Below are positions 1-64,000 of a DNA stretch of 64,000 nt, piece by piece. Source of the DNA: Thermodesulfobacteriota bacterium (GTDB taxonomy: Bacteria; Desulfobacterota; UBA8473); assembly GCA_040757775.1 (NCBI GenBank), contig JBFLWQ010000016.1, forward strand, positions 1-64,000. Reading direction: 5' to 3'. The notes beneath the pieces were generated by a model, which had not been told where the DNA came from, ran no database searches, and saw only the letters and a list, made by a program, of their open reading frames with translations. How positions within the stretch are numbered: position 1 is the stretch's first letter; every line of letters starts with the position of its first letter. The position numbers were made by a program, and so were the translations under genes.

Positions 1-141
1 CATCTTTGGAGTCTGGTAAAGCCCCGTGTAAATAACCTCCATACCAGCATCTTTGAACGCCTGAACCAGCACATGAGCCCCCCTATCATGACAATCTGCC
101 CCAGGCTTCGCCAGTAAAATCCTTGTTCTCGGCTCTTGCAC
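1..141 (-). CDS. B12-binding domain protein, methylmalonyl-CoA mutase small-subunit type (cut by window edge)
   Basis: The first 47 residues are visible and the rest lies outside the window. They contain [13 protein letters not shown], the cobalamin-binding DxHxxG region of the C-terminal mutase domain, followed by GMEVIYTG, as in the stand-alone small subunit at 59248-59652, of which this is a paralogue. The GTG start at 141 is chosen because GGAGG lies 9 nt upstream and the homology begins a few residues later. The usual GLDGHDRG reads GADCHDRG here, but the cobalt-ligating His and the Asp are kept. It probably partners a mutase large subunit (methylmalonyl-CoA or a related acyl-CoA) encoded further left. 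Confidence 0.85.
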
Positions 142-640
142 TACTTTATACCTCCTTAACTAACCCAAATTAATTCCTTCATTTTGTTATGTATCCATTA
201 TAGAGCTTACTCTGAAAACTTTCTCCACCACATTACCAAAACAAACCTTCCTCTTTATATGTTTATTTTCACTAATTCCTCATATGTTCATCTCCCCTAT
301 GGCTTTTGGAGCTAAAACCAATTACCTGATTGCAAATATAGCTTCTGCAATAATCATACCAACGCACGTTTCCGAATAAGGAAAGTCGTTTGTATTTAAT
401 GTAAGTTTTTGTTTTTTCGCCATATATCATAAACAAACGATCAAAAAGCGTTAATATGGATTTGTAAGAAAGAGTAATGGTTGGATATCAGCGTTGCAAT
501 TTTACAAACCCTTTATCGTCAAAGTTCTTAAGGGTTGGCTAGGTATTCCAGCGAACAGGATTTGCAAACTTGCACAACTTTTGCATTATTGCAAGTAAGG
601 CAAGAAGGATTAGATTTGCAATGATAGATGACACATTTTG
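142..640. other. 499-nt intergenic region
   Basis: This lies between the B12-domain gene and the end of the regulator gene, both on the minus strand. On the minus strand a perfect TATAAT reads at 202-197, about 55 nt before the GTG start, without a good -35 box. A loose inverted repeat (CGTTTGT near 388, ACAAACG near 433) and several TTGCA repeats (560-595) are present. No ORF, RNA gene or clear terminator was recognised. Confidence 0.4.
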
Positions 641-1999
641 CTAAGTCTTATGTCGTTTGATCTTACGGTAGAGTGTGGATGGATGTAATTCTGCAAAGGC
701 TGCAGCCTCGTTCAAATCCCCTCCTGTCTTATCCAAGATCTCTTGTATGTACCTTTTTTCAAATTCTGCTCTTGCCTTCTCAAAGGGGGATAGTGCAAAC
801 CATTTTTCAGATTTCTCTTTGGGCTCCCCCATTATGTATTTGGGTAAATCTCTGACTGTTATCGTCTTCTCTGGCTGAAAAACGATCGCCCTTTCAATCA
901 CGTTTTCGAGTTCTCTAACATTACCATCCCATCGGTAGTTAATAAGGGTATCCAACGCATCTGCGGATATGTCTTTTTTATCAACCCCTATTGTATTCGA
1001 TAACTTATTCAAAAAATGGTCTACCAGAAGGGGAATATCATCCTTTCTCTCCCTCAGAGGGGGAAGTAATATCCTGATTACATTCAGTCTGTAATAGAGG
1101 GCAAGCTGAAAGCTTCCAGAGTCTACTTTCTTTTGAAGATCACCACTGCTGGCAGCAATAAGCCTGATATCTATCGGGATGGATTTTGTACCTCCCACCC
1201 TTATAAACTCCCTGTCCTGTATGACCCTCAGCAATTTAACCTGGAAGGATAAGTTTGTATCACCAATCTCGTCCAGGAAAAGTGTCCCTCCGTCTGCCTC
1301 TTCAAAATATCCTTTAGTGGTTTTATAGGCACCGGTAAATGCGCCTTTTTCATATCCGAAAAGAGTGCTCTCCAGCAAGTTTTCCGGTAACGCCGTACAG
1401 TTTGTCCCCAAAAACCTTTTGTCACTCCGTGGACTGTTCTGGTGAATGGCGCGAGCAACGAGTTCCTTACCTGTCCCACTTTCACCTTCTACCAATACAT
1501 TGGAGTTTACCAAAGCCGATTTTCTTATCAATTCGAAGATCGCCTTCATTTGTTTGTTCTTACCCACTATGCTGGATACCTGAAAGTCCAGTTGGCTCTT
1601 GAGATAGATATTTTCCTTTTTTAACCTCCTTTGAGACAATCCATTCTTTATACTTATCAGTACCTTGTCGGAGTCTTCGAATGGCTTTGTAAGGAAATCA
1701 CATGCACCCATTTTCATGGTTTCAATTACGTTTTCCATGGTCCCATAGGCAGTAATCATGATTACCGAAAGTTCACGATCTATCTCTTTTAGTTGCTTAA
1801 GAACCTCAATACCGTCTATATCAGGCATTCTTATGTCGAGTAGAACCAGGTCAAAGGTGTCTTCCTGAGACCTCTTTACTGCTTCATAACCACTGGCAAC
1901 GGATTCAGTTGTATATCCGGACTCTCGTAAGAGAATTTCAAAATAGCCGCGGGTATACTTTTCGTCATCCACTATCAATATTTTCTCACTTGATTCCAT
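641..1999 (-). CDS. sigma-54-dependent response regulator, NtrC/AtoC family
   Basis: A cytoplasmic transcription activator expected to work with RNA polymerase sigma-54. Domains in order: receiver (about residues 5-120) with the phospho-acceptor Asp in LLDIRMPD; AAA+ domain (about 145-370) with Walker A GESGTGKE, the sigma-54 contact loop GAFTGA and Walker B TLFLDEIGD; and a short C-terminal Fis-type helix-turn-helix ending STLYRKIKRHKT. The length is normal for the family. The ATG at 1999 is preferred over the one at 2008 because CAGGA sits about 8 nt before it. It lies 23 nt downstream of the histidine kinase gene, its probable partner. Target promoters were not identified in the window. 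Confidence 0.93.
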   Translation of the reverse strand: MESSEKILIVDDEKYTRGYFEILLRESGYTTESVASGYEAVKRSQEDTFDLVLLDIRMPDIDGIEVLKQLKEIDRELSVIMITAYGTMENVIETMKMGACDFLTKPFEDSDKVLISIKNGLSQRRLKKENIYLKSQLDFQVSSIVGKNKQMKAIFELIRKSALVNSNVLVEGESGTGKELVARAIHQNSPRSDKRFLGTNCTALPENLLESTLFGYEKGAFTGAYKTTKGYFEEADGGTLFLDEIGDTNLSFQVKLLRVIQDREFIRVGGTKSIPIDIRLIAASSGDLQKKVDSGSFQLALYYRLNVIRILLPPLRERKDDIPLLVDHFLNKLSNTIGVDKKDISADALDTLINYRWDGNVRELENVIERAIVFQPEKTITVRDLPKYIMGEPKEKSEKWFALSPFEKARAEFEKRYIQEILDKTGGDLNEAAAFAELHPSTLYRKIKRHKT

Positions 2000-2022
2000 A
2001 AAACACATCCTGGAAAAAATCT

Positions 2023-3951
2023 CTATTGCATATTTTGGGCTGGTAATCTAATAGTAAAGGTCGTTCCTTTACCCTCCATGCTTTCGACGTCGATTTTACC
2101 ATTATGTTCTTTTACGATTGTGTACGCTATGCTTAGACCGAGCCCTGTCCCGTTATCCGCATCCTTTGTGGTAAAAAATGGGTCGAATATTTTATCCAGA
2201 TTTTCTCTGGGTATCCCAACTCCTGTATCAATAAACCGTACCTCTACAAAACCATTCCTACGACTTGACCTCGCTTTCTCACTGTTTCTTACTTCTACCC
2301 TCAGGTTTCCACCATTCAGCATTGCCTGGAGAGCATTGACAATAACATTCAGGAACACCTGCTGCAGTTGTGTCTCATCACCTAGAATTTTTGAGATGTC
2401 AGGGTCATACTCCTTTATGATGCTAATCCCGTTTAAGAAAGATTGCCGCTTTACCAATAAAATGGAATTTTCTACGGTTTGAACCAGATTCAATTCTGAG
2501 AACACAGACCTGGGCTTTTTCGAAAATTTGAGAAGGCTGTTGGTAATCTTTCGACACTCATTGGCAGCCTCTCCTATTGTTTTTACTAATTCGAAGGTCG
2601 GGGCATCCTTCCTTATCCTTCTTGTGAGGATATCCGCCATATTGACGACACCAACCAAAGGGTTATTGAGCTGGTGGGCAAGTCCCCCAATCATCTCTCC
2701 CAAATCCGCCATTTTCTTTGATTGTATCAAACTCTGTCTGAGCTTCTTCTTTTCCGTAATATCTTCAATTAAGAAGAGTAGCGCTATCCTGTTTTCATCT
2801 TCATCTACAATCTTGGAAATGCTGAGCCTTGTTGGAAAATTTGAGCCATCTTTTCTCAGGCTAGTGACTTCTCCCTCCCAGTGGAAGGTATCAGACAGGA
2901 TTATCTTTTTGATCCTTTCGTTTTCCTCTTCCGAAAACAAGAAGTAGTACTTACCTCCTAATACTTCGCCAGCATTTACTCCATATACTTGCTCGGCAGT
3001 TTTGTTAAAACTGATAACCCCATCGCACTTATCAATGGAGATAACAGCATTAGGAGATGCATCTATCAGGTTGTAGAGAAAGTTTGTTGAGAGCTTCAAA
3101 TCCTTGGTCTTTTCTTTTACCTCCCTTTTCGTTTCATAAAAACTATCTTCCCTGTCTACGAAGATCACATATCCCTTATTCTTACGCAAGGGGGTCCCTC
3201 TCATACGAAAGGTGCTTTTTCCATCATTCACATTAGGTATATACAAGTCAAAGTTTACATCATAAGGGGCGTGCTTTTCAATCATATCTCTATGGGCAGC
3301 AGAAAGGAGGGGCTTCAGCATATTTCTAGGAAATGCTTCGTACATAGTTCGGTTTGACAGTCTTTCTTTTGCTACCTTAATATTGCTTTCTAATTTTCTA
3401 TTACACCTTATGATTCTTTGGTCTTTATCCAAAATAAGAATCCCAATTTCAGACTCTTCGATAAAATCCTCTATTATCTTTTTCGATTCCTGGATTTCCT
3501 TCCTTAACCTAACCTCTCTGGTAACATCCTTGAGCACTGTTGTTACCCCTGTAACTTCATTAACTCCGTCCTTAAACGGATAGAGGCTGATATTGAAGAA
3601 GGTATTAATTGGATTTCTATCGTTTTGGGTACTTTCGCAAGTAACTCCTTTCTTTTTAAGGATACTTCCATTCGTTAAGACATCGGCGTACTTTCCTCTC
3701 CACTCCGAGGTGTCAAAAAGGGGAATTACATTAAAAAGGTATTTTCCTATTATATCATCTCTCGTTCTTTTGAGAAACCTCTCGACAAACGAAGTGCTAT
3801 TTACAAATCTAAACGCCCTGTCTACAATAAATACACCCAAGTTCATATCTTCCAGGATTTCCCCTGCCCAATCAGGCAACTCAGGATTGGGCAGGTATCG
3901 ATAAGGCTCTGATTCTTCCGATATACCTTCAAGAATCTGGTATTGATTCAT
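2023..3951 (-). CDS. PAS-domain sensor histidine kinase (NtrB-like, soluble)
   Basis: 642 residues with no membrane segment, so a cytoplasmic sensor. There are three PAS-like domains (about 30-150, 165-270 and 300-410). The dimerisation/phospho-acceptor box is LAHQLNNPLVGV, with the phosphorylatable His near 426 (more often AHEINNPL). The HATPase domain has NVIVNALQA (N box), DTGVGIP (G1), FDPFFTTK (F box) and GTGLGLSI (G2). It starts 12 nt after mtaB and is followed by the sigma-54 regulator, with which it forms a two-component pair at the end of the sulfur/tRNA-modification operon. The signal sensed is unknown; PAS domains could bind a redox cofactor or small ligand, but no heme or flavin ligand is evident. 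Confidence 0.92.
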   Translation of the reverse strand: MNQYQILEGISEESEPYRYLPNPELPDWAGEILEDMNLGVFIVDRAFRFVNSTSFVERFLKRTRDDIIGKYLFNVIPLFDTSEWRGKYADVLTNGSILKKKGVTCESTQNDRNPINTFFNISLYPFKDGVNEVTGVTTVLKDVTREVRLRKEIQESKKIIEDFIEESEIGILILDKDQRIIRCNRKLESNIKVAKERLSNRTMYEAFPRNMLKPLLSAAHRDMIEKHAPYDVNFDLYIPNVNDGKSTFRMRGTPLRKNKGYVIFVDREDSFYETKREVKEKTKDLKLSTNFLYNLIDASPNAVISIDKCDGVISFNKTAEQVYGVNAGEVLGGKYYFLFSEEENERIKKIILSDTFHWEGEVTSLRKDGSNFPTRLSISKIVDEDENRIALLFLIEDITEKKKLRQSLIQSKKMADLGEMIGGLAHQLNNPLVGVVNMADILTRRIRKDAPTFELVKTIGEAANECRKITNSLLKFSKKPRSVFSELNLVQTVENSILLVKRQSFLNGISIIKEYDPDISKILGDETQLQQVFLNVIVNALQAMLNGGNLRVEVRNSEKARSSRRNGFVEVRFIDTGVGIPRENLDKIFDPFFTTKDADNGTGLGLSIAYTIVKEHNGKIDVESMEGKGTTFTIRLPAQNMQ

Positions 3952-3963
3952 CTCACAACTCCT

Positions 3964-5235
3964 TTAAACTAATGTCCCAAATACCTTCCCATCCTGAACC
4001 TTGGTGACAATAATGGGAATCTCCTCATTTGCCATATTGTTCCCTACATCTATCAACACGGGGATGTAATTTCGGGAAAATCCTTTCAAATAGTCTGTCC
4101 CCGCATCCCTTCTGGACTCAATAAGAATCGAAAGCCGCTTTCCAAGAAACCTCCTGTAGAATTCTTCTTTCTTCCTGATTCCCAGATCTCGCAGTATTTT
4201 CCCCCTCTTTTTTATAGTCTTACTGTCTACCTGATCTGGAAAGTCAGCAGCGGGGGTCCCGGGTCGTCTGGAATATGGAAAGACATGGAGATAGCCGACA
4301 GGAAGCTCCTCAATTAGATTCAAAGTATTAGTAAAATTTTCATGGGATTCTCCAGGAAAGCCTACTATGACATCAATTCCTATATTCAAATCAGGGATGG
4401 CTGAAACAAGCCTCTTTACCAGTTGCTTAAAGAACTCAGAAAGGTAGGGTCTATTCATCTTTTTCAGTACTTCATCTGCCCCGCTCTGTAGAGGGATATG
4501 CAGGTGATTACAGATTGTCGTGGAAGATGAGATGAGGTCTATCAGACCGTCATCGAATTCAGCCGGTTCAATAGAGCTCAATCTAATCCTGACGGGGATG
4601 CCTTTATCTTCTATTAATCTGAGCAGATTCAAAAGGGTGGTAGGCGGTATTAAATCCCATCCGTAAGAGCCCAGGTGTATACCCGTAAGGACTATCTCTC
4701 TGTACCCCTGCTCTGCCAGTCTGGATATGCGTCTTATTGTCTCTTCCTTTTCAAGGCTTCTGCTTTTTCCCCGGGCATAGGGAACGACGCAATAAGAACA
4801 GAAAGAATCGCAGCCATCCTGAACCTTTAGAAATGCCCTTGTATGCTCAGGGAAGGTGGTTATGTCACTGGTTATTCCAAGGGGAGCCCCTTTCTTTGAA
4901 GATCCATTGATAAAATCGACTATCCTTTCCTTTTCATCAATCCCGACTACATGATTCACCCCTGGAATATCTTTTATCTCCTCAGGTGCCCTCTGGGCAT
5001 AACATCCGGTAACTATTATCAGGGCATCCGGGTTTAACCGGTGGTACCTCCGTATAAGCTGGCGGGATTGATAGTCTGCCCTCTGGGTAACTGTACAGGT
5101 ATTTACTATGTAAATATCAGCTTTTCTGCCAAACGGGACAAAACTAAATTCAGCTCCTTCCAGAAGCTTGTGGATTACGGCAGAATCGTATCTGTTAACT
5201 TTACATCCCAGAGTTGCAATAGCTATCTTCTTCAA
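3964..5235 (-). CDS. mtaB: tRNA t6A37 methylthiotransferase MtaB
   Basis: A radical-SAM methylthiotransferase that adds a methylthio group to t6A37 of ANN-decoding tRNAs. It has an N-terminal UPF0004 domain (IAIATLGCKVN, VNTCTVT, TGCYAQ, three cluster-binding Cys), the radical-SAM motif CDSFCSYC (CxxxCxxC), and a C-terminal TRAM region. The open frame extends to 5346, but homology begins at LKKIAIATLGCKVN, so the TTG at 5235 is chosen. It lies 4 nt after the cysteine synthase stop; no strong ribosome site is visible, which suggests translational coupling. The product is 423 residues, normal for MtaB. It needs sulfur, matching the desulfurase and cysteine synthase upstream. Confidence 0.9.
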   Translation of the reverse strand: MKKIAIATLGCKVNRYDSAVIHKLLEGAEFSFVPFGRKADIYIVNTCTVTQRADYQSRQLIRRYHRLNPDALIIVTGCYAQRAPEEIKDIPGVNHVVGIDEKERIVDFINGSSKKGAPLGITSDITTFPEHTRAFLKVQDGCDSFCSYCVVPYARGKSRSLEKEETIRRISRLAEQGYREIVLTGIHLGSYGWDLIPPTTLLNLLRLIEDKGIPVRIRLSSIEPAEFDDGLIDLISSSTTICNHLHIPLQSGADEVLKKMNRPYLSEFFKQLVKRLVSAIPDLNIGIDVIVGFPGESHENFTNTLNLIEELPVGYLHVFPYSRRPGTPAADFPDQVDSKTIKKRGKILRDLGIRKKEEFYRRFLGKRLSILIESRRDAGTDYLKGFSRNYIPVLIDVGNNMANEEIPIIVTKVQDGKVFGTLV

Positions 5236-5239
5236 GGTT

Positions 5240-6139
5240 CTACTTGCCTGTATAGAAACCGGTGGATAGGTATCTCTCACCACTGTCTGCCAGGAGGGCA
5301 ACCATATTGCCTTTATCCAGTACCTTAATCTTTTCAAGGGCTGCAAACATAACCGCCCCTGAACTAATCCCTGCCAGGATACCCTCTTTGTTAACCAGTT
5401 CTATGGCTGTTTTTATTGCCTCCTCATCCGACACCTTCACAATCTCATCTACCCATCTCTGGTCATATATCTCAGGTATCCTTGACTGTTCAAAGTTCTT
5501 TAAGCCATAGACCTTATGGTTGGGATAAGGCTCTACTCCAATAACTTTGACCTCAGGTTTCAACTCCTTCAGCCTTTTGCCGGCCCCCATTATAGTACCA
5601 GAGGTGCCTATTCCAGCTACAAAGTAATCAACCTCTCCACTGGTATCCTCCCAGATCTCCCTGCCGGTAGTCTCATAATGCGCCACCACATTATTTATGT
5701 TGAAATTCTGTCCCGCCAAAAAGTATTTCTCCGGATACTGGTTATAGAGCATCATGGCTTCATTCCTTGCCCCATCTGGTCCCTTTTCAGCAGGTATCAG
5801 GAAGACCTCCACTCCATAACACTCCAATAAACTTCTCTTTTCAAAGCTTGCAGATTCCAGCAAGGTAACCGCCACCTTGTAGCCCTTCACAGCACCCACC
5901 ATTGCAAGACTGATACCCATATTGCCACTGGTGGATTCCAAAATAACCTTATCCCTGGTCAGTACCCCTTCTTCCTCTGCTTTGGAGATTATATAATAGG
6001 CTACCCTGTCCTTAAGACTTCCAGTTGGATTAGCACTTTCCATTTTGGCCATCAATTTAACCCTCTTGTTGGGATTCATGCGTCCTATTTTCACTAAAGG
6101 GGTATTACCGATGGTTCCTAGTATACTGTCCTCTACCAC
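5240..6139 (-). CDS. cysK: PLP-dependent cysteine synthase (CysK/CysM family)
   Basis: Makes cysteine from O-acetylserine (or a related activated serine) and sulfide. NPTGSLKDR carries the PLP lysine, STSGNMGISLA is the substrate loop, and GIGTSGTIMGAG is the phosphate-binding loop. At 299 residues it is slightly short but complete. The start is GTG at 6139, 3 nt after the mnmA stop. Its place between mnmA and mtaB suggests it supplies cysteine to the desulfurase that feeds tRNA thiolation. The sequence alone does not decide between CysK, CysM or a cystathionine beta-synthase-like role. Confidence 0.88.
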   Translation of the reverse strand: MVEDSILGTIGNTPLVKIGRMNPNKRVKLMAKMESANPTGSLKDRVAYYIISKAEEEGVLTRDKVILESTSGNMGISLAMVGAVKGYKVAVTLLESASFEKRSLLECYGVEVFLIPAEKGPDGARNEAMMLYNQYPEKYFLAGQNFNINNVVAHYETTGREIWEDTSGEVDYFVAGIGTSGTIMGAGKRLKELKPEVKVIGVEPYPNHKVYGLKNFEQSRIPEIYDQRWVDEIVKVSDEEAIKTAIELVNKEGILAGISSGAVMFAALEKIKVLDKGNMVALLADSGERYLSTGFYTGK

Positions 6140-6142
6140 TTC

Positions 6143-7240
6143 TCAAACACTCTCCTTTATCCACCCGCCACCTACAACTACATTCCCATCATAGAAAACA
6201 ATAGCCTGGCCAGGTGTAATGGCCTTCTGTGGTTTTTTAAACCTTACAAGAACGCTCCTGCCATTATGGGGTATAATGGTTGCTTCCGTATCCTTGTATC
6301 TGTATCGAATCTTACAAGAAATGCTAATCTCCGCATCTAAATCTGGAAATAAAATCCAGTTGAGATCTTCAGCAATCAAACCTTTACTCAATAGCTCCTC
6401 ATTTCTTCCCACTATCACACTGTTACTTTTTAAGTCAAATCCCAGGACGTAATAGGGATGACGGGCAGGGATACCCAACCCTTTTCTCTGCCCTATGGTA
6501 AACAGATGAATCCCTTCATGCTTACCCAGCACTTCCCCATTTTTATTTATGACGTTACCCCTGGCACATTTGTCCCTCCCTATTCTCCCGGTTATAAACC
6601 TTCTGTATTCATTGCCCGGGATGAAGCATATCTCCTGACTCTCTTTCTTATAAGCCACTTTAAGTCCAAGGTTTGCAGCTATTTTTCTAACCTCTTTTTT
6701 AACAAAATCTCCTACCGGAAAAGCCAATCGTCTAATTTCCTCTTGTTTTAAAGTAAAGAGAAAGTAGGACTGGTCTTTTTCAGCGTCTTCTCCTTTGAGT
6801 AAAAGGTGTCGCCTCCTTGAATCATCCCAGCTTATTCTCGCATAGTGTCCGGTTGCCAGATAATCTGCCTGAAGCTCCAGGGCTTTCCTTAAGAGAATAT
6901 CAAACTTCAGCTTTTGATTACACAGGATACACGGATTAGGGGTTCTTCCTTTCATATATTCGGATACAAAGTAATCTATCACCTCTTTCTTAAATTCATT
7001 CTCTAAGTTCAGCACATAAAAGGGTATATCAAGTTTGTCGGCTACTGCCCTTGCATGATAGATATCTTCAGGGGAGCAGCAACTCCTGAACCCTCCCTCT
7101 CCGTGGCTGGAATAATCCCAGATTTGCATGGATACCCCGATGACATCATAGCCCCTCTCCTTCAACAAGGCAGCTGCCACCGAGCTGTCTACCCCTCCAC
7201 TCATGGAGACTACAACCCTTTTTTTGTCTCTGTTCCTCAT
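6143..7240 (-). CDS. mnmA: tRNA-specific 2-thiouridylase MnmA
   Basis: Installs the 2-thio group on wobble U34 of Lys, Glu and Gln tRNAs. The PP-loop SGGVDSSVA lies near residue 14, the catalytic Cys is in NPCILCN, and the second active-site Cys is in ESQEICFIP. Length (365) is normal. Its ATG overlaps the stop of the upstream cysteine desulfurase gene (ATGA), a sign of translational coupling and of a dedicated sulfur donor-acceptor pair. Confidence 0.95.
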   Translation of the reverse strand: MRNRDKKRVVVSMSGGVDSSVAAALLKERGYDVIGVSMQIWDYSSHGEGGFRSCCSPEDIYHARAVADKLDIPFYVLNLENEFKKEVIDYFVSEYMKGRTPNPCILCNQKLKFDILLRKALELQADYLATGHYARISWDDSRRRHLLLKGEDAEKDQSYFLFTLKQEEIRRLAFPVGDFVKKEVRKIAANLGLKVAYKKESQEICFIPGNEYRRFITGRIGRDKCARGNVINKNGEVLGKHEGIHLFTIGQRKGLGIPARHPYYVLGFDLKSNSVIVGRNEELLSKGLIAEDLNWILFPDLDAEISISCKIRYRYKDTEATIIPHNGRSVLVRFKKPQKAITPGQAIVFYDGNVVVGGGWIKESV

Positions 7241-8418
7241 AATGCCGAACCCTTCACCTTCTTGAGATAAAGAGGAGACATAGAGCGAAGCCTGTTTACT
7301 ATCTCTGGAAGCACATCAAGTACATATTCAACATCCTCTTCAGTATTATTCCGCCCCAGACTGAATCTAAGAGAACCCTGAGCAATCTCCGGTGTAAGCC
7401 CCATAGCTGTTAGGACATGAGAAGGCTTAAGGGATCCCGATGTACATGCCGATCCGGATGAAACTGCAACCCCTTCCAGGTCTAAGTTTAGCAAAAGGGA
7501 TTCCCCCTCGATGAACTCAAAACTGACATTTAAGGTATTTGGAATTCTCTTTACTGGGTGTCCGTTCAATTTTATATAATCCAATTTATCAATGATCCCT
7601 TCATAAAGCCTGTCTCTCAATTTTGTAATACGCTTTACCTGGAATCCCATGTCCCTGCTTGCTATCTCGCATGCCTTTCCAAGCCCCACTATGCCGGGGA
7701 TGTTTTCAGTCCCTGCCCTCATGCCCCCTTCCTGGTGCCCCCCATGTATCAGGGGCACAAGGGATGTCCCTTTCTTTACATACAAACAGCCTATGCCTTT
7801 CGGCCCATAGAGTTTATGCCCAGACAGTGAAAGAAGATCAATCTTCAAATCCTTTAAATCCATGGGGATCTTCCCTACTGCCTGAACAGCATCGGTGTGA
7901 AACAGAATGCCTATATCAGCAGCAATCTCCCCAACTTCTTTTATGGGAAGGAGAGTTCCCGTTTCATTATTGGCATACATAATACTTATTAATACCGTTT
8001 TGCTAATAATAGAATCCTTTAGCTCATCTAAGTCGATCATTCCCTCATGGTCCACAGGCAGATAAGTTAGTTTATAACCTGCCTTCTCCAGATATTCACA
8101 GGTATTTAAAACAGCAGGATGTTCTACTTTTGTTGTTATTATATGGTTTCCCTCCTTCTTGAGGGCATAGGCAGCACCTTTAATGGCAAGGTTATCGCTC
8201 TCAGACCCCCCGCCGGTAAAGGCGATTTCAGAGGGGTCTGTATTCAAGAGATTGGCTACTTTTTCTCTTGCCTCGTCAATATACTTCCTTACTCCTCTTC
8301 CCGCCCAATGGATGCTGGATGGGTTTCCAAAGTTGTCCTTCAAAAAAGGCAACATAGCATCCAATGCCTCTGGATGGAGAGGGGTAGTAGCGTTATGGTC
8401 CATATAGATTTTTTTCAT
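7237..8418 (-). CDS. nifS: cysteine desulfurase (NifS/IscS family)
   Basis: A PLP enzyme releasing sulfur from cysteine as an enzyme-bound persulfide. The PLP lysine is in SLSGHKLYGPKG, and the catalytic Cys lies in SSGSACTSGSLKPSHVL, the long loop of group I enzymes. It has 393 residues. It is first in the operon nifS-mnmA-cysK-mtaB-kinase-regulator, with GGGGGTAAGG just before the ATG. Adjacency to mnmA suggests a role in tRNA thiolation, but general Fe-S assembly is possible. There is no iscU-like scaffold gene next to it. Confidence 0.93.
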   Translation of the reverse strand: MKKIYMDHNATTPLHPEALDAMLPFLKDNFGNPSSIHWAGRGVRKYIDEAREKVANLLNTDPSEIAFTGGGSESDNLAIKGAAYALKKEGNHIITTKVEHPAVLNTCEYLEKAGYKLTYLPVDHEGMIDLDELKDSIISKTVLISIMYANNETGTLLPIKEVGEIAADIGILFHTDAVQAVGKIPMDLKDLKIDLLSLSGHKLYGPKGIGCLYVKKGTSLVPLIHGGHQEGGMRAGTENIPGIVGLGKACEIASRDMGFQVKRITKLRDRLYEGIIDKLDYIKLNGHPVKRIPNTLNVSFEFIEGESLLLNLDLEGVAVSSGSACTSGSLKPSHVLTAMGLTPEIAQGSLRFSLGRNNTEEDVEYVLDVLPEIVNRLRSMSPLYLKKVKGSAL

Positions 8419-8660
8419 CCTTACCCCCAGGTTAAAAACTGTTAACGGTCAACTGTAATTAATCTATTAGAGATTGCTGGTTTTGTCAAGCAGTTATAAA
8501 CCCCAACAGCATATCACTTGCACTTGCAATTTTTTGTACCAGTGTGGTAAAATGCAAAAAAACGGCACGTCATATTTTTTGCAAAAGGCCCCCCCTATGC
8601 TGTATAATTAGTCCACCCTGAAAAGTGAAAAGGGAATTTTTCAGGACGAACTAATTACCT
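8419..8660. other. divergent promoter region between nifS and the glycerate kinase genes
   Basis: This AT-rich stretch must hold the promoter of the minus-strand sulfur operon and probably that of the plus-strand kinase. It includes a fragment related to the GTTAACGGT repeat family (about 8437-8452) and homopolymer runs of A, C and T. No convincing -35/-10 pair was settled on. A possible sigma-54 site (GGCAC to TTGC, near 8563) has the wrong spacing. Confidence 0.3.
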
Positions 8661-8747
8661 ATGGTGGGAAAGACAGGGGCTGGCATCATCTTCGCGGAAG
8701 AGATAAGAGAGGCAAAGAATCAAGAGGAGTTGAAGACCAGAAGATGA
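8661..8747 (+). CDS. 28-residue ORF, possible remnant of a carboxyltransferase C-terminus or leader peptide
   Basis: The ORF runs from ATG at 8661 to a TGA overlapping the next gene's ATG (ATGA). The peptide contains GAGIIFAEEIREA, which resembles the GAVNIIF-EI-EA segment near the C-terminus of biotin-dependent acyl-CoA carboxyltransferases. An in-frame stop lies just upstream, so no longer gene is present. It may be the decayed tail of such a gene or a small coupled leader. No strong ribosome site is seen. Confidence 0.3.
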   Translation: MVGKTGAGIIFAEEIREAKNQEELKTRR

Positions 8748-10096
8748 ATGGGACCCGTTTAAAACAGATGCGATCCGAGGCTGAGGCCATTTTCAGGCAT
8801 TGCATTAAGGCTGTTGATCCTTACATGGCAGTAAAGCGTTTCCTTCGCCTCGATGGCAAAAAGTTGATTCTGGGGTTAAAGGATCGACCCCTGTCAGAGT
8901 TTGATCTGAACGGGTATGATCGAATTTTCATTGTCGGAGGGGGAAAAGCAACGGCGCCCATGGCCAGGGCCGTCGAAGAGTTACTGGGAAAACAGATTAG
9001 TAGAGGAATGATCAATGTAAAATACGGTTTTACTGAAAACCTTGCCTGTACCGAGATTATAGAGGCCGGTCATCCCTTGCCGGACCATAACGGTGTGGCA
9101 GGAACCCGGGAGATTCTTGGTCTTCTTGAAGGTGCGTCTGAAAATGATCTGGTTTTTTCCCTCATATCAGGCGGGGGATCGGCTCTGCTTACTCAGCCTG
9201 GGGGAAAGATCACGCTTCAGGAAAAGCAGGAAGTTACGCGCAGTTTACTGGCATGCGGCGCCGGCATTGATGAGATAAATACTGTGAGAAAGCATATCTC
9301 ATCTTCAAAGGGTGGGCAGATGGCAAGAACAGCATACCCTGCCACTGTTGTGAACCTGATGCTCTCTGATGTGGTGGGTGATAAAATGGATGTCATAGCG
9401 TCAGGACCCTTTGTCTCTGACAGTTCCACATACAAAGACGCCCTGGATATCCTCAAAAAATATGATTTAAAAGAGATCCCACCTTCTGTCCGGGAACATC
9501 TGGAAGATGGCTCCGGAGAAAGGCTCCCCGAAACACCCAAAGATGGGGATCCTATTTTCGATCGGGTTTTTAATATGATCGTCGGCAGCAACATACTAGC
9601 ACTGGAAGCGGCAGGGGAAGAGGCAAAAACGCTCGGATACGAGGTTATAATTCTATCCTCTATGATGGAAGGAGAAACGAAGGAAGTGGCAGTAGTGCAT
9701 AGTGCTATAGCCAAGGAGATATTAAAGACATGCCGGCCGATTCCGCCACCTGCCTGCCTCATCACCGGAGGAGAAACGACTGTAACCATTAAAGGCAAGG
9801 GGCTCGGCGGAAGGAATCAGGAGTTTTGCCTGTCAGCGGCAATTGACCTCGCAGGGCTTCCGCCACGGGTCGTTATCTTAAGCGGGGGTACAGACGGAAA
9901 TGATGGACCTACTGATGCGGCGGGGGCTGTGGTTGATCCTTTTACTGTTAACAGGGGAAAAGATGCGGGGATCCATGCCGAACGTTTTCTGGAAGATAAT
10001 GATGCCTATCACTTCTTTGAAAAGACGGGAGACCTGCTCATAACAGGCCCTACCAATACCAATGTGATGGATGTACGGCTTGTTCTGGTTCGTTAG
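8744..10096 (+). CDS. glycerate 2-kinase, DUF4147/MOFRL family
   Basis: 450 residues that match the MOFRL-type glycerate kinases (often annotated TtuD or hydroxypyruvate reductase), which phosphorylate D-glycerate at the 2-hydroxyl. Seen motifs: FIVGGGKATAPMA, EAGHPLPD, SLISGGGSALL, NTVRKHISSSKGG, and C-terminal ITGGETTVT with LGGRNQEFCL and LSGGTDGNDGPTDAAGAV. The ATG overlaps the stop of the 28-codon ORF. It has no operon partner downstream. Its richer GC content compared with the AT-rich genes that follow hints at a separate history. Confidence 0.9.
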   Translation: MNGTRLKQMRSEAEAIFRHCIKAVDPYMAVKRFLRLDGKKLILGLKDRPLSEFDLNGYDRIFIVGGGKATAPMARAVEELLGKQISRGMINVKYGFTENLACTEIIEAGHPLPDHNGVAGTREILGLLEGASENDLVFSLISGGGSALLTQPGGKITLQEKQEVTRSLLACGAGIDEINTVRKHISSSKGGQMARTAYPATVVNLMLSDVVGDKMDVIASGPFVSDSSTYKDALDILKKYDLKEIPPSVREHLEDGSGERLPETPKDGDPIFDRVFNMIVGSNILALEAAGEEAKTLGYEVIILSSMMEGETKEVAVVHSAIAKEILKTCRPIPPPACLITGGETTVTIKGKGLGGRNQEFCLSAAIDLAGLPPRVVILSGGTDGNDGPTDAAGAVVDPFTVNRGKDAGIHAERFLEDNDAYHFFEKTGDLLITGPTNTNVMDVRLVLVR

Positions 10097-10198
10097 GTGC
10101 CACTGGGCTTAAACAGAGATTAACGTTGTTTTTTTAAATTGTTTTGTTTAAGAGGCTTGGAGGAATAAACGACAATACACAATAAGGAGGTATCCAAA

Positions 10199-10300
10199 AT
10201 GAAAGGAAAAGACAAGAAAAAAACAAATGAAAAGAAAAAACCACAGCAAACCCTTAAAGAAAAAAGGAAATTGAAAAAGGAAAAAGAGAAAAAGTGGTAG
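10199..10300 (+). CDS. 33-residue lysine-rich small protein
   Basis: A short gene with a textbook ribosome site (AAGGAGG, 8 nt before the ATG). The product starts MKGKDKKKTNEKKKPQQ and contains TLKEKRKLKKEKEKKW. It is about half Lys/Arg and predicted helical or disordered with a terminal Trp. Short proteins with a TLKEKR-like core are, as I recall, found in scattered anaerobes, without known function. Nucleic-acid or ribosome binding is plausible from charge only. Confidence 0.6.
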   Translation: MKGKDKKKTNEKKKPQQTLKEKRKLKKEKEKKW

Positions 10301-10315
10301 ATTGTAAGGCATTGT

Positions 10316-10341
10316 TGATGAAGTCGTAAAAAGTCAAAATT
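10316..10341. repeat. half copy of the TCGTAAAAAGTC repeat
   Basis: TGATGAAGTCGTAAAAAGTC matches one arm of the full hairpin repeat at 39228-39296, and a third half copy is at 56301-56320. It lies in the gap between the Lys-rich mini-gene and the HEPN-like gene. Confidence 0.6.
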
Positions 10342-10480
10342 AGGATGGTAAGGTAATCATCTATTGCCATTTGTTACCTTGAGGAATGTCCTGAAAACCC
10401 TAGAACACGCCATATTGAATGATACCCGGATAGTTTTTATGGCATTCTGGTATTTTTTAGTTCTGGAAATCATCTGTGAA

Positions 10481-10486
10481 TATAAT
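10481..10486 (+). promoter_or_regulatory. possible -10 element for the HEPN-like gene
   Basis: A perfect TATAAT lies 51 nt before the ATG at 10538. The -35 region is poor, so this is only a candidate. Confidence 0.25.
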
Positions 10487-10537
10487 AGAATAGGGGTGAT
10501 GGACGAAACCAGGGAATAAATTGCTGGACTATAAAAA

Positions 10538-11641
10538 ATGACTAACCAATCAGACAATAGAATGGGGTGGATTCGGAATATTGAAAAGCTAGAAAAAACA
10601 ACTTCTGAATATACCGCTGAATATGAGCTTGCATCTGAATCGCAAATTTTTGGTGTTCTGGATTATAAGAATGGAGCAATTCAATGTGGTATCATGACAT
10701 TTAAAAAAGATTCAAATGGAACGTATAAATATTTGCTTAGAATAAAATATCCACCTTATAATGAAGAGCCCCACTTCTTAAAGGCAAACAAAAGCGGTTA
10801 TCTTTTCCCGGAAGGAATTCCTGGCGAATTGATTTCAATTCTATTTTTATTTTTTCAATGTCGTTTCTTTCTTATAGCAGCTTACTCCGGAGATTTATCA
10901 TCAAATGGCCTAAAGTTGAAGACAGAATATTTTCCGCAAATAAAAAGATGTGAACCTTACTTTGACCCAGATATGTTCCCAGATGGTAAGCGTAATTTTG
11001 CAGTTGGATTAGTAGATTTTCTTGAAAAACTGGCACGAATTAATGATCAGTATCATCAGAGACTGATTTTGGGGTTCTATAATTATGCAAGGGCGTTAAG
11101 AGAATTCGGGATTGACGAAGAAATGGTTTTTATTAGATTGGTTTCATCCATAGAAGCATTTACAAAATGGGTTAATTTAAGCGAGAATGATGACTTATTC
11201 AGCGGCGTGAATTTTGAGAATATTATTCAATCTGAAAGACTTTCGGCATCTCAGAAAGAGGAACTCAAAAACATTTTTTTTAATGTTAGGAAAGCTAAAA
11301 CGAGATTTGCAAATTTTATACAATTATACTCGAAAGGATTTTTCACAGGTGGTAATTTTAGAGCACCACATACAAGGATAAAAAAAGGTGATTTGAAAAA
11401 AGCCTTAAGCGCCATATACGACAGTCGATCAAATTATTTACATCAAGGCGAGACGATGTATCTTAGTCGTCACATGAGAAGTGGTCATAAATGGGATACT
11501 GATCCAACAACCGGCATGATAATAGATAATAGACATTTTTCGGTGGATAAGAAGCTTCCTTATGCTTCATTTTTTCAGCGATTAGTCAGACATTGTATAA
11601 TGCAATTTTTATCAGAAATATCAAATTTGGAAAATACATAA
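10538..11641 (+). CDS. HEPN-like protein of unknown function (367 aa)
   Basis: I do not recognise a named family with certainty. The C-terminal half is helical, with LVSSIEAF (about residue 205) and a late R-x4-H motif, RSNYLH (Arg297 to His302), the signature of HEPN-superfamily ribonucleases. The arrangement resembles Apea-like HEPN proteins. The N-terminal 150 residues are probably a separate beta-rich domain. Coding is AT-rich and the gene stands alone in an accessory patch next to a REP-like palindrome, consistent with a horizontally acquired defence or stress gene. No toxin-antitoxin partner is adjacent. Nuclease activity is an inference. Confidence 0.5.
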   Translation: MTNQSDNRMGWIRNIEKLEKTTSEYTAEYELASESQIFGVLDYKNGAIQCGIMTFKKDSNGTYKYLLRIKYPPYNEEPHFLKANKSGYLFPEGIPGELISILFLFFQCRFFLIAAYSGDLSSNGLKLKTEYFPQIKRCEPYFDPDMFPDGKRNFAVGLVDFLEKLARINDQYHQRLILGFYNYARALREFGIDEEMVFIRLVSSIEAFTKWVNLSENDDLFSGVNFENIIQSERLSASQKEELKNIFFNVRKAKTRFANFIQLYSKGFFTGGNFRAPHTRIKKGDLKKALSAIYDSRSNYLHQGETMYLSRHMRSGHKWDTDPTTGMIIDNRHFSVDKKLPYASFFQRLVRHCIMQFLSEISNLENT

Positions 11642-11666
11642 ACCCAACAACGACTTACACCTGATA

Positions 11667-11756
11667 AAGGGGGAAAAGGGGGACGATCTTAAATAATAAA
11701 AATATCTACACTGCTCAATAAAGTTATTTACGAATTTAAGGTCGTCCCCCTTTCTG
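11667..11756. repeat. REPIN-like inverted repeat related to the ends of the 46.6-kb transposase element
   Basis: GGGGGACGATCTTAAA (11678-11693) is the reverse complement, with one T/C change (G-U in RNA), of TTTAAGGTCGTCCCCC (11735-11750), around a 41-nt loop. The core GGGACGACCTTAAA is the same as the terminal repeats of the Y1-transposase element at 46600-47694. Purine-rich repeats AAAGGGGG flank it, as they do there. It is best explained as a non-autonomous derivative. Confidence 0.7.
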
Positions 11757-11764
11757 GTGAAAAA

Positions 11765-12730
11765 ATGATAATAAGAATACTGGCAGTTTGTTTCATTCTT
11801 CTATTGTGCGTCACAGATTTTGGATATACCGAAGAACCTTTCGTTGATGTTCTTATTGAAGGATATGATGACGGCGTTAAATCCACCGTTCGAAATGACC
11901 GTGAAGAGGCACTGGTCGATGCCAAGCGCCAAGCCATTGAGCGGGCCGGTGTACAGGTATCTTCCACGACGCAAATGAAAAATTTTGTCATCAGAAAAGA
12001 TTGGGTTGAAAGCAAGTCAAAAGGCATTTTACTCCCCGGTTTTCAGATTATCGATAAAGGGTATCAGGCTAACGGCTCCTATCTTGTCATACTTGCCGGA
12101 AGGATTCGACCCATCCTGACTGGCGCCTCTGTTTCTCATGATGAAGGCAGCAAAAAACCAGTCCAGGGAGATTTAGATTCAATTTATAATGAGGTGAATT
12201 GGGAAGTTTTACTCGGCGGGTGGGAATTCAAAAACAATTCAATCACATCAAAGTATACTTCAGACGATAACTATTTGATCCTGAAAAAAGAATTAAAAGA
12301 TTATATTATGGAAGCGACCATAACGAAAATTCGAGGGGATTTCTGTTATATCACAATCGGCATACGTCAGAATATTTTTGAGGGCGGACATGAAAAGTTT
12401 TTCCGAAACAATACATCCAGCAGACAAGGGTATCAGTTTGGGATTATTTTGGATGGAAGATATAATTTATTCAACGGGTTGAATGGGTTATATTATACAG
12501 TAGAAAATGTGAAGGGACTTTTCAAAAAAAACTGGGAGACATCTCCTTTAATCGACAGCATACAAAACAAAGTAAAAATTGAAGCTATAGAAGACATTAT
12601 AAAAATATCCTTGAATGGAAAAGACTTTGCCGAATTTAAAAATAATTCCCACCTCTATGGTTCTCCGATGTTCATAGTTTCAAAAAATGCCGTCATCCGC
12701 TTTACCGATATTAAGATTATCCCTAGATAG
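11765..12730 (+). CDS. secreted LPP20-like protein with a C-terminal lectin-like region
   Basis: Residues 1-20 form a signal peptide ending near DFGYTEEP. The segment EALVDAKRQAIERAGVQV and the following strands resemble the LPP20/FlgT-N fold, seen in envelope and flagellar accessory proteins. Residues 140-321 look like a concanavalin/laminin-G-like beta-sandwich (WEFKNNSITS at the start, VIRFTDIKIIP at the end), as in DUF1080-type domains. It probably acts in the periplasm or at the cell surface. Partner unknown. The ATG at 11765 follows the REPIN-like repeat directly, and GGTGA precedes the start. Confidence 0.55.
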   Translation: MIIRILAVCFILLLCVTDFGYTEEPFVDVLIEGYDDGVKSTVRNDREEALVDAKRQAIERAGVQVSSTTQMKNFVIRKDWVESKSKGILLPGFQIIDKGYQANGSYLVILAGRIRPILTGASVSHDEGSKKPVQGDLDSIYNEVNWEVLLGGWEFKNNSITSKYTSDDNYLILKKELKDYIMEATITKIRGDFCYITIGIRQNIFEGGHEKFFRNNTSSRQGYQFGIILDGRYNLFNGLNGLYYTVENVKGLFKKNWETSPLIDSIQNKVKIEAIEDIIKISLNGKDFAEFKNNSHLYGSPMFIVSKNAVIRFTDIKIIPR

Positions 12731-12741
12731 CCTATTACCAA

Positions 12742-13083
12742 ATGAGGCGCCAGATGAATCCATTGAAAGGTATTTTAAACCTTTCCTCTCTGATGTTCAT
12801 GTGGCGATACTTTCGCGGTCAAACCCCCTGGGACACCAATATCACCCCGCCTGAAGTTATGGAGTTTATCCAAAAAACATCTCCCGGCAGAGCCCTGGAC
12901 CTGGGGTGCGGTACGGGTACCAATGGCATTACCCTGGCCCGCCATGGCTGGAAAGTTACCGGTGTTGATTTTGCCCCCATCCACCCCACGCTACAGACTG
13001 GTCATATTTCTGATTATATTCTTCTTGCAATATATGAAATGTTTTTCTATTATGACCGAAAATGCAGGTTATATGACCGTTAA
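12742..13083 (+). pseudogene. truncated class I SAM methyltransferase
   Basis: The first 75 codons encode the start of a small methyltransferase: TPWDTNITPPEV, then the SAM-binding motif ALDLGCGTGTNGI and HGWKVTGVDFAP. After VDFAP (about position 12980) the reading switches to sequence unlike any methyltransferase and ends at 13083, so roughly two thirds of the usual protein (about 200 residues) is missing. No continuation is seen in the other frames. It is a 5' remnant, probably not functional. Confidence 0.75.
13025..13053 (+). promoter_or_regulatory. sigma-70-type promoter for the cupin gene
   Basis: TTGCAA (13025-13030), a 17-nt spacer and TATTAT (13048-13053) fit a sigma-70 promoter, about 110 nt before the cupin start. 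It lies in the sequence that replaced the missing part of the methyltransferase gene. Confidence 0.5.
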
Positions 13084-13165
13084 TTACAGTTTGGAGAGGG
13101 ATCACGCTTATTACACTCGCACCTCTCAGACCGAGCACTGTATACAAAAGGAGTAACAATATAGA

Positions 13166-13582
13166 ATGAAAAAACTTTTTTACGCAATATGTTTGACATT
13201 TTTACTATCGAGTAATGTTGTAGCTGAAGATGTAAGTGCTGTTGAAGTTAAAGTATTGGTGAAAACAAGTTTAAGCTGGGATGGGCAACTCCTGCCAAAC
13301 TACCCAGAAGGCAAGCCGGAAATTACAATCTTAAGAATTAAAGTTCCGCCGGGGGTACAGTTGCCAATGCATAAACACCCTGTGATAAATGCAGGTGTAT
13401 TGCTAAATGGAGAACTGACGGTGGTAACAGAAGGCGGTAAGACATTACATCTCAAATCCGAGGATTTGATCGTCGAAGTTGTGAATGCCTGGCATTACGG
13501 AAAGAATGAAGGCGATAAACCGGCAGAGATTATAGTTTTTTACGCCGGCATATCGGATATGCCGATAACCATTAAGAAATAG
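13166..13582 (+). CDS. secreted cupin-domain protein
   Basis: 138 residues with a signal peptide (MKKLFYAICLTFLLSSNVVA, cleavage before EDVSAV) and one cupin_2 barrel. Metal-site residues are seen in PMHKHPVINAGVLLNGEL (the usual Glu is replaced) and in the second motif VNAWHYGKNEG. Small periplasmic cupins of this kind bind metal or small ligands; the substrate cannot be given. AAGGAG lies 15 nt before the ATG. Confidence 0.75.
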   Translation: MKKLFYAICLTFLLSSNVVAEDVSAVEVKVLVKTSLSWDGQLLPNYPEGKPEITILRIKVPPGVQLPMHKHPVINAGVLLNGELTVVTEGGKTLHLKSEDLIVEVVNAWHYGKNEGDKPAEIIVFYAGISDMPITIKK

Positions 13583-13688
13583 GATTGGATTAATATACCT
13601 GCAAAAAGGAAGGTTCTGATTCGTATAAACAGTCCGTAGCCGCCAACATCAGTTTAGATCAGTTAACTCTTGAATTGGAGGTACAAAA

Positions 13689-14327
13689 ATGACAATCGTA
13701 GCAAAGGATGGTATTGTACAAATTGAGAGGCTGGAATTGGGGCCCTTTGGTACGAATGCTTATATCGTAATGTGCCAATTGACCAAAGATAGCGTCCTGG
13801 TGGATGCTCCCGGGGAAGCTTCAAAAGTTATCAAACATCTGAGGGGGACAAACCCCAGGTACATACTGATCACTCACAATCACTGGGACCATCTTGGTGC
13901 TCTTTCCCAGTTAAAGTCAGAACTTAAAATTCCAATAGCTGCCCACCCTGCAGACAGTGCAAATTTACCTTCACCCCCGGAGATACTTCTCAATGATGGT
14001 GATGTGGTAACTCTTGGGAACGTAAAGCTCAAAGTGCTGCACACCCCTGGACACACACCTGGTAGTGTATGCTTCCTGACTGGTAATTGTCTGCTATCCG
14101 GTGATACTGTATTTCCGGGTGGCCCGGGCAAGACCTCGTCGCCATTGGCTTTTGAGCAGATAATTAAGTCTATAACCAGCAAGATTTTTGTGTTGCCAGG
14201 GGATACACAGATATTCCCTGGACATGGTGATTCCACACTGTTAGAGAAAGAGAAGCAGCAATTTGAGGTCTTTTCTTCACGCCCCTGTAAATCCAATCTT
14301 TGTGGGGATGTGCTTTGGCTTTCGTAA
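13689..14327 (+). CDS. MBL-fold metallo-hydrolase (glyoxalase II-like)
   Basis: 212 residues. Zinc ligands are in THNHWDHLG (HxHxDH), HTPGHTPGSVCF, SGDTVF and FPGHGD, the full set for a two-metal hydrolase. The order and length match small glyoxalase II-like MBL proteins that act on thioesters or related esters; the true substrate is unknown. AATTGGAGGTACAAAA provides the ribosome site. It is not in a clear operon. Confidence 0.85.
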   Translation: MTIVAKDGIVQIERLELGPFGTNAYIVMCQLTKDSVLVDAPGEASKVIKHLRGTNPRYILITHNHWDHLGALSQLKSELKIPIAAHPADSANLPSPPEILLNDGDVVTLGNVKLKVLHTPGHTPGSVCFLTGNCLLSGDTVFPGGPGKTSSPLAFEQIIKSITSKIFVLPGDTQIFPGHGDSTLLEKEKQQFEVFSSRPCKSNLCGDVLWLS

Positions 14328-14544
14328 TAGTAAACTCTATCACTTCCATACTTACAAAGTTGAGTTAGTTTCTTTTTTTCTCTTATTTTATGCTAAAAAA
14401 GTGATATCATCAAAAAAAACTGGATTTTAGTGGGTAAGTGGTCTATTATAATATGGTGCCAAATCTTTTACAATCACCTATAATATAACCAGATGGATGA
14501 CATAATTTTTGAACCCTAATATTAAATGGGGGCTGATTATGGAG

Positions 14545-14597
14545 GCGTCTTTCTTTTAATCCTACAGTTGTGGAGAAAAGAAGGGCGCTTTTTGTTT
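14545..14597 (+). terminator. intrinsic terminator or attenuator upstream of the dodecin gene
   Basis: GCGTCTTTCTTTT (14545-14557) can pair fully, with two G-U pairs, with AAAAGAAGGGCGC (14576-14588) around an 18-nt loop, and TTTTTGTTT follows. It stands 218 nt after the MBL gene and about 115 nt before the dodecin start, with TATAAT-like boxes at about 14452 and 14481. It may end the upstream transcript or a short RNA of about 100 nt. Confidence 0.6.
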
Positions 14598-14713
14598 CAT
14601 GTAGTGCTGCTATCAAAAGCAGTAACGGTTATAAGAAAGGAGGTGAATAAAGCTACATGTGATTGGTATTTGCAGTTATTTTAAATTAACCCTTAAGGAA
14701 GGAGGTAATGAGC

Positions 14714-14929
14714 ATGCCCGAGAGTACTTACAAAATTATTGAGTTAGTTGGAACAAGTAAAACTTCCTGGGAGGAGGCCGCCAAAAATGCTGTCGAAACC
14801 GCTGGAAAAACCCTAAAAGACCTAAGGATTGTGGAGGTTGTCAGGCTAGACATGGCAGTGGAAGAAGGAAAAGTAACTAGTTACCGGGCAAGGGTCAATG
14901 TTTCATTCAAATATCATGGAGAACAATAA
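14714..14929 (+). CDS. dodecin family flavin-binding protein
   Basis: 71 residues matching dodecin, a small dodecameric protein that stores flavin. Seen: YKIIELVGTSKTSWEEAAKNAV (strand then helix), LRIVEVVRLDM and the final strand VNVSFKYHG. The ATG at 14714 is preferred over 14708 because AAGGAGGT ends 8 nt before it and only 2 nt before the other. A second strong ribosome site, AAAGGAGGTGA at 14636-14646, precedes no gene of any length. A flavin store suits the flavoprotein-rich neighbourhood, but no link is shown. Confidence 0.9.
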   Translation: MPESTYKIIELVGTSKTSWEEAAKNAVETAGKTLKDLRIVEVVRLDMAVEEGKVTSYRARVNVSFKYHGEQ

Positions 14930-15325
14930 TAAATGGAATAACGCGTCTTGAAAGAAAATAGAAGAGATAGAGAAAATAGGGTCAGAACCACCTTTTTTGA
15001 GAGTGAAGCTTTATATATAAGCATGTCACGAATTTCAGGAGCATCAGCTAGGAACTTATTAAACGGTTGCTGGCCCTATTTCTTATCAGTAAGTCATAAT
15101 TCCCCAGAGTTTTGCCCCTTTTCCCTTGACAGACGGTAACGATTATGGTTTTATAAAAACTACAGATATATAATGATAGAGTCTTTGAGAGCTTTGAAAG
15201 AGTATCCCTTTTTGCTTAAGCATCTATAGGGGAACAGGATTTTAAGGTACCCAAACGAAAAAGGACAGTTTCCCCAGGCTTTTATTTTTACAGGTGGTGT
15301 ATTTTCAAAAGGAGGTTCTGTGTGT
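14930..15325. other. 396-nt gap before the DUF4013 gene
   Basis: A short ORF (14948-15139) has no codon bias or homology that I recognise and is probably not a gene. AAATAGGG near 14976 and CCCTATTT near 15073 form a weak inverted repeat. The downstream gene's promoter lies at 15126-15155, giving it a long leader of about 160 nt. Confidence 0.4.
15126..15155 (+). promoter_or_regulatory. sigma-70-type promoter of the DUF4013 gene
   Basis: TTGACA (15126-15131) is followed after 17-18 nt by TTTTAT/TTTATA (15149-15155). It lies 171 nt before the start codon. Confidence 0.5.
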
Positions 15326-15982
15326 ATGGCTAATATAGAAAAGGCTATTAGGTTTCCATTTAATGATGAGCAGTGGTTACCGAAGCTTATTGTAGGAGGA
15401 GTGCTTAATGTAATCCCTATTATAAATTTTCTTTCGATTGGTTATGCCTACCAGGTGTTTAGGAGCACCCTGAAAAAGGAAGATGCTGTTATGCCAGAAT
15501 GGGGAAACTGGGGTGATCTGTTTATTCAAGGATTAATCATTGCCGTAATTTGTTTGTGTTATAGTTTTATTCCAGGTTTTATAACCGCTTTAGGTATAAG
15601 CTTAATAACCAAAGGGTGGCTTGCCAGTTTTTTAGGCGCTCTTTTACTAATTATTGGTTTTGCAGTTGGACTGGTGATTACGTTCTTTTTACCTATGGCC
15701 ATTGCCAGTTATGCATTAGGGGAAGAACAGATTGGGGATGCATTTAAAATTGGATTTATTCTGGATAAAGTTAAAGAGATATTGGATAGCTATCTCGTTT
15801 CTTATCTCGTAGGCATAGGTGCTATGATACTTGTTGCTCTGTTACTTTTTATTCCCATTGTAAAATATCTTATTTTACCAATAGCTCTGTTTTATGTGTA
15901 TCTATTTCTGTCTGTACTCTTCGGGGAGACATGTGCCTCCGTTGGAGATGTAACTGAGGAAACGATAGAAGATGAAATATGA
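15326..15982 (+). CDS. DUF4013 multi-pass membrane protein
   Basis: 218 residues with about four to five membrane segments (around 25-45, 65-90, 95-130 and 150-205). The cytosolic motif MPEWGNWGDLFIQGL is typical of DUF4013 proteins. The start is ATG at 15326: GGAGG lies 10 nt before it, while GTG at 15320 would be too close. Function is unknown in the family. A hairpin terminator follows at 16007-16048. Confidence 0.75.
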   Translation: MANIEKAIRFPFNDEQWLPKLIVGGVLNVIPIINFLSIGYAYQVFRSTLKKEDAVMPEWGNWGDLFIQGLIIAVICLCYSFIPGFITALGISLITKGWLASFLGALLLIIGFAVGLVITFFLPMAIASYALGEEQIGDAFKIGFILDKVKEILDSYLVSYLVGIGAMILVALLLFIPIVKYLILPIALFYVYLFLSVLFGETCASVGDVTEETIEDEI

Positions 15983-16006
15983 AAATATGTAACATTTGAA
16001 ACTGAT

Positions 16007-16048
16007 AAAAGCTGGGTATCTTTAATATGCCTGGCTTTTTTATTTTTT
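16007..16048 (+). terminator. intrinsic terminator after the DUF4013 gene
   Basis: AAAAGCTGGGTAT (16007-16019) pairs with the segment ending GCCTGGCTTTT (to about 16039), including three G-U pairs, and is followed by T-rich sequence to 16048. It ends only 9 nt before the rel start codon, so rel must be reached by read-through or from a promoter inside the DUF4013 gene end. Confidence 0.6.
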
Positions 16049-16056
16049 AGAATAAT

Positions 16057-18204
16057 ATGATAAGGCTAAATGACATTGTAGATAAAATACATACTTGTAA
16101 TCCTGATACAGATGTGAATTTGATTGAAAAGGCATACGTATTCTCTGCCAAGATTCATCAGGGACAGGTCCGGCTTTCAGGTGAACCTTACCTTATCCAT
16201 CCGTTGGAAGTAGCAGGTATCCTTGCCGATCTCAAGTTAGACGTTGCAACTATTGCAACTGGGATGTTGCACGATACTGTGGAGGATACATATACAACCT
16301 TGGAGGAGATCGAAAAGTTATTCGGTAAAGAGATTAGTTTTCTGGTTGATGGGCTTACTAAGATCAGTAAAATTACCCTTGGTACTTATGAAGAACAACA
16401 GGCTGAGAATTTTCGAAAGATGCTGATAGCGATGGCTAAGGATATAAGGGTAATACTTATAAAATTAGCCGATAGGCTTCACAATATGCGGACACTGAAA
16501 TACCATTCTCCAAAAAAGCAAAAAGAGATTGCCAGGGAGACTCTGGATATTTATGCCCCTCTGGCAAATAGGTTGGGTATAGGCTGGGTTAGAGGCGAAC
16601 TTGAAGACCTCTCCTTACAGTTTCTGGAACCAGAAGTGTATAATGATTTGATGGATAAACTAAAGGAAAGGAAACAAGAAGGGAAGGAATATATAAATGA
16701 GGTAAAAACTATTATTTCGAATAAGCTAAAAGAGTATAACCTTAAAGATCATGTGGAGGGGAGATTAAAACATATCTATAGTATTTATCAAAAGATGAAG
16801 AAACAAAACATAGATTTCGATCGGGTTTATGACCTTATTGCCTTCAGGATTATTCTTGACAGTGTTCAGGAATGCTATGAAGCCCTAGGAATTATTCATT
16901 CCCTGTGGAAACCTGTTCCTGGTCGATTCAAGGACCATATAGCTATGCCGAAGGCCAATATGTATCAATCCCTCCATACTACAGTTATAGGTCCTCACGG
17001 GGAGAGGGTCGAGATCCAAATACGAACAGGAGAGATGCATAGGATTGCAGAGGAGGGCATAGCTTCCCATTGGAAGTATAAAGAGGGGAAGGACATTGAG
17101 AAAAAGACAGATAGGGAGTTTGCCTGGCTGAGACGACTTCTGGAATGGCAACAGGACATGAAAGATCCCAGAGAGTTTTTAGAATCGGTTAGGGTTGATC
17201 TTTTCCCGGAAGAGGTATATGTATTTACCCCGAAAGGTGAGGTAAAGGAGTTCCCCCGAGGTGCTACCCCTTTGGATTTTGCCTATAGTATTCATACTGA
17301 TGTAGGGCATCAGTGTAATGGTGCAAAAGTAAATGGTAAGATTGTTCCTTTAAAATATGAGTTAAGAAACGGTGATACAGTGGAGATAATAACCTCCTCC
17401 AATCAACATCCCAGTATAGACTGGTTAAAGATTGTTAAGACATCCAGAGCTAAGGCAAAGATTCGGCATTGGGTAAAAACCAATCAACGCCAACAGAGTA
17501 TTTCACTGGGGTTAGAAATCTGTGAAAAGGAGTTTAAAAAATACAAGCTCAACTTTTCAAAGCTTACAAAGTTGGGTGAGTTGAAGGTAATAGCAGAAGA
17601 ATTTGGTCTCCAGGATGTAGACGACCTGCTGGCTGAGGTGGGGTATGGAAAGCTTTCTGTTAAACAGATAATACATGCAATAATGCCGGAAGAGAGATTA
17701 GCTACGGAGTTTACAGAGGAGGCAGTATTAGAAAAGGTTGCCAAGAAGACAGGAAAGAAAGATGGCAGCGGTATTAAGATACGAGGCGTTGAGGATATAA
17801 TGATGCGCTTTGGAAAGTGTTGCAACCCGCTCCCCGGTGATGATATAATCGGATATATTACTCGTGGCAGAGGGGTTACCGTTCACCTCTCTAACTGTCC
17901 CACTGTTCTTCATAGTGTATCTGAGAGAACGATAGATGTGGAATGGGATCTAGAAGATAAATCGATGCATCTGGTTAGAATTAGGGTTGTCTGTGTAGAT
18001 AAAAAGGGACTGCTTGCTGCTATGAGCTCCTCTATTGCTTTATCTGAGGCCAATATTATAAATGCGCAGGTACATACCACTCAGGAGAAAAAGGCAGTGA
18101 GTATATTTGAGGTTGAGGTAAGTGATCTAAAGCACCTTCAGAATATAATTAATTCCATGCAAAACGTCAAAGGTGTTATCAATGTTGAAAGACTGAGAAC
18201 ATGA
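16057..18204 (+). CDS. rel: bifunctional (p)ppGpp synthetase/hydrolase, RelA/SpoT family
   Basis: Controls the stringent response. Domains in order: HD hydrolase (residues 20-200; active motif HDTVED at 72-77, so hydrolysis is predicted); synthetase (about 225-370; RFKDHIAMPKANMYQSLH, where RFKD is the loop of bifunctional enzymes); TGS (about 385-450); helical and zinc-finger-like region (CCNPLPGDDIIGYITRG, about 590); and ACT (about 640-715). Length 715 is normal. No good ribosome site precedes the ATG, but the N-terminus MIRLNDIVDKI matches the family start. It converges on rpmB with only 5 nt between stops. Confidence 0.95.
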   Translation: MIRLNDIVDKIHTCNPDTDVNLIEKAYVFSAKIHQGQVRLSGEPYLIHPLEVAGILADLKLDVATIATGMLHDTVEDTYTTLEEIEKLFGKEISFLVDGLTKISKITLGTYEEQQAENFRKMLIAMAKDIRVILIKLADRLHNMRTLKYHSPKKQKEIARETLDIYAPLANRLGIGWVRGELEDLSLQFLEPEVYNDLMDKLKERKQEGKEYINEVKTIISNKLKEYNLKDHVEGRLKHIYSIYQKMKKQNIDFDRVYDLIAFRIILDSVQECYEALGIIHSLWKPVPGRFKDHIAMPKANMYQSLHTTVIGPHGERVEIQIRTGEMHRIAEEGIASHWKYKEGKDIEKKTDREFAWLRRLLEWQQDMKDPREFLESVRVDLFPEEVYVFTPKGEVKEFPRGATPLDFAYSIHTDVGHQCNGAKVNGKIVPLKYELRNGDTVEIITSSNQHPSIDWLKIVKTSRAKAKIRHWVKTNQRQQSISLGLEICEKEFKKYKLNFSKLTKLGELKVIAEEFGLQDVDDLLAEVGYGKLSVKQIIHAIMPEERLATEFTEEAVLEKVAKKTGKKDGSGIKIRGVEDIMMRFGKCCNPLPGDDIIGYITRGRGVTVHLSNCPTVLHSVSERTIDVEWDLEDKSMHLVRIRVVCVDKKGLLAAMSSSIALSEANIINAQVHTTQEKKAVSIFEVEVSDLKHLQNIINSMQNVKGVINVERLRT

Positions 18205-18209
18205 ACCAA

Positions 18210-18398
18210 TTAAACATTGGCGACAAGTCCAGACCTTATACAACGGGTACAGACATTAATCCTTTTTACCGATCCGTTTCTAACTGTTTTAACCTTTTGA
18301 ATATTTGGGTACCATCTCCTTTTGGTTTTATTATTGGCATGGCTGACATTGTTACCAACTGAGGGACCCTTTCCGCATATCTCGCACACTCTTGCCAT
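18210..18398 (-). CDS. rpmB: 50S ribosomal protein L28
   Basis: 62 residues: [20 protein letters not shown] at the N-terminus, then [10 protein letters not shown] and CTRCIRSG. The two CxxC pairs make this the zinc-binding (C+) form. A GAGG ribosome site lies before the ATG. It is last in a minus-strand group after purM and the DUF523 gene, 39 nt downstream of the latter. Confidence 0.95.
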
Positions 18399-18437
18399 TT
18401 ATATACCTCGCAACTCTATTTAACTATCCATGAATTT

Positions 18438-18893
18438 CTATATATCCCCAGAACTTACCTCGATTCCATTATCAATTAATAGTGCTGTTAGGACACCTTT
18501 CCCTTCTTTTAAACCATTATCATCCCAGATATAATTGACGCCACATGAAGGGCTCTTATCCTTTAATATCGCTTTATTAGCGCCTACCAACATGGCAACA
18601 TTCAAAGCTTCAATAGCACCTTTTATAAACTGTGGGGTTACATCTCTGCCTTTTATATCTATAAGCCTGGCTCTGGACTTTAAGACATCGAATCCGTCCC
18701 CGCTTTGGATTTTAGCAGGGGTTCTGGGCGTGGGAAGTCCCCCCAGCTGTTCAGGGCAGACAGGCACAGCCCCTTTTTTCTTCAAGAGATCAAGAAGCTC
18801 AGGTTTGGTTTCACTGGAACCATCGTGCCTGCAATTGATTCCTACCAGGCAGGCACTGATAACAATCATATCTCTATCAAGTGCCTCTTCCAT
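18438..18893 (-). CDS. DUF523 protein, TudS-like Fe-S desulfidase family
   Basis: 151 residues with the three conserved Cys regions SACLVGINCRHDG, PVCPEQLGGLPTPR and KSPSCG. Characterised DUF523 members (TudS) use a [4Fe-4S] cluster to remove sulfur from 2-thiouracil; that role is inferred here by family. The ATG at 18893 shares its A with the purM stop (TGATG), so translation is coupled. A nucleobase-desulfurising enzyme after a purine gene, in a genome with mnmA and mtaB, would fit recovery of thiolated bases from tRNA turnover. Confidence 0.75.
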   Translation of the reverse strand: MEEALDRDMIVISACLVGINCRHDGSSETKPELLDLLKKKGAVPVCPEQLGGLPTPRTPAKIQSGDGFDVLKSRARLIDIKGRDVTPQFIKGAIEALNVAMLVGANKAILKDKSPSCGVNYIWDDNGLKEGKGVLTALLIDNGIEVSSGDI

Positions 18894-19960
18894 CAAAGGA
18901 ATTTAAAGGATTTCTCTCCTTGTTCTCTTCTGGTAATCTCACCAATAATATATGCTTCTTCTTTTAAGCCTTTTAGTCTCAGAAGAATTTCATCGACATC
19001 AGGAGGGGATACGACAACCACCATTCCTATACCATTATTGAAGGTTCTAAACATCTCGTATTCGTCAACGTTTCCCTTCTCTTTGATAAACCTGAATATG
19101 TAAGGAGTTTCCCATGAATCTTTATATATTAGTGCCTGGCAGCTTTGGGGCAGTATCCGTGGTATATTTTCTAACAATCCTCCTCCGGTAATATGGGATA
19201 TTCCCTGGATATTGAAATCCCTTATAAGGTTCAGAATAGCCTTTGCATATATCTTTGTAGGTTTAAGCAGTTCTTCACCGAGTGGGATTTGAATGCCTTC
19301 TACTTTAGCGTTTATATCCAGGCCAAGATCATCAAATATTATCTTCCTGACCAGAGAATATCCATTGCTGTGTAAACCGTTGGAGGCGATCCCTATAAGT
19401 TTATCCCCCACGGTTATAGCAGAGCCATCGATAATCTTATCATTATCAACAACCCCTAATGCAAAACCGACTAAATCATATTCTCCATCTTTGTAAAAAG
19501 ATGGTATCTCGGCAGTTTCTCCACCTATTAAGGAACAGTTAGCCTCTTTGCATCCATCGGCAACCCCCTTAATGATATCTTCGGCTCTATGTAGTACCAA
19601 TTTGCTTGTGGATATATAATCCAGGAGGAAAAGGGGTTCAGCACCTGAGGTTATTATGTCATTCACACACATGGCCACCAGATCAATCCCAACGGTATCA
19701 TGTTTATCCATCATAAATGCAATTTTTAACTTGGTCCCGACTCCATCGGTAGAGGATACAAGAATTGGCTTTTTGTACTTTCTCGTATTTAATGAAAATA
19801 GACCGCCAAATCCACCGATTTCTGTCATAACTTCAGGTCTAAATGTGGATTTGACCAAGGGAGTTATCTTTTTTATAAATTCGTTACCTGCGTCAATATC
19901 CACACCTGCGTTTTTATATGTGTTTTTCTCACCCAATTTCCGCTCCTTTTCAGATTCCAT
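18893..19960 (-). CDS. purM: phosphoribosylformylglycinamidine cyclo-ligase (AIR synthetase)
   Basis: Fifth step of purine synthesis: ATP-dependent ring closure of FGAM to AIR. Conserved parts: YKNAGVDIDAGNEFI, STDGVGTKLK (ATP and substrate loop), GIDLVAMCVNDI, IGGETAEIP, GIASNGLHSNGYSL, HITGGGLLENIPRI and FNNGIGMVV. 355 residues, normal length. AAGGGA before the ATG is the ribosome site. It leads the operon purM-DUF523-rpmB and diverges from recG. Confidence 0.95.
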   Translation of the reverse strand: MESEKERKLGEKNTYKNAGVDIDAGNEFIKKITPLVKSTFRPEVMTEIGGFGGLFSLNTRKYKKPILVSSTDGVGTKLKIAFMMDKHDTVGIDLVAMCVNDIITSGAEPLFLLDYISTSKLVLHRAEDIIKGVADGCKEANCSLIGGETAEIPSFYKDGEYDLVGFALGVVDNDKIIDGSAITVGDKLIGIASNGLHSNGYSLVRKIIFDDLGLDINAKVEGIQIPLGEELLKPTKIYAKAILNLIRDFNIQGISHITGGGLLENIPRILPQSCQALIYKDSWETPYIFRFIKEKGNVDEYEMFRTFNNGIGMVVVVSPPDVDEILLRLKGLKEEAYIIGEITRREQGEKSFKFL

Positions 19961-20012
19961 GAGAATCCCTTAACACAGGAATACTTATCCATGATTATAA
20001 AAGAACAAAAGC

Positions 20013-20122
20013 CGGGTAATATTACCCGACCAGTCATTGTCTCCGTGATTATCATAGAAATCCGCCTCTGGCGGATAAATTTCTTGACATCAAATATTAG
20101 CCTGTACCTCTTAAGATGTCAA
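20013..20122. promoter_or_regulatory. purM/recG divergent region with three inverted repeats
   Basis: Three separate palindromes lie here: CGGGTAATATTACCCG (20013-20028, perfect 16 bp); ATCCGCC-TCT-GGCGGAT (20060-20076); and TTGACATC (20084-20091) with GATGTCAA (20115-20122). The first could be an operator, and the second a hairpin in the purM leader. No PurR or other known site is recognised. Confidence 0.45.
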
Positions 20123-20221
20123 ACCTTTTTTCTTGTCAAGGCTAAAATATTTTGATAGAAACAAATTAGATTCATATGTAACGAGTTGAAATTAAAACCA
20201 AATTAAGAACAGAAGCTTACT

Positions 20222-22648
20222 ATGAGAGAACTTGTGGATATTATTGTAGCCTTATATAAACCACTGGACTATGTTTCGAAGAATTCCTTTGCCAATCTTG
20301 AGATTGTTAAGGGTTTAGAAACCCATGTTATGAATCTGACCAGTCAGGCTCTGTCCTTGCCTTTAGACTCGGAGAAGGTCAGCTTTATTCAGGGGTTGGC
20401 AAGAAACTTCACAGGTTTTGATTCCTTGGATGTATATTCAAAGAAGATTAGGGTGATAGATTCTTTAAGGGTGCTTCAACGGATAAAAGATAATAACGAG
20501 TGTCTACCATCACAAGAAAAAAAAGCCCTGTTGATTGAGTTCGTTAAGAAGAGGAAAGAGCTGTCCACACCTATTCAATTTATGAAGGGTGTTGGCCCTA
20601 AGTTGGCAAGTATCTTAAAAAAGAAGGGAATCAATACTGTTGAAGATGCCCTGTATTTTATTCCCCGAAAGTATGAAGACAGGAGGAGTATAAAGCCAAT
20701 ATCGGAACTTCAGGTGGGAAAAAGCGAAACAGTCCTGGGTGAGATAAGAGATTTGGGAGCCGTCTCTTACAAAAAGAACCGAAGGGGAGGCTTCGAGATG
20801 ATTGTGGGAGATGAGAGTGGTACTATTACTGCCAAGTGGTTTGTTTATAATAGTCACATTAAAAACAGGTTTAAAAAGGGGCAAAAGGTAATCCTGTCTG
20901 GCGAGATAAAGGTTTATCGTTTTCAAAAAGAGATTCACCACCCGGACATTGAGGCAGTTAATGATATGAGTGATTCTCTCAATTTCAATCGCATTGTACC
21001 TGTCTACTCTGAATCTGAAGGGCTGTACCAAAAAACTCTAAGGAAGATAATGAAAAACATCGTGGATAGGTATTCGAATTCTATCCAAAGTGCTATACCT
21101 TCATATATATGCCTCAGACAGAATTTAATGGAGCTTTCCGAAGCTATAAGGGAGGTACACTTTCCAGAACATGACCGTAACCTTTCAGATATTGTATCTG
21201 GCAGATTCCCTGCTTATAGAACCATCATCTTTGATGAGTTTTTCTTTCTGGAATTAGGATTAGCCCTTAAGAAGAAGGGGGTTACAATTGAAAAAGGGAT
21301 ATCTTTCAATATTACCGATGAGAGTAGAAATAAGTTAATAAAGTCTTTGCCTTTTCATCTGACTGATGCACAAAAAAGGGTGATTGCTGAGATTGAAGAG
21401 GATATGAAACGTCCTTATCCGATGAACAGACTCCTTCAGGGGGATGTAGGAAGTGGTAAGACTGTTGTGGCGTTGCTCTCATCCTTAATAGCGGTGGATA
21501 ATGGTTATCAGGTCAGTATTATGGCACCCACCGAGATTTTAGCTGAACAGCATTTTTCGAGTATTCAACATCTGACCAAAAAATTCGGTGTAAAAACGGT
21601 TCTGCTTACCAGTAATATAAAAAAAACACAGAAAGACAAGGTTATTGATGCCATTAAAGAGGGCAGTATTGATATAACTGTAGGAACTCATGCTGTTATA
21701 CAGGAAACGGTTGAGTTTAACAGGTTGGGGCTTGGAGTTATTGATGAACAGCACAGGTTTGGGGTAATACAGAGGTCGATGCTGAAGCGAAAAGGCCACA
21801 ATCCTGATATATTGGTAATGACTGCAACACCAATACCAAGAACACTGGCATTGACTGTATACGGAGATCTGGACGTTTCGATACTTGATGAAATGCCCCC
21901 GGACAGAAGACCTGTAGTTACAAAGCTGTACCATGAAAGAGATCGAAAAAGGGTATACGAAATTGTACGTAAAGAGACAGAAAAAGGTAGACAGGCATAT
22001 GTAGTCTATCCCCTGGTGGAAGAATCTGAAAAGCTGGATTTGAAAGATGCAACCCAGATGGCTGAGCACTTCCAGAGAGACGTTTTCCCGGAATGTAAGG
22101 TTGGTCTGCTCCATGGGAGGATGAGTTGCGAGGAAAAAGATAACATTATGTTGGGGTTTAAGGAAAAAACGATAGATATCTTAGTCTCAACAACCGTGAT
22201 CGAAGTGGGAATTGATATACCCAATGCATCCGTTATGCTGATAGAGCACGCTGAGAGGTTTGGATTGTCTCAGCTGCATCAATTGCGGGGGAGAATCGGT
22301 AGAGGTGAGTTCCCCTCCCTGTGTCTTCTCCTTGCCCAGTACAGCAAATCAGACGATGCCAGACGGAGGCTCAGAATAATGGAGAGCACCGCTGATGGGT
22401 TTAAGATATCCGAGGAGGATCTGGCTATAAGAGGACCTGGCGATTTCCTGGGGACCCGTCAGTCCGGGTTGCCCGACTTCAGGGTGGCAAATATTGTCAG
22501 GGACATAAAAGTACTTCAGGAGGCGAGAAGGGAGGCATTTAAAGTGGTAGAAATGGATCCAGCCCTGACAAATCCCTCCCATAGATACCTGAAAGAGATA
22601 CTTAAGGAGAGATGGAAGGGTAGACTGGAACTGGCAAGTGTGGGATAA
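20222..22648 (+). CDS. recG: ATP-dependent DNA helicase RecG
   Basis: Remodels stalled replication forks and Holliday junctions. 808 residues, longer than E. coli RecG (693) by an N-terminal helical extension of about 110 residues, as in other deltaproteobacterial RecG proteins. It then has an OB wedge domain (PIQFMKGVGPKLASIL, PRKYEDRR), helicase motif I GDVGSGKTVVA, motif II DEQH (VIDEQHRFG), motif III TATPIPRTLALT, and motif VI QLRGRIGRG. The ribosome site is weak. No clear promoter was identified. Confidence 0.95.
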   Translation: MRELVDIIVALYKPLDYVSKNSFANLEIVKGLETHVMNLTSQALSLPLDSEKVSFIQGLARNFTGFDSLDVYSKKIRVIDSLRVLQRIKDNNECLPSQEKKALLIEFVKKRKELSTPIQFMKGVGPKLASILKKKGINTVEDALYFIPRKYEDRRSIKPISELQVGKSETVLGEIRDLGAVSYKKNRRGGFEMIVGDESGTITAKWFVYNSHIKNRFKKGQKVILSGEIKVYRFQKEIHHPDIEAVNDMSDSLNFNRIVPVYSESEGLYQKTLRKIMKNIVDRYSNSIQSAIPSYICLRQNLMELSEAIREVHFPEHDRNLSDIVSGRFPAYRTIIFDEFFFLELGLALKKKGVTIEKGISFNITDESRNKLIKSLPFHLTDAQKRVIAEIEEDMKRPYPMNRLLQGDVGSGKTVVALLSSLIAVDNGYQVSIMAPTEILAEQHFSSIQHLTKKFGVKTVLLTSNIKKTQKDKVIDAIKEGSIDITVGTHAVIQETVEFNRLGLGVIDEQHRFGVIQRSMLKRKGHNPDILVMTATPIPRTLALTVYGDLDVSILDEMPPDRRPVVTKLYHERDRKRVYEIVRKETEKGRQAYVVYPLVEESEKLDLKDATQMAEHFQRDVFPECKVGLLHGRMSCEEKDNIMLGFKEKTIDILVSTTVIEVGIDIPNASVMLIEHAERFGLSQLHQLRGRIGRGEFPSLCLLLAQYSKSDDARRRLRIMESTADGFKISEEDLAIRGPGDFLGTRQSGLPDFRVANIVRDIKVLQEARREAFKVVEMDPALTNPSHRYLKEILKERWKGRLELASVG

Positions 22649-22703
22649 TGAGGGAGAGAAGCAGAAAAACGAGGAGAAGGAAATATTATGGCGAAAAAAG
22701 TCC

Positions 22704-22754
22704 TTGACAACAAATTATCAATATGTTAGAGGATTGACTGAATGCTCATTCAGT
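22704..22754 (+). promoter_or_regulatory. promoter with TetR-type operator upstream of the nuo/hdr run
   Basis: TTGACA (22704-22709) is followed by a weak -10 (TTAGAG, 22726-22731, spacing 16), then the palindrome ACTGAATG-CT-CATTCAGT (22737-22754). An almost identical palindrome overlaps the start region of the promoter before the acyl-CoA genes (52132-52145). TGAATG...CATTCA half-sites are known for TetR-family acyl-CoA-responsive regulators such as Bacillus FadR, though with wider spacing. The regulator gene is not in the window. Confidence 0.6.
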
Positions 22755-22869
22755 TTAATCTTTTTGAGAGCTTTGAGAATCTATACAAACTGTCACTTAT
22801 AAGATTTCTCCTTCCAGTCGAAATGGCAAAGTGCGTATTTTTCAAAGTTTTCCTTTTATCTTCATAAAG

Positions 22870-22891
22870 CCTACTTATAACTATAAGTAGG
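22870..22891. promoter_or_regulatory. perfect 22-bp palindrome in the nuo leader
   Basis: CCTACTTATA-AC-TATAAGTAGG: two 10-nt arms around 2 nt. A 2-nt loop is too tight for an RNA hairpin, so a protein-binding site is more likely. It is 155 nt before nuoA and 116 nt after the TGAATG palindrome. It matches no operator consensus I know. Confidence 0.5.
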
Positions 22892-23045
22892 TTATTTAAT
22901 TATATCTAAGAGGTGGAATCTATTCCAAAAATCCTCCATATGCAATATCTTGGCATTTCTCTTTAAATAAGAAACTATGTCCAATTAAACGTAGAAACCT
23001 TTTAATGGTGTCCGACACTTTCAAAGGGATAAGGAGATAAACGAC

Positions 23046-23402
23046 ATGCCAATTGATTACCTTCCCATCTTTGCTTTTCTGGTAATTGCTATACTCTTTG
23101 CTGTTGTGACAATAGCCCTATCTTCCATAATTGGGACAAAGAAACCTTCCCCGCAGAAAATGATGACGTATGAGTGTGGAGTAGACCCTATAGGGAGTGC
23201 CAGAAAGAGATTCTCTGTTAAATTCTATATTATAGCTATGCTGTTTATAATCTTCGATATTGAAGCGGTTTTTTTATATCCTTGGGCAGTGATATTTAAG
23301 GACCTGAAATTCTTTGGTTTTATTGAAATGGGGATATTTATTGTTGTATTGTTTGTTGGTCTTATCTATGCATGGAAAAAAGGAGCTTTAGAATGGGAAT
23401 AG
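23046..23402 (+). CDS. nuoA: NADH-quinone oxidoreductase subunit A
   Basis: Membrane subunit of complex I with three transmembrane helices (about 8-30, 62-82 and 88-110). Conserved loop [21 protein letters not shown], then [16 protein letters not shown]. 118 residues, normal. GGATAAGGAG lies before the ATG. First gene of the nuo-hdr run, 290 nt after the promoter/operator. Confidence 0.95.
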
Positions 23403-23881
23403 AGGCTCATCTGGGAAACAATATTATTACAACTACTGTAGAAAAACTCGTTAACTGGGGCAGGAGGTCATCTTTGTGGCCTGCAGGTTTCGGTTTGGCA
23501 TGTTGTGCCATTGAGATGATTGTGGCTGCTTCTGCACGGTATGACCTGGCTAGATTTGGTTCTGAGGTTTTCAGGCCTTCCCCCCGACAGGCGGATTTGA
23601 TGATTGTAGCAGGAACGGTAACTAAGAAGATGCTCCCCCCGGTTATCAGAATCTATGAGCAGATGGTAGAACCCAAATGGGTTATTGCCATGGGGGCATG
23701 TGCCTGCTCCGGGGGTATCTTTAATACGTATGCAGTAGTACAGGGTATTGATCAATACCTGCCGGTTGATGTTTATATACCTGGTTGTCCACCAAGACCA
23801 GAGGCCCTTATCTATGGTATTATGAAACTACAGCAAAAGATAGATAAGGAAAAACTCAATAGGTCGATTATTAATACATAG
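23393..23881 (+). CDS. nuoB: NADH-quinone oxidoreductase subunit B
   Basis: Carries cluster N2, the last Fe-S centre before quinone. Ligand regions are seen: [20 protein letters not shown] and [10 protein letters not shown]. The ATG at 23393 is preferred to the one at 23372 because AGGAG lies 7 nt before it and the N-terminus then matches the family. It overlaps the end of nuoA by 10 nt. 162 residues. Confidence 0.95.
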
Positions 23882-23891
23882 GATTAAGGAT

Positions 23892-24353
23892 ATGAATGAA
23901 GAAGATATTACGGTAAAGAAACTTAGGGAGCAATTCCCAGATTCTATTCTAAATGTTTCTTTTTTCAGGGATGAGGCGACTTTTGTTGTCAAGAGAGAAG
24001 ATATTTTGCCAATTGCCAGGTTTGTTCAGAGTGATGCAGATCTTTCCTACGATTTTCTCTCAGATCTTTGTTGTGTAGACTACTTGAAAAGAGAACCGAG
24101 ATTTGAGATAGTTTATCATCTCTACTCGATAAAAAACAACAAGAGAGTAAGAATAAAGGCTTCCATTCCCAGTAACCAGCAGGTAGTTTCGTCTGTATGC
24201 TCTATCTGGAAAACGGCTGATTGGTTGGAAAGAGAATGTTACGATATGTACGGGATAGGTTTTGAAAGTCATCCTGACCTCAGAAGGATCCTGCTTACCG
24301 ATGACTGGGAAGGATATCCTCTTCGAAAAGATTACCCTCTAAAAGGAAAATGA
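23892..24353 (+). CDS. nuoC: NADH-quinone oxidoreductase subunit C
   Basis: 30-kDa-type subunit of the quinone-reducing arm. It ends with the family signature ERECYDMYGIGFESHPDLRRILLTDDWEGYPLRKDYPL. 153 residues, a separate gene and not fused to nuoD. It follows nuoB after 10 nt, with AAGGAT next to the ATG. Confidence 0.94.
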   Translation: MNEEDITVKKLREQFPDSILNVSFFRDEATFVVKREDILPIARFVQSDADLSYDFLSDLCCVDYLKREPRFEIVYHLYSIKNNKRVRIKASIPSNQQVVSSVCSIWKTADWLERECYDMYGIGFESHPDLRRILLTDDWEGYPLRKDYPLKGK

Positions 24354-24362
24354 TGGGTTAAG

Positions 24363-24475
24363 ATGGTTCAGGGAGTCAGGGATCCAAGTGAGATGTTAAA
24401 AAACAAGGCACTTATTGAATCCCTGGAAAACAAACGCTTGACCCCTTGAATCCTCGAATCCTCTTCTCCAACTAA
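24363..24475. repeat. degenerate repeat patch of the TTGAATCC/GGATTC type
   Basis: GTTCAGGGAGTCAGGGATCC and TTGAATCCCTGG face CTTGACCCCTTGAATCCTCG, forming imperfect tandem and inverted 8-9-mers between nuoC and nuoD. It resembles in style, though not in sequence, the repeat patches at 38201-38384, 54933-55014 and 60668-60782. Confidence 0.5.
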
Positions 24476-24528
24476 ACTCATATTAAAACAACTCTATTTA
24501 CTAAACGTATAATTATAAAGAGGTAAAA

Positions 24529-25701
24529 ATGACAAGAACAGAAACTCTGATGATAAACATGGGTCCCCAGCACCCCAGTACCCATGGGGTACTGAGGCTT
24601 GTTTTGGAACTGGATGGAGAGGTTGTTGTCAAGGCAACTCCCCATATTGGATACCTCCACAGGGGGGTAGAGAAATTAGCGGAAAACAAGACATACTATC
24701 AGTGTATCACCCTTGTTGACAGGCTTGATTATCTGGCTGGAATGTCAAATAATCTGGCTTATGTATTAGCAGTGGAAAAACTTTTGGACATTAAGGTACC
24801 TGAAAGGGCACAGTATATTCGGGTAATCATGGCGGAGTTGCAGCGAATTGCCAGTCATCTCATCTGGTTGGGCACTCATGGCCACGATATAGGGGCTATG
24901 ACCCCTTTATTTTATGCGTTAAGAGAGAGAGATGAAATCCTTTTTCTCTTTGAGATGGTATGTGGTGCTCGCTTAACACCAAGCTACCTGAGGATAGGGG
25001 GTTTGGCATTTGATTTGCCGGATGGGTTTGAAACAAAGACAATGGAATTTATCAGGACCTTCCCATCCAAGGTAGACGAATATGAGACGCTTCTCACTAA
25101 GAACAGGATCTGGATACAGAGGACGAAAGGAGTGGGAGTCTTATCTAGAGAGGATGCCATCAACCTTGGTGTTTCTGGACCAGTGATTCGAGGTTCAAAT
25201 GTTAAGTGGGATATAAGGAAGTCCACTCCATATTCGGGTTATGAGAACTTTAATTTTATAATTCCCACAGGCAAAAACGGTGACTGCTACGATAGATATT
25301 TAGTCAGAATGGAGGAGATGCGCCAGAGTGCTGAGATAGTGAAGCAGGCACTTGAGACCCTGCCAAAAGGGGAGATAAATGCCCATGAACCAAAGGTAGT
25401 CTTGCCTCCAAAAGAGGGTGTTTACACTGACATAGCCTCCCTCATTCATCATTTCAAGATTGTAAGTGAGGGGTTCAATCCGCCGGTTGGTGAAGTATAC
25501 GTCAGTATAGAATCTCCCAAGGGAGAACTGGGATTCTACATTGTCAGTGATGGAACGAATAAACCCTATCGATTAAGGATCAGACCCCCGTCTTTTATCA
25601 ATCTGGAAGCCCTCCCAGCGATGGTTGAAGGAAGGCTCATAGCTGATGTAATTGCGGTTATTGGCAGTATAGATATAGTCCTTGGTGAGGTTGATCGATA
25701 G
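24529..25701 (+). CDS. nuoD: NADH-quinone oxidoreductase subunit D
   Basis: 49-kDa-type subunit forming the quinone site with NuoB. It starts with [20 protein letters not shown], and has [15 protein letters not shown] and C-terminal [17 protein letters not shown] and [30 protein letters not shown]. The Ni-binding Cys residues of related hydrogenases are absent, so this is complex I and not a hydrogenase. 390 residues. GAGG lies before the ATG. Confidence 0.95.
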
Positions 25702-25769
25702 GGCTCTCAAAGTATGAGAGGTGGATTCTGGAAGACCAGGAATTACAGAGTTTTGTTGACAAATACCAT

Positions 25770-26855
25770 GTGTTTCGGTGCATCCAGTGCGGGAAGTGTT
25801 CCGGAGGGTGCCCGATGCTCAGAAAATCCCATTTCAACATCAGGAAATTCATCTATGACACCTTTGATAAAGATGCTGCAAAGGTTGTATTTGAAAGAGA
25901 AGGCATATGGGATTGTACAACGTGTTCTGCCTGTTTGAAAAAGTGTCCCAAAGGGGTAGATACTACGGGAATTGTTATGGGATTGCGCGGTCTTATGGTA
26001 GAGGATGGAAGGATACCTCCTCCCGTAAGAGATGCCTTAAAAAGCATAGCCATACACAAGAATCCATGGAAGATTTCTGCTGAAGAAAGAGCCAGATGGG
26101 CGGAGGGACTTAATGTAAAAAATATTTCTGAAGGGGGAGATATCCTATACTATGTGGGTTGTACACCTGCTTATGATGCACGACTTCAAAAAGTAGCAAG
26201 GGCAATTGTTGAGATATTGAATAAGGCAGGAGTGGATTTTGGCATCCTAGGAAATGAAGAAGGGTGTTGCGGAAGCGAGATAAGAAGGATGGGGGATATA
26301 TGGACTTTTGAATATCTGGCAGAAGAAAACATTGAAATATTCAAAAAATACAATGTCAAAAAGGTAGTAACAACATCTCCTCACTGCTACAATGCGTTTA
26401 AAAACGAATATAAAGGTGCCGACTTTGAAGTTCTACATTATACAGAATTGGTTGCCTCTCTTATAGAAAAAGGTCGACTTTCATTTACCCACCAAATAGA
26501 CAAAACCGTTACCTATCATGACCCCTGTTTTCTAGGCAAGCAGAACGGCGTCTTTGACCCTCCACGTAAAGTACTTACGAGTATTCCTGGAATAAAACTT
26601 GTAGAGATGGATAGGGCAAGAGAGAGAAGCCTTTGTTGTGAAGGTGGCGGTGGAAGGATGTGGGTAGAATCCGAGGATTCGGAAGATAGACTTGCAAAGA
26701 TAAGGGTTGGAGAGGCTATGGATGTGGGTGCTCAAATATTGGCAACATCATGCCCTTTTTGTCTTCTGACTTTGGAAGATGTAGTGAAGACAGGTGATCT
26801 GGAAGAATCCATTAAAGTCATGGATATTGCGGAGATAGTTAAAGAGGCATTGTGA
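25770..26855 (+). CDS. HdrBC-like Fe-S protein with CCG domain (HdrBC-1)
   Basis: An HdrC-like N-terminus with two [4Fe-4S] motifs (CIQCGKCSGGCP, CTTCSACLKKCP) is fused to an HdrB/DsrK-like CCG domain (GCCGSE, CCEGGGGRMW, SCPFC), which can hold unusual clusters for disulfide chemistry or electron confurcation. It comes directly after nuoD, in the place where the NADH module genes are missing. The start is uncertain: GTG at 25770 leaves only three residues before the first cluster. The same frame continues upstream to about 25719 with family-like residues (RWILEDQELQSFVDKYH) but has no ATG, GTG or TTG; an ATG at 25714 is one base out of frame. A lost base or a rare start codon is likely. Confidence 0.85.
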   Translation: MFRCIQCGKCSGGCPMLRKSHFNIRKFIYDTFDKDAAKVVFEREGIWDCTTCSACLKKCPKGVDTTGIVMGLRGLMVEDGRIPPPVRDALKSIAIHKNPWKISAEERARWAEGLNVKNISEGGDILYYVGCTPAYDARLQKVARAIVEILNKAGVDFGILGNEEGCCGSEIRRMGDIWTFEYLAEENIEIFKKYNVKKVVTTSPHCYNAFKNEYKGADFEVLHYTELVASLIEKGRLSFTHQIDKTVTYHDPCFLGKQNGVFDPPRKVLTSIPGIKLVEMDRARERSLCCEGGGGRMWVESEDSEDRLAKIRVGEAMDVGAQILATSCPFCLLTLEDVVKTGDLEESIKVMDIAEIVKEAL

Positions 26856-26874
26856 GGGTAGTAAGCAGGAAGGA

Positions 26875-28848
26875 ATGGAAACGGTAGAGATAAGGATTGG
26901 GGTATATATATGTCATTGCGGGATAAATATTGCCTCTACAGTTGATGTGGATCGCGTAAGGGATAGTATATCTCAACTGCACAATGTTATTGTCAGCAGA
27001 GATTTTAAATATATGTGTTCCGATCCCGGCCAGGAACTGGTGATAAGGGATATAAAGGAAAAAGGGCTTAACAGGGTCGTTGTTGCTTCTTGCTCTCCCA
27101 GGATGCATGAGCCTACCTTCAGAATGACCATTCAGCAGGCTGGACTTAACCCCTATTGTCTGGAGATGGCAAATATAAGGGAACAGTGCTCATGGGTTCA
27201 TGAAGACAGGGAATACGCTACTGAAAAGGCAGTGAAACTCGTATCTGCAGCGGTTGCAAGAGTATCGCTCCTTGAACCCCTGGAAGAGAAAGAGGTGGAG
27301 GTTAGACCACAGGCATTGGTAATGGGGGGAGGGATAGCGGGGATTCAGGCATCTTTAGATATAGCTGATGCAGGTTTTAAGGTATATCTGGTTGAAAGAG
27401 AGCCCTCCATAGGCGGTCACATGGCACAACTGGACAAGACTTTTCCTACCCTGGATTGCTCAGCGTGTATCCTGACCCCGAAGATGGTTGAGGTAGAACG
27501 CCATCCCAATATAGAGCTATTATCGTATTCAGAAGTGATAGAGGTGAGTGGTTACATAGGCAACTTCCATGTGAAGGTAAGGAGAAAGCCAAGGTATATC
27601 GCAATGGACAAGTGTACTGGCTGTGGGATGTGCGCTGAGGCATGCAGGATGAAGGGCAGGATTATTTCTGAATTCGATGTGGGTATGGGAAAAAGATCGG
27701 TACCATATATACCTTTTCCCTATGCTGTTCCTTCTAAGTACACTATAGACCCTGAAAATTGTTTGTTTATCACAAAAGGAAAGTGCGGAAAATCCCCTGC
27801 ATGTAAAGATGCCTGTTCCTCAGATGCTATAGATTTTGAACAAAAGGAAGAGATTGTAGAACTGAATGTGGGAACGATAGTGGTGGCGACAGGTTTTGAT
27901 CTCTTTGATGCCCGAGAAAAACCAGAGTATGGATACGGTTTATACGATAACGTTCTATCGGGGTTGGAGTTTGAGAGGCTTGTGTCCTCCAGTGGACCTA
28001 CACAGGGGAAGATTGTTATCGGTGGCAAAGAGCCAAAAAACGTTGTTTTCGTTCAGTGTGTAGGATCCAGGGATAAGAGTGTCGGGAATGAGTATTGTTC
28101 AAGGGTTTGCTGTATGTATACTGCCAAGCAGGCCCACCTTATACATGAGAAGTTGCCCGATGCAAAATTAACGGTATTCTATATGGATATAAGGGCATTT
28201 GGTAAAGGTTATGAAGAGTTCTATGACAGGGTGAGAGAAGAGGGTGTCAGGTATATCAGGGGAAATGTCTCCGAGATAATAAAGAAAGGAGACCGATTGT
28301 TGGTAATGGCAGAGGATACCCTCCTTGGAGAGCCGGTTGACATAGAAGCCGACCTGGTAGTATTGGCAACGGGTATCGTTCCCAGGAGGGACGTAAAGGA
28401 AGTGGGGAATCTGCTGAAGATATCCCAATCCCCGGACGGTTTCTTCCTTGAAGGTCATCCAAAGATGCGCCCGGTTGACACCGCCACCGATGGCATCTAT
28501 CTTGCGGGATGTGCTCAGGGCCCTAAAGATATTCCGGATACGGTTGCACAGGCAAAGGGTGCTGCATCTTCCGCAATGACAAAGATGGCTAAGGGCAGGG
28601 TAAAAGTGGAGGTGACCACTGCCAGTGTAGATGAGTTTGTTTGCCGCGGCTGTGGCAGATGTGTCGAGGTATGTGAATACAGTGCCCCCAACCTGGAAGA
28701 GGTGGAGCCGGGTATTTTGGTTTCCCGAATAAACGATTCCATTTGTAAGGGCTGTGGCGCGTGTTCTGTAGCCTGCCCTTCAGGGGCTATATCTATGAAG
28801 CATTTTAAGAACGAGCAAATCCTGTCGCAGATAGCGGCGGTAATATAA
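26875..28848 (+). CDS. hdrA: HdrA-like flavin/Fe-S protein (HdrA-1)
   Basis: 657 residues with full HdrA architecture: N-terminal Cys-containing domain ([11 protein letters not shown]), FAD-binding [13 protein letters not shown] (about 150-160), the conserved Cys pair LDCSACIL (Cys195, Cys198), ferredoxin-like [15 protein letters not shown], inserted Cys-rich region, second nucleotide-binding part, and a C-terminal two-cluster ferredoxin ([24 protein letters not shown]). In methanogens and some bacteria HdrA is the flavin-based electron-bifurcating subunit. Here it sits in a nuo operon 19 nt after HdrBC-1. Cys198 aligns with the TGA codon of HdrA-2. Confidence 0.92.
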
Positions 28849-28871
28849 AAAAGTTGACTAAGGACTGTCGA

Positions 28872-29291
28872 ATGAGCGCAGAATTCGAACCAAATATAGT
28901 TGGTTTTGCATGCAACTGGTGTTCCTATGCTGGAGCTGACCTTGCCGGCACATCCAGGATGAAGTATCCCCCGAACATAAGGATAATCAGGGTGATGTGT
29001 TCGGGTAGGGTGAGCCCTGCCTTTATTTTAAAGGCTTTTCAGATGGGGGCAGATGGTGTTTTGGTAACAGGCTGCCATCCGGGAGACTGCCACTACATAG
29101 CAGGTAACCTGAAGGCTGAAAGGACTATGGAAACCACCGGGAAGCTGATAGACGTTTTGGGTATAGGTGAAGAACGGCTTCGTCTGGAATGGGTATCGGC
29201 TTCTGAAGGAAGCAAATTTGCTGATGTAGTAACTGATTTTACCAATCATATTAGAGAATTGGGACCTCTTTCAGGAAAATCACAGGGATGA
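28872..29291 (+). CDS. MvhD-like Fe-S protein (MvhD-1)
   Basis: MvhD-type subunits carry a [2Fe-2S] cluster and pass electrons between a donor enzyme and Hdr[16 protein letters not shown] holds the first pair of Cys, then VMCSGRV and GCHPGDCHY. The ATG at 28872 (AGGA 7 nt before) is preferred to TTG at 28854. 139 residues. It overlaps the next gene by ATGA. The Cys in CNWC is the position that is TGA in MvhD-2. Confidence 0.9.
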
Positions 29292-30439
29292 ATTCCGAGG
29301 CTATTGTAAAGGAAACAAGGGCGTATCATTGTCTGGAATGCGGTGTGTGTACATCCAGTTGTCCGGTTGCAAGGGTTAACCCGTCATTTTCGCCCAGGCT
29401 GTTGGTAGAAAAGGCCCTTTTTGGATTCGGGGATGAGATTGTCAGAGACAGAGACCTGTGGTCCTGCCTGGTTTGTGGGAGATGTACAAGCCGTTGCCCT
29501 TCTAATGTAGACTATCTCAATTTTATAAAAGAGATGAGAATAGAGGCATTAAAACTAGGACAAAAAGGTCTTTTTTCCCATGATGGGATATTGAATACCA
29601 TGATGGAACTTCAACTAATGAATCTCCAGCAGAAAAGGACCTCCTGGATTACCGATGACCTTGAAGTTGCCGATGAGGGTGAATACTTCTATTTTGTTGG
29701 ATGTCTGCCCTACTTTGATATTGTCTTTGGCGAAGGAGGGTACTGTGACGTTGGTCAGAAACCTACGGAGAGGGCAAGGAATACCGTAAGGATACTCAAT
29801 AAGATGGGGATAAAGCCTGTTGTAAGCAATGATGAAAGGTGTTGTGGCCATGACCTCTTATGGAATGGGGATTTAGAAGGATTTCGAAGGTTGGCTGAAC
29901 TCAACCTGAAGACTATAAAGAAGAGTGGAGCCAAAAAGGTCATTTATCTTTGTCCTGAAGGGTATATGACCCTAAAAAAGGATTATCCTTTATATATGGG
30001 AGAACAGGATATAGAGGTTGTCCAGTTGTACCAGCTCCTTGCAGATGAGTTGAAGAAAGGGAGGTTGAACTTTGTTGAGAATAGTTCGGATAATCCTGTC
30101 AAAGTTACCTTTCATGACCCGTGTTCCTTGGGAAGGATGTCTGGAATATATGAAGAACCCAGGGAGATACTATCCTGTATCCCTGGTATAGAGCTCGTAG
30201 AGATGGAGAGAAACAGGGCTGATGCCCTATGCTGTGGTACAAGTGGATGGGTTAACTGTTCCAGCTGCTCCAAGCAGATTCAGACAGAAAGGCTTAAAGA
30301 GGCAGAGACTACAGGAGCGGATGTTCTTCTTACAGCATGTCCCAAGTGTGGAATCCATCTTAGTTGCGCAAAGTATAACAGCGACATAAAGATTGAAATT
30401 AAGGATATTACTGATTTAATAGTGGAAAAAATGGCATGA
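29288..30439 (+). CDS. HdrBC-like Fe-S protein with CCG domain (HdrBC-2)
   Basis: 383 residues. N-terminal two-cluster ferredoxin ([24 protein letters not shown]) and C-terminal CCG domain ([29 protein letters not shown]). Same architecture as HdrBC-1, of which it is a diverged paralogue. ATGA overlaps link it to MvhD-1 before it and HdrA-2 after it. It probably contacts HdrA as the disulfide- or quinone-side module; the physiological substrate is unknown. Confidence 0.9.
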
Positions 30440-31764
30440 TGGGAGATATTGATATGACCAAAAACGTCCTCGTGATAGGGGCGGGGATTGCAGGTATTCA
30501 GGCATCTCTGGATCTTGCTGATGCTGATATCAAAGTCTATTTGGTGGAGAGGGAACCAAGCATAGGCGGAAAGATGGCGCAGCTTGACAAAACCTTCCCC
30601 ACAAATGACTGCGCCATCTGAATACTTTCGCCAAAGCTGCTGGATGCAGGCCGACACACCAACATAGAACTCCTCGCTTACAGTGAAATAGAAGAAGTTA
30701 CGGGTCAGGCAGGCGATTTCAAGGTTAAGATAAAAAAGAAGGCACGGCTTGTTGATGAGAGCAAGTGCATTGCTTGCGGCCAGTGTGCTGAGAAATGCCC
30801 CAAGAAAGTACCTGATGAGTTCAATATGAAGCTTGGCAAAAGAAAGGCCATATACAAGCACTTCGCTCAGGGTATCCCTTCCGTATATACCATAGATAAA
30901 GAAAGCTGTATAAGGATTAAAAAAGGGGCGGGGAAAAAGAAAAAACCCTGCGGTTTATGTGCGGATGTTTGTCCTGCAGGTGCAGTCGATTTTGATCAGA
31001 GCGATGAATATATTGAAATTAACGTAGGGGCAATTGTCTTAGCAACCGGGTATGACCTGTTTGATCCTTCTGGATTAAGTCAGTACGGTTATGGGAGGAT
31101 CAACAATGTGGTTCTCAGCCTGGAATATGAGAGGCTTATGAGTGCCAGCGGTCCTACACATGGCCATATTAACAGGCCATCCGATGGGAAATTGGCGAGG
31201 AAGATAGGGTTTATCCAGTGCGTTGGAAGCAGAGACCTGAGAAACAAGAGTTACTGCTCAAATTTTTGCTGTATGCACTCAATCAAGGAGGCCATCCTCA
31301 CAAAGGAGCACGACACAGAGGCGAAGGTTTATATATTTTACAACGATCTGAGGGCTATGGGAAAGGGTTTCCATCAGTATAGAATACGCGGTGATAGACA
31401 GTACGGTATTCAGTACATCAGGGGCAGGGTTGGGGAGATAACGCAGGATCAGGAAGGGAATCCCATAATATGGTACGAGGATACAAGAGAAAGTAAGGTA
31501 AAAAATCTGACTGTGGATATGGCTGTTCTTGCTACGGCTTCTGTGCCTAGCGCAGGAATCGAAAAGTTAGCCAATATCCTGGGTGTCAATCTTGATGAAG
31601 ATAGTTTTATCAGGTCAGATCCGATTCACCCTCTGATGACCTCGGTACCTGGGATATTTACCTGTGGAGCATGTCAGTGTCCCATGGATATCCCTGAATC
31701 GGTTGCCCAGGCCAGTGGGGTAGCATCAGCGGCAGCAGAGGTTGTATTGTCGGCTGCTCTATAG
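30436..31764 (+). CDS. hdrA: HdrA-like selenoprotein with in-frame TGA (HdrA-2)
   Basis: The reading frame is interrupted by one TGA (30619-30621) and continues without further stops to 31764. Reading TGA as selenocysteine gives 442 residues with Sec62 in FPTNDCAI-Sec-ILSPKLL. The aligned place in HdrA-1 is Cys198 ([12 protein letters not shown]), so Cys-to-Sec exchange is the natural explanation. A SECIS-like hairpin follows at 30637-30649. Other features: FAD loop [13 protein letters not shown], ferredoxin [12 protein letters not shown], Cys-rich [11 protein letters not shown]. It lacks the N-terminal domain and the C-terminal ferredoxin of HdrA-1. Sec in HdrA is established in methanogens. 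Confidence 0.88.
30637..30649 (+). promoter_or_regulatory. SECIS-like hairpin of HdrA-2
   Basis: CTGC (30637-30640), loop TGGAT (30641-30645), GCAG (30646-30649), extendable by a G-C pair with one bulged G. The loop begins 19 nt after the TGA, inside the usual bacterial range (about 16-37), and contains GG. The stem is short, so support rests mainly on position and homology. Confidence 0.55.
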
Positions 31765-31774
31765 GAGCAATATA

Positions 31775-33445
31775 TTGGAAGATGTAAGGATAGGCGTCTT
31801 TGTATGTGATTGTGGTTCAAATATTGCCGGGTTTTTAGATGTCCCGAAGGTAGTAGAGTACGCAAAGACCTTGCCTCATGTGGTTTTTGCCAAGGAAAAT
31901 CTCTATTCGTGTTCTGAAACCGGGATAACAGAAATCAAAGATAGCATAAAAAAACATGCATTAACACGGGTTGTAGTTGCCTCCTGTACCCCAAGAACTC
32001 ATGAACCCACCTTTAGGCTTGCGTGTGAAGAAGTTGGCATGAACCCATTTTATTTTGAGATGGTCAATATAAGGGAGCAGTGCAGTTGGGTCCATATGCA
32101 GAACATGGAAGATGCAACAAACAAGGCAAAAGACCTGGTGAGAATCGGTGTTGCCAAGGCAGCACTCCTGGATGCCCAGGATTTCATAATCGCTGATGTG
32201 AATAAAAAAGCGCTGGTCATTGGCGGAGGTATTGCAGGGCTTACGGCAGCTATTGCCTTGAGTCGTAGGGGATTTGAGGTAGCCCTGATAGAAAAAGAGA
32301 AAGAATTAGGGGGAAGGCTCAGAGATCTCTATATGCTCTATCCATCCGGTTTGAAGGCTTCGGAATTGATAGGGAAAAAGATTAAAGAAGCCACGTCAAG
32401 CCACTTAGTTGAAATTCATACTTCAAGTGTTATAAAGAGTGTACGGGGATATGTGGGAAACTATGAAGTGGACATAGAAACCGGTGGGCAAGATGTCCAT
32501 TTTAATTGTGGTATCATCATTGTGGCAACAGGTGCTTCTGTCCTGGAACCCAGGGGGCTTTACAACTACAATGGTCAGAATATAATAACCCAGCTGGAAC
32601 TGGAGAAGAGGTTAGCAAAGGGGAAGATCAAGGCTGAGAATGTTGTGATGATCCAGTGTGCAGGTGCGAGAACTGAGGAGAGGAACTACTGTTCAAGAAC
32701 GTGCTGCATGACGGCAATCAAGAACGCAAATCTGCTGAAAGAAAAAATGCCGGACACGAAAGTTTTTGTCCTCTATCAGGATATGCAGTGTTACGGACTT
32801 GAAGGTGAAGCCCTTTTCCGTAAATCAAAGGAAATGGGGGTAATATTTATCAATTATGATCCAGGTAATCCACCAATTGTGGGAGATAAAAGTGTAAAGG
32901 TATACCATCGGTTGATGGGAAGAGATATGGAAATAAGATACGATCTGGTAGTCTTATCAACCCCTATGATCCCCGGAGAGGATACCGATGCCCTTTCCAG
33001 ATTGCTGAGAGTCCCAAGGGATGAGAATGGTTTCTACCTTGAGGCACATGTGAAACTAAGACCCCTGGATTTTGCTACTGATGGGATATATCTGTGCGGA
33101 AGTGCTCATTGGCCTGCCGATACCCGGGAAAGCATTTCCCAGGCTCTTGGTGCTGTTTCAAGGGCATCAATCCATTTGGCAAGGGGTTCTGTCAAGGTTG
33201 ATCCTATAGTTTCAACCCTGGCAGACGAAGATCTGTGTAAGGGGTGTGGTCTCTGTGCCGCTTTGTGTCCCTATGGAGCTATAGAAATCATTGATACCCC
33301 TAAGGGCAAAAAAGCCAGTATGATCTCTGTGGCATGTAAAGGCTGCGGGGTCTGTGGAGCTACCTGCTATCATAGAGGAATCAAGATGAACCATTTTACC
33401 AATGAACAGATTAGTGCCCAGATAGCAGCCGTTGTGGGTAATTAG
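31775..33445 (+). CDS. hdrA: HdrA-like flavin/Fe-S protein lacking the CxxC/Sec motif (HdrA-3)
   Basis: 556 residues starting at TTG 31775 (AGGAG 7 nt before); the frame is open to 31742, but that part overlaps HdrA-2. It has the N-terminal Cys domain (VFVCDCGSNIAG), FAD loop VIGGGIAGLTAAI, YCSRTCCMTAIK, and a C-terminal ferredoxin (CKGCGLCAALCP, CKGCGVCGATCY). Where HdrA-1 has CSAC and HdrA-2 CAI-Sec, this one reads DLYMLYPSGLKASEL without Cys, and the internal ferredoxin after it is also missing. It may be a structural or electron-wiring paralogue without the redox-active pair. Confidence 0.88.
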   Translation: MEDVRIGVFVCDCGSNIAGFLDVPKVVEYAKTLPHVVFAKENLYSCSETGITEIKDSIKKHALTRVVVASCTPRTHEPTFRLACEEVGMNPFYFEMVNIREQCSWVHMQNMEDATNKAKDLVRIGVAKAALLDAQDFIIADVNKKALVIGGGIAGLTAAIALSRRGFEVALIEKEKELGGRLRDLYMLYPSGLKASELIGKKIKEATSSHLVEIHTSSVIKSVRGYVGNYEVDIETGGQDVHFNCGIIIVATGASVLEPRGLYNYNGQNIITQLELEKRLAKGKIKAENVVMIQCAGARTEERNYCSRTCCMTAIKNANLLKEKMPDTKVFVLYQDMQCYGLEGEALFRKSKEMGVIFINYDPGNPPIVGDKSVKVYHRLMGRDMEIRYDLVVLSTPMIPGEDTDALSRLLRVPRDENGFYLEAHVKLRPLDFATDGIYLCGSAHWPADTRESISQALGAVSRASIHLARGSVKVDPIVSTLADEDLCKGCGLCAALCPYGAIEIIDTPKGKKASMISVACKGCGVCGATCYHRGIKMNHFTNEQISAQIAAVVGN

Positions 33446-33470
33446 TGGAAAATGGAAAAGGTAGATACAA

Positions 33471-34244
33471 ATGCCTGAGGATAATAAAATAAAGATATTA
33501 GCGTTTGCCTGCACCTGGTGAGGCTACGGAGCTGCTGACTTCGCCGGTGTGGCGAGGATGCAATATTCTCCCGATATCCGTACCATACGGGTCATGTGTA
33601 CGGGAAGAATCGATCCTTTTATGATCCTCGATGCCTTCCTTTGTCGGGTTGATGGTGTCCTCATCCTGGGTTGTAAGGATGGTGAATGCCATTACGTTAC
33701 AGGGAACATGGAGGCTAAAAACAAGATAGATATGACAGGCCGCTTGCTGAAAATCATCGGTATTGACCAGAATAGAATCCAGTTTGGGCAATTGTCCTCT
33801 GCCGAGGGGGCTCGTTTTGTTGAATTGGTGGAGAACTTTACCAGAAGGATAAAAGAAATAGTTAATTTGGAAACCGAGATAAAAGAGGGTAAGGAAGAGT
33901 TGAAGTTCAGGCTTGAGGCGGCAAAGGCAGCGGTTGAGGGTGGAAAGCTGAGATGGATTATTGGGAAAAAGACAGAATTCATGGCTATAGGAAACAAATA
34001 TGGGGAGACGTTTACCCGACATGAGATAGACAGGCTTTTAGATGGGGTAATCATGGATGAAGTTGTGGTAAGGGAGATACAGTTACTATTGCAAGAAATG
34101 CCGTTGTCGGTTAAACAGATTTCGGAAAGGCTGAAGATACCTTCTAACAGGGTTTTGAGGTACATAGCTGGTTTGAGGAGAAAGGGTGTTGTGGGGCTGG
34201 AGAGAGTAGATGGAACCTCTCCATTATATGGTTTGCAGGAATGA
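33471..34244 (+). CDS. MvhD-like selenoprotein with C-terminal helix-turn-helix (MvhD-2)
   Basis: ATG at 33471; the frame contains one TGA (33519-33521) and is then open to 34244. Read as selenocysteine, the start is LAFACTW-Sec-GYGAADFAG, aligning with [15 protein letters not shown] of MvhD-1, so Sec17 replaces Cys. A strong SECIS-like hairpin follows (33539-33557). Residues 1-130 are the MvhD domain (VMCTGRI, GCKDGECHY). After a charged linker (130-165), a C-terminal region ends MPLSVKQISERLKIPSNRVL with YIAGLRRKGVVGLERV, a winged-helix DNA-binding fold. 257 residues against about 140 for MvhD-1. Sec in MvhD homologues (VhuD) is known in methanogens. Confidence 0.88.
33539..33557 (+). promoter_or_regulatory. 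SECIS-like hairpin of MvhD-2
   Basis: CTTCGCC (33539-33545) pairs along its length with GGCGAGG (33551-33557), one pair being U-G, around loop GGTGT. The loop starts 24 nt after the TGA, and begins with GG, as in bacterial SECIS elements. All of it lies within coding sequence. Confidence 0.75.
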
Positions 34245-34254
34245 GGTTTCTCAA

Positions 34255-35919
34255 TTGGGGAATAAGACTGTACTGATAATAGGTGGTGGACCGGCTGGTA
34301 TACAGTCAGCGTTGGAGCAGGCTGAATCCGGTAATACGGTGTATTTGGTTGAGAATACTGCAGGTATTGGTGGTGAGAGGCTCTTGTATGATGAGGACTC
34401 AAAGACTGTGGATTTTGTCTCTCCGGATCTGGAAAAGGTTAAGAATAATAAAAATATCAGGATAATTACCAATGCAGATATAGAAAAGGTTGAAGATGAT
34501 AACGGTAAATTCGGTATCAGGATAAAAAAAAGGGCTATCAGAGTCATCGAAGAAAAGTGCAACGATTGTAAAGCCTGCATTAAGGTATGTCCGGTAAATC
34601 TCTGGGATGATGAGGATCAGGGATTATCATTTAGAACAGCCATAGATTTTTTTAATCATGTAGACCCTTCCTACAATATAGTCAAAGAGGCACCTGTCTG
34701 TCAGAGGGCATGCCCGGTACACCTGGATATCAGAGGATACATTGGTTTCATCGCCGACGGTAAATTTAAAGAATCTCTTGCCCTGATTAAAGAGGTACTT
34801 CCTTTCCCATCTATATGTGGACATATATGTCCACATCCATGTGAAGAGGAGTGCAATAGGGGAAAGGTAGATTTTCCCCTTTCCATACGGGATTTGAAGC
34901 GTTTTGTTGCCGATATCGACTTGCAAGATTCCTGCAAATCCAAGCCGGGAATGGTGGTAAGGGGAGCAAATAAGGGGAAAAAGGTAGCCATAATCGGTGC
35001 AGGACCGGCAGGGCTTGCCTGTGCATATGATCTGGCTTTGCTTGGTTATGGTGTGACTGTCTTTGAGGCTTTGCCCAGACCAGGGGGGATGCTAGCTGTG
35101 GGCATTCCCGATTATAGATTGCCCAGGGATGTCCTGGAAAAGGAAATAGATGCAGTAAGTGCACTGGGGGTGGAGATCAGGTGCAATACGGTTATTGGTA
35201 AAGGCTTAAGTCTTGATGATCTCTTTGAGAAAGGTTATGAAGCTGTTTTTATCACTGTGGGTGCTCACAAGAATCAGGAAATGAGGATACCCGGTGAAGA
35301 TGCCCTGGGAGTTATTCCAGGGGTTACCTTTCTTCGAGATTTGAATCTTGGAAATCCTGTTGATGTGGGTGGAAGGGTAGCCGTAATCGGTGGAGGTAAT
35401 GTGGCTATTGATTCTGCCAGGTGTGCTCTTAGATTGGGTGCAAGGGATGTAACCATACTCTACAGGAGATCGAGGCAGGAAATGCCGGCAAGTGATGAAG
35501 AGATAGAGGCAGCCCTGGAAGAAGGGATTAAGATAGAATACCTGGTTGCCCCTCTGCAAGTATTTACTGCAGATGGTAAAGTGGCAAGTCTCAGGTGTAT
35601 GAGGATGGAGTTGGGGAAACCTGATGCCTCAGGGAGGAGAATGCCGATACCAGTTGAGGGTTCAGAGTTTGATATAGAGTTGGACACGTTAATACCTGCT
35701 ATAGGGCAGGTTCCCGATATATCTTTCCTTGGTGAAAGTTCTGAGATTGAGTTGACAAAGAAGGGGACAATAGCTGTCAATCCAGATACCCTGGAAACAA
35801 GTAGACCAGGGGTTTTTGCCGGTGGTGACTGCCAAACCGGACCTAAAATAGCCGTTGAGGCTGTAGCAGCCGGCAAGAAAGCAGCCGTATCCATTGATAA
35901 ATATCTCAGAGGGAAATGA
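34255..35919 (+). CDS. HdrA-like/GltD-like fused FAD-NAD(P)H oxidoreductase
   Basis: 554 residues from TTG 34255 (GAGG 8 nt before); earlier in-frame codons overlap MvhD-2. Residues 1-110 resemble the HdrA FAD loop (VLIIGGGPAGIQSALEQA) with a ferredoxin motif CNDCKACIKVCP. The rest is a GltD/NfnB-like flavoprotein: Cys-rich VCQRACPVHLD and CGHICPHPCEEECNRG, FAD loop AIIGAGPAGLACAYDLA, NAD(P)H-binding AVIGGGNVAIDSARCAL, and C-terminal GVFAGGDCQTGP. It could bring electrons from NAD(P)H into the Hdr block, replacing NuoEF. The N-terminal FAD part lacks the usual HdrA Cys motif. Confidence 0.85.
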   Translation: MGNKTVLIIGGGPAGIQSALEQAESGNTVYLVENTAGIGGERLLYDEDSKTVDFVSPDLEKVKNNKNIRIITNADIEKVEDDNGKFGIRIKKRAIRVIEEKCNDCKACIKVCPVNLWDDEDQGLSFRTAIDFFNHVDPSYNIVKEAPVCQRACPVHLDIRGYIGFIADGKFKESLALIKEVLPFPSICGHICPHPCEEECNRGKVDFPLSIRDLKRFVADIDLQDSCKSKPGMVVRGANKGKKVAIIGAGPAGLACAYDLALLGYGVTVFEALPRPGGMLAVGIPDYRLPRDVLEKEIDAVSALGVEIRCNTVIGKGLSLDDLFEKGYEAVFITVGAHKNQEMRIPGEDALGVIPGVTFLRDLNLGNPVDVGGRVAVIGGGNVAIDSARCALRLGARDVTILYRRSRQEMPASDEEIEAALEEGIKIEYLVAPLQVFTADGKVASLRCMRMELGKPDASGRRMPIPVEGSEFDIELDTLIPAIGQVPDISFLGESSEIELTKKGTIAVNPDTLETSRPGVFAGGDCQTGPKIAVEAVAAGKKAAVSIDKYLRGK

Positions 35920-35925
35920 CTGGTT

Positions 35926-36810
35926 ATGGTGGAAGAGAAGAAGAGATATATACTAGAATTTCCAGATATCCCGGCAGAGCGTCAATCGGTACAGGAGCTT
36001 CCTGTCGAAGAGAGGGTAGATAATTTTAATGAAGTGAGCCTGGGGTTTACTGAAGATGCAGCCGTGAAAGAGGCAAAAAGGTGTCTGAGTTGCCGCAGAT
36101 GCCTGGGATGTGGGCTTTGCCTGGCAGAGTGCGATGAAGATGCGATAGTTTTTGAACAGGCTGATGAAAAGCTTGACATATGTGTTGATTCTATGATAAT
36201 CACCACTGGAATAGAAAGGGTTTGTCCTCCCCCACCGGAAAGATTTGGCTATGGTAGATATGCTAATGTAGTTACTGATATTGAATTTGAGCGAATTTTG
36301 AGCGATAATGGCCCGTATGGCGGCCTTTTGATTCGGCCTTTCGATGGAGAGATACCAAAGAAAATAGGTTTTGTATGCTGGGCTGATAACAATGAGGGAA
36401 TAAGTGAAAGCGGTATTGAATCTTTGAGTTATGCTATACATGAGGCTATGTTGGCGAAGAGGAAGGTTGATGGACTGGAAATATCACTGTTTCTCCCTGA
36501 TAATAACGACTATATAAAGGAATTAAAGAGAAATGATGGAAAAGTGCTGGGGGTCAGTGCTAAAAAGGGAGGAATAACGGCAATAAAAGAGGTTCAGGAG
36601 AGCAAAAATCTCATAGTCCAGTGGGACGAAAATGGGGATGTGAGAGAAGATGAATTTGAGATGGTTGTATTGGCGACAATGCCTGAACTCCCGACCTATA
36701 TAATAGAACTGGCAAAAAAACTTAACATAAATCTGGAGGATATGAAGAAGGGTATCATCTCGCTGGAGGCATTTGATATAAATAAAGGGGGAAGAAGAAA
36801 TCATGCTTGA
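35926..36810 (+). CDS. HdrA-derived ferredoxin-like protein
   Basis: 294 residues resembling the middle and C-terminal parts of HdrA without the first FAD loop. It has a Cys cluster, RCLSCRRCLGCGLCLAECDEDAI (about 53-75), enough for one [4Fe-4S] cluster with an additional CxxC. Then come MIITTGIERVCPPPPERFGYG and NVVTDIEFERILSDNGPYGG, the HdrA-like inter-domain segment. It probably complements the preceding HdrA-GltD fusion. It ends 8 nt inside nuoH, tying the Hdr block to the membrane genes. Confidence 0.75.
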   Translation: MVEEKKRYILEFPDIPAERQSVQELPVEERVDNFNEVSLGFTEDAAVKEAKRCLSCRRCLGCGLCLAECDEDAIVFEQADEKLDICVDSMIITTGIERVCPPPPERFGYGRYANVVTDIEFERILSDNGPYGGLLIRPFDGEIPKKIGFVCWADNNEGISESGIESLSYAIHEAMLAKRKVDGLEISLFLPDNNDYIKELKRNDGKVLGVSAKKGGITAIKEVQESKNLIVQWDENGDVREDEFEMVVLATMPELPTYIIELAKKLNINLEDMKKGIISLEAFDINKGGRRNHA

Positions 36811-37792
36811 GGCGATAATTGCTATAGCAATAATGTTGATAAAGATAATTGTAGTTTTTTCTGCCACAATGCTGGTGGTAGCCTATGTCACGTTGATGGA
36901 AAGAAAGGTTCTGGGACATATACAGGTGAGGCATGGACCGAGGAGGGTGGGCTGGCATGGATTATTGCAGCCTATTGCTGATGGATTGAAGCTTTTCTTT
37001 AAGGAGGAGATAACCGTTAGCCAGGCCAACAAAGGGATTTACCACCTGGCTCCGGTTATATATATGACCTGTGCACTGGTTGTCTACGCTGTCATTCCAT
37101 TTGGAAATGATTTAAAAATCTTAGGGAGGGTAATCCCACTGCATATTACAGACGTAAATATCGGGATTCTCTATATCTTTGCCCTTTCTTCCCTGGGCGT
37201 GTATGGGGTAGTTTTAGCCGGTTGGTCTTCAAACAATAAGTATTCTCTGCTGGGAGCCCTGAGGGCTTCTGCTCAGATGATCAGTTATGAGCTACCACTG
37301 GGTCTTTCTATCGTAGGTGTTTTGATGCTGACCGGGTCCCTCAGTATGGTTGAGATAGTAAAAGCTCAGGAGAATGTATGGTTTATCGTATTACAACCCC
37401 TGGGGTTTCTTCTGTTTCTAACCTGTGCTTTTGCAGAGACCGGAAGGACGCCGTTTGATCTCACTGAATGTGAAAATGAGCTTGTTGCCGGTTATCAAAC
37501 AGAGTACAGCTCCATGAAGTTTGCCATGTTCTATCTGGCGGAGTATACCCATATTGTTGCTGTAAGCGCCATTGCAGTGACCCTTTTCTTAGGAGGCTGG
37601 AGAGGCCCCTTCTTACCTCCTGTACTTTGGTTTCTAATTAAGGTGCTTGCCTTTGTGTACTTTTTTATCTGGGTTAGGGCTACCTATCCCAGGTTCAGAT
37701 ACGACCAGCTCATGAAATTTGGTTGGAAGGTACTGCTTCCATTGGCTTTAGTCAATATTGTTATAACTTCTTTTGTGATGGTAATTATTTAG
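36803..37792 (+). CDS. nuoH: NADH-quinone oxidoreductase subunit H
   Basis: Membrane subunit forming part of the quinone chamber; eight helices expected. Seen: VTLMERKVLGHIQVRHGPRRVG, LQPIADGLKLFFKE, ETGRTPFDLTECENELVAGYQTEYSSMKF and WVRATYPRFRYDQLMKFGWK. 329 residues, normal. It overlaps the end of the ferredoxin-like gene by 8 nt. Confidence 0.96.
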   Translation: MLEAIIAIAIMLIKIIVVFSATMLVVAYVTLMERKVLGHIQVRHGPRRVGWHGLLQPIADGLKLFFKEEITVSQANKGIYHLAPVIYMTCALVVYAVIPFGNDLKILGRVIPLHITDVNIGILYIFALSSLGVYGVVLAGWSSNNKYSLLGALRASAQMISYELPLGLSIVGVLMLTGSLSMVEIVKAQENVWFIVLQPLGFLLFLTCAFAETGRTPFDLTECENELVAGYQTEYSSMKFAMFYLAEYTHIVAVSAIAVTLFLGGWRGPFLPPVLWFLIKVLAFVYFFIWVRATYPRFRYDQLMKFGWKVLLPLALVNIVITSFVMVII

Positions 37793-37801
37793 GAGAATTC
37801 A

Positions 37802-38200
37802 ATGATTATACCACTAATCAAAGGATTGAGTCTAACGCTCAGGAGGTTTTTTTCAAAACCAATAACCATACTCTATCCCGAAGAAAAATGGGAGTGCTAT
37901 CCTCGATATAGAGGGCTTCATCAATTACAGCGTAAAGAGGATGGCAGCGCAAAATGTGTTGCATGCCAACTGTGTGCTACAGTCTGTCCTTCCGGGTGTA
38001 TTAAGGTTGATGGTGTCGAAGGTCCAAACCACGAGAGATATGTAGAGAGTTATGAGATTGACCTGACCCGGTGTATCTTTTGTGGATTTTGTGTAGAGGC
38101 ATGCCCGGTAGGGGCAATAACCATGACTTGCGAGTATGAATTGGCCAATTATTCACGTCAGGCTGTTCAGTACAATAAGGAAATGCTTCTAGAAAAATAG
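37802..38200 (+). CDS. nuoI: NADH-quinone oxidoreductase subunit I
   Basis: Two-cluster ferredoxin subunit passing electrons to NuoB: CVACQLCATVCPSGCIKV and CIFCGFCVEACPVGAI. 132 residues, with an N-terminal amphipathic region (TLRRFFSKPITILYPEEKWE). It follows nuoH after 9 nt with AGGAG before the ATG. In this complex it would be the contact point for the Hdr module. Confidence 0.95.
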   Translation: MIIPLIKGLSLTLRRFFSKPITILYPEEKWECYPRYRGLHQLQRKEDGSAKCVACQLCATVCPSGCIKVDGVEGPNHERYVESYEIDLTRCIFCGFCVEACPVGAITMTCEYELANYSRQAVQYNKEMLLEK

Positions 38201-38384
38201 GTAACCGTTCACAGTTGTCGGTTTACAGTTCACAGTTTTTTCAATAAAATATTTGATGGAATTGATATAGATGAGCGCAGCATTTGATCTTTCATTCCAT
38301 AATCACAGCACTCTCTTAATAATTTTTCTCTACCTTCTGTTTTTTTCAACCGTGAACTGATAACTGTAAACCGTGAACGGTTAC
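38201..38384. repeat. inverted degenerate repeat of the AACCGTTCACGGTT family
   Basis: The left arm (38201-38244) begins GTAACCGTTCACAGTTG and the right arm (38341-38384) ends CCGTGAACGGTTAC; one is the imperfect reverse complement of the other over about 43 nt. Within each arm, 8-9-mers of the type GTTTACAGTTCACAGTT recur. It fills the nuoI-nuoJ gap. Confidence 0.75.
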
Positions 38385-38403
38385 AAAAAAGGAGTCATGT
38401 ATT

Positions 38404-38919
38404 ATGATAGTAACAGGCTTTTTCTTCTTTTCCATAGCGGTGGTAGTGTTAATTTCGGCGATTTTGGTTGTTGTTTTGCGAAACCCGGTTCATAGTGCCC
38501 TGTCTCTGGTTTTGACCTTTTTCAGCCTTGCCGGTCTCTATATCCTTTTAAATGCACAATTTATTGCTGCTATCCAGGTCATAGTGTATGCAGGGGCAAT
38601 AATGGTGCTATTCTTGTTTGTGATTATGCTGCTTAATTTAGACAAGGAAAAAAGAGTGGGAGAAAAACACCCTTTGCAAAAGGCCTTTGGGATTGCTATT
38701 GCGGTCTTCTTATTGGTTGCTCTGGGTTCAATTGTAGCCGCAGGGGTTCTTTATGGGAATAAGGGGATACATACCGATGCTAAGGTAAGCGCCATAGGAA
38801 ACACAAAGGCTATAGCCAGTTTGCTCTTTACGGACTGGGTTTTGCCTTTTGAGATAGCCTCTATCTTGTTATTAGCAGCTATTGTGGGAGCTATTGTTTT
38901 GTCAAAGAAGGAGTTGTAA
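38404..38919 (+). CDS. nuoJ: NADH-quinone oxidoreductase subunit J
   Basis: Five-helix membrane subunit. It has [20 protein letters not shown] and [20 protein letters not shown], the conserved third helix that connects quinone reduction to proton pumping. 171 residues. AAAGGAG lies before the ATG. Confidence 0.95.
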
Positions 38920-39224
38920 TGATGATACCATTGTCGTACTATCTTATCCTTTCTGCTGCCCTTTTTACGGTAGGAGTTATAGGTGTACTGGTCAGGAGAA
39001 ATGCAATCGTTATATTTATGTCAATAGAGCTTATGTTAAATGCCGTTAACCTTTCATTTGTAGCCATTTCGAGATACCTTGACTCTCTGGACGGGCAGAT
39101 ATTCGTCTTCTTTGTTATGACCGTTGCTGCAGCAGAAGTCGCTGTGGGTCTGGCGATTATAATAAACCTGTTCAGAAACAGGGAAACAGTGAACGTTGAT
39201 GAGATAAACATTATGAAATGGTAA
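38919..39224 (+). CDS. nuoK: NADH-quinone oxidoreductase subunit K
   Basis: Three-helix MrpC-like subunit with the two proton-path glutamates in [11 protein letters not shown] and [10 protein letters not shown]. 101 residues. Its ATG shares a base with the nuoJ stop (TAATG). Confidence 0.95.
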
Positions 39225-39227
39225 AAT

Positions 39228-39296
39228 TGATAGTCTCGTAAAAAGTCAAAACCTCCCGTCAGGGGAGGGAAAAGCGACTTTTTACGAAGCCATCAA
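39228..39296. repeat. full hairpin copy of the TCGTAAAAAGTC repeat
   Basis: Arms TTGATAGTCTCGTAAAAAGTC-like (39228-39247) and GACTTTTTACGAAGCCATCA (39276-39296) pair almost fully; inside, CCTCCC and GGGAGG around GTCA make a second stem. Half copies are found at 10316-10341 and 56301-56320. It may act as a transcript-stabilising hairpin between nuoK and nuoL. Confidence 0.75.
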
Positions 39297-39311
39297 AATT
39301 GGAGGAAAAAT

Positions 39312-41279
39312 ATGTTGGATTATGTGTGGTTGGTTCCCCTGTTTCCTATAATTGGCGCCATTATCAACGGAATTTTTGGGACTAAACTGAGCAAGAAGAC
39401 CGTAGGTGTGGTAGCCTGTGGAGTTATAGGATTGTCATTCCTTGTGTCAGTTTTAGTATTTTTCAGCCTGTTACAGCTTCCTCCAGAGAGCAGGTCATTT
39501 GAAAAGATTATCTATACATGGATACCTGCCGGAGACCTGAAGACCACTGTTGGTTTTCTGGTGGACCCTCTTTCCATGATAATGATGCTGACGGTCTCAG
39601 GGGTCTCTTTCCTGATTCATATTTACTCTGTTGGGTATATGCATGACGATGAGGGATACAAACGTTATTTTACTTACCTGAATATCTTTGTATTCTCTAT
39701 GCTGGTATTGGTTTCTGCCAATAACTTTCTGATGATGTTTGTAGGCTGGGAAGGTGTTGGGTTGTGTTCATACCTTCTCATAGGGTTCTGGTATCAAAGA
39801 AAGGAGCCCTCGGATGCGGGTAAGAAGGCATTTGTGGTTAACAGGATAGGGGATTATGGTTTCCTTCTGGCTATGATGTTAATCTTTGTCACATTTGGGA
39901 CATTAGACTTCCAAAAGGTATTTAATATTGCCCACTATAACTTTCAGGCTGGCAGCATGGTAATAACGGCAATAACCCTTCTACTTTTTGTTGGGGCTAC
40001 AGGGAAATCAGCCCAGATACCCCTTTACACCTGGTTGCCCGATGCCATGGAAGGTCCTACCCCTGTAAGCGCTTTGATTCATGCCGCTACGATGGTTACC
40101 GCAGGAGTATATATGGTTGTCCGCTGTAATGTTTTGTTCACTCTCGCCCCTATTTCCCTTACGGTTGTAGCCATTATCGGGGTTGCTACAGCTGTATTTA
40201 CAGCATCCATAGCCCTGGCTGCAAACGATATAAAGAGGGTTTTGGCATATTCTACCATCAGTCAATTGGGATACATGTTTCTGGCTTGTGGTGTGGGGGC
40301 ATTCAGTGCCGGTATCTTCCATCTCATGACCCATGCGTTCTTCAAGGCATTACTCTTTCTGGGTGCCGGAAGTGTTATGCATGCCATGGCAGGGGAACTT
40401 GACATGAGAAAGATGGGGGCTTTAAAATCCCATATGCCCAAAACGTACTGGACATTTCTAATAGCTACCCTGGCAATAGCAGGTATATTCCCCTTCGCCG
40501 GGTTTTTCAGCAAGGATGAAATACTATGGAATGCCTTTCAGAAGAATACGGTTCTCTGGGTATTAGGTGCCGGTGCTGCGTTAATGACGGCTTTTTATAT
40601 GTTCAGGGCTGTGTTTATGACCTTTCATGGAGAGTCCAGGGTAGATGAACATGTGGCAAAACACCTTCACGAATCTCCATCTGTTATGACCAACCCCCTT
40701 GTTGTCCTGGCTATCCTGTCCGCGATCGGTGGTTTTGTGGGTATCCCCATAATAAAAGGGGCAAATGTCTTCCATGATTTCCTGGCGCCGGTTACAGGAG
40801 AACATCTGGCAGGCTCAGCAAAGATTACACTGACCAATCTGGCTTATGCCTCGAACACTGCCGCTACTTCCGGAGAAACAGTCCACCATTCTGTCGGTCT
40901 TGAGGTATCGATGATGATAGTTTCTCTGGCTATAGCGCTGGGCGGGTTATGCCTGGCATATTACATGTATATAAAAAACCCATCTCTTCCTAAGAGATTA
41001 GCAGAGAAATATAAACTCCTTTATCATCTCATCTGTAACAAATATTTTGTTGATGAAATATATGATTTTCTGTTCGTTAACCCTATCAAGAGGGGTTCCG
41101 AAGTCCTCTGGCAATTCTTTGATGCTAAGGTAGTCGATGGTATGGTTAACGGCTCAGGTCGTTTTGTCCAGTGGGGCAGTTCTGTTTTGAAAAGGATTCA
41201 GACAGGCTATGTTCAAAACTATGCCCTCTCTATACTGGTTGGCATAGGAGCCATTATTACTTATTTCCTTTTCAGGTAA
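39312..41279 (+). CDS. nuoL: NADH-quinone oxidoreductase subunit L
   Basis: Largest antiporter-like proton-pumping subunit (655 residues, many helices). Conserved: VGWEGVGLCSYLLIGFW, KAFVVNRIGDYGFLLAM, LYTWLPDAMEGPTPVSALIH with pumping Lys/His nearby, and the long C-terminal lateral helix region. GGAGG lies before the ATG. Confidence 0.96.
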   Translation: MLDYVWLVPLFPIIGAIINGIFGTKLSKKTVGVVACGVIGLSFLVSVLVFFSLLQLPPESRSFEKIIYTWIPAGDLKTTVGFLVDPLSMIMMLTVSGVSFLIHIYSVGYMHDDEGYKRYFTYLNIFVFSMLVLVSANNFLMMFVGWEGVGLCSYLLIGFWYQRKEPSDAGKKAFVVNRIGDYGFLLAMMLIFVTFGTLDFQKVFNIAHYNFQAGSMVITAITLLLFVGATGKSAQIPLYTWLPDAMEGPTPVSALIHAATMVTAGVYMVVRCNVLFTLAPISLTVVAIIGVATAVFTASIALAANDIKRVLAYSTISQLGYMFLACGVGAFSAGIFHLMTHAFFKALLFLGAGSVMHAMAGELDMRKMGALKSHMPKTYWTFLIATLAIAGIFPFAGFFSKDEILWNAFQKNTVLWVLGAGAALMTAFYMFRAVFMTFHGESRVDEHVAKHLHESPSVMTNPLVVLAILSAIGGFVGIPIIKGANVFHDFLAPVTGEHLAGSAKITLTNLAYASNTAATSGETVHHSVGLEVSMMIVSLAIALGGLCLAYYMYIKNPSLPKRLAEKYKLLYHLICNKYFVDEIYDFLFVNPIKRGSEVLWQFFDAKVVDGMVNGSGRFVQWGSSVLKRIQTGYVQNYALSILVGIGAIITYFLFR

Positions 41280-41308
41280 TTTCCTAATATTAAAAAAGGA
41301 GTTAGTTA

Positions 41309-42877
41309 ATGAATCAGTCAGAGTTTCCTGTATTGACCCTGATTACATTTCTCCCCGCTCTTGGTGCAGTTTTCATCTTGCTCACGAATAAGGCGGAAAT
41401 AACTCAGATAAGGTGGACGGCATTTATTACTACCTTCATGAACTTCCTGTTTTCTCTACCGGTATTTTTTTACTTCAATGCAGGTTCTGCCGAGATGCAG
41501 TTTGTTGAGGAGGTTGCCTGGATAAAGGAATACGGGATAAGTTATTTTGTGGGTATCGATGGAATAAGCCTGCTCCTCATCCTCCTTACAACCTTTTTTG
41601 CACCCATCTGTGTGGTGGCTTGCTGGAAGGACATAAAAGACAAAGTCAAGGAATTTATGATATGTCTTCTGTTGTTGGAAACGGGTATGATCGGCGTTTT
41701 TGTGTCCCTTGATCTGTTTTTGTTCTATGTCTTCTGGGAGGTCATGCTCATCCCCATGTACCTTTTAATAGGAATATGGGGTGCCCCTGCCCGGAGAATC
41801 TATGCTGCCATAAAGTTCTTTTTATTTACAATGTTTGGTAGCCTGTTAATGTTAGTGGCTATTCTGGTACTGTATTTTATTAATCATAGCGTAACAGGAG
41901 AATACACCTTCAACCTCTTAAAACTATATGAACTCTCTATACCTTTCCATGTCCAGACCTGGCTATTTCTTGCCTTCTTTCTGGCATTTGCCATTAAGGT
42001 TCCAATGTTTCCCTTCCATACATGGCTTCCCGATGCCCACACCGAGGCACCAACCGTGGGCAGCGTACTTCTGGCAGCGGTGCTTTTGAAGATGGGAACC
42101 TATGGATTCCTCAGGTTCAGTATGCCTTTATTCCCTGTAGCGTCCCACAACTTTATCCCGTTGGTATCTATACTTGCTATAATCGGGATTATCTATGGGG
42201 CTTTGGTTTCCATGGTGCAGAAGGACCTGAAGAGGCTGGTAGCATTTTCCAGTGTGAGTCATTTGGGCTTTGTTATGCTGGGGCTATTTGCCCTTAATAT
42301 ACAGAGTGTGCAGGGTGGATTAATTCAGATGATAAACCATGGTCTCAGCACAGGGGCACTCTTTTTGATTGTGGGTATGATATATGAGAGGAGGCATACC
42401 AGGATGATAGCAGACTTTGGAGGACTGTCCAGGGTGATGCCTGTGTTTGCCACCTTCTTTATGATTGTTACCCTTTCATCTATCGGGCTTCCTGGATTGA
42501 ACGGTTTTGTGGGAGAATTCCTGATTCTTTTGGGTACATTTAAGTCCAATGTCGTCTATGCAGTATTTGCCGCTACCGGGGTTATCTTTGCAGCGGTTTA
42601 TATGCTCTGGATGTTTCAAAGGGTTATGTTCGGAGAAGTTACCAGGGAGGAGAACAGAAACCTCAAAGACCTTTCCGTCAGAGAAATCGGTGTCCTGGTC
42701 CCTATCCTGATCTTTATATTCTGGATTGGGCTTTATCCAAAGACATTTTTAGGTAAAACCGAGGCTTCTGTACAGCATTTTTTGAAAGAGTTTAACAAGA
42801 AGTATGAGGCTAGTATCCAGAAAAAAGATAACATCCATGCTGTAAATAAGAGTGAAGAGTTGATTGTAAAGAAGTAA
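41309..42877 (+). CDS. nuoM: NADH-quinone oxidoreductase subunit M
   Basis: Antiporter-like subunit, 522 residues. Seen: [20 protein letters not shown] (pumping Glu), [20 protein letters not shown], and [12 protein letters not shown]. The Lys/Arg-rich C-terminus ends [17 protein letters not shown] lies before the ATG, 29 nt after nuoL. Confidence 0.96.
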
Positions 42878-42904
42878 CGAGTACATCAATCGGGGGAGAT
42901 TCAT

Positions 42905-44359
42905 ATGGATTTAGCTATTCCTAAAATAGATGTGGCAAGTTTGGGGCCAGAGCTTATACTGAGTATTGCTGCTATGCTTGTTTTGCTGGTCAGTGTATTT
43001 TTACCGAAAGGGAGGAAAGACCCTGCTGCCTACCTGAGCTTATTGGGGATTTTCTTTGCTTTCGTAAGCGAAGTATTCCTGTGGGGAAACCCGAGATATG
43101 CCTTTAACAATATGATATTGGTGGACAACTTTTCCCTCTTTTTTAACTCGATCTTTCTTATCGCAGCAGGTCTCTCTATATTAATGTCTGTAAATTATCT
43201 TAAAGAAGAAGAGATGGACCACGGAGAATTCTATGCACTTATACTTTTTGCGACAGTAGGTATGATGTTTATGGCGATAGGGTCCAACCTGATAACGATT
43301 TTCTTAGGTCTGGAGACTATGTCCATATCGATATATGTTCTTGCAGGTTTCTTTCGAAAGAGTAACAAATCAAACGAGTCCGCGTTGAAGTACCTGTTGC
43401 TTGGTGCCTTTTCTTCTGCCTTTTTATTGTATGGTATAGCAATGATGTATGGTGCCACAGGCACAACGGATCTCAAGGGTATATCAGAGTACCTTTCCAA
43501 AGCCGCTTACCTGAAAGATCCGATGCTCCTGTCTGGAATGGGGCTTTTGATTGTTGGATTTGGTTTCAAGATAGCCTCTGTCCCGTTTCATATGTGGACC
43601 CCGGATGTCTATGAAGGTGCCCCCACTTCTATTACAGCCTTTATGTCTGTTGGGGTTAAGGCAGCGGCGTTTGCAGCTTTTGTAAGGGTGTTCCTCTATT
43701 CTCTATGGGATCTTCAGCCTGATTGGAACTATGTCTTGTGGATATTGGCCGTCCTTACAATGACTTTGGGAAACGTAGTTGCCATTGCTCAGAGCAACAT
43801 AAAACGAATGCTGGCATATTCCAGTATTGCCCATGCAGGATATATAATGGTTGGAATGGTGGCTTCAAATGAATTGGGAACATCCAGCATACTGTTCTAT
43901 ATGTTAGCGTATGCCTTTATGAATCTGGGGGCATTTGCTGTTATCATCCTTTATGGCCGTAAAGGTGAGGAAAACCTGGATATCAACGATTACTCAGGCA
44001 TGGGTTTTAAATACCCGGCGCTTGCCTTGTTGATGTCTGTCTTTATGTTCTCTTTAGCCGGCATTCCTCCGACAGCAGGGTTTGTCGGGAAGTTCTACAT
44101 TTTCAGTGCAGCAATAAAGTCAGGATATATCTGGCTCGCCATCATCGGCGTTATGAACAGCCTGGTTTCAGTTTATTACTATCTGAGGATTACCGTGATG
44201 ATGTATATGAAGGAGCCGGTGAAAGAGTTTGCAGGTCTCAAGTGGTCGCCATCTATAACTATTGCCCTGATTATTGCAGTAATCGGAACCCTGCTGATAG
44301 GGATATTCCCGTCTCCATACCTGGATATGGCAAAACAGTCCATTCAGCTTTTTATGTAA
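42905..44359 (+). CDS. nuoN: NADH-quinone oxidoreductase subunit N
   Basis: Third antiporter-like subunit, 484 residues. Seen: LGLETMSISIYVLAGFFRK, VPFHMWTPDVYEGAPTSITAFM and AYSSIAHAGYIMVG. It ends the nuo run, followed by a weak hairpin and then a new promoter. GGGGGAG lies before the ATG. Confidence 0.96.
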   Translation: MDLAIPKIDVASLGPELILSIAAMLVLLVSVFLPKGRKDPAAYLSLLGIFFAFVSEVFLWGNPRYAFNNMILVDNFSLFFNSIFLIAAGLSILMSVNYLKEEEMDHGEFYALILFATVGMMFMAIGSNLITIFLGLETMSISIYVLAGFFRKSNKSNESALKYLLLGAFSSAFLLYGIAMMYGATGTTDLKGISEYLSKAAYLKDPMLLSGMGLLIVGFGFKIASVPFHMWTPDVYEGAPTSITAFMSVGVKAAAFAAFVRVFLYSLWDLQPDWNYVLWILAVLTMTLGNVVAIAQSNIKRMLAYSSIAHAGYIMVGMVASNELGTSSILFYMLAYAFMNLGAFAVIILYGRKGEENLDINDYSGMGFKYPALALLMSVFMFSLAGIPPTAGFVGKFYIFSAAIKSGYIWLAIIGVMNSLVSVYYYLRITVMMYMKEPVKEFAGLKWSPSITIALIIAVIGTLLIGIFPSPYLDMAKQSIQLFM

Positions 44360-44382
44360 TTACCTCTAATTTTTCTTCATCT

Positions 44383-44408
44383 ATGCTTATTCCACCGAGC
44401 ATTTTCCT
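44383..44408 (+). terminator. weak hairpin terminator after nuoN
   Basis: ATGCT (44383-44387) and AGCAT (44398-44402) with a 10-nt loop, followed by TTTTCCTG and, further on, CTTTTT. The stem is short. Confidence 0.3.
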
Positions 44409-44421
44409 GTCTTTTTAGGCG

Positions 44422-44450
44422 TTGACATATAAGTCTCCCATTGATACTAT
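44422..44450 (+). promoter_or_regulatory. strong sigma-70-type promoter
   Basis: TTGACA (44422-44427), 17 nt, TACTAT (44445-44450). Transcription would start near 44457, just before the pseudoknot-like sequence. A second candidate (TTGACT, 17 nt, TACAGT) lies at about 44661-44689, closer to the leucine-rich-repeat gene. Confidence 0.6.
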
Positions 44451-44456
44451 TAACAC

Positions 44457-44517
44457 TATGATAATTGGGTAAGGCAAGTTTTACCCGAAAGTGCTTGTCG
44501 ATCGACGGTTAGGCCGT
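44457..44517 (+). ncRNA. candidate structured RNA leader with an H-type pseudoknot
   Basis: TTGGGTAA (44465-44472) pairs with TTACCCGA (44481-44488). The loop segment GGCAAG (44473-44478) can pair with CTTGTC (44494-44499), giving an H-type pseudoknot. Then come the palindrome GTCGATCGAC (44497-44506) and a hairpin ACGG/CCGT (44505-44517) followed by a run of A. It starts at the expected transcription start. No known riboswitch class fits. A 33-codon ORF (44524-44625) follows, with no recognised homology. Support is from inspection only. Confidence 0.35.
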
Positions 44518-44794
44518 AAAAAAATGATTGAATTGAGTATTTTGCCCCCAGAACCAGCCAGAACTCCAGAGCAGAACCCCCGTAGCCTTCCGCAGCCAAT
44601 CACCAACATTGTAGGATCTGGCTGAACCCAGTGTTACATTAACGAAGCAATTTGCTGTATTGACTTTTATGTTTGTTTTAATTACAGTAATTCGAATTAT
44701 AGGATGTGTATTTCATTATGCAATCCGGCATTAGTGGTTTCAGCAGCTTTTTTGCTGGATATAAATTAAATCTCAAATGATTAGGAGGTTAAAG

Positions 44795-45562
44795 ATGCGT
44801 ACATTTATAGCAGTAATTGCCGTGGCACTTTTATTTAACATCTCTTTTGCATCAGAAGGGCAACTCCCATCAAAGAAAAAAACCTTGCGATTACCTGACA
44901 GAACAACACAAAAAAAGTCGGCATCTACTGAAGATCCAAAAGTCAAATCTTTACAAGAAGCGCAGGCATGGCTTGCCTCTATAAACTACAAGAAAACGAT
45001 CGAGCAGATACCTGAAATGAAACGGCTTCAGCTTCAGATGTACGGCTCTTTTAACGGTGTGAGTACTGGGCAGCTCATCAGCAATGAAAATATGCGTCAC
45101 ATCAAGGTGATGACAAAACTCGAAGAACTCACTCTTCCCAGATGGACAAATGATTCAGGTCTGTCAAATGTTGCAGGACTCACCAATCTTAAAATTCTTA
45201 GCATTCCAATAACAAATGTAACTGATGCCGGTATGGTTTATTTAAAAGATCTGAATTCTCTTGAGTCAATTGGTCTTCACGGCACCAAAGTTACAGGCGA
45301 AGGGCTAAAGCATCTGCAGGGCAAAAACTTATCTATCCTTGGCCTGAACCAGACTAACATAGGCGATGCCGACATGGAACTCATCGGAACATTTACCAAT
45401 TTAAAGAGCCTTTATCTGGTCGGTACAAAGATTACAGATGCGAGCATACCTCACTTAAAAAAACTCAAAAACCTCCAGAGAGTTGATATCGTAGGTACAA
45501 AAATATCACAGCAGGGCAAACAGGATCTGCAGACAGCCATGCCAGGGTTGAAAATCTATTAA
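44795..45562 (+). CDS. secreted leucine-rich-repeat protein
   Basis: 255 residues. Signal peptide MRTFIAVIAVALLFNISFAS, then a Lys-rich linker and a run of LRR units of about 24 residues from about 90 onward (LTNLKILSIPITNVTDAGMV, LKDLNSLESIGLHGTKVTGE, FTNLKSLYLVGTKITDASIP, LKNLQRVDIVGTKISQQG), of the RI/Cys-containing-like kind. The ATG at 44795 follows AGGAGG by 7 nt; the open frame from 44777 has no ribosome site. Surface or periplasmic binding role; ligand unknown. Confidence 0.8.
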   Translation: MRTFIAVIAVALLFNISFASEGQLPSKKKTLRLPDRTTQKKSASTEDPKVKSLQEAQAWLASINYKKTIEQIPEMKRLQLQMYGSFNGVSTGQLISNENMRHIKVMTKLEELTLPRWTNDSGLSNVAGLTNLKILSIPITNVTDAGMVYLKDLNSLESIGLHGTKVTGEGLKHLQGKNLSILGLNQTNIGDADMELIGTFTNLKSLYLVGTKITDASIPHLKKLKNLQRVDIVGTKISQQGKQDLQTAMPGLKIY

Positions 45563-45685
45563 AAAATAGATAAGGTTACATCTGATAATACAAGGACTTC
45601 CTGAAGGTTTTGTTATATGAGCTGTTTTTTGTGGGGCTTTATTTTATGGAGGATATTATGAAAAATTTAGGAAGGAGTTGTGTAG

Positions 45686-46336
45686 ATGAAAAGATCATTG
45701 ATAGTGGGAGCGATGTCGTTTTTTGTATTCCTCTTAGTGGTGGGCTGCGGTAGGGACAAAGATGAGGGAATAACGGAGAAGGCAGAGGAAAAAGCCGCGA
45801 TAGCCCAGGAGCTATCGGCGACGGTCGTGAGCAGTTCTGCGGGTAAGACGATAACAATGAAGATTTATATGAAACCGGGCAAATACCGGACAGATTATGA
45901 AGCGGCTGGGTCATCCACCATTGTCAGGATGGACCTCAACAAAGTCTGGATTCTCATTAAGCCGCAAAAAGCTTATATGGAAACACTTGGGGTGACAGAT
46001 GAACAGATCAAAATGGCTAAAGAAAAAGTGAAGGGAGAGGTAAGCCGGAAGAAGGTCGGCAGCGAAACCATCGACGGTCATCCCTCAACAAAATATGAAG
46101 TGACCGCCAAGGTTGATGACAACCTCACGCAGACCTATCAGTGGTGGGCTACGGATATCAACTTTCCTATCAAGATGGCGGCCTTGGACGGAAGCTGGGT
46201 CATGGAATACCAAGACGTCAAGTTGGGCAGCCAGCCAGACAGCCTTTTCGAAGCGCCTTCAGATTACAAGAAGATGTCTATACCCGGAATGCCGGCAGGC
46301 ATGAAGAGCAAGATACCGGGAATGGATACAAAATAA
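45686..46336 (+). CDS. outer-membrane-type lipoprotein, DUF4412-like
   Basis: 216 residues. Lipobox VVGC with the modified Cys near residue 21 (MKRSLIVGAMSFFVFLLVVGC). The mature part (KTITMKIYMKPGKYRTDYEA, VWILIKPQKAYMETLGV, GHPSTKYEVTAK, WWATDINFPIKM) resembles DUF4412/LolA-fold lipoproteins. It ends with Met/Pro/Gly-rich sequence. GGAAGGAG lies before the ATG. Function unknown. Confidence 0.7.
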   Translation: MKRSLIVGAMSFFVFLLVVGCGRDKDEGITEKAEEKAAIAQELSATVVSSSAGKTITMKIYMKPGKYRTDYEAAGSSTIVRMDLNKVWILIKPQKAYMETLGVTDEQIKMAKEKVKGEVSRKKVGSETIDGHPSTKYEVTAKVDDNLTQTYQWWATDINFPIKMAALDGSWVMEYQDVKLGSQPDSLFEAPSDYKKMSIPGMPAGMKSKIPGMDTK

Positions 46337-46424
46337 GTTTTGGTGGAGAAAAATAGTAAAAATAGATAGTAACCAGAACTAGAGAATTAATTGTTCGCCA
46401 GAAACGTAGACGAGGAGTGGAAAG

Positions 46425-46580
46425 ATGTCTCCAGCAATCTTCAGATCAGGGCCGTACAGGTTCTACTTCGTGAGTCACGACCTGCACGAACCACCACATA
46501 TAAATATTGACCAGGACTATTTTTCCTTACCTGGTGGATCATCGCATTTGACGGATCTACAAGGGAACCTAAGAGGATAA
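46425..46580 (+). pseudogene. truncated DUF4160 gene
   Basis: 51 codons with a good ribosome site (GAGGAG, 7 nt before the ATG). The product begins MSPAIFRSGPYRFYF and continues HEPPHINID, the N-terminus of DUF4160 proteins (usually about 80 residues and often beside a DUF2442 gene). After this it departs from the family and stops 19 nt before the left end of the transposase element, so the insertion or its rearrangement probably destroyed it. Confidence 0.65.
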
Positions 46581-46599
46581 AGAGGGTAAAGGGGTAAAG

Positions 46600-46625
46600 G
46601 GGACGACCTTAAAAATTAAAATAAC
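46600..46625. repeat. left terminal inverted repeat
   Basis: Perfect reverse complement of 47669-47694; the GGGACGACCTTAAA core is shared with the repeat at 11678-11750. Confidence 0.85.
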
Positions 46626-46660
46626 TTGACGTGATTTAAGAATGCTGGTATGTTTAGAGT

Positions 46661-47668
46661 ATGCCAAGGATAGCCCGATTAGACACTCCCGGTTTGTTGC
46701 ATCATGTGATTATCAGGGGGATAGAACGAAGAAAGATATTCACGGATGATAAAGACCGCGAGAACTTCATCGACCGGCTGGACGTACTGCTGCCTAAAAC
46801 CAAGACCCAATGCTACGCATGGTCATTTTTATCAAATCACGCCCATTTTCTGATCAGAAGCGGCCCGATGGGAATTGCCGCTTTAATGAGAAGATTGCTT
46901 ACCGGATATGCAGTATCTTATAATAGACGACATAAGCGCCACGGACAACTTTTCCAAAACAGATATAAATCGATTATCTGTGAGGAAGACATCTACTTAC
47001 TTGAACTGGTTCGGTATATACATCTGAATCCTCTGAGAGCAAAGGTTGTGGTTGAATTAGATGAACTGAATAGTTACCCCTATTGCGGGCATAGCGCCTT
47101 AATGGGGAAGCAACAGAGGGGATGGCAAGATGTGGAATATGTGCTTGGGTATTTTGGAAAAAGGGTTGGTGAAGCGAGAAAGAAATATATATCCTATGTT
47201 CAGGAAGGCATTGCCTTGGGCAGGCGACCTGAACTGGTAGGAGGCGGCCTGATCAGAAGTCTAGGTGGTTGGGATGAAATCAAAAAGATGAGACTTGAGG
47301 GTCAGGATCGCATAAAGAGCGATCAACGGATATTGGGTGGGAGTAATTTTGCAAGATATGTACTTTCGGAATCAGAAGGAGAGTTTTCCCGTAAACACAA
47401 ACTAAAACAGTTGGGGTATGATTTTGAAAAGGTTGTCGAGAGGGTCTGTGACTTGTTCCAGATGGAAAAGGAGTTCATAACCCAAAGAGGCAACCAACGA
47501 GATCGGGTCAAAGCGAGGGATTTAGTTTGCTATTGGTCTGTTATTGAATTGGGGATATCAATGGTGGATGTAGCGAGGAGACTAGACATAACACCTGCTG
47601 CCGTGAGTTATTCTGTTCAACGTGGAGAAAGAATGGCGAAGCGAGAAGGTTACCAATTGGATTCATGA
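46661..47668 (+). CDS. REP-associated tyrosine transposase (RAYT/TnpA-REP, Y1_Tnp)
   Basis: 335 residues. N-terminal Y1 domain: MPRIARLDTPGLLHHVIIRG, the metal-binding HUH motif in NHAHFLI, and the catalytic Tyr in LLTGYAVSYNRRH followed by GQLFQNRYKSI and RYIHLNPLRA. The C-terminal part (about 230-330) has a helix-turn-helix, VARRLDITPAAVSYSVQRG, of the DnaA-like type seen in long RAYTs. The gene appears intact. No strong ribosome site precedes the ATG. Confidence 0.92.
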   Translation: MPRIARLDTPGLLHHVIIRGIERRKIFTDDKDRENFIDRLDVLLPKTKTQCYAWSFLSNHAHFLIRSGPMGIAALMRRLLTGYAVSYNRRHKRHGQLFQNRYKSIICEEDIYLLELVRYIHLNPLRAKVVVELDELNSYPYCGHSALMGKQQRGWQDVEYVLGYFGKRVGEARKKYISYVQEGIALGRRPELVGGGLIRSLGGWDEIKKMRLEGQDRIKSDQRILGGSNFARYVLSESEGEFSRKHKLKQLGYDFEKVVERVCDLFQMEKEFITQRGNQRDRVKARDLVCYWSVIELGISMVDVARRLDITPAAVSYSVQRGERMAKREGYQLDS

Positions 47669-47694
47669 GTTATTTTAATTTTTAAGGTCGTCCC
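47669..47694. repeat. right terminal inverted repeat
   Basis: Starts directly after the transposase stop codon and mirrors 46600-46625. Confidence 0.85.
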
Positions 47695-47732
47695 ACCTTT
47701 CCACACCTTTCACACCTTTCATCTGAGATAAA

Positions 47733-48521
47733 ATGAAAAAGTATCTGCTTGTATTGGGCTTCTTTCTTATAACAGCTGTCATTGCCCTGGCACAATCTTT
47801 CGATAGCCTGGAGCAAGCTTTTCTTGCACCTGAAAAAGTGACACACCTTTCTCTTCACAAATTTGACCCTGAAATGAAACATTTGCCTTCCCAAATCGGA
47901 TCACTTGTGAATTTAAAGGAATTGGAAATTTCTTGCCAGGAAAATCTTGAAGATCTTCCAGAGGAAGTCGGGAAGTTAAAGAAGTTAGAAAGATTAATTA
48001 TTGATAATGGGAATGGCTGTCAAATTAACATCACTATTCCATCATCAATTGGCCAGTTACAAAACCTTAAGATCTTGATATTATATGGGGCTATAGATCC
48101 ACGTGAAATTGGCTCCCGGAAACCTGTGCCCCCATCCAAAATCAAAAAATTGCCAGAGAGCATAGCAAAACTCCAGAACCTTGAAGAATTGAATTTGGGT
48201 AGGAATGGTCTTCAAACTGTACCGGCTGAGATTGCTTCCCTGAAAAAATTAAGAAGATTAGCCTTGGATTATAATGATATCCACCATATCCCAGCCTTTG
48301 TCGGGGATCTGAAAAACCTTCGAGAATTTTCAATACGCTCAAACGGTGGTATCAAACTGCCTCAGTCGTTAGCTAAATTAAAGGGACTGAAGGTGTTTAT
48401 GGGGAATAATTTTCTCAAATTAAAAGATCAGAAGAAATTACGCAGCCTCTATCCTCACGCAGTTTTTTATTTTGAGAATGAATATAGTGACGTTTCTGCT
48501 AATGAAAAATCTTTGAAGTAA
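47733..48521 (+). CDS. secreted leucine-rich-repeat protein
   Basis: 262 residues. Signal peptide MKKYLLVLGFFLITAVIALA, then LRR units of about 23 residues (LVNLKELEISCQENLEDLPE, LQNLEELNLGRNGLQTVPAE, LKKLRRLALDYNDIHHIPAF, LKNLREFSIRSNGGIKLPQS), a plant/disease-resistance-like LRR class different from the one at 44795. It lies 38 nt after the transposase element and is close to the next gene (23 nt). Confidence 0.8.
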   Translation: MKKYLLVLGFFLITAVIALAQSFDSLEQAFLAPEKVTHLSLHKFDPEMKHLPSQIGSLVNLKELEISCQENLEDLPEEVGKLKKLERLIIDNGNGCQINITIPSSIGQLQNLKILILYGAIDPREIGSRKPVPPSKIKKLPESIAKLQNLEELNLGRNGLQTVPAEIASLKKLRRLALDYNDIHHIPAFVGDLKNLREFSIRSNGGIKLPQSLAKLKGLKVFMGNNFLKLKDQKKLRSLYPHAVFYFENEYSDVSANEKSLK

Positions 48522-48544
48522 ACATAGGATATAGGAGAAAAATT

Positions 48545-49462
48545 ATGTTTGACGTGATTGCATTCATCTTAATGTTGTTCAGTTCCCAACATCTTCAGCC
48601 GGGGAATACTTGGACATATCTATTTGAACCGGGGCACTCTCTGCGAATTATGGAAGTTATTGAAGAGAAAAAAATAGAGGGAGAACCATTTTCCTTGATA
48701 AAAGATAGTGCTATGTTAAGGGGAATATTAGTTAGAAAAGCTCCTGGGTATTTGGAAGTTAAAAATCCAGATAGGGTAGACATGCCAGCAGAAAGATTCC
48801 CTTTGGTTAAAGAAGGTCCAATACCATTTTTCTTTTTCCCTGATTTCATTATTGAAACAAAGAATGTCCACTCTGCTGAGCTAGCAACACCAGCAGGTTC
48901 TTTTCAAGAGTGTATGGTATTTGATATTTTCATAAAATCACGCAATGCATCTCCCAATGAAAAAGCAAGGTTCGAAGGCACGATTTGGTACAAAAAAGGT
49001 ATTGGTGCCGTCAAGATTGAAGGGCCTTTCTTTCGTGAAAAACCTGTGAGTTTAGTTATAAGCTCTTACCATGTTAAAAAAGTAACCTTGGCCATTCTTG
49101 ATTTAGAAGAAGTTGGAACTGTTTCTGGGCTTGGAAAGACTATTGCAGAGGCTCTACGCACTTTTTGGATCAAAAGTGGTGAATATAGCATTGCAGAGAG
49201 GGTGATGATTCAAAAGGTATTGAATGAGCATGCATTAAATATGACTGGGTTGATTAATAACGAGACAATTGCAAAAGTTGGAAAATTGCTCGGGGCTGAG
49301 AAAGTGCTCGTAGGTTCTGTGTCCAAATTAAATAACAGTTTTATGGTTAACTTGAGGTTTGTCGATGTAGAAACTGGTTTAGCGAATAATGCACAAACAG
49401 TAATTGCTGACAACGAGAAGGAGTTATTGAAAAAACTGATTGCCGACAAAAAAATAAAGTAG
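48545..49462 (+). CDS. protein with C-terminal CsgG/TolB-like domain
   Basis: 305 residues. A hydrophobic N-terminus (MFDVIAFILMLFSSQ) may act as a signal or anchor. Residues 20-175 form a beta-rich domain I do not recognise. Residues 180-300 (TLAILDLEEVGTVSGLGKTI, EALRTFWIKSGEYSIAERVM, KVGKLLGAEKVLVGSVSKL) match the CsgG/TolB-N-like fold that recurs at 61220. GGAG lies before the ATG. Probably periplasmic. Confidence 0.6.
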   Translation: MFDVIAFILMLFSSQHLQPGNTWTYLFEPGHSLRIMEVIEEKKIEGEPFSLIKDSAMLRGILVRKAPGYLEVKNPDRVDMPAERFPLVKEGPIPFFFFPDFIIETKNVHSAELATPAGSFQECMVFDIFIKSRNASPNEKARFEGTIWYKKGIGAVKIEGPFFREKPVSLVISSYHVKKVTLAILDLEEVGTVSGLGKTIAEALRTFWIKSGEYSIAERVMIQKVLNEHALNMTGLINNETIAKVGKLLGAEKVLVGSVSKLNNSFMVNLRFVDVETGLANNAQTVIADNEKELLKKLIADKKIK

Positions 49463-49494
49463 TGGGGTTCTATTTTGGATTCTGATGTCTGCGT

Positions 49495-49514
49495 AAAAGG
49501 GATGCAGCCCTTTT
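49495..49514 (+). terminator. intrinsic terminator after the CsgG-like gene
   Basis: AAAAGGG (49495-49501), loop ATGCAG, CCCTTTT (49508-49514), then CTTGATATTTTTAATTT. A modest stem with an interrupted T run. Confidence 0.5.
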
Positions 49515-49552
49515 CTTGATATTTTTAATTTAGGAAGTATATGTAATACATT

Positions 49553-49636
49553 ATGCCAAGGATAGGTAGAATAGTTGTTGGAGGTATTCCTTGCTATGTA
49601 TACAAGGATGTAACAAGCGAGAGGATAATTAGATAA
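49553..49636 (+). pseudogene. possible N-terminal remnant of a second Y1 transposase
   Basis: A 27-codon ORF, MPRIGRIVVGGIPCYVYKD and then a stop, resembles the start of RAYT proteins (MPRIARLDTPGLLHHV at 46661). The catalytic parts are absent. The end of this ORF carries the ribosome site of the next gene. The match is short. Confidence 0.35.
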
Positions 49637-49646
49637 GGAGACTTCT

Positions 49647-50507
49647 ATGAGGATCAAGATTTGGGGTAGCCGGGGTTCTATCGTATCGCCTGGCCAGAAA
49701 ACACTGCGCTATGGCGGCGAATCAACATGTCTCGAACTGACATCAGACACAGGACAGAAGATAGTAATCGATGCGGGGTCCGGGATACGTAAATTGGGGC
49801 ATGAGTTGTTGAAAGATAAGACTGTTTCTAGTATCAACCTTCTACTCACACATTCTCATTGGGACCATCTCACAGGCTTTCCGTTCTTTTCGCCCGCATA
49901 TCTTCCCGGCTTTTCCATAGTCATCTGCGGCTGTTCCATGGCGCAACAATCCATCTTAAAATACCTGGCCCATCTGATGGAGCCACCTTATTTCCCGGTA
50001 GCATTCGAGGTGTTGAATGCCAGATTTGACGTGGGTTGTATCTGCACCAGGGAATTATGTGATCACATATTGCCACATGATTCTTCCATAATGTGCCATT
50101 CGCTTCCCCTGAATCACCCCAACGGCGGTTACGGATTTAAGTTTGTAGACAAGGACAAAACGTTCGTGTTTCTGACAGATAATGAAATACGATATCACCA
50201 CGAGACCGGTCTTTCCAGAAAAGCATACCTCGATTTCTGCGGCAATGTCGGTCTCCTGTTTCATGATGCCCAGTATACCGAGGCTGAATATGACAGGACA
50301 CGCTCCTGGGGACACTCGACATTTAAGGACGCCGTTGACCTTGCTATGGAGGCTGAGGTGAAACGTCTGGGATTATTCCATCATGATCCCGACCGTTCGG
50401 ATGAGGAAATTGACCACCAGGTAGATTGGTGCCGCGAGTATATTCTCAAATCCGGGAGCTCCCTTGAATGTTTCGCATGCGCCGAGGGAATGGAGTTCGT
50501 GTTGTAA
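49647..50507 (+). CDS. MBL-fold metallo-hydrolase (RNase Z/PhnP-like)
   Basis: 286 residues. WGSRGS at the start, IDAGSGIRKLG, zinc motif LLTHSHWDHLTGF, and later ligands in SLPLNHPNGGYGFKF, LTDNE, LLFHDAQYTEAEY and WGHSTFKDAV with HHDPDRSDEEI. This set resembles PhnP/RNase Z-type phosphodiesterases, and similar proteins are often adjacent to response regulators. TAAGGAGA lies before the ATG. The substrate is not deducible. Confidence 0.8.
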   Translation: MRIKIWGSRGSIVSPGQKTLRYGGESTCLELTSDTGQKIVIDAGSGIRKLGHELLKDKTVSSINLLLTHSHWDHLTGFPFFSPAYLPGFSIVICGCSMAQQSILKYLAHLMEPPYFPVAFEVLNARFDVGCICTRELCDHILPHDSSIMCHSLPLNHPNGGYGFKFVDKDKTFVFLTDNEIRYHHETGLSRKAYLDFCGNVGLLFHDAQYTEAEYDRTRSWGHSTFKDAVDLAMEAEVKRLGLFHHDPDRSDEEIDHQVDWCREYILKSGSSLECFACAEGMEFVL

Positions 50508-50938
50508 GGTACCCGTAACAGGTGCTTAAAAGTACTTGAGGGCGTTGTTTCTAATTAACACTACTTATTGAGGGGGACACTTCTAAAATATATCAATTAA
50601 TATAACTAGTTAGAAGATAATTGTTTGGGTTGTTAAAAGAGGTAAATAGGGTAGATCATTTTGTAGTCGAGGATTTGCCAATGATGCTATGAACAGCAAG
50701 AATAGCCTTTTCATCAAAGGCCTCATCAGATCATAAGCAGAGGGAATAATCAGGTGGTTGAGGCTAAACGACCAATAAGAGGAATACCAAGAAAATAGTT
50801 TATATCTATATGATATTACTAAATAATATTAGAACCGCCCCTGTAAGCTACGTCCCTGTAAGCTAAGGATTTGGAATCCCGCATATCCACAAAGAGAATT
50901 AAGATTCTTTAATGTCCGTCTAAGATTGGAGGATAAGT
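50508..50938. other. 431-nt intergenic region
   Basis: AT-rich sequence with a 12-nt direct repeat CCCTGTAAGCTA at 50839-50850 and 50854-50865 (period 15). No ORF or RNA gene was recognised. The response regulator's promoter should lie here, but no clear -35/-10 pair was found. Confidence 0.4.
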
Positions 50939-51964
50939 ATGACAAGTATATTGGTTATTGACGATGAGAAACCTATCAGACGTTTGCTTGGTGGAATGTT
51001 GGATGTGGCTGGATATAAATGCAGTCTGGCTGCCGATGCAGTGGAGGCACGATCATTGATTAAGAGCCAAAATTTTGATCTTATTCTCTGTGATGTGAAC
51101 ATGCCTGGCGAGTCTGGGTTAGACTTAACACGATATGTTCTTGCCGAGCATCAGGAAACAGCAGTCGTTATGGTCAGTGGTGTGGATGATCCTGAGATTG
51201 CAGAGACTGCTTTGGAAATAGGGGCTTTTGGCTACGTTATCAAACCGTTTAGGCACAACGAGTTAATGATAAATATAGCCAATGCTCTAAGGCGTAGAGA
51301 ACTTGAGATTAAGAATCGGATTCAACGTCATGGTTTAGAGCAGGCGGTTCTGGATCGCACCAGAGAACTCCAGACGACTCTTAATAAGTTGGAGGTAGCC
51401 ACAGAGGGGGTCATTCAGGCAATGGCAATGACGATTGAAATGAGGGACCCTTATACTGCTGGCCATCAAAGGCGCGTGAGAGACCTTTCCTGTGCTATCG
51501 CTAAAGATATGGGCTTTTCAAAGGAACGATTTGATGCTATCCGGATGTCAAGCATGATTCATGATCTAGGGAAGATTGCTTTACCATCTGAGATTCTCAG
51601 TAAGCCCGGTCGGTTAACCAAGACCGAATTTGAACTGATTAAGACTCATTCTCAGATAGGTTACAGCATATTGAAAGACATAGAATTCCCGTGGCCATTG
51701 GCAGAAATCATACTCCAGCATCACGAAAGGATGAATGGTTCAGGATACCCTCGGAGCCTCTCTGGTGAAAACATTCTCTATGAAGCAAGGATAGTAGCTG
51801 TAGCGGATGTTGTTGAAGCTATATCTTCTCACAGGCCCTATCGTCCGGCTCTCGGTGTAGATAAAGCTCTGGTAGAGATTTCAAAGAATAAAGATATCCT
51901 TTATGATAAAAGAGTAGTGGATACCTGTGTGAAACTTTTTTCTGATGGTAGATTTGAATTATAA
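50939..51964 (+). CDS. response regulator with HD-GYP domain (c-di-GMP phosphodiesterase)
   Basis: 341 residues. Receiver (1-120) with phospho-Asp in LILCDVNMPGESGL. Short coiled linker (about 120-155). HD-GYP domain (155-335): GHQRRVRDLS, MIHDLGKIALP, LQHHERMNGSGYP (usual DG is NG here), and ARIVAVADVVEAISSHRPYRP. HD-GYP domains hydrolyse cyclic di-GMP, and the metal-binding residues are kept. A cognate kinase is not adjacent. GGAGG lies before the ATG. Confidence 0.9.
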   Translation: MTSILVIDDEKPIRRLLGGMLDVAGYKCSLAADAVEARSLIKSQNFDLILCDVNMPGESGLDLTRYVLAEHQETAVVMVSGVDDPEIAETALEIGAFGYVIKPFRHNELMINIANALRRRELEIKNRIQRHGLEQAVLDRTRELQTTLNKLEVATEGVIQAMAMTIEMRDPYTAGHQRRVRDLSCAIAKDMGFSKERFDAIRMSSMIHDLGKIALPSEILSKPGRLTKTEFELIKTHSQIGYSILKDIEFPWPLAEIILQHHERMNGSGYPRSLSGENILYEARIVAVADVVEAISSHRPYRPALGVDKALVEISKNKDILYDKRVVDTCVKLFSDGRFEL

Positions 51965-52097
51965 CAAAATATCCCCTTTGTTGGCTTAATTCAGATAAAG
52001 GGTAAATGGAAGAGGGCATTTGCCCCAGTTGTAAAAAGGCATACCTTTAAATGCCAACATATCGGATCTATTAAAAGGGTAAAAGGCAATAAAAATC

Positions 52098-52145
52098 TTG
52101 ACAGTCTTCGGTGTGTGTGGTAATTTTTGAATGAATGCTCATTCA
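52098..52145 (+). promoter_or_regulatory. promoter with overlapping TetR-type operator for the acyl-CoA genes
   Basis: TTGACA (52098-52103), exactly 17 nt, TAATTT (52121-52126), then the palindrome TGAATG-CT-CATTCA (52132-52145) spanning the expected transcription start. The same 14-bp core, longer by two bases per arm, lies at 22737-22754. A repressor bound here would block RNA polymerase. Binding by an acyl-CoA-responsive TetR regulator (FadR/FadP-like) is inferred from the half-site and from the genes controlled. Confidence 0.7.
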
Positions 52146-52317
52146 GCTTTTTTGATCTTGCCGTTTAGAAAGGATTTCTCTTATTTTTAAGAAATGCAAA
52201 AACTTTTTAGTTATGTTTTTTAGGAAGGATGTTGTCTTTCACTTCATGGGAACTCGGAATTTCTACATTCCCTTATGGCTATGGTCATTAGATGTCTTTT
52301 AGGTTAAGGAGGTAATT

Positions 52318-53733
52318 ATGGTTGGAATCAAATCATACGGGGCATATATACCCATCTCTAGAATGAACAGAGATATAATCGGTAATGCATGGGGCACCCG
52401 TTCCATAGGTGGCGAAAGGAGTGTTGCCAATTATGATGAGGATAGCCTGAGTATGGCTGTGGAGGCTGCCCTAAACTGTTTAAATGGAGAAGATCGTCGC
52501 GGGATTGAAGGGTTGTTCTTTGCCTCAACAACTTCGCCGTATAAGGAGAAGGCATGTTCGTCCATAGTGGCTACTGTTGCCGATTTAAACAGGGAAATCT
52601 GGACGGGTGATTTTGCTAACTCTCTTCGGGCAGGGACTTCTGCCATGAGAACGGCATTCAATACCATTAAAAGTGGTGAAGCAAAGAGTATCATGATAAC
52701 TGCTGCTGACTGCAGGCTTGGGACCCCTCGTTCTGTTGACGAACAGACCTTTGGAGATGGTGCAGCAGCCCTTCTTTTAGGAGATTCAGATGTTATAGCT
52801 ACCATAGAAGATGCTTACTCAGTGTCTGATGATATTACCGATGTTTGGAGAACAGATCAGGATACTTTTGTCCGTTCATGGGAAGATCGTTGGGTATTGA
52901 TTAATGGTTATACAAAGAATATGAAGGCGGCGATCTCTGGAATTATGAAGAAAAGAGGATTGACACCAAAGGATTTTACCAAGGTGGTCTTATACAGTCC
53001 TGATGCCCGAAGTCATGCTGATTTGGCAAAGAGCCTTGGATTTGATCTAAAGACCCAGTTGCAGGATCCTTTAATTACGACCATTGGAAATGTTGGGAGT
53101 GCACAGCCTCTGGTTCTTCTGGTTTCAGCGCTGGAAGAGGCAAAAGCCGGTGACAAGATTCTTCTGGCTAGCTATGGAGATGGAAGCGATGTTTTTATAT
53201 TACAGGTAACGGATGCCATCGAAGGAGTAAAAAACAAGCGAGGGCTCAAAAAGAGTATGGGATTGAAGATGATGTTGCCTACTTACGAAAAATACCTTGC
53301 TTACCGTCAGCTTGTATCACTACCAGAGGAGTTTATAAAGCTTTTCCCTTCAGCATCGGTAATGTGGAGGACCCAAAAGTGGGTCTTAAGCTGTCACGGA
53401 AGCAAATGCAAGAATTGTGGGCTTGTTTCTTTCCCAATTCAGAGGGTGTGTTTTGGGTGTCATTCTCGGGATGAGTTTGAAGAGGTGAGACTTTCTGATA
53501 AGAAAGGCAAGGTCTTTACCTATTCCTTGGATAACCTTGCTGGTGGTGTAAATCCTCCAACGGTACAGACGATTGTCGAGTCAGAGGAGGGAGGAGCAAG
53601 AATCTATTGTCTGATGACCGACTGTGATCCCAAAGAGGTTAAGGTAGGGTTGCCAGTGGAGATGACTTTCAGAAGATTCCATAGAGAAGGAGGGTTTTAT
53701 AACTATTTCTGGAAGTGCAGACCGGCAAGATAA
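52318..53733 (+). CDS. HMG-CoA-synthase-like protein with C-terminal DUF35 (Zn ribbon/OB-fold) domain
   Basis: 471 residues. Residues 1-330 have the thiolase-superfamily HMG-CoA synthase/KAS III fold (GIKSYGAYIPISRMNRD, FASTTSPYKEKACSSIVATV, EQTFGDGAAALLLG). At the nucleophile site, where a Cys before AGT is expected, it reads DFANSLRAGTSAM, with no Cys. The C-terminal part (about 360-470) is a DUF35 acyl-CoA-associated domain with zinc ribbon CKNCGLVSF and CFGC. The next gene is an SCP-x-type thiolase, the usual partner of DUF35 proteins. It is probably a scaffold or non-decarboxylating partner, not an active HMG-CoA synthase. AAGGAGG lies before the ATG. Confidence 0.75.
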   Translation: MVGIKSYGAYIPISRMNRDIIGNAWGTRSIGGERSVANYDEDSLSMAVEAALNCLNGEDRRGIEGLFFASTTSPYKEKACSSIVATVADLNREIWTGDFANSLRAGTSAMRTAFNTIKSGEAKSIMITAADCRLGTPRSVDEQTFGDGAAALLLGDSDVIATIEDAYSVSDDITDVWRTDQDTFVRSWEDRWVLINGYTKNMKAAISGIMKKRGLTPKDFTKVVLYSPDARSHADLAKSLGFDLKTQLQDPLITTIGNVGSAQPLVLLVSALEEAKAGDKILLASYGDGSDVFILQVTDAIEGVKNKRGLKKSMGLKMMLPTYEKYLAYRQLVSLPEEFIKLFPSASVMWRTQKWVLSCHGSKCKNCGLVSFPIQRVCFGCHSRDEFEEVRLSDKKGKVFTYSLDNLAGGVNPPTVQTIVESEEGGARIYCLMTDCDPKEVKVGLPVEMTFRRFHREGGFYNYFWKCRPAR

Positions 53734-53745
53734 GGAGGGAACAAA

Positions 53746-54927
53746 ATGGAAAGTATCAAGGATAAGATTGCTATAATCGGGATGGGGTGTTGTAAGTTTG
53801 GTGAAAACTGGAATAAAGGACCTGAAGATATGATAATAGAGGCGGCTTATGAGGCATACGAGGATGCTGGTATCGATCCTAAGGATATTCAGGCTGCCTG
53901 GCTTGGAACGGTCAGTGCCCATTGGATAGGGATGGGAGGACTTGCTTTGGCTGAACCCCTCAAGCTTCATGGGATACCCATAACCAGGGTAGAGAACTGG
54001 TGTGCTACCGGGCATGAAGCACTGAGGAATGCCTCTTTTGCTGTAGCATGTGGTATGTATGATATTGCTATAGCCGTCGGTTTTGAGAAACTCAAGGATA
54101 CAGGTTTCCCAGGACTGGGAGTTGGACGAGGGATGCATCCTGTGATGGAGATGCGGAGAACAGCTCCCAGCAGTTTTGCCTTTATTGCTACCAGGTATTT
54201 TCATACCTATGGTTTAAGCCCGGAGGAAGGCAAAGAGACTATAGCCAAGATCGCAGTCAAGAATCACAAAAACGGGAGTCTGCATCCAAAGGCCCATTTC
54301 CAAAGGGAGATTACTCTGGAGCAGGCCGTAAAAGCTCCTATTATTGCATGGCCCCTTGGATTGTTTGATTGCTGTGGTAACAGCGATGGGGCAGCAGTGG
54401 CAATCATAGCCAGGGCTGACATGGCTAAAAAATTCAGGGATGATCCTATCTATATAAAGGGGATAGGGCTTTCTCAAAACAGCATGATGCCTCATTTCCA
54501 GCCAGGATTTGACTGGACAGGTTTTGAGGTAACTCAAAGAGCTGCCAGACAAGCATACGAGCAGGCAGGTATTAAAAACCCCCGCAAGGAGATAGACCTC
54601 GCTGTGGTTCATGATTGTTTCACTATAACTGAGCTTATTATTTATGAAGATCTGGGTTTCAGCCCTAAAGGGAAGGCAAGAGAGGATGTTGATGCCGGTA
54701 CTTTTACCCTTGAAGGAGATCTTCCTGTCAATACTGATGGTGGGCTCAAATGTTTTGGTCACCCTGTTGGGGCAAGTGGCTTGAGGATGAGCTATGAGAT
54801 ATACAAACAGTTACAGGGGAAGGGGGATAAACGCCAGATTAAAAATGCTGAAATTGGATTAGCTCATACCCTTGGAGGACATCCTTCTGTATCCTGTGTG
54901 ATGTTATATGGTAATAATCGCGGTTAG
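53746..54927 (+). CDS. thiolase family protein (SCP-x/acetyl-CoA acetyltransferase type)
   Basis: 393 residues. Nucleophile Cys in ENWCATGHEALRNAS, His in VVHDCFTITE, and the final motif CFGHPVGASGLRM; all catalytic residues are present. It follows the DUF35 protein after 12 nt with AAGGAGGG before the ATG, and the two probably form a complex as in BbsAB-like and archaeal thiolase/HMGCS/DUF35 systems. It likely cleaves a 3-oxoacyl-CoA in fatty, branched-chain or aromatic acyl-CoA breakdown. Confidence 0.88.
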   Translation: MESIKDKIAIIGMGCCKFGENWNKGPEDMIIEAAYEAYEDAGIDPKDIQAAWLGTVSAHWIGMGGLALAEPLKLHGIPITRVENWCATGHEALRNASFAVACGMYDIAIAVGFEKLKDTGFPGLGVGRGMHPVMEMRRTAPSSFAFIATRYFHTYGLSPEEGKETIAKIAVKNHKNGSLHPKAHFQREITLEQAVKAPIIAWPLGLFDCCGNSDGAAVAIIARADMAKKFRDDPIYIKGIGLSQNSMMPHFQPGFDWTGFEVTQRAARQAYEQAGIKNPRKEIDLAVVHDCFTITELIIYEDLGFSPKGKAREDVDAGTFTLEGDLPVNTDGGLKCFGHPVGASGLRMSYEIYKQLQGKGDKRQIKNAEIGLAHTLGGHPSVSCVMLYGNNRG

Positions 54928-54932
54928 AAAGT

Positions 54933-55014
54933 ATGTATCCGTTTACAGTTAACAGTTGGCAAAAACTTGAATCTAAGAAATACAAACCGTAAACTGAGAA
55001 CCGTGAACGGTTAC
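54933..55014. repeat. inverted degenerate repeat of the AACCGTTCACGGTT family
   Basis: TATCCGTTTACAGTTAACAG (from 54936) is mirrored by AAACTGAGAACCGTGAACGG (54991-55010). It is the same family as 38201-38384 and again fills a gap between two co-directional operon genes. Confidence 0.7.
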
Positions 55015-55044
55015 TAGAGGATTTTACTTTAAGGAGGGAACAAA

Positions 55045-56187
55045 ATGGATTTTGAATTTACGGAGGAGCAAAGGATATTTAGAGAGGCGATAAAGAACTT
55101 CGCGGAAAACGAGATAGGACCATTGGTTGAAGAAGCAGAAGAGACAGAGGTTTATCCTGTGGAGATAATTCCCAAGGCTGGAAAGCTGGGTTTCCTGTGT
55201 GTCAGGTATCCGGAGAAGTACGGTGCTGCAGGGACAGACAAGCTCACTGAAAATATATACATAGAAGAGCTTATGCGGGTGTGCTCCGGGATAGGTTCCG
55301 GGCTTCTTGTCCAATCCAGCCTTGGTACTTCTATGATTCTTGAGCATGGGACAGAGAAACAGAAACAGGAGTATCTTGTGCCGGCCATTAAAGGGGAGAA
55401 GATATCAGCATTTGGCCTTACAGAACCCAATGCTGGTTCTGATGCAGCGTCAATACAGACCACGGCAGTAAAGGATGGGGATTATTATATAATAAATGGC
55501 AGGAAGATATTCATCACCAATGGAAGTATTGCCGATTATATCTGTGTGGCTGCATACACTGACAAGAGCAAGGGTTCCAAAGGTGGAGTTAGTATACTCA
55601 TTGTGGATAAAGGTACTCCCGGTTATTCTGTTACCAGAAAGCTGAAGAAAGTAGGGAACCGTTCGGCTGACACTGCAGAGTTGCTCTTCGAAGACTGCAG
55701 GGTTTCAAAAGATAAGTTAGTGGGAGAAGAAGGGGAGGGATTCCCTTACCTGATAGCCACCCTCAAGAGTGGAAGGATTTCCTATGGTGGAAGGTGTATC
55801 GGGGTAGCAAGGGCTGCCTTGGAGGCATCCATTCGATATGCTGGAGAAAGGGTCCAATTTGGCAAACCCATAAAGGATTTTCAGGTAACCAAATTCAAAC
55901 TAGCAAGAATGGCGATGGATATTGAAGCTGCCAGGTGGTTAACATATAGAGCATCCTGGTTGTTTGATCAGGGGAAAGACTGTATGAAAGAGGCCTCAAT
56001 GGTGAAGCTGTTCGCAAGTGAAGTAGCTCAAAAGGTTACCAGTGAGGCTATGCAGATCCATGGTGGATATGGATACATAATGGAATACCCTATTCAGCGC
56101 CATTGGCGGGACGCAAGACTTCTAACCATTACTGAAGGTACTTCAGAGATTCAGCAGATCGTCATAGCCAGGGAACTGGGCGTTTAA
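55045..56187 (+). CDS. acyl-CoA dehydrogenase
   Basis: 380 residues, FAD-dependent alpha,beta-oxidation of an acyl-CoA. Motifs: FGLTEPNAGSDAASIQT (FAD/substrate), GRKIFITNGSIAD, RVQFGKPIKDFQ, MQIHGGYGYIMEYPIQRHWRD, and ITEGTSEIQQIVIAREL with the Glu used as catalytic base in short- and medium-chain enzymes. Electrons would leave through ETF, whose genes are not seen here. AAGGAGGG lies before the ATG. Confidence 0.95.
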   Translation: MDFEFTEEQRIFREAIKNFAENEIGPLVEEAEETEVYPVEIIPKAGKLGFLCVRYPEKYGAAGTDKLTENIYIEELMRVCSGIGSGLLVQSSLGTSMILEHGTEKQKQEYLVPAIKGEKISAFGLTEPNAGSDAASIQTTAVKDGDYYIINGRKIFITNGSIADYICVAAYTDKSKGSKGGVSILIVDKGTPGYSVTRKLKKVGNRSADTAELLFEDCRVSKDKLVGEEGEGFPYLIATLKSGRISYGGRCIGVARAALEASIRYAGERVQFGKPIKDFQVTKFKLARMAMDIEAARWLTYRASWLFDQGKDCMKEASMVKLFASEVAQKVTSEAMQIHGGYGYIMEYPIQRHWRDARLLTITEGTSEIQQIVIARELGV

Positions 56188-56300
56188 AAAATTCTCCAAA
56201 ACTCACTTGACAATAGTAATTAGAAGTTGCATACTTTTTGACTGTTAGGTATATTAGGCAAGGGGCGAATGGTCAAGGACCAGAGCGACTACAGCAGATG

Positions 56301-56320
56301 GACTTTTTACGAAGCTATCA
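56301..56320. repeat. half copy of the TCGTAAAAAGTC repeat
   Basis: GACTTTTTACGAAGCTATCA is the same as the right arm at 39276-39296 apart from one base. No matching left arm is nearby. Confidence 0.6.
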
Positions 56321-56348
56321 GATTTCTTACTTTTAGGGAGAGATTGTC

Positions 56349-57131
56349 ATGGAATATAAGAGCATAATAGTTTCAAAAGAAGAGGGTGGTATAGCAGTGA
56401 TAACCCTTAATAGACCTGATGCGTTGAATGCCCTAAATGCCGGAGTGGGTAAAGACCTGAGAAAAGCAGCAGAAATATTGAAGGAAGACGATGAAGTAAG
56501 AGTTATCATTGTGACCGGTCAGGGAAGGGCTTTTGCCGCTGGTGCAGACATAAAAGAACTTAAAGATGCCGGCCCCTGTGAAGCCAGAGAATGGGCCAGG
56601 GCATTATTCGATTCATTCGAAGTTCTCGGGAAGATGCCTAAACCGGTAATAGCTGCAGTGAATGGTATTGCCTTTGGAGGAGGGTGTGAACTGGCTTTGG
56701 CATGTGACTTTATTGTTGCATCAGAAAAGGCACAATTTGGTGTGCCTGAAATAAAGATAGGGGTGCTTCCTGGTGCAGGGGGAATGCATCGTTTAGCTCG
56801 AGCTGTCGGGATGAGAATGGCAAAGGAGATGGTTTTCGCTGGAAACCCCATTGATGCAAAGACCGCCCAAGGTATTGGATTGGTGAACAGGGTGTTTCCT
56901 GCGGACAAGTTTTTGGATGAGGTTAAGGTTTTAGCCCGCAATATCGCATCAAAAAGTGGAATTACTTTAAAACTGGCAAAACAGGCACTCAATGAAGCAC
57001 AGGATGCTCCTGATCCGGAAGGGGTATACAGGGACATCGATGCAATGGGAGTTGTCTTCTCAACCGCTGATCAGAAAGAGGGGATGGCAGCATTTGTTGA
57101 AAAAAGGGCGCCAAAGTTTGTGGGAAGGTGA
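56349..57131 (+). CDS. enoyl-CoA hydratase/isomerase family protein
   Basis: 260 residues of the crotonase fold. Oxyanion loop AFAAGADIKEL and AFGGGCELALACDF, with Glu in VPEIKIGVLPGAGG; both catalytic Glu positions of hydratases appear to be kept. The C-terminus FVEKRAPKFVGR is typical. It acts after the acyl-CoA dehydrogenase. A 3-hydroxyacyl-CoA dehydrogenase is not in the window. Confidence 0.92.
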   Translation: MEYKSIIVSKEEGGIAVITLNRPDALNALNAGVGKDLRKAAEILKEDDEVRVIIVTGQGRAFAAGADIKELKDAGPCEAREWARALFDSFEVLGKMPKPVIAAVNGIAFGGGCELALACDFIVASEKAQFGVPEIKIGVLPGAGGMHRLARAVGMRMAKEMVFAGNPIDAKTAQGIGLVNRVFPADKFLDEVKVLARNIASKSGITLKLAKQALNEAQDAPDPEGVYRDIDAMGVVFSTADQKEGMAAFVEKRAPKFVGR

Positions 57132-57171
57132 GAGTTTAATAGAAGAATTTAAAGGAGGAGGTAAAACGTAA

Positions 57172-57402
57172 GTGGCTGATCAATCTAAAGGAACACCGGT
57201 AGTAGTACCGATGGTAGGAAAGATAATAGCAGTAGACGTAAAAGTGGGAGATAAGGTAGAAGAGAGCAGCCAGATGGCATTAATGGAGGCAATGAAGATG
57301 GAGATTCCGGTGGTTGCCCCGGTGTCTGGGAAGATAAAAGAATTAAATGTATCAGTGGGACAGACGGTTCAAGCAGATACGGTTATTGCTGTCATAGAAT
57401 AA
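57172..57402 (+). CDS. biotin carboxyl carrier protein, minimal (76 aa)
   Basis: Consists almost only of the biotinyl domain: PMVGKIIAVDVKVGDKV, then LMEAMKMEIPVVAPVSGKI with the biotin-accepting Lys42, and VSVGQTVQADTVIAVIE. The start is GTG at 57172 with GGAGGAGG before it. The matching carboxylase and carboxyltransferase genes are not adjacent. Its position before methylmalonyl-CoA mutase suggests a propionyl-CoA carboxylase, methylmalonyl-CoA decarboxylase or transcarboxylase assembled from subunits encoded elsewhere. Confidence 0.92.
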   Translation: MADQSKGTPVVVPMVGKIIAVDVKVGDKVEESSQMALMEAMKMEIPVVAPVSGKIKELNVSVGQTVQADTVIAVIE

Positions 57403-57539
57403 GTAGCTAATCCTAAGGGATTTCTATTAATGTATGCAGTGGGTCCAGATGTAGCATGGTTGATGGGGACAATTACGGCTTCAGGAATTGTTTCTGGTAA
57501 TGGTTGAGCAGAGAAGGGCGCTTTTTGGGGGATTTAGTG

Positions 57540-59195
57540 ATGGAAGAGGATATAGAAAAGATACGAGAAGAAACAAAAAGGTGGAACAGGGACTGTCTGG
57601 GAAAGCATACATTCAGGAAGTCTGAAACGGATTGGGGCCTAGAGATTAAGCCTCTTTATACTGTAGATGACATCAGAGATATTAATTATCTGGAAGAGAT
57701 AGGCTTCCCGGGCGAATATCCTTTTACCAGAGCTCCCCATCCATCAATGTACCTTGGGAAACTGTGGACAATGAGACAGTACTCCGGGTATGGATCAGCA
57801 GAGGAAACCAATAAACGATATAAGTATCTTCTTGAACAGGGGCAGACAGGGCTGAGTGTGGCATTCGATCTGCCTACCCAGATTGGCTATGATTCGGATC
57901 ATCCTCTTTCCCAGGGTGAGGTGGGAAAGGTAGGGGTAGCAGTTGATTCTCTTGCTGATATGGAGACGATTTTCAACGGGCTCCCTTTGGATAAATTGAG
58001 TACGTCTATGACTATTAATGCCCCGGCCGCCATACTTCTGGCAATGTATTTGGCAGTTGCAGAGAAACAAAGGATAGCCACTGAGAAGCTGAATGGCACG
58101 ATTCAAAACGACATATTAAAAGAGTATACAGTCCGGGGAACATATATATTTCCGGTGGGTCCGTCCCTCAGGTTGATTACCGATATATTTGAGTACTGTT
58201 CAAAACATGTACCTAAATGGAATACTATAAATGTAGCGGGCTATCATATGAGGGAGGCCGGTGCCACAGCGGTACAAGAGATAGCCTTTACCTTTGCAGA
58301 TGCTATTGAATATGTGAATGCGGGTATAAAGGCTGGGTTGAGGGTAGATGATTTCGCTCCAAGAATCTCCTGGATATTTAATACCCATAATAACTTCTTT
58401 GAAGAGGTAGCCAAATATAGAGCTGCCAGAAGGTTATGGGCAAAGATTATGAAGGAAAGATTTGGAGCTTCTGACCCCAGGTCATGGATGTTTCGCTTTC
58501 ATACCCAGACCGCGGGCAGTGCACTAACTGCCCAACAACCCCTCAACAATGTTGTAAGGGTGGCATTCCAGACCTTGGCAGCGATATTGGGGGGTGCTCA
58601 ATCCTTAGCTTCTTGCTCCTTTGATGAAGCCTTAGCACTGCCAACAGAGGACTCAGTACGTCTTTCCTTGAGGACCCAGCAGATAATAGCTCATGAAATT
58701 GGGGTTACCGATACAGTGGATCCAATGGGTGGCTCTTTCTATATAGAGAGTCTGACAAGAAAGATGGAGGAGAAGATAATCGACTATATCAACAGGATAG
58801 ACGAGTTAGGAGGAGCCGCTGCTGCTATAGAAAAGGGCTATATTCAACAGGAGATTCAGGAAAGTGCGTACCGCTACCAAAAAGAAGTGGAATCCGGGAA
58901 AAAAGTGGTGGTAGGGGTGAATAGCTACCAGGTAGAGGAACCACTTCCCAAGGGTTTACTAAAGGTTGATCCAAAGGTAGGAGCTATTCAGATAAAAAAG
59001 CTTAAAGAACTTAAGGTAGCCAGGGATAATCAAAAGGTTGAATCCACCCTCTTAGCGTTAAGAAAGACTGCTGAGGGCAATACCAATTTAATGCCCCCAA
59101 TACTCGAGGCGGTTAAGGCATATGCAACATTGGGTGAGATATGTGGTTTGCTCCGAGAAGTCTTTGGCGAATATGAGGGAACTTCGGCAATATGA
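57540..59195 (+). CDS. mcmA1: methylmalonyl-CoA mutase, large (catalytic) subunit
   Basis: 551 residues, catalytic TIM-barrel part only; the B12 domain is the next gene, as in the archaeal/anaerobe two-subunit type. Conserved: [60 protein letters not shown], and [16 protein letters not shown]. The ATG at 57540 has GGGGGA 9 nt before it; the frame extends to TTG 57504 without better support. It interconverts succinyl-CoA and (R)-methylmalonyl-CoA. Related isobutyryl-type mutases are less likely given MeaB and epimerase downstream. Confidence 0.92.
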
Positions 59196-59247
59196 AGGTT
59201 CTTCGCTCTATGTGATAAAAAGGAGCGATTTGAGAAGGGGGACCTAG

Positions 59248-59652
59248 ATGAATCAAGACAGAAGGATTAGGGTTTTAGTGGCAAAACCCGGTTTGGATGG
59301 CCATGATAGAGGCGCTAAGGTTATTGCTCGGGCTTTAAGAGATTCAGGGATGGAGGTTATTTACACGGGGATTCGTCAAACCCCGGAACAGATTGTAGAT
59401 GCAGCTCTTCAAGAGGATGTAGATGCCCTTTTGTTGAGTATTCTCTCAGGGGCTCATGGTTTTTTGTTTCCGAGAATAATGGAGATCTTGAAAGAAAAGG
59501 GATTAGGTGATATATTGGTTTTAGGCGGGGGTATTATCCCGGAAGATGATGTCCCGGAGTTAAAAAAACTTGGAATCTCTGAGATTTTTGGTCCCGGTAT
59601 GTCTTCTCAAACACTAATAAACTATATTAGAGAGAATCTGTCTCAGGGATAA
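59248..59652 (+). CDS. mcmA2: methylmalonyl-CoA mutase, B12-binding subunit
   Basis: 134 residues. Cobalamin site [14 protein letters not shown] (His ligates cobalt), then [17 protein letters not shown], with [19 protein letters not shown] close to the nucleotide-tail pocket. It completes the enzyme of the preceding gene. A paralogue is cut by the left window edge (1-141), 58 kb away. Confidence 0.95.
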
Positions 59653-59690
59653 ATAGTTGGTATATTCACAGAATAGATTGGGGAGATGCT

Positions 59691-60656
59691 ATGGAACTGG
59701 TTGATGAGGTACGTAAGGGCTCGGTTAGAGCTTTGGCTAAACTGATTACCTTCGTGGAAAACGAAATGCCGGGTGGTGTTGAGGCAATGGAGAAAATCTA
59801 TCCTTTTACTGGCAATGCCTATATAATTGGTATTACCGGACCTCCTGGAGCAGGTAAAAGTACGCTAACTGACAGGATTACAAAAGAGCTTCGAAGTCAG
59901 AACTACACTGTGGGAATTATAGCTATTGATCCAACAAGTCCATTTACCGGTGGGGCGTTGTTGGGTGATAGGGTGAGGATGCAGGGAGTAAGTAGTGATG
60001 ATAATGTTTTCATTCGCAGCATGGCTACCAGAGGGAGTCTGGGTGGGCTTTCCAGAGCAACGTCAGATACGGTAAAGATCCTTGATGCCTATGGTAAGGA
60101 TTATATTATTGTAGAGACTGTTGGTGTTGGGCAAGACGAGGTGGACATTGTTAGAACTGCTGATGTGTCGATTCTTGTTGTGATGCCGGGTGGTGGTGAT
60201 GATATCCAGGCAATAAAAGCTGGCATTATGGAGATTGGAGATATATTTGTTGTAAATAAAGCCGATAGGGATGGTGCTGACAGACTGGTCACAGAGATTA
60301 AGATGATGTTAGGACTGAGTTCGACTGAAAGAGAATGGACTCCTCCCATTATTAAAACTGTAGCAACGGAAGATCAGGGCATCGGCACCCTTGTTGAAAA
60401 GATTAAGGAACATAGAGAGTTTTTGGTTAAAAGCGGTACGCTGGCTTACCGCCGGAAAGAAAGGATCCGAACTGAAATCATTAAAATAGTTGAACACGAG
60501 ATATATCGGTATATGGATGGCTTGATAGCTGAAAATAAGGATCTCTTTGAACAGCGCCTGGAAAGTATTATAAATAAAAAAGAAGATCCATATCTGCTTG
60601 CAAAACAGGTAATAGAAATTATAGCGAAAAGGATATCAAGGAACACCAGTGTATAG
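59691..60656 (+). CDS. meaB: MeaB/ArgK-type GTPase, methylmalonyl-CoA mutase chaperone
   Basis: 321 residues. P-loop GPPGAGKSTLTDRI, LLGDRVRMQ (switch I), IVETVGVGQDEVD (switch II), and VNKADRDGA (base recognition). MeaB proteins load and protect the B12 cofactor of the mutase. A dimerisation arm is present at the C-terminus. It follows mcmA2 after 38 nt. Confidence 0.95.
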   Translation: MELVDEVRKGSVRALAKLITFVENEMPGGVEAMEKIYPFTGNAYIIGITGPPGAGKSTLTDRITKELRSQNYTVGIIAIDPTSPFTGGALLGDRVRMQGVSSDDNVFIRSMATRGSLGGLSRATSDTVKILDAYGKDYIIVETVGVGQDEVDIVRTADVSILVVMPGGGDDIQAIKAGIMEIGDIFVVNKADRDGADRLVTEIKMMLGLSSTEREWTPPIIKTVATEDQGIGTLVEKIKEHREFLVKSGTLAYRRKERIRTEIIKIVEHEIYRYMDGLIAENKDLFEQRLESIINKKEDPYLLAKQVIEIIAKRISRNTSV

Positions 60657-60667
60657 AAGCAAAATAA

Positions 60668-60782
60668 GCGTCCAGCGGTCAGCACCCGGCGATCAGCAAG
60701 ATATGTTATAATAAATCCCATCAGGCGGGTTAAAGGATTTGTTTTTTGCTGAGAACTAACGGCTGATAGCTGAATGCTTACG
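60668..60782. repeat. inverted degenerate repeat of the TCAGC type
   Basis: AGCGTCCAGCGGTCAGCACC with ATCAGCAA (60668-60700) is mirrored by TGCTGAGAACTAACGGCTGA with TAGCTGAATGCTTACG (about 60749-60782); about 33 nt align with substitutions. It fills the meaB-epimerase gap in the same way as the other repeat patches. Confidence 0.65.
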
Positions 60783-60801
60783 AAGTAAAAATGGAGAACA
60801 A

Positions 60802-61203
60802 ATGAAGATAAAGAAGATCGACCATATCGGTATAGCAGTAAAAAGCTGTACTCCGGCTTTGAAGTTCTATGAAGATATTCTGGGTATGAAGTCTGCTGGT
60901 TCAGAAACCGTGGAAGAGCAAAAGGCTACTACCGTATTTCTGCCGATAGGAGACAGTGAACTGGAGTTGTTGGAATCCACATCTCCGGAGGGAGCCATAG
61001 CTAAGTTTATCGAAAAGAGAGGAGAGGGGATTCAGCATATCTGTCTTCAGGTAGAAAACATTGAAGAGGCATTGAGAGAGCTAAAAGAAAAGGGTGTTAA
61101 GCTGATTGACGAAACTCCCCGAAGAGGGGCAGGAGGGGCAAAAATAGCCTTTTTACATCCTAAATCAACCTATGGAGTGCTGATAGAGATAAGCGAGAGA
61201 TGA
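60802..61203 (+). CDS. mce: methylmalonyl-CoA epimerase
   Basis: 133 residues of the VOC fold. Metal and catalytic residues are in KIDHIGIAVKSC (His), ELLESTSPEGAIAKFIEKRG (Glu region), GIQHICLQVENIEEAL (His) and GVLIEISER (Glu). It converts the (R) and (S) forms of methylmalonyl-CoA, linking carboxylase and mutase. It follows the TCAGC repeat. Confidence 0.93.
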   Translation: MKIKKIDHIGIAVKSCTPALKFYEDILGMKSAGSETVEEQKATTVFLPIGDSELELLESTSPEGAIAKFIEKRGEGIQHICLQVENIEEALRELKEKGVKLIDETPRRGAGGAKIAFLHPKSTYGVLIEISER

Positions 61204-61219
61204 GGAGAACTGGAGAATT

Positions 61220-62878
61220 ATGAAGAAGGTGGCTCAGAAATTTATTAGATTATCTTCTTTAATCCTGTTATTCCTCTTTATATTCTACCCGATTACCTAT
61301 GCTGATAATATAATCAAGGTAGCTGTGCTACCATTCCAGATAAACAGCTCAGAAAATCTGGATTATCTGAAGAAGGGAATCCTGGATATGCTCACATCCA
61401 GGATTTCTGTAGAGGATAAGATTGTAGTCCTTGAGAATACACGAGTAAATGAAGTTCTGTCTCGAATTAGTGAGAGTCCGATAACTGAAGAAATAATAAA
61501 AAAGATTGGCACTCAGCTTGGTGTGGATTTTATTATTTGGGGCAGCCTGACTAAGATAGGTGAGAGTGTTAGTATTGATGCCAAGATGTTTGACCTGAAG
61601 GAGAAAAAGTCTGTTACATCTCTGTTTGCCACAAGCAAAGGACTGGATAATGTAATTCCTGAAATCAGTGAGTTTGCTTTGAAGGCCAATTCCAGGATTA
61701 CGGGTAAACCCTATCCTGTCTATTCACCTTCTCTTCCACCTCCTACTGCTAGTGCAGAGGCATCTGCTTTTATGTCAGAATTTCTTGTTTCTAAAAAGGG
61801 GAAAGGTACTTCTTCCGATACTGACTCTGAACTTGTAATGTCTGGTGATCCTCTGCGCCTCAGAAGAGGATTTTGGAAGAGTCAAAGACTGGATTTAGAG
61901 ATTAAAGGTGTTGATGTTGGAGATGTGGATGGAGACGGAAAGAATGAGACAGTTGTTATGGACAATAACAGCATATCAATATATAGATACTCAGAAAATA
62001 GGCTGGCATTGATAAAAAAGATTAAAGGAAAGAAATCTGACAACTATCTATCTCTTGATGTTGCAGATATTGATAAAAATGGAGTTTCAGAGATTTTTGT
62101 AACCAACCGTGTTGGCACCACAATGGATTCCTTTGTTATGGAATTCCAAAAAGGAGATTTTATAAAGATTGAAACAGGCATCAAATATTTTTTAAAGGTG
62201 ATTAGCACGTCCCGAAGTACTCATATGCTTCTTGGCCAGAAGGCAGGACTGGATGGTATTTTTTACGGTGGTGTGACTCAGCTTGTATGGAAGGACAAGA
62301 AATACGTGGAAGAACAAGATATTCCCCTTCCCCCGGGTGCCATAGTGTATGGTTTCAACTTGATTGATGCTGATAAAGATGGGAAAAAGGAGATTATTCT
62401 GATTGATAATTACGATAACTTGAAGGTTTTTTCTAATAGCGGGGAATTGATGTGGAAGAGTGATGAAATATATGGAGGGACAAAGAACTTTATAATAAAA
62501 TATCCAAGCGGGACAAAATCGATTGACTATCTTGAAGTGCTTGAGACCAGATTATACCTTCAAAATCGGATACTGGTTCAAAGTCATAAAGGAGAAAATG
62601 AAATAATTGTTGTAAGAAATATTCCAGGCGCTGGAAAGTTATTTGAAAAAACTAGAATGTATAAGGACAGCGAAATTTATGGTCTAACATGGGATGGTCT
62701 GGGTTTATCAGAGAATTGGAGGACGAAAAAGATTTATGGGTATATTGCGGACTTTCAAATTAAGGATGTAGATAATGACGGAAAAGATGAATTAGTGGTT
62801 GGAATTATACAAACCTCTATTGGCTCAATCTTTAAAAGTGACAAGAGTTATGTTTTGGTCTATGAGTTAATGAATTAA
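61220..62878 (+). CDS. secreted protein with TolB-like N-domain and FG-GAP repeats
   Basis: 552 residues. Signal peptide (about 1-29, ending YPITYA), then a TolB/CsgG-like domain (IKVAVLPFQINSSENLDYLK to about 155, with KIGTQLGVDFIIWGSLTKIG). A Ser/Pro linker follows. The C-terminal part is a VCBS/FG-GAP propeller with calcium-binding loops VDVGDVDGDGKNE, DVADIDKNGVSE, LIDADKDGKKE and IKDVDNDGKDE. It probably binds something at the cell surface. It starts 17 nt after the epimerase, but a metabolic link is unlikely. Confidence 0.7.
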   Translation: MKKVAQKFIRLSSLILLFLFIFYPITYADNIIKVAVLPFQINSSENLDYLKKGILDMLTSRISVEDKIVVLENTRVNEVLSRISESPITEEIIKKIGTQLGVDFIIWGSLTKIGESVSIDAKMFDLKEKKSVTSLFATSKGLDNVIPEISEFALKANSRITGKPYPVYSPSLPPPTASAEASAFMSEFLVSKKGKGTSSDTDSELVMSGDPLRLRRGFWKSQRLDLEIKGVDVGDVDGDGKNETVVMDNNSISIYRYSENRLALIKKIKGKKSDNYLSLDVADIDKNGVSEIFVTNRVGTTMDSFVMEFQKGDFIKIETGIKYFLKVISTSRSTHMLLGQKAGLDGIFYGGVTQLVWKDKKYVEEQDIPLPPGAIVYGFNLIDADKDGKKEIILIDNYDNLKVFSNSGELMWKSDEIYGGTKNFIIKYPSGTKSIDYLEVLETRLYLQNRILVQSHKGENEIIVVRNIPGAGKLFEKTRMYKDSEIYGLTWDGLGLSENWRTKKIYGYIADFQIKDVDNDGKDELVVGIIQTSIGSIFKSDKSYVLVYELMN

Positions 62879-62939
62879 ATCCCCCTTTTTCAGTTGTCTA
62901 AAATTAAAAAAACCTTTTAATGATTCCACAAAAGATTTT

Positions 62940-62967
62940 TTGTTTGGATATTAACCACGAGTATTAA
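62940..62967 (+). promoter_or_regulatory. possible tRNA promoter
   Basis: TTGTTT (62940-62945), 16 nt, TATTAA (62962-62967), ending 10 nt before the tRNA 5' end. The -35 match is weak. Confidence 0.35.
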
Positions 62968-62977
62968 ACTATCAAAA

Positions 62978-63054
62978 GGCGGTGTAGCTCAGTTGGTTAG
63001 AGCATGCGGCTCATATCCGCAGTGTCCGGGGTTCAAATCCCTGCACCGCCACCA
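62978..63054 (+). tRNA. tRNA-Met (CAT), elongator type
   Basis: 77 nt with encoded CCA. Acceptor stem GGCGGTG/CACCGCC, D arm AGCTCAGTTGGTTAGAGC, anticodon stem TGCGG/CCGCA with loop CTCATAT (anticodon CAT, 63012-63014), and T loop GTTCAAATC. The perfect first base pair (G1-C72) rules out the initiator. A tRNA-Ile2 with lysidine at C34 is the alternative, but the overall sequence is closer to elongator Met tRNAs. Confidence 0.93.
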
Positions 63055-63343
63055 AAAATTCCCCCCAAAATTATCATGCTGCGTCTTCTGCCTTTATTAA
63101 AGTTTTGAGTTACTGAGCTGGTACACCTGTCCCCTTTCTTATGCTGCCCCATCAAGTGTATCAATTGATTTCTTGGATCACTCTCTTTCCTTCTAATTCT
63201 AACAGTAACTCTTCAGCCAGCTTTTTATAAAAATCGACAAGTTTATTATTTCACCGTAACTTTTTAACTTTTCATCTGTCAAAGCTTATTAATAGCAGCG
63301 ATATTATGATTTGCCTAATTTGATGAAGTAAAAGGTTAACCTT
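63055..63343. other. gap between tRNA and ECF sigma gene
   Basis: On the minus strand, a short open stretch (about 63166-63251) reads LVDFYKKLAEELLLELEGKR and then stops. It could be the decayed end of an old gene but is too short to name. No terminator for the tRNA was seen. The sigma factor promoter probably lies within the last 100 nt. Confidence 0.35.
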
Positions 63344-63904
63344 ATGCAGGATGTACATGAGGATTTTGCAAGAAGGGCATCAGAGGGCGATGTCGAATCT
63401 TTTGAGAAGATATTTAGATCATATACCGATTATGTATATAACATTGCTTTGAGAATTGTTCAAAATAGAGAAGATGCCCAAGAAGTAACACAGGAAGTAT
63501 TTATATCAGTATATCATAATTTAAAAAACTTTCGTTTCCAAGCAAAGTTAAAGACCTGGATATATCGGATAACAATTAATATGGCTATTAATCGCACTAA
63601 AAAAGAATCCAAAATGAACGATAGAACGGTAGATTATAATAATGCCTCTGCTCCGGGAAATCCTCTAAGCTCTTTGGATAACAGGGTGGAAAGAGAACAT
63701 AAAGAGAGCATAATTAAAAAATTGTTAGACGCTCTTACTCCGGAACAAAGGGTATGCATCGTTCTGAGGAATATCGAAGGCTTGAGTTACCAAGAAATAG
63801 CACAGGTTTTAAATATCAATACCAATGCTGTGCGTTCAAGGCTAAAAAGGGCCAGGGAAAAAGTCTTAGCTTTAAGAAAAGAGGTGATGGTAAATGAATT
63901 GTAA
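63344..63904 (+). CDS. RNA polymerase sigma factor, ECF subfamily
   Basis: 186 residues. Region 2: YNIALRIVQNREDAQEVTQE, with VFISVYHNLKNF and KLKTWIYRITINMAINRTKK for -10 recognition. Region 4: LTPEQRVCIVLRNIEGLSYQEIA with NTNAVRSRLKRAREKVL for -35 recognition. The linker is short, as in SigW/RpoE-type ECF factors. It is followed with an 11-nt overlap by its zinc-finger anti-sigma factor, so release on a cell-envelope or redox signal is expected. Confidence 0.93.
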   Translation: MQDVHEDFARRASEGDVESFEKIFRSYTDYVYNIALRIVQNREDAQEVTQEVFISVYHNLKNFRFQAKLKTWIYRITINMAINRTKKESKMNDRTVDYNNASAPGNPLSSLDNRVEREHKESIIKKLLDALTPEQRVCIVLRNIEGLSYQEIAQVLNINTNAVRSRLKRAREKVLALRKEVMVNEL

Positions 63905-64000
63905 AAAAGCAAAGGATTTAATTCTTACTGACTACCTTGATGGTTATATAAAAAGTCATGCAAAAGGTGACATAGAAGATCATATTAAGCATTGTAATGA
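63894..64000 (+). CDS. zinc-finger anti-sigma factor (cut by window edge)
   Basis: 35 codons are visible. MNCKKAKDLILTDYLDGYI followed by DIEDHIKHCN matches the N-terminal ZAS/zf-HC2 domain with the H-x3-C zinc motif. The ATG at 63894 overlaps the sigma gene; GAGGTGATGG before it is the ribosome site. It should hold the ECF factor inactive; the membrane or sensor part lies outside the window. Confidence 0.85.
   Translation, partial: MNCKKAKDLILTDYLDGYIKSHAKGDIEDHIKHCN

Follow-up and report, generated by a model that had tools for sequence, protein, structure and literature searches.

TIRtrons, named in 2013, carry a RAYT-like Y1 gene (TIRYT) between long terminal inverted repeats (TIRs); in the accessible parts of that description, the TIRs of some, not all, TIRYTs carry a GGGGWSAS motif and also occur as dispersed, often dimeric repeats, and large REP clusters are reiterated together with flanking DNA (Di Nocera et al., 2013, PMC3733652). 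TnpA_Y1 subclass 2.1 combines a YIHLNP motif, an FQ pair replacing WQ and a DnaA_C-like C-terminal domain with a gene that has no adjoining REP; its link to TIRYTs is said to need confirmation, and the same source, as far as its text is accessible, gives IS200/IS605 elements subterminal hairpins (Quentin et al., 2018, PMC6006769).

We describe here an element at 46600-47694 of the window, the whole 64-kb stretch of DNA analyzed, that belongs to the already published TIRtron/TIRYT kind: as in the accessible description of TIRtrons, a RAYT-like Y1 gene lies between long TIRs, with dispersed hairpin copies. It is likely an autonomous HUH/Y1 (TIRYT, subclass 2.1) element with GGGGACG inverted ends, accompanied by hairpins probably moved in trans. 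The initial annotation held that RAYTs lack long terminal repeats, a statement made outdated by the published TIRtrons. The Y1 HUH catalytic domain is shared with IS200/IS605 elements (IS608, ISDra2), which are not known to have terminal inverted repeats, whereas the window element has TIRs of 27 bp. With the REPtron/RAYT and REPIN systems of E. coli and Pseudomonas it shares the HUH fold (4er8) and hairpins made of two inverted units; however, GTAG-tagged REPs are absent from the flanks of the window element, and long TIRs, GGGACG tips and purine-rich arrays are found instead.

The protein resembles subclass 2.1, as accessibly described, in its YIHLNP motif, FQ pair and DnaA_C-like C-terminus and in the lack of a REP beside its gene, but has 335 aa, against a median of 238 aa for that subclass in the accessible data (PMC6006769). 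When the GGGGWSAS motif is compared with the window tip GGGGACGA, six letters fit and the seventh and eighth differ; GGGGACAC, GGGGACAG or GGGGTCAG, read in further TIRYTs from the genus and from plasmids, fit. The accessible parts of PMC3733652 and PMC6006769 hold no description that we found of the two features detailed below, a 9-nt outer segment and arrays of truncated tips.

Transposase gene and terminal inverted repeats

The locus comprises the following features:

46425-46580 (+): short ORF of about 50-51 codons plus stop, a short way upstream of the element; its DUF4160 match is below threshold
46575-46599 (+): left outer array, GGATAAAG, GGGTAAAG, GGGTAAAG, adjoining the tip
46600-47694 (+): TIRtron-like mobile element, 1,095 bp, measured from GGGACG tip to tip
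46600-46626 (+): left TIR, GGGACGACCTTAAAAATTAAAATAACT, perfect over 27 bp
46626-46654 (+): promoter-like site TTGACG-17-TATGTT, its first base being the last base of the left TIR
46661-47668 (+): Y1/HUH tyrosine transposase gene (TIRYT), 335 aa, assigned from Pfam, motifs and fold
47668-47694 (-): right TIR, perfect inverted copy of the left TIR
47695-47721 (-): right outer array, read on the minus strand, TGAAAGGTG, TGAAAGGTG, TGGAAAGGT, adjoining the tip

The transposase gene, the sole long ORF within the element, was rightly annotated as a single-copy RAYT-like gene: its product matches Pfam Y1_Tnp (5.6e-11), and its own genome holds one copy. The protein carries N59-H60-A61-H62 and Y119-I-H-L-N-P124 motifs (Y119 being the predicted catalytic tyrosine) as well as the FQ pair, which on sequence fit subclass 2.1 as tabled in the accessible part of PMC6006769. 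The NCBIfam model REP_Tyr_transpos (REP-associated tyrosine transposase) scores 55.1 bits, under its cut-off of 80. In an AlphaFold2 model (mean pLDDT 85.7), the fold comes closest to the RAYT-REP hairpin complex 4er8 (E 2.7e-5), followed by the ISDra2 and IS608 transposases, and the C-terminus resembles DnaA domain IV (3pvp, TMt 0.70), with a DnaA-domain-IV-like HTH. The corresponding Bac_DnaA_C profile reaches 19.4 bits in the window protein, under the cut-off of 31.5; among 34 aligned relatives, 32 match it at E <= 0.1 (best 4.5e-8). A profile search of PDB sequences gave no match, nor did comparison with defense and phage libraries. By analogy with the IS200/IS605 and E. coli RAYT enzymes, we infer that the transposase acts on a single strand with G-rich ends.

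The inverted ends had been annotated as perfect over 26 bp and touching the stop codon. They are indeed perfect, over 27 bp, and the right TIR begins at the final base of the TGA stop codon (47666-47668). Inverted 15-mer pairs at most 1.5 kb apart number 13 in the window, against 0, 0, 0, 0 and 1 in five mononucleotide shuffles. The promoter-site scan alone does not exceed shuffle expectation; TTGAC lies within 32/56 left ends of the family vs 1/53 right ends, at a position common to many relatives. The G-rich 8-9-mers annotated outside both ends are confirmed and form tandem repeats, with a period of 8 on the left and 9 on the right. On the left, the element is followed by the short ORF and then a DUF4412 gene, and on the right by a leucine-rich-repeat gene; the DUF4160 region into which it was said to be inserted is a weak assignment, the match of the short ORF being present but, at 17.8 bits, under the cut-off of 23. 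The only Rfam or ARAGORN match in the window is a tRNA-Met (cat) at 62978-63054.

We surveyed 84 loci: 80 kept from a scan of genome contigs with four proteins, nearly all of them delta-proteobacterial or Desulfobacterota, three from a search of the genus, and the window element itself. Flanks sufficed for a TIR test, defined as an inverted repeat score of at least 13 and a start 50-80 bp before the ATG, at 76 of them, and the other 8 were dropped. By this definition 57/76 loci have a TIR, nearly always starting with GGGACG. TIRs are therefore usual in this clade; the link between subclass 2.1 and TIRs left open in the accessible text of PMC6006769 holds for these 57 loci. Among 228 mismatched left/right pairs used as a control, 13 score at least 13 at any position (mean 9.1, maximum 18). 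The 19 loci that fail include the real-looking L109 and L141, which lie beyond the distance limit, and L122, which fails on score and distance. One passing locus, L155, has no readable tip, and the other 56 elements give 105 ends with 48 readable nt. More distant relatives were found in 20 plasmid records and one phage record. TIRs at four plasmid loci resemble GGGGWSAS, with no array clear by eye, and a search among plasmids for the empty sites of two plasmid stretches found none.

Desulfosarcina alkanivorans carries, in one complete genome, two 1,109-bp copies (L158 and L159) that differ by one base and lie in unrelated flanks. The shared part continues past the tips, by 8 nt on the left and 7 nt on the right, which suggests that the real element end is there. 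Together with the composition border described below, this places the true ends probably about 8-9 nt beyond the tips. No target-site duplication is clear by eye at this pair; when the flanks of L158 are joined, some registers are open, and the ORFs on the two sides appear unrelated. A 1.56-kb segment, 99.8% identical between its two copies, is present at L154:2281-3844 and L159:2303-3866, about 75-100 bp left of two different TIRtrons of this species. Its L159 copy contains a 466-aa ORF whose product resembles an IS66-type transposase.

Hairpin copies in the genus

A hairpin carrying both tips of the element, one with 1 mismatch, lies elsewhere in the window:

11671-11679 (+): purine-rich outer segment, left of the hairpin copy
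11680-11748 (+): 69-bp REPIN-like hairpin that shares the element's tips; its own genome has five such copies
11749-11757 (-): outer segment, right of the hairpin copy

The initial annotation had reported this copy as a 16-bp stem at 11678-11750; the copy stands, and the stem has 15 pairs when folded as single-stranded DNA (z = -5.0 on the plus strand). Allowing at most 2 mismatches, GGGACGACCTTAAA occurs 4 times in the window, against a mean of 0.42 and a largest count of 3 in shuffles. A count of such stems in the genome, suggested as a check, revealed four more hairpins of about 68 bp: across five genomes of the genus (G000-G004), hairpins of 68-69 bp with the element's tips number five in the element's own genome (G000; 3.1 Mb, 50 contigs) and six in its congener G002, and none was found in G001, G003 or G004. 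All 11 occupy unrelated sites, and flank matches between G002 and G000 stop at the near neighborhood. Most have tips identical over 14 nt, and five, two in G000 and three in G002, share an identical 68-nt core. A 69-bp hairpin is also present in another genus of the same family (G007), where the 13-nt repeat unit at its end (X) is doubled. A search of the plasmid collection with the 68-nt hairpin gave no match.

These hairpins are short, non-coding and dispersed over several sites, and their ends are those of an autonomous element, as in MITEs or REPINs. They are put together from two such ends and are probably moved in trans by the transposase or a close relative. With the hairpins at many unrelated sites and the near-identical L158/L159 pair of a relative, the annotated picture of an element with probable non-autonomous derivatives is borne out. 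The hairpins share only the outer 14-22 nt or so with the window element; in subterminal sequence they are closer to the TIRs of relatives, for example L090. At one contig end, G002 also carries the first part of a transposase gene that is almost the same (98% over 44 aa), with no left TIR ahead of it.

Empty sites in relatives had been proposed as a further check, and the comparison of flanks within the genus recovered none: no sequence straddling an insertion was found for the flanks searched in the five genomes, a search that covered loci other than the hairpins L053, L055, L059, L060 and L063. The flanks that were searched run into contig ends, fall in regions peculiar to a single genome or align only at a distance. 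Two candidates, L185 and L211, were rejected after alignment.

Two minor observations concern hairpin sequences. A second type of hairpin, 105 bp long and with related tips (GGGACGTCCTTAAG / GGGACGCCCTTAAG), lies at C27:20740-20844 of G000 (L025); no gene with this tip type was found in G000, where the family gene is single. The cores of L059, L061, L062 and L063 contain ATATCCACA, one mismatch off the DnaA-box consensus, and the transposase C-terminus is DnaA-like; this resemblance is likely due to chance.

Outer segment and tandem arrays

At 70 array-free ends, positions -9 to -1 outside the tip are depleted in C and enriched in G/A, and composition returns to background beyond -10. This outer segment of about 9 nt moved with the element in one traced pair (L158/L159), yet it varies among hairpins with the same core: pairwise differences between the outer 9-mers of the five same-core hairpins amount to 38/90 on the left and 26/90 on the right (64/180 together). 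In a second subfamily of four hairpins, the outer 9-mers differ at 6/108 positions and the core at 9/408. One subfamily thus conserves its 9-mers and another does not, and a single rule does not explain both. Sharing of the 9-mer between the two ends of an element is confined to the inner 3 nt (a level reached by 19/5000 permutations) and was not seen between hairpin ends (4886/5000).

Arrays, defined by an additional GGGACG or a direct repeat of 8 nt or more in the first 48 nt outside the tip, occur at 26/105 ends and 19/56 elements, including both ends of the window element, and are absent by this definition from 79/105 ends and 37/56 elements; these counts come from related genomes, and their rows are not independent. 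Among the hairpins, 7/22 ends and 6/11 elements have arrays. Direct repeats of at least 9 nt are found at 15/105 element ends vs 5/391 windows further out (mean 0.9 and maximum 4 in 60 dinucleotide shuffles of the flanks) and at 7/22 ends of the 11 hairpins vs 0/78 outer windows (shuffle mean 1.0, maximum 3). An extra GGGACG accompanies 16/105 ends of full elements vs 0/395 outer windows; when GGGACG or GGGACA is counted, shuffles of the same flanks give a mean of 3.45 and a maximum of 7. At hairpins, extra tips are not significant alone (3/22 vs 2/78, shuffle mean 2.2).

From the outside inward, L053 and L057 read X, GGGGACG, X, GGGGACGACCT plus 1 nt, X and the full end, with a different X in each. 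Longer copies are present in the arrays of L153 and L134. X arrays also flank the distant TIRYTs of the genus L037, L039, L044 and L045 (tips GGGGTC, GGGACAC and GGGGACA), with truncated tips within those of L037 and L044. We compiled 35 tip-to-tip rows and called 20 of them clean (X repeated over 3 nt or more, gap not above 4), leaving out 15. With classes set by hand after the data were seen, 11 of the clean junctions are blunt, 4 overlap by 1-2 nt and 5 contain 1-4 extra nt, and the truncated tip measures 6-8 nt in 13, 11-13 nt in 5, and 23 and 38 nt once each.

Possible origins of the arrays

We tentatively propose that TIRYTs reiteratively copy their own ends in place, which might account for both the arrays and the rewriting of the 9-mer. 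HUH enzymes keep the 5' end bound as a phosphotyrosine, which they can ligate to a free 3' end. After insertion, the enzyme would nick at the outer border, the real element end that we infer about 9 nt outside the tip; a host polymerase would lengthen the exposed 3' end across the 9-nt segment and shortly into the tip, with frequent stops after 6-8 or 11-13 nt; and the enzyme would seal the extended 3' end to the original 5' end. One unit (9-mer plus truncated tip) would be gained per round, and repeated rounds would yield tandem arrays and fast turnover of the 9-mer. Such a cycle would need no microhomology.

The main rival is replication slippage or microhomology-mediated tandem duplication at hairpin-forming, G-rich sequence without the transposase, a possible origin. 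It would suit array units that adjoin inverted repeats, outer segments that are low-complexity and purine-rich, the many units that begin with G-runs resembling the tip, and the repeats that arise even in shuffled flanks. However, full elements, whose arms are 1 kb apart, still have arrays (26/105 ends), and arrays are rare beside 33 further perfect hairpins from those loci: their flanks show direct repeats of at least 9 nt in 2/66 cases and an extra GGGACG in 1/66. Junctions without overlap (11 of the 20 clean ones) or with just 1-2 nt (4) also speak against slippage, as do the preferred lengths of the truncated tips. We think it unlikely that the outer 9-mers are target DNA, with insertion at purine-rich G-run sites and arrays as preferred pre-existing repeats. 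Identical cores with different 9-mers (38/90 and 26/90 pairwise) and a composition bias that stops sharply at -9 would agree with such a preference, but the bias at the two ends is in inverted orientation, directed inward at each; array units include parts of the element tip; 8 and 7 nt outside the tips are common to L158 and L159; and four hairpins retain both 9-mers nearly exactly.

It is very improbable that the locus is an immobile relic, a domesticated gene with old hairpin remnants kept as terminators or RNA elements. The single gene copy and few hairpins would be in keeping with this, as would the 'less productive' nature for which TIRYTs are judged possible candidates in the literature; against it stand 68-nt copies that are identical and occupy unrelated sites in two species, an intact gene with conserved motifs, and the near-identical L158/L159 pair. 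Under reiterative end copying, the arrays would be the footprint of a reaction in natural genomes, pointing to a likely outer border near -9 and to stops favored at 6-8 and 11-13 nt, and cleavage position and end-joining are therefore directly testable on short oligonucleotides. If true, such copying by a TIRYT would add an activity not yet described for HUH enzymes, and the detail of the arrays may show how a poorly understood enzyme works.

Other repeats lie at two of the hairpin loci of G002. A ~55-bp stretch at L061:2150-2205 (C107) has matches at dozens of places in all five genomes of the genus. A different hairpin repeat, of the GTCATTCCGGC...GCCGGAGTGACGG type, occupies L057:1725-1905 (C25), recurs in the genus and folds at -61.6 kcal/mol as RNA.
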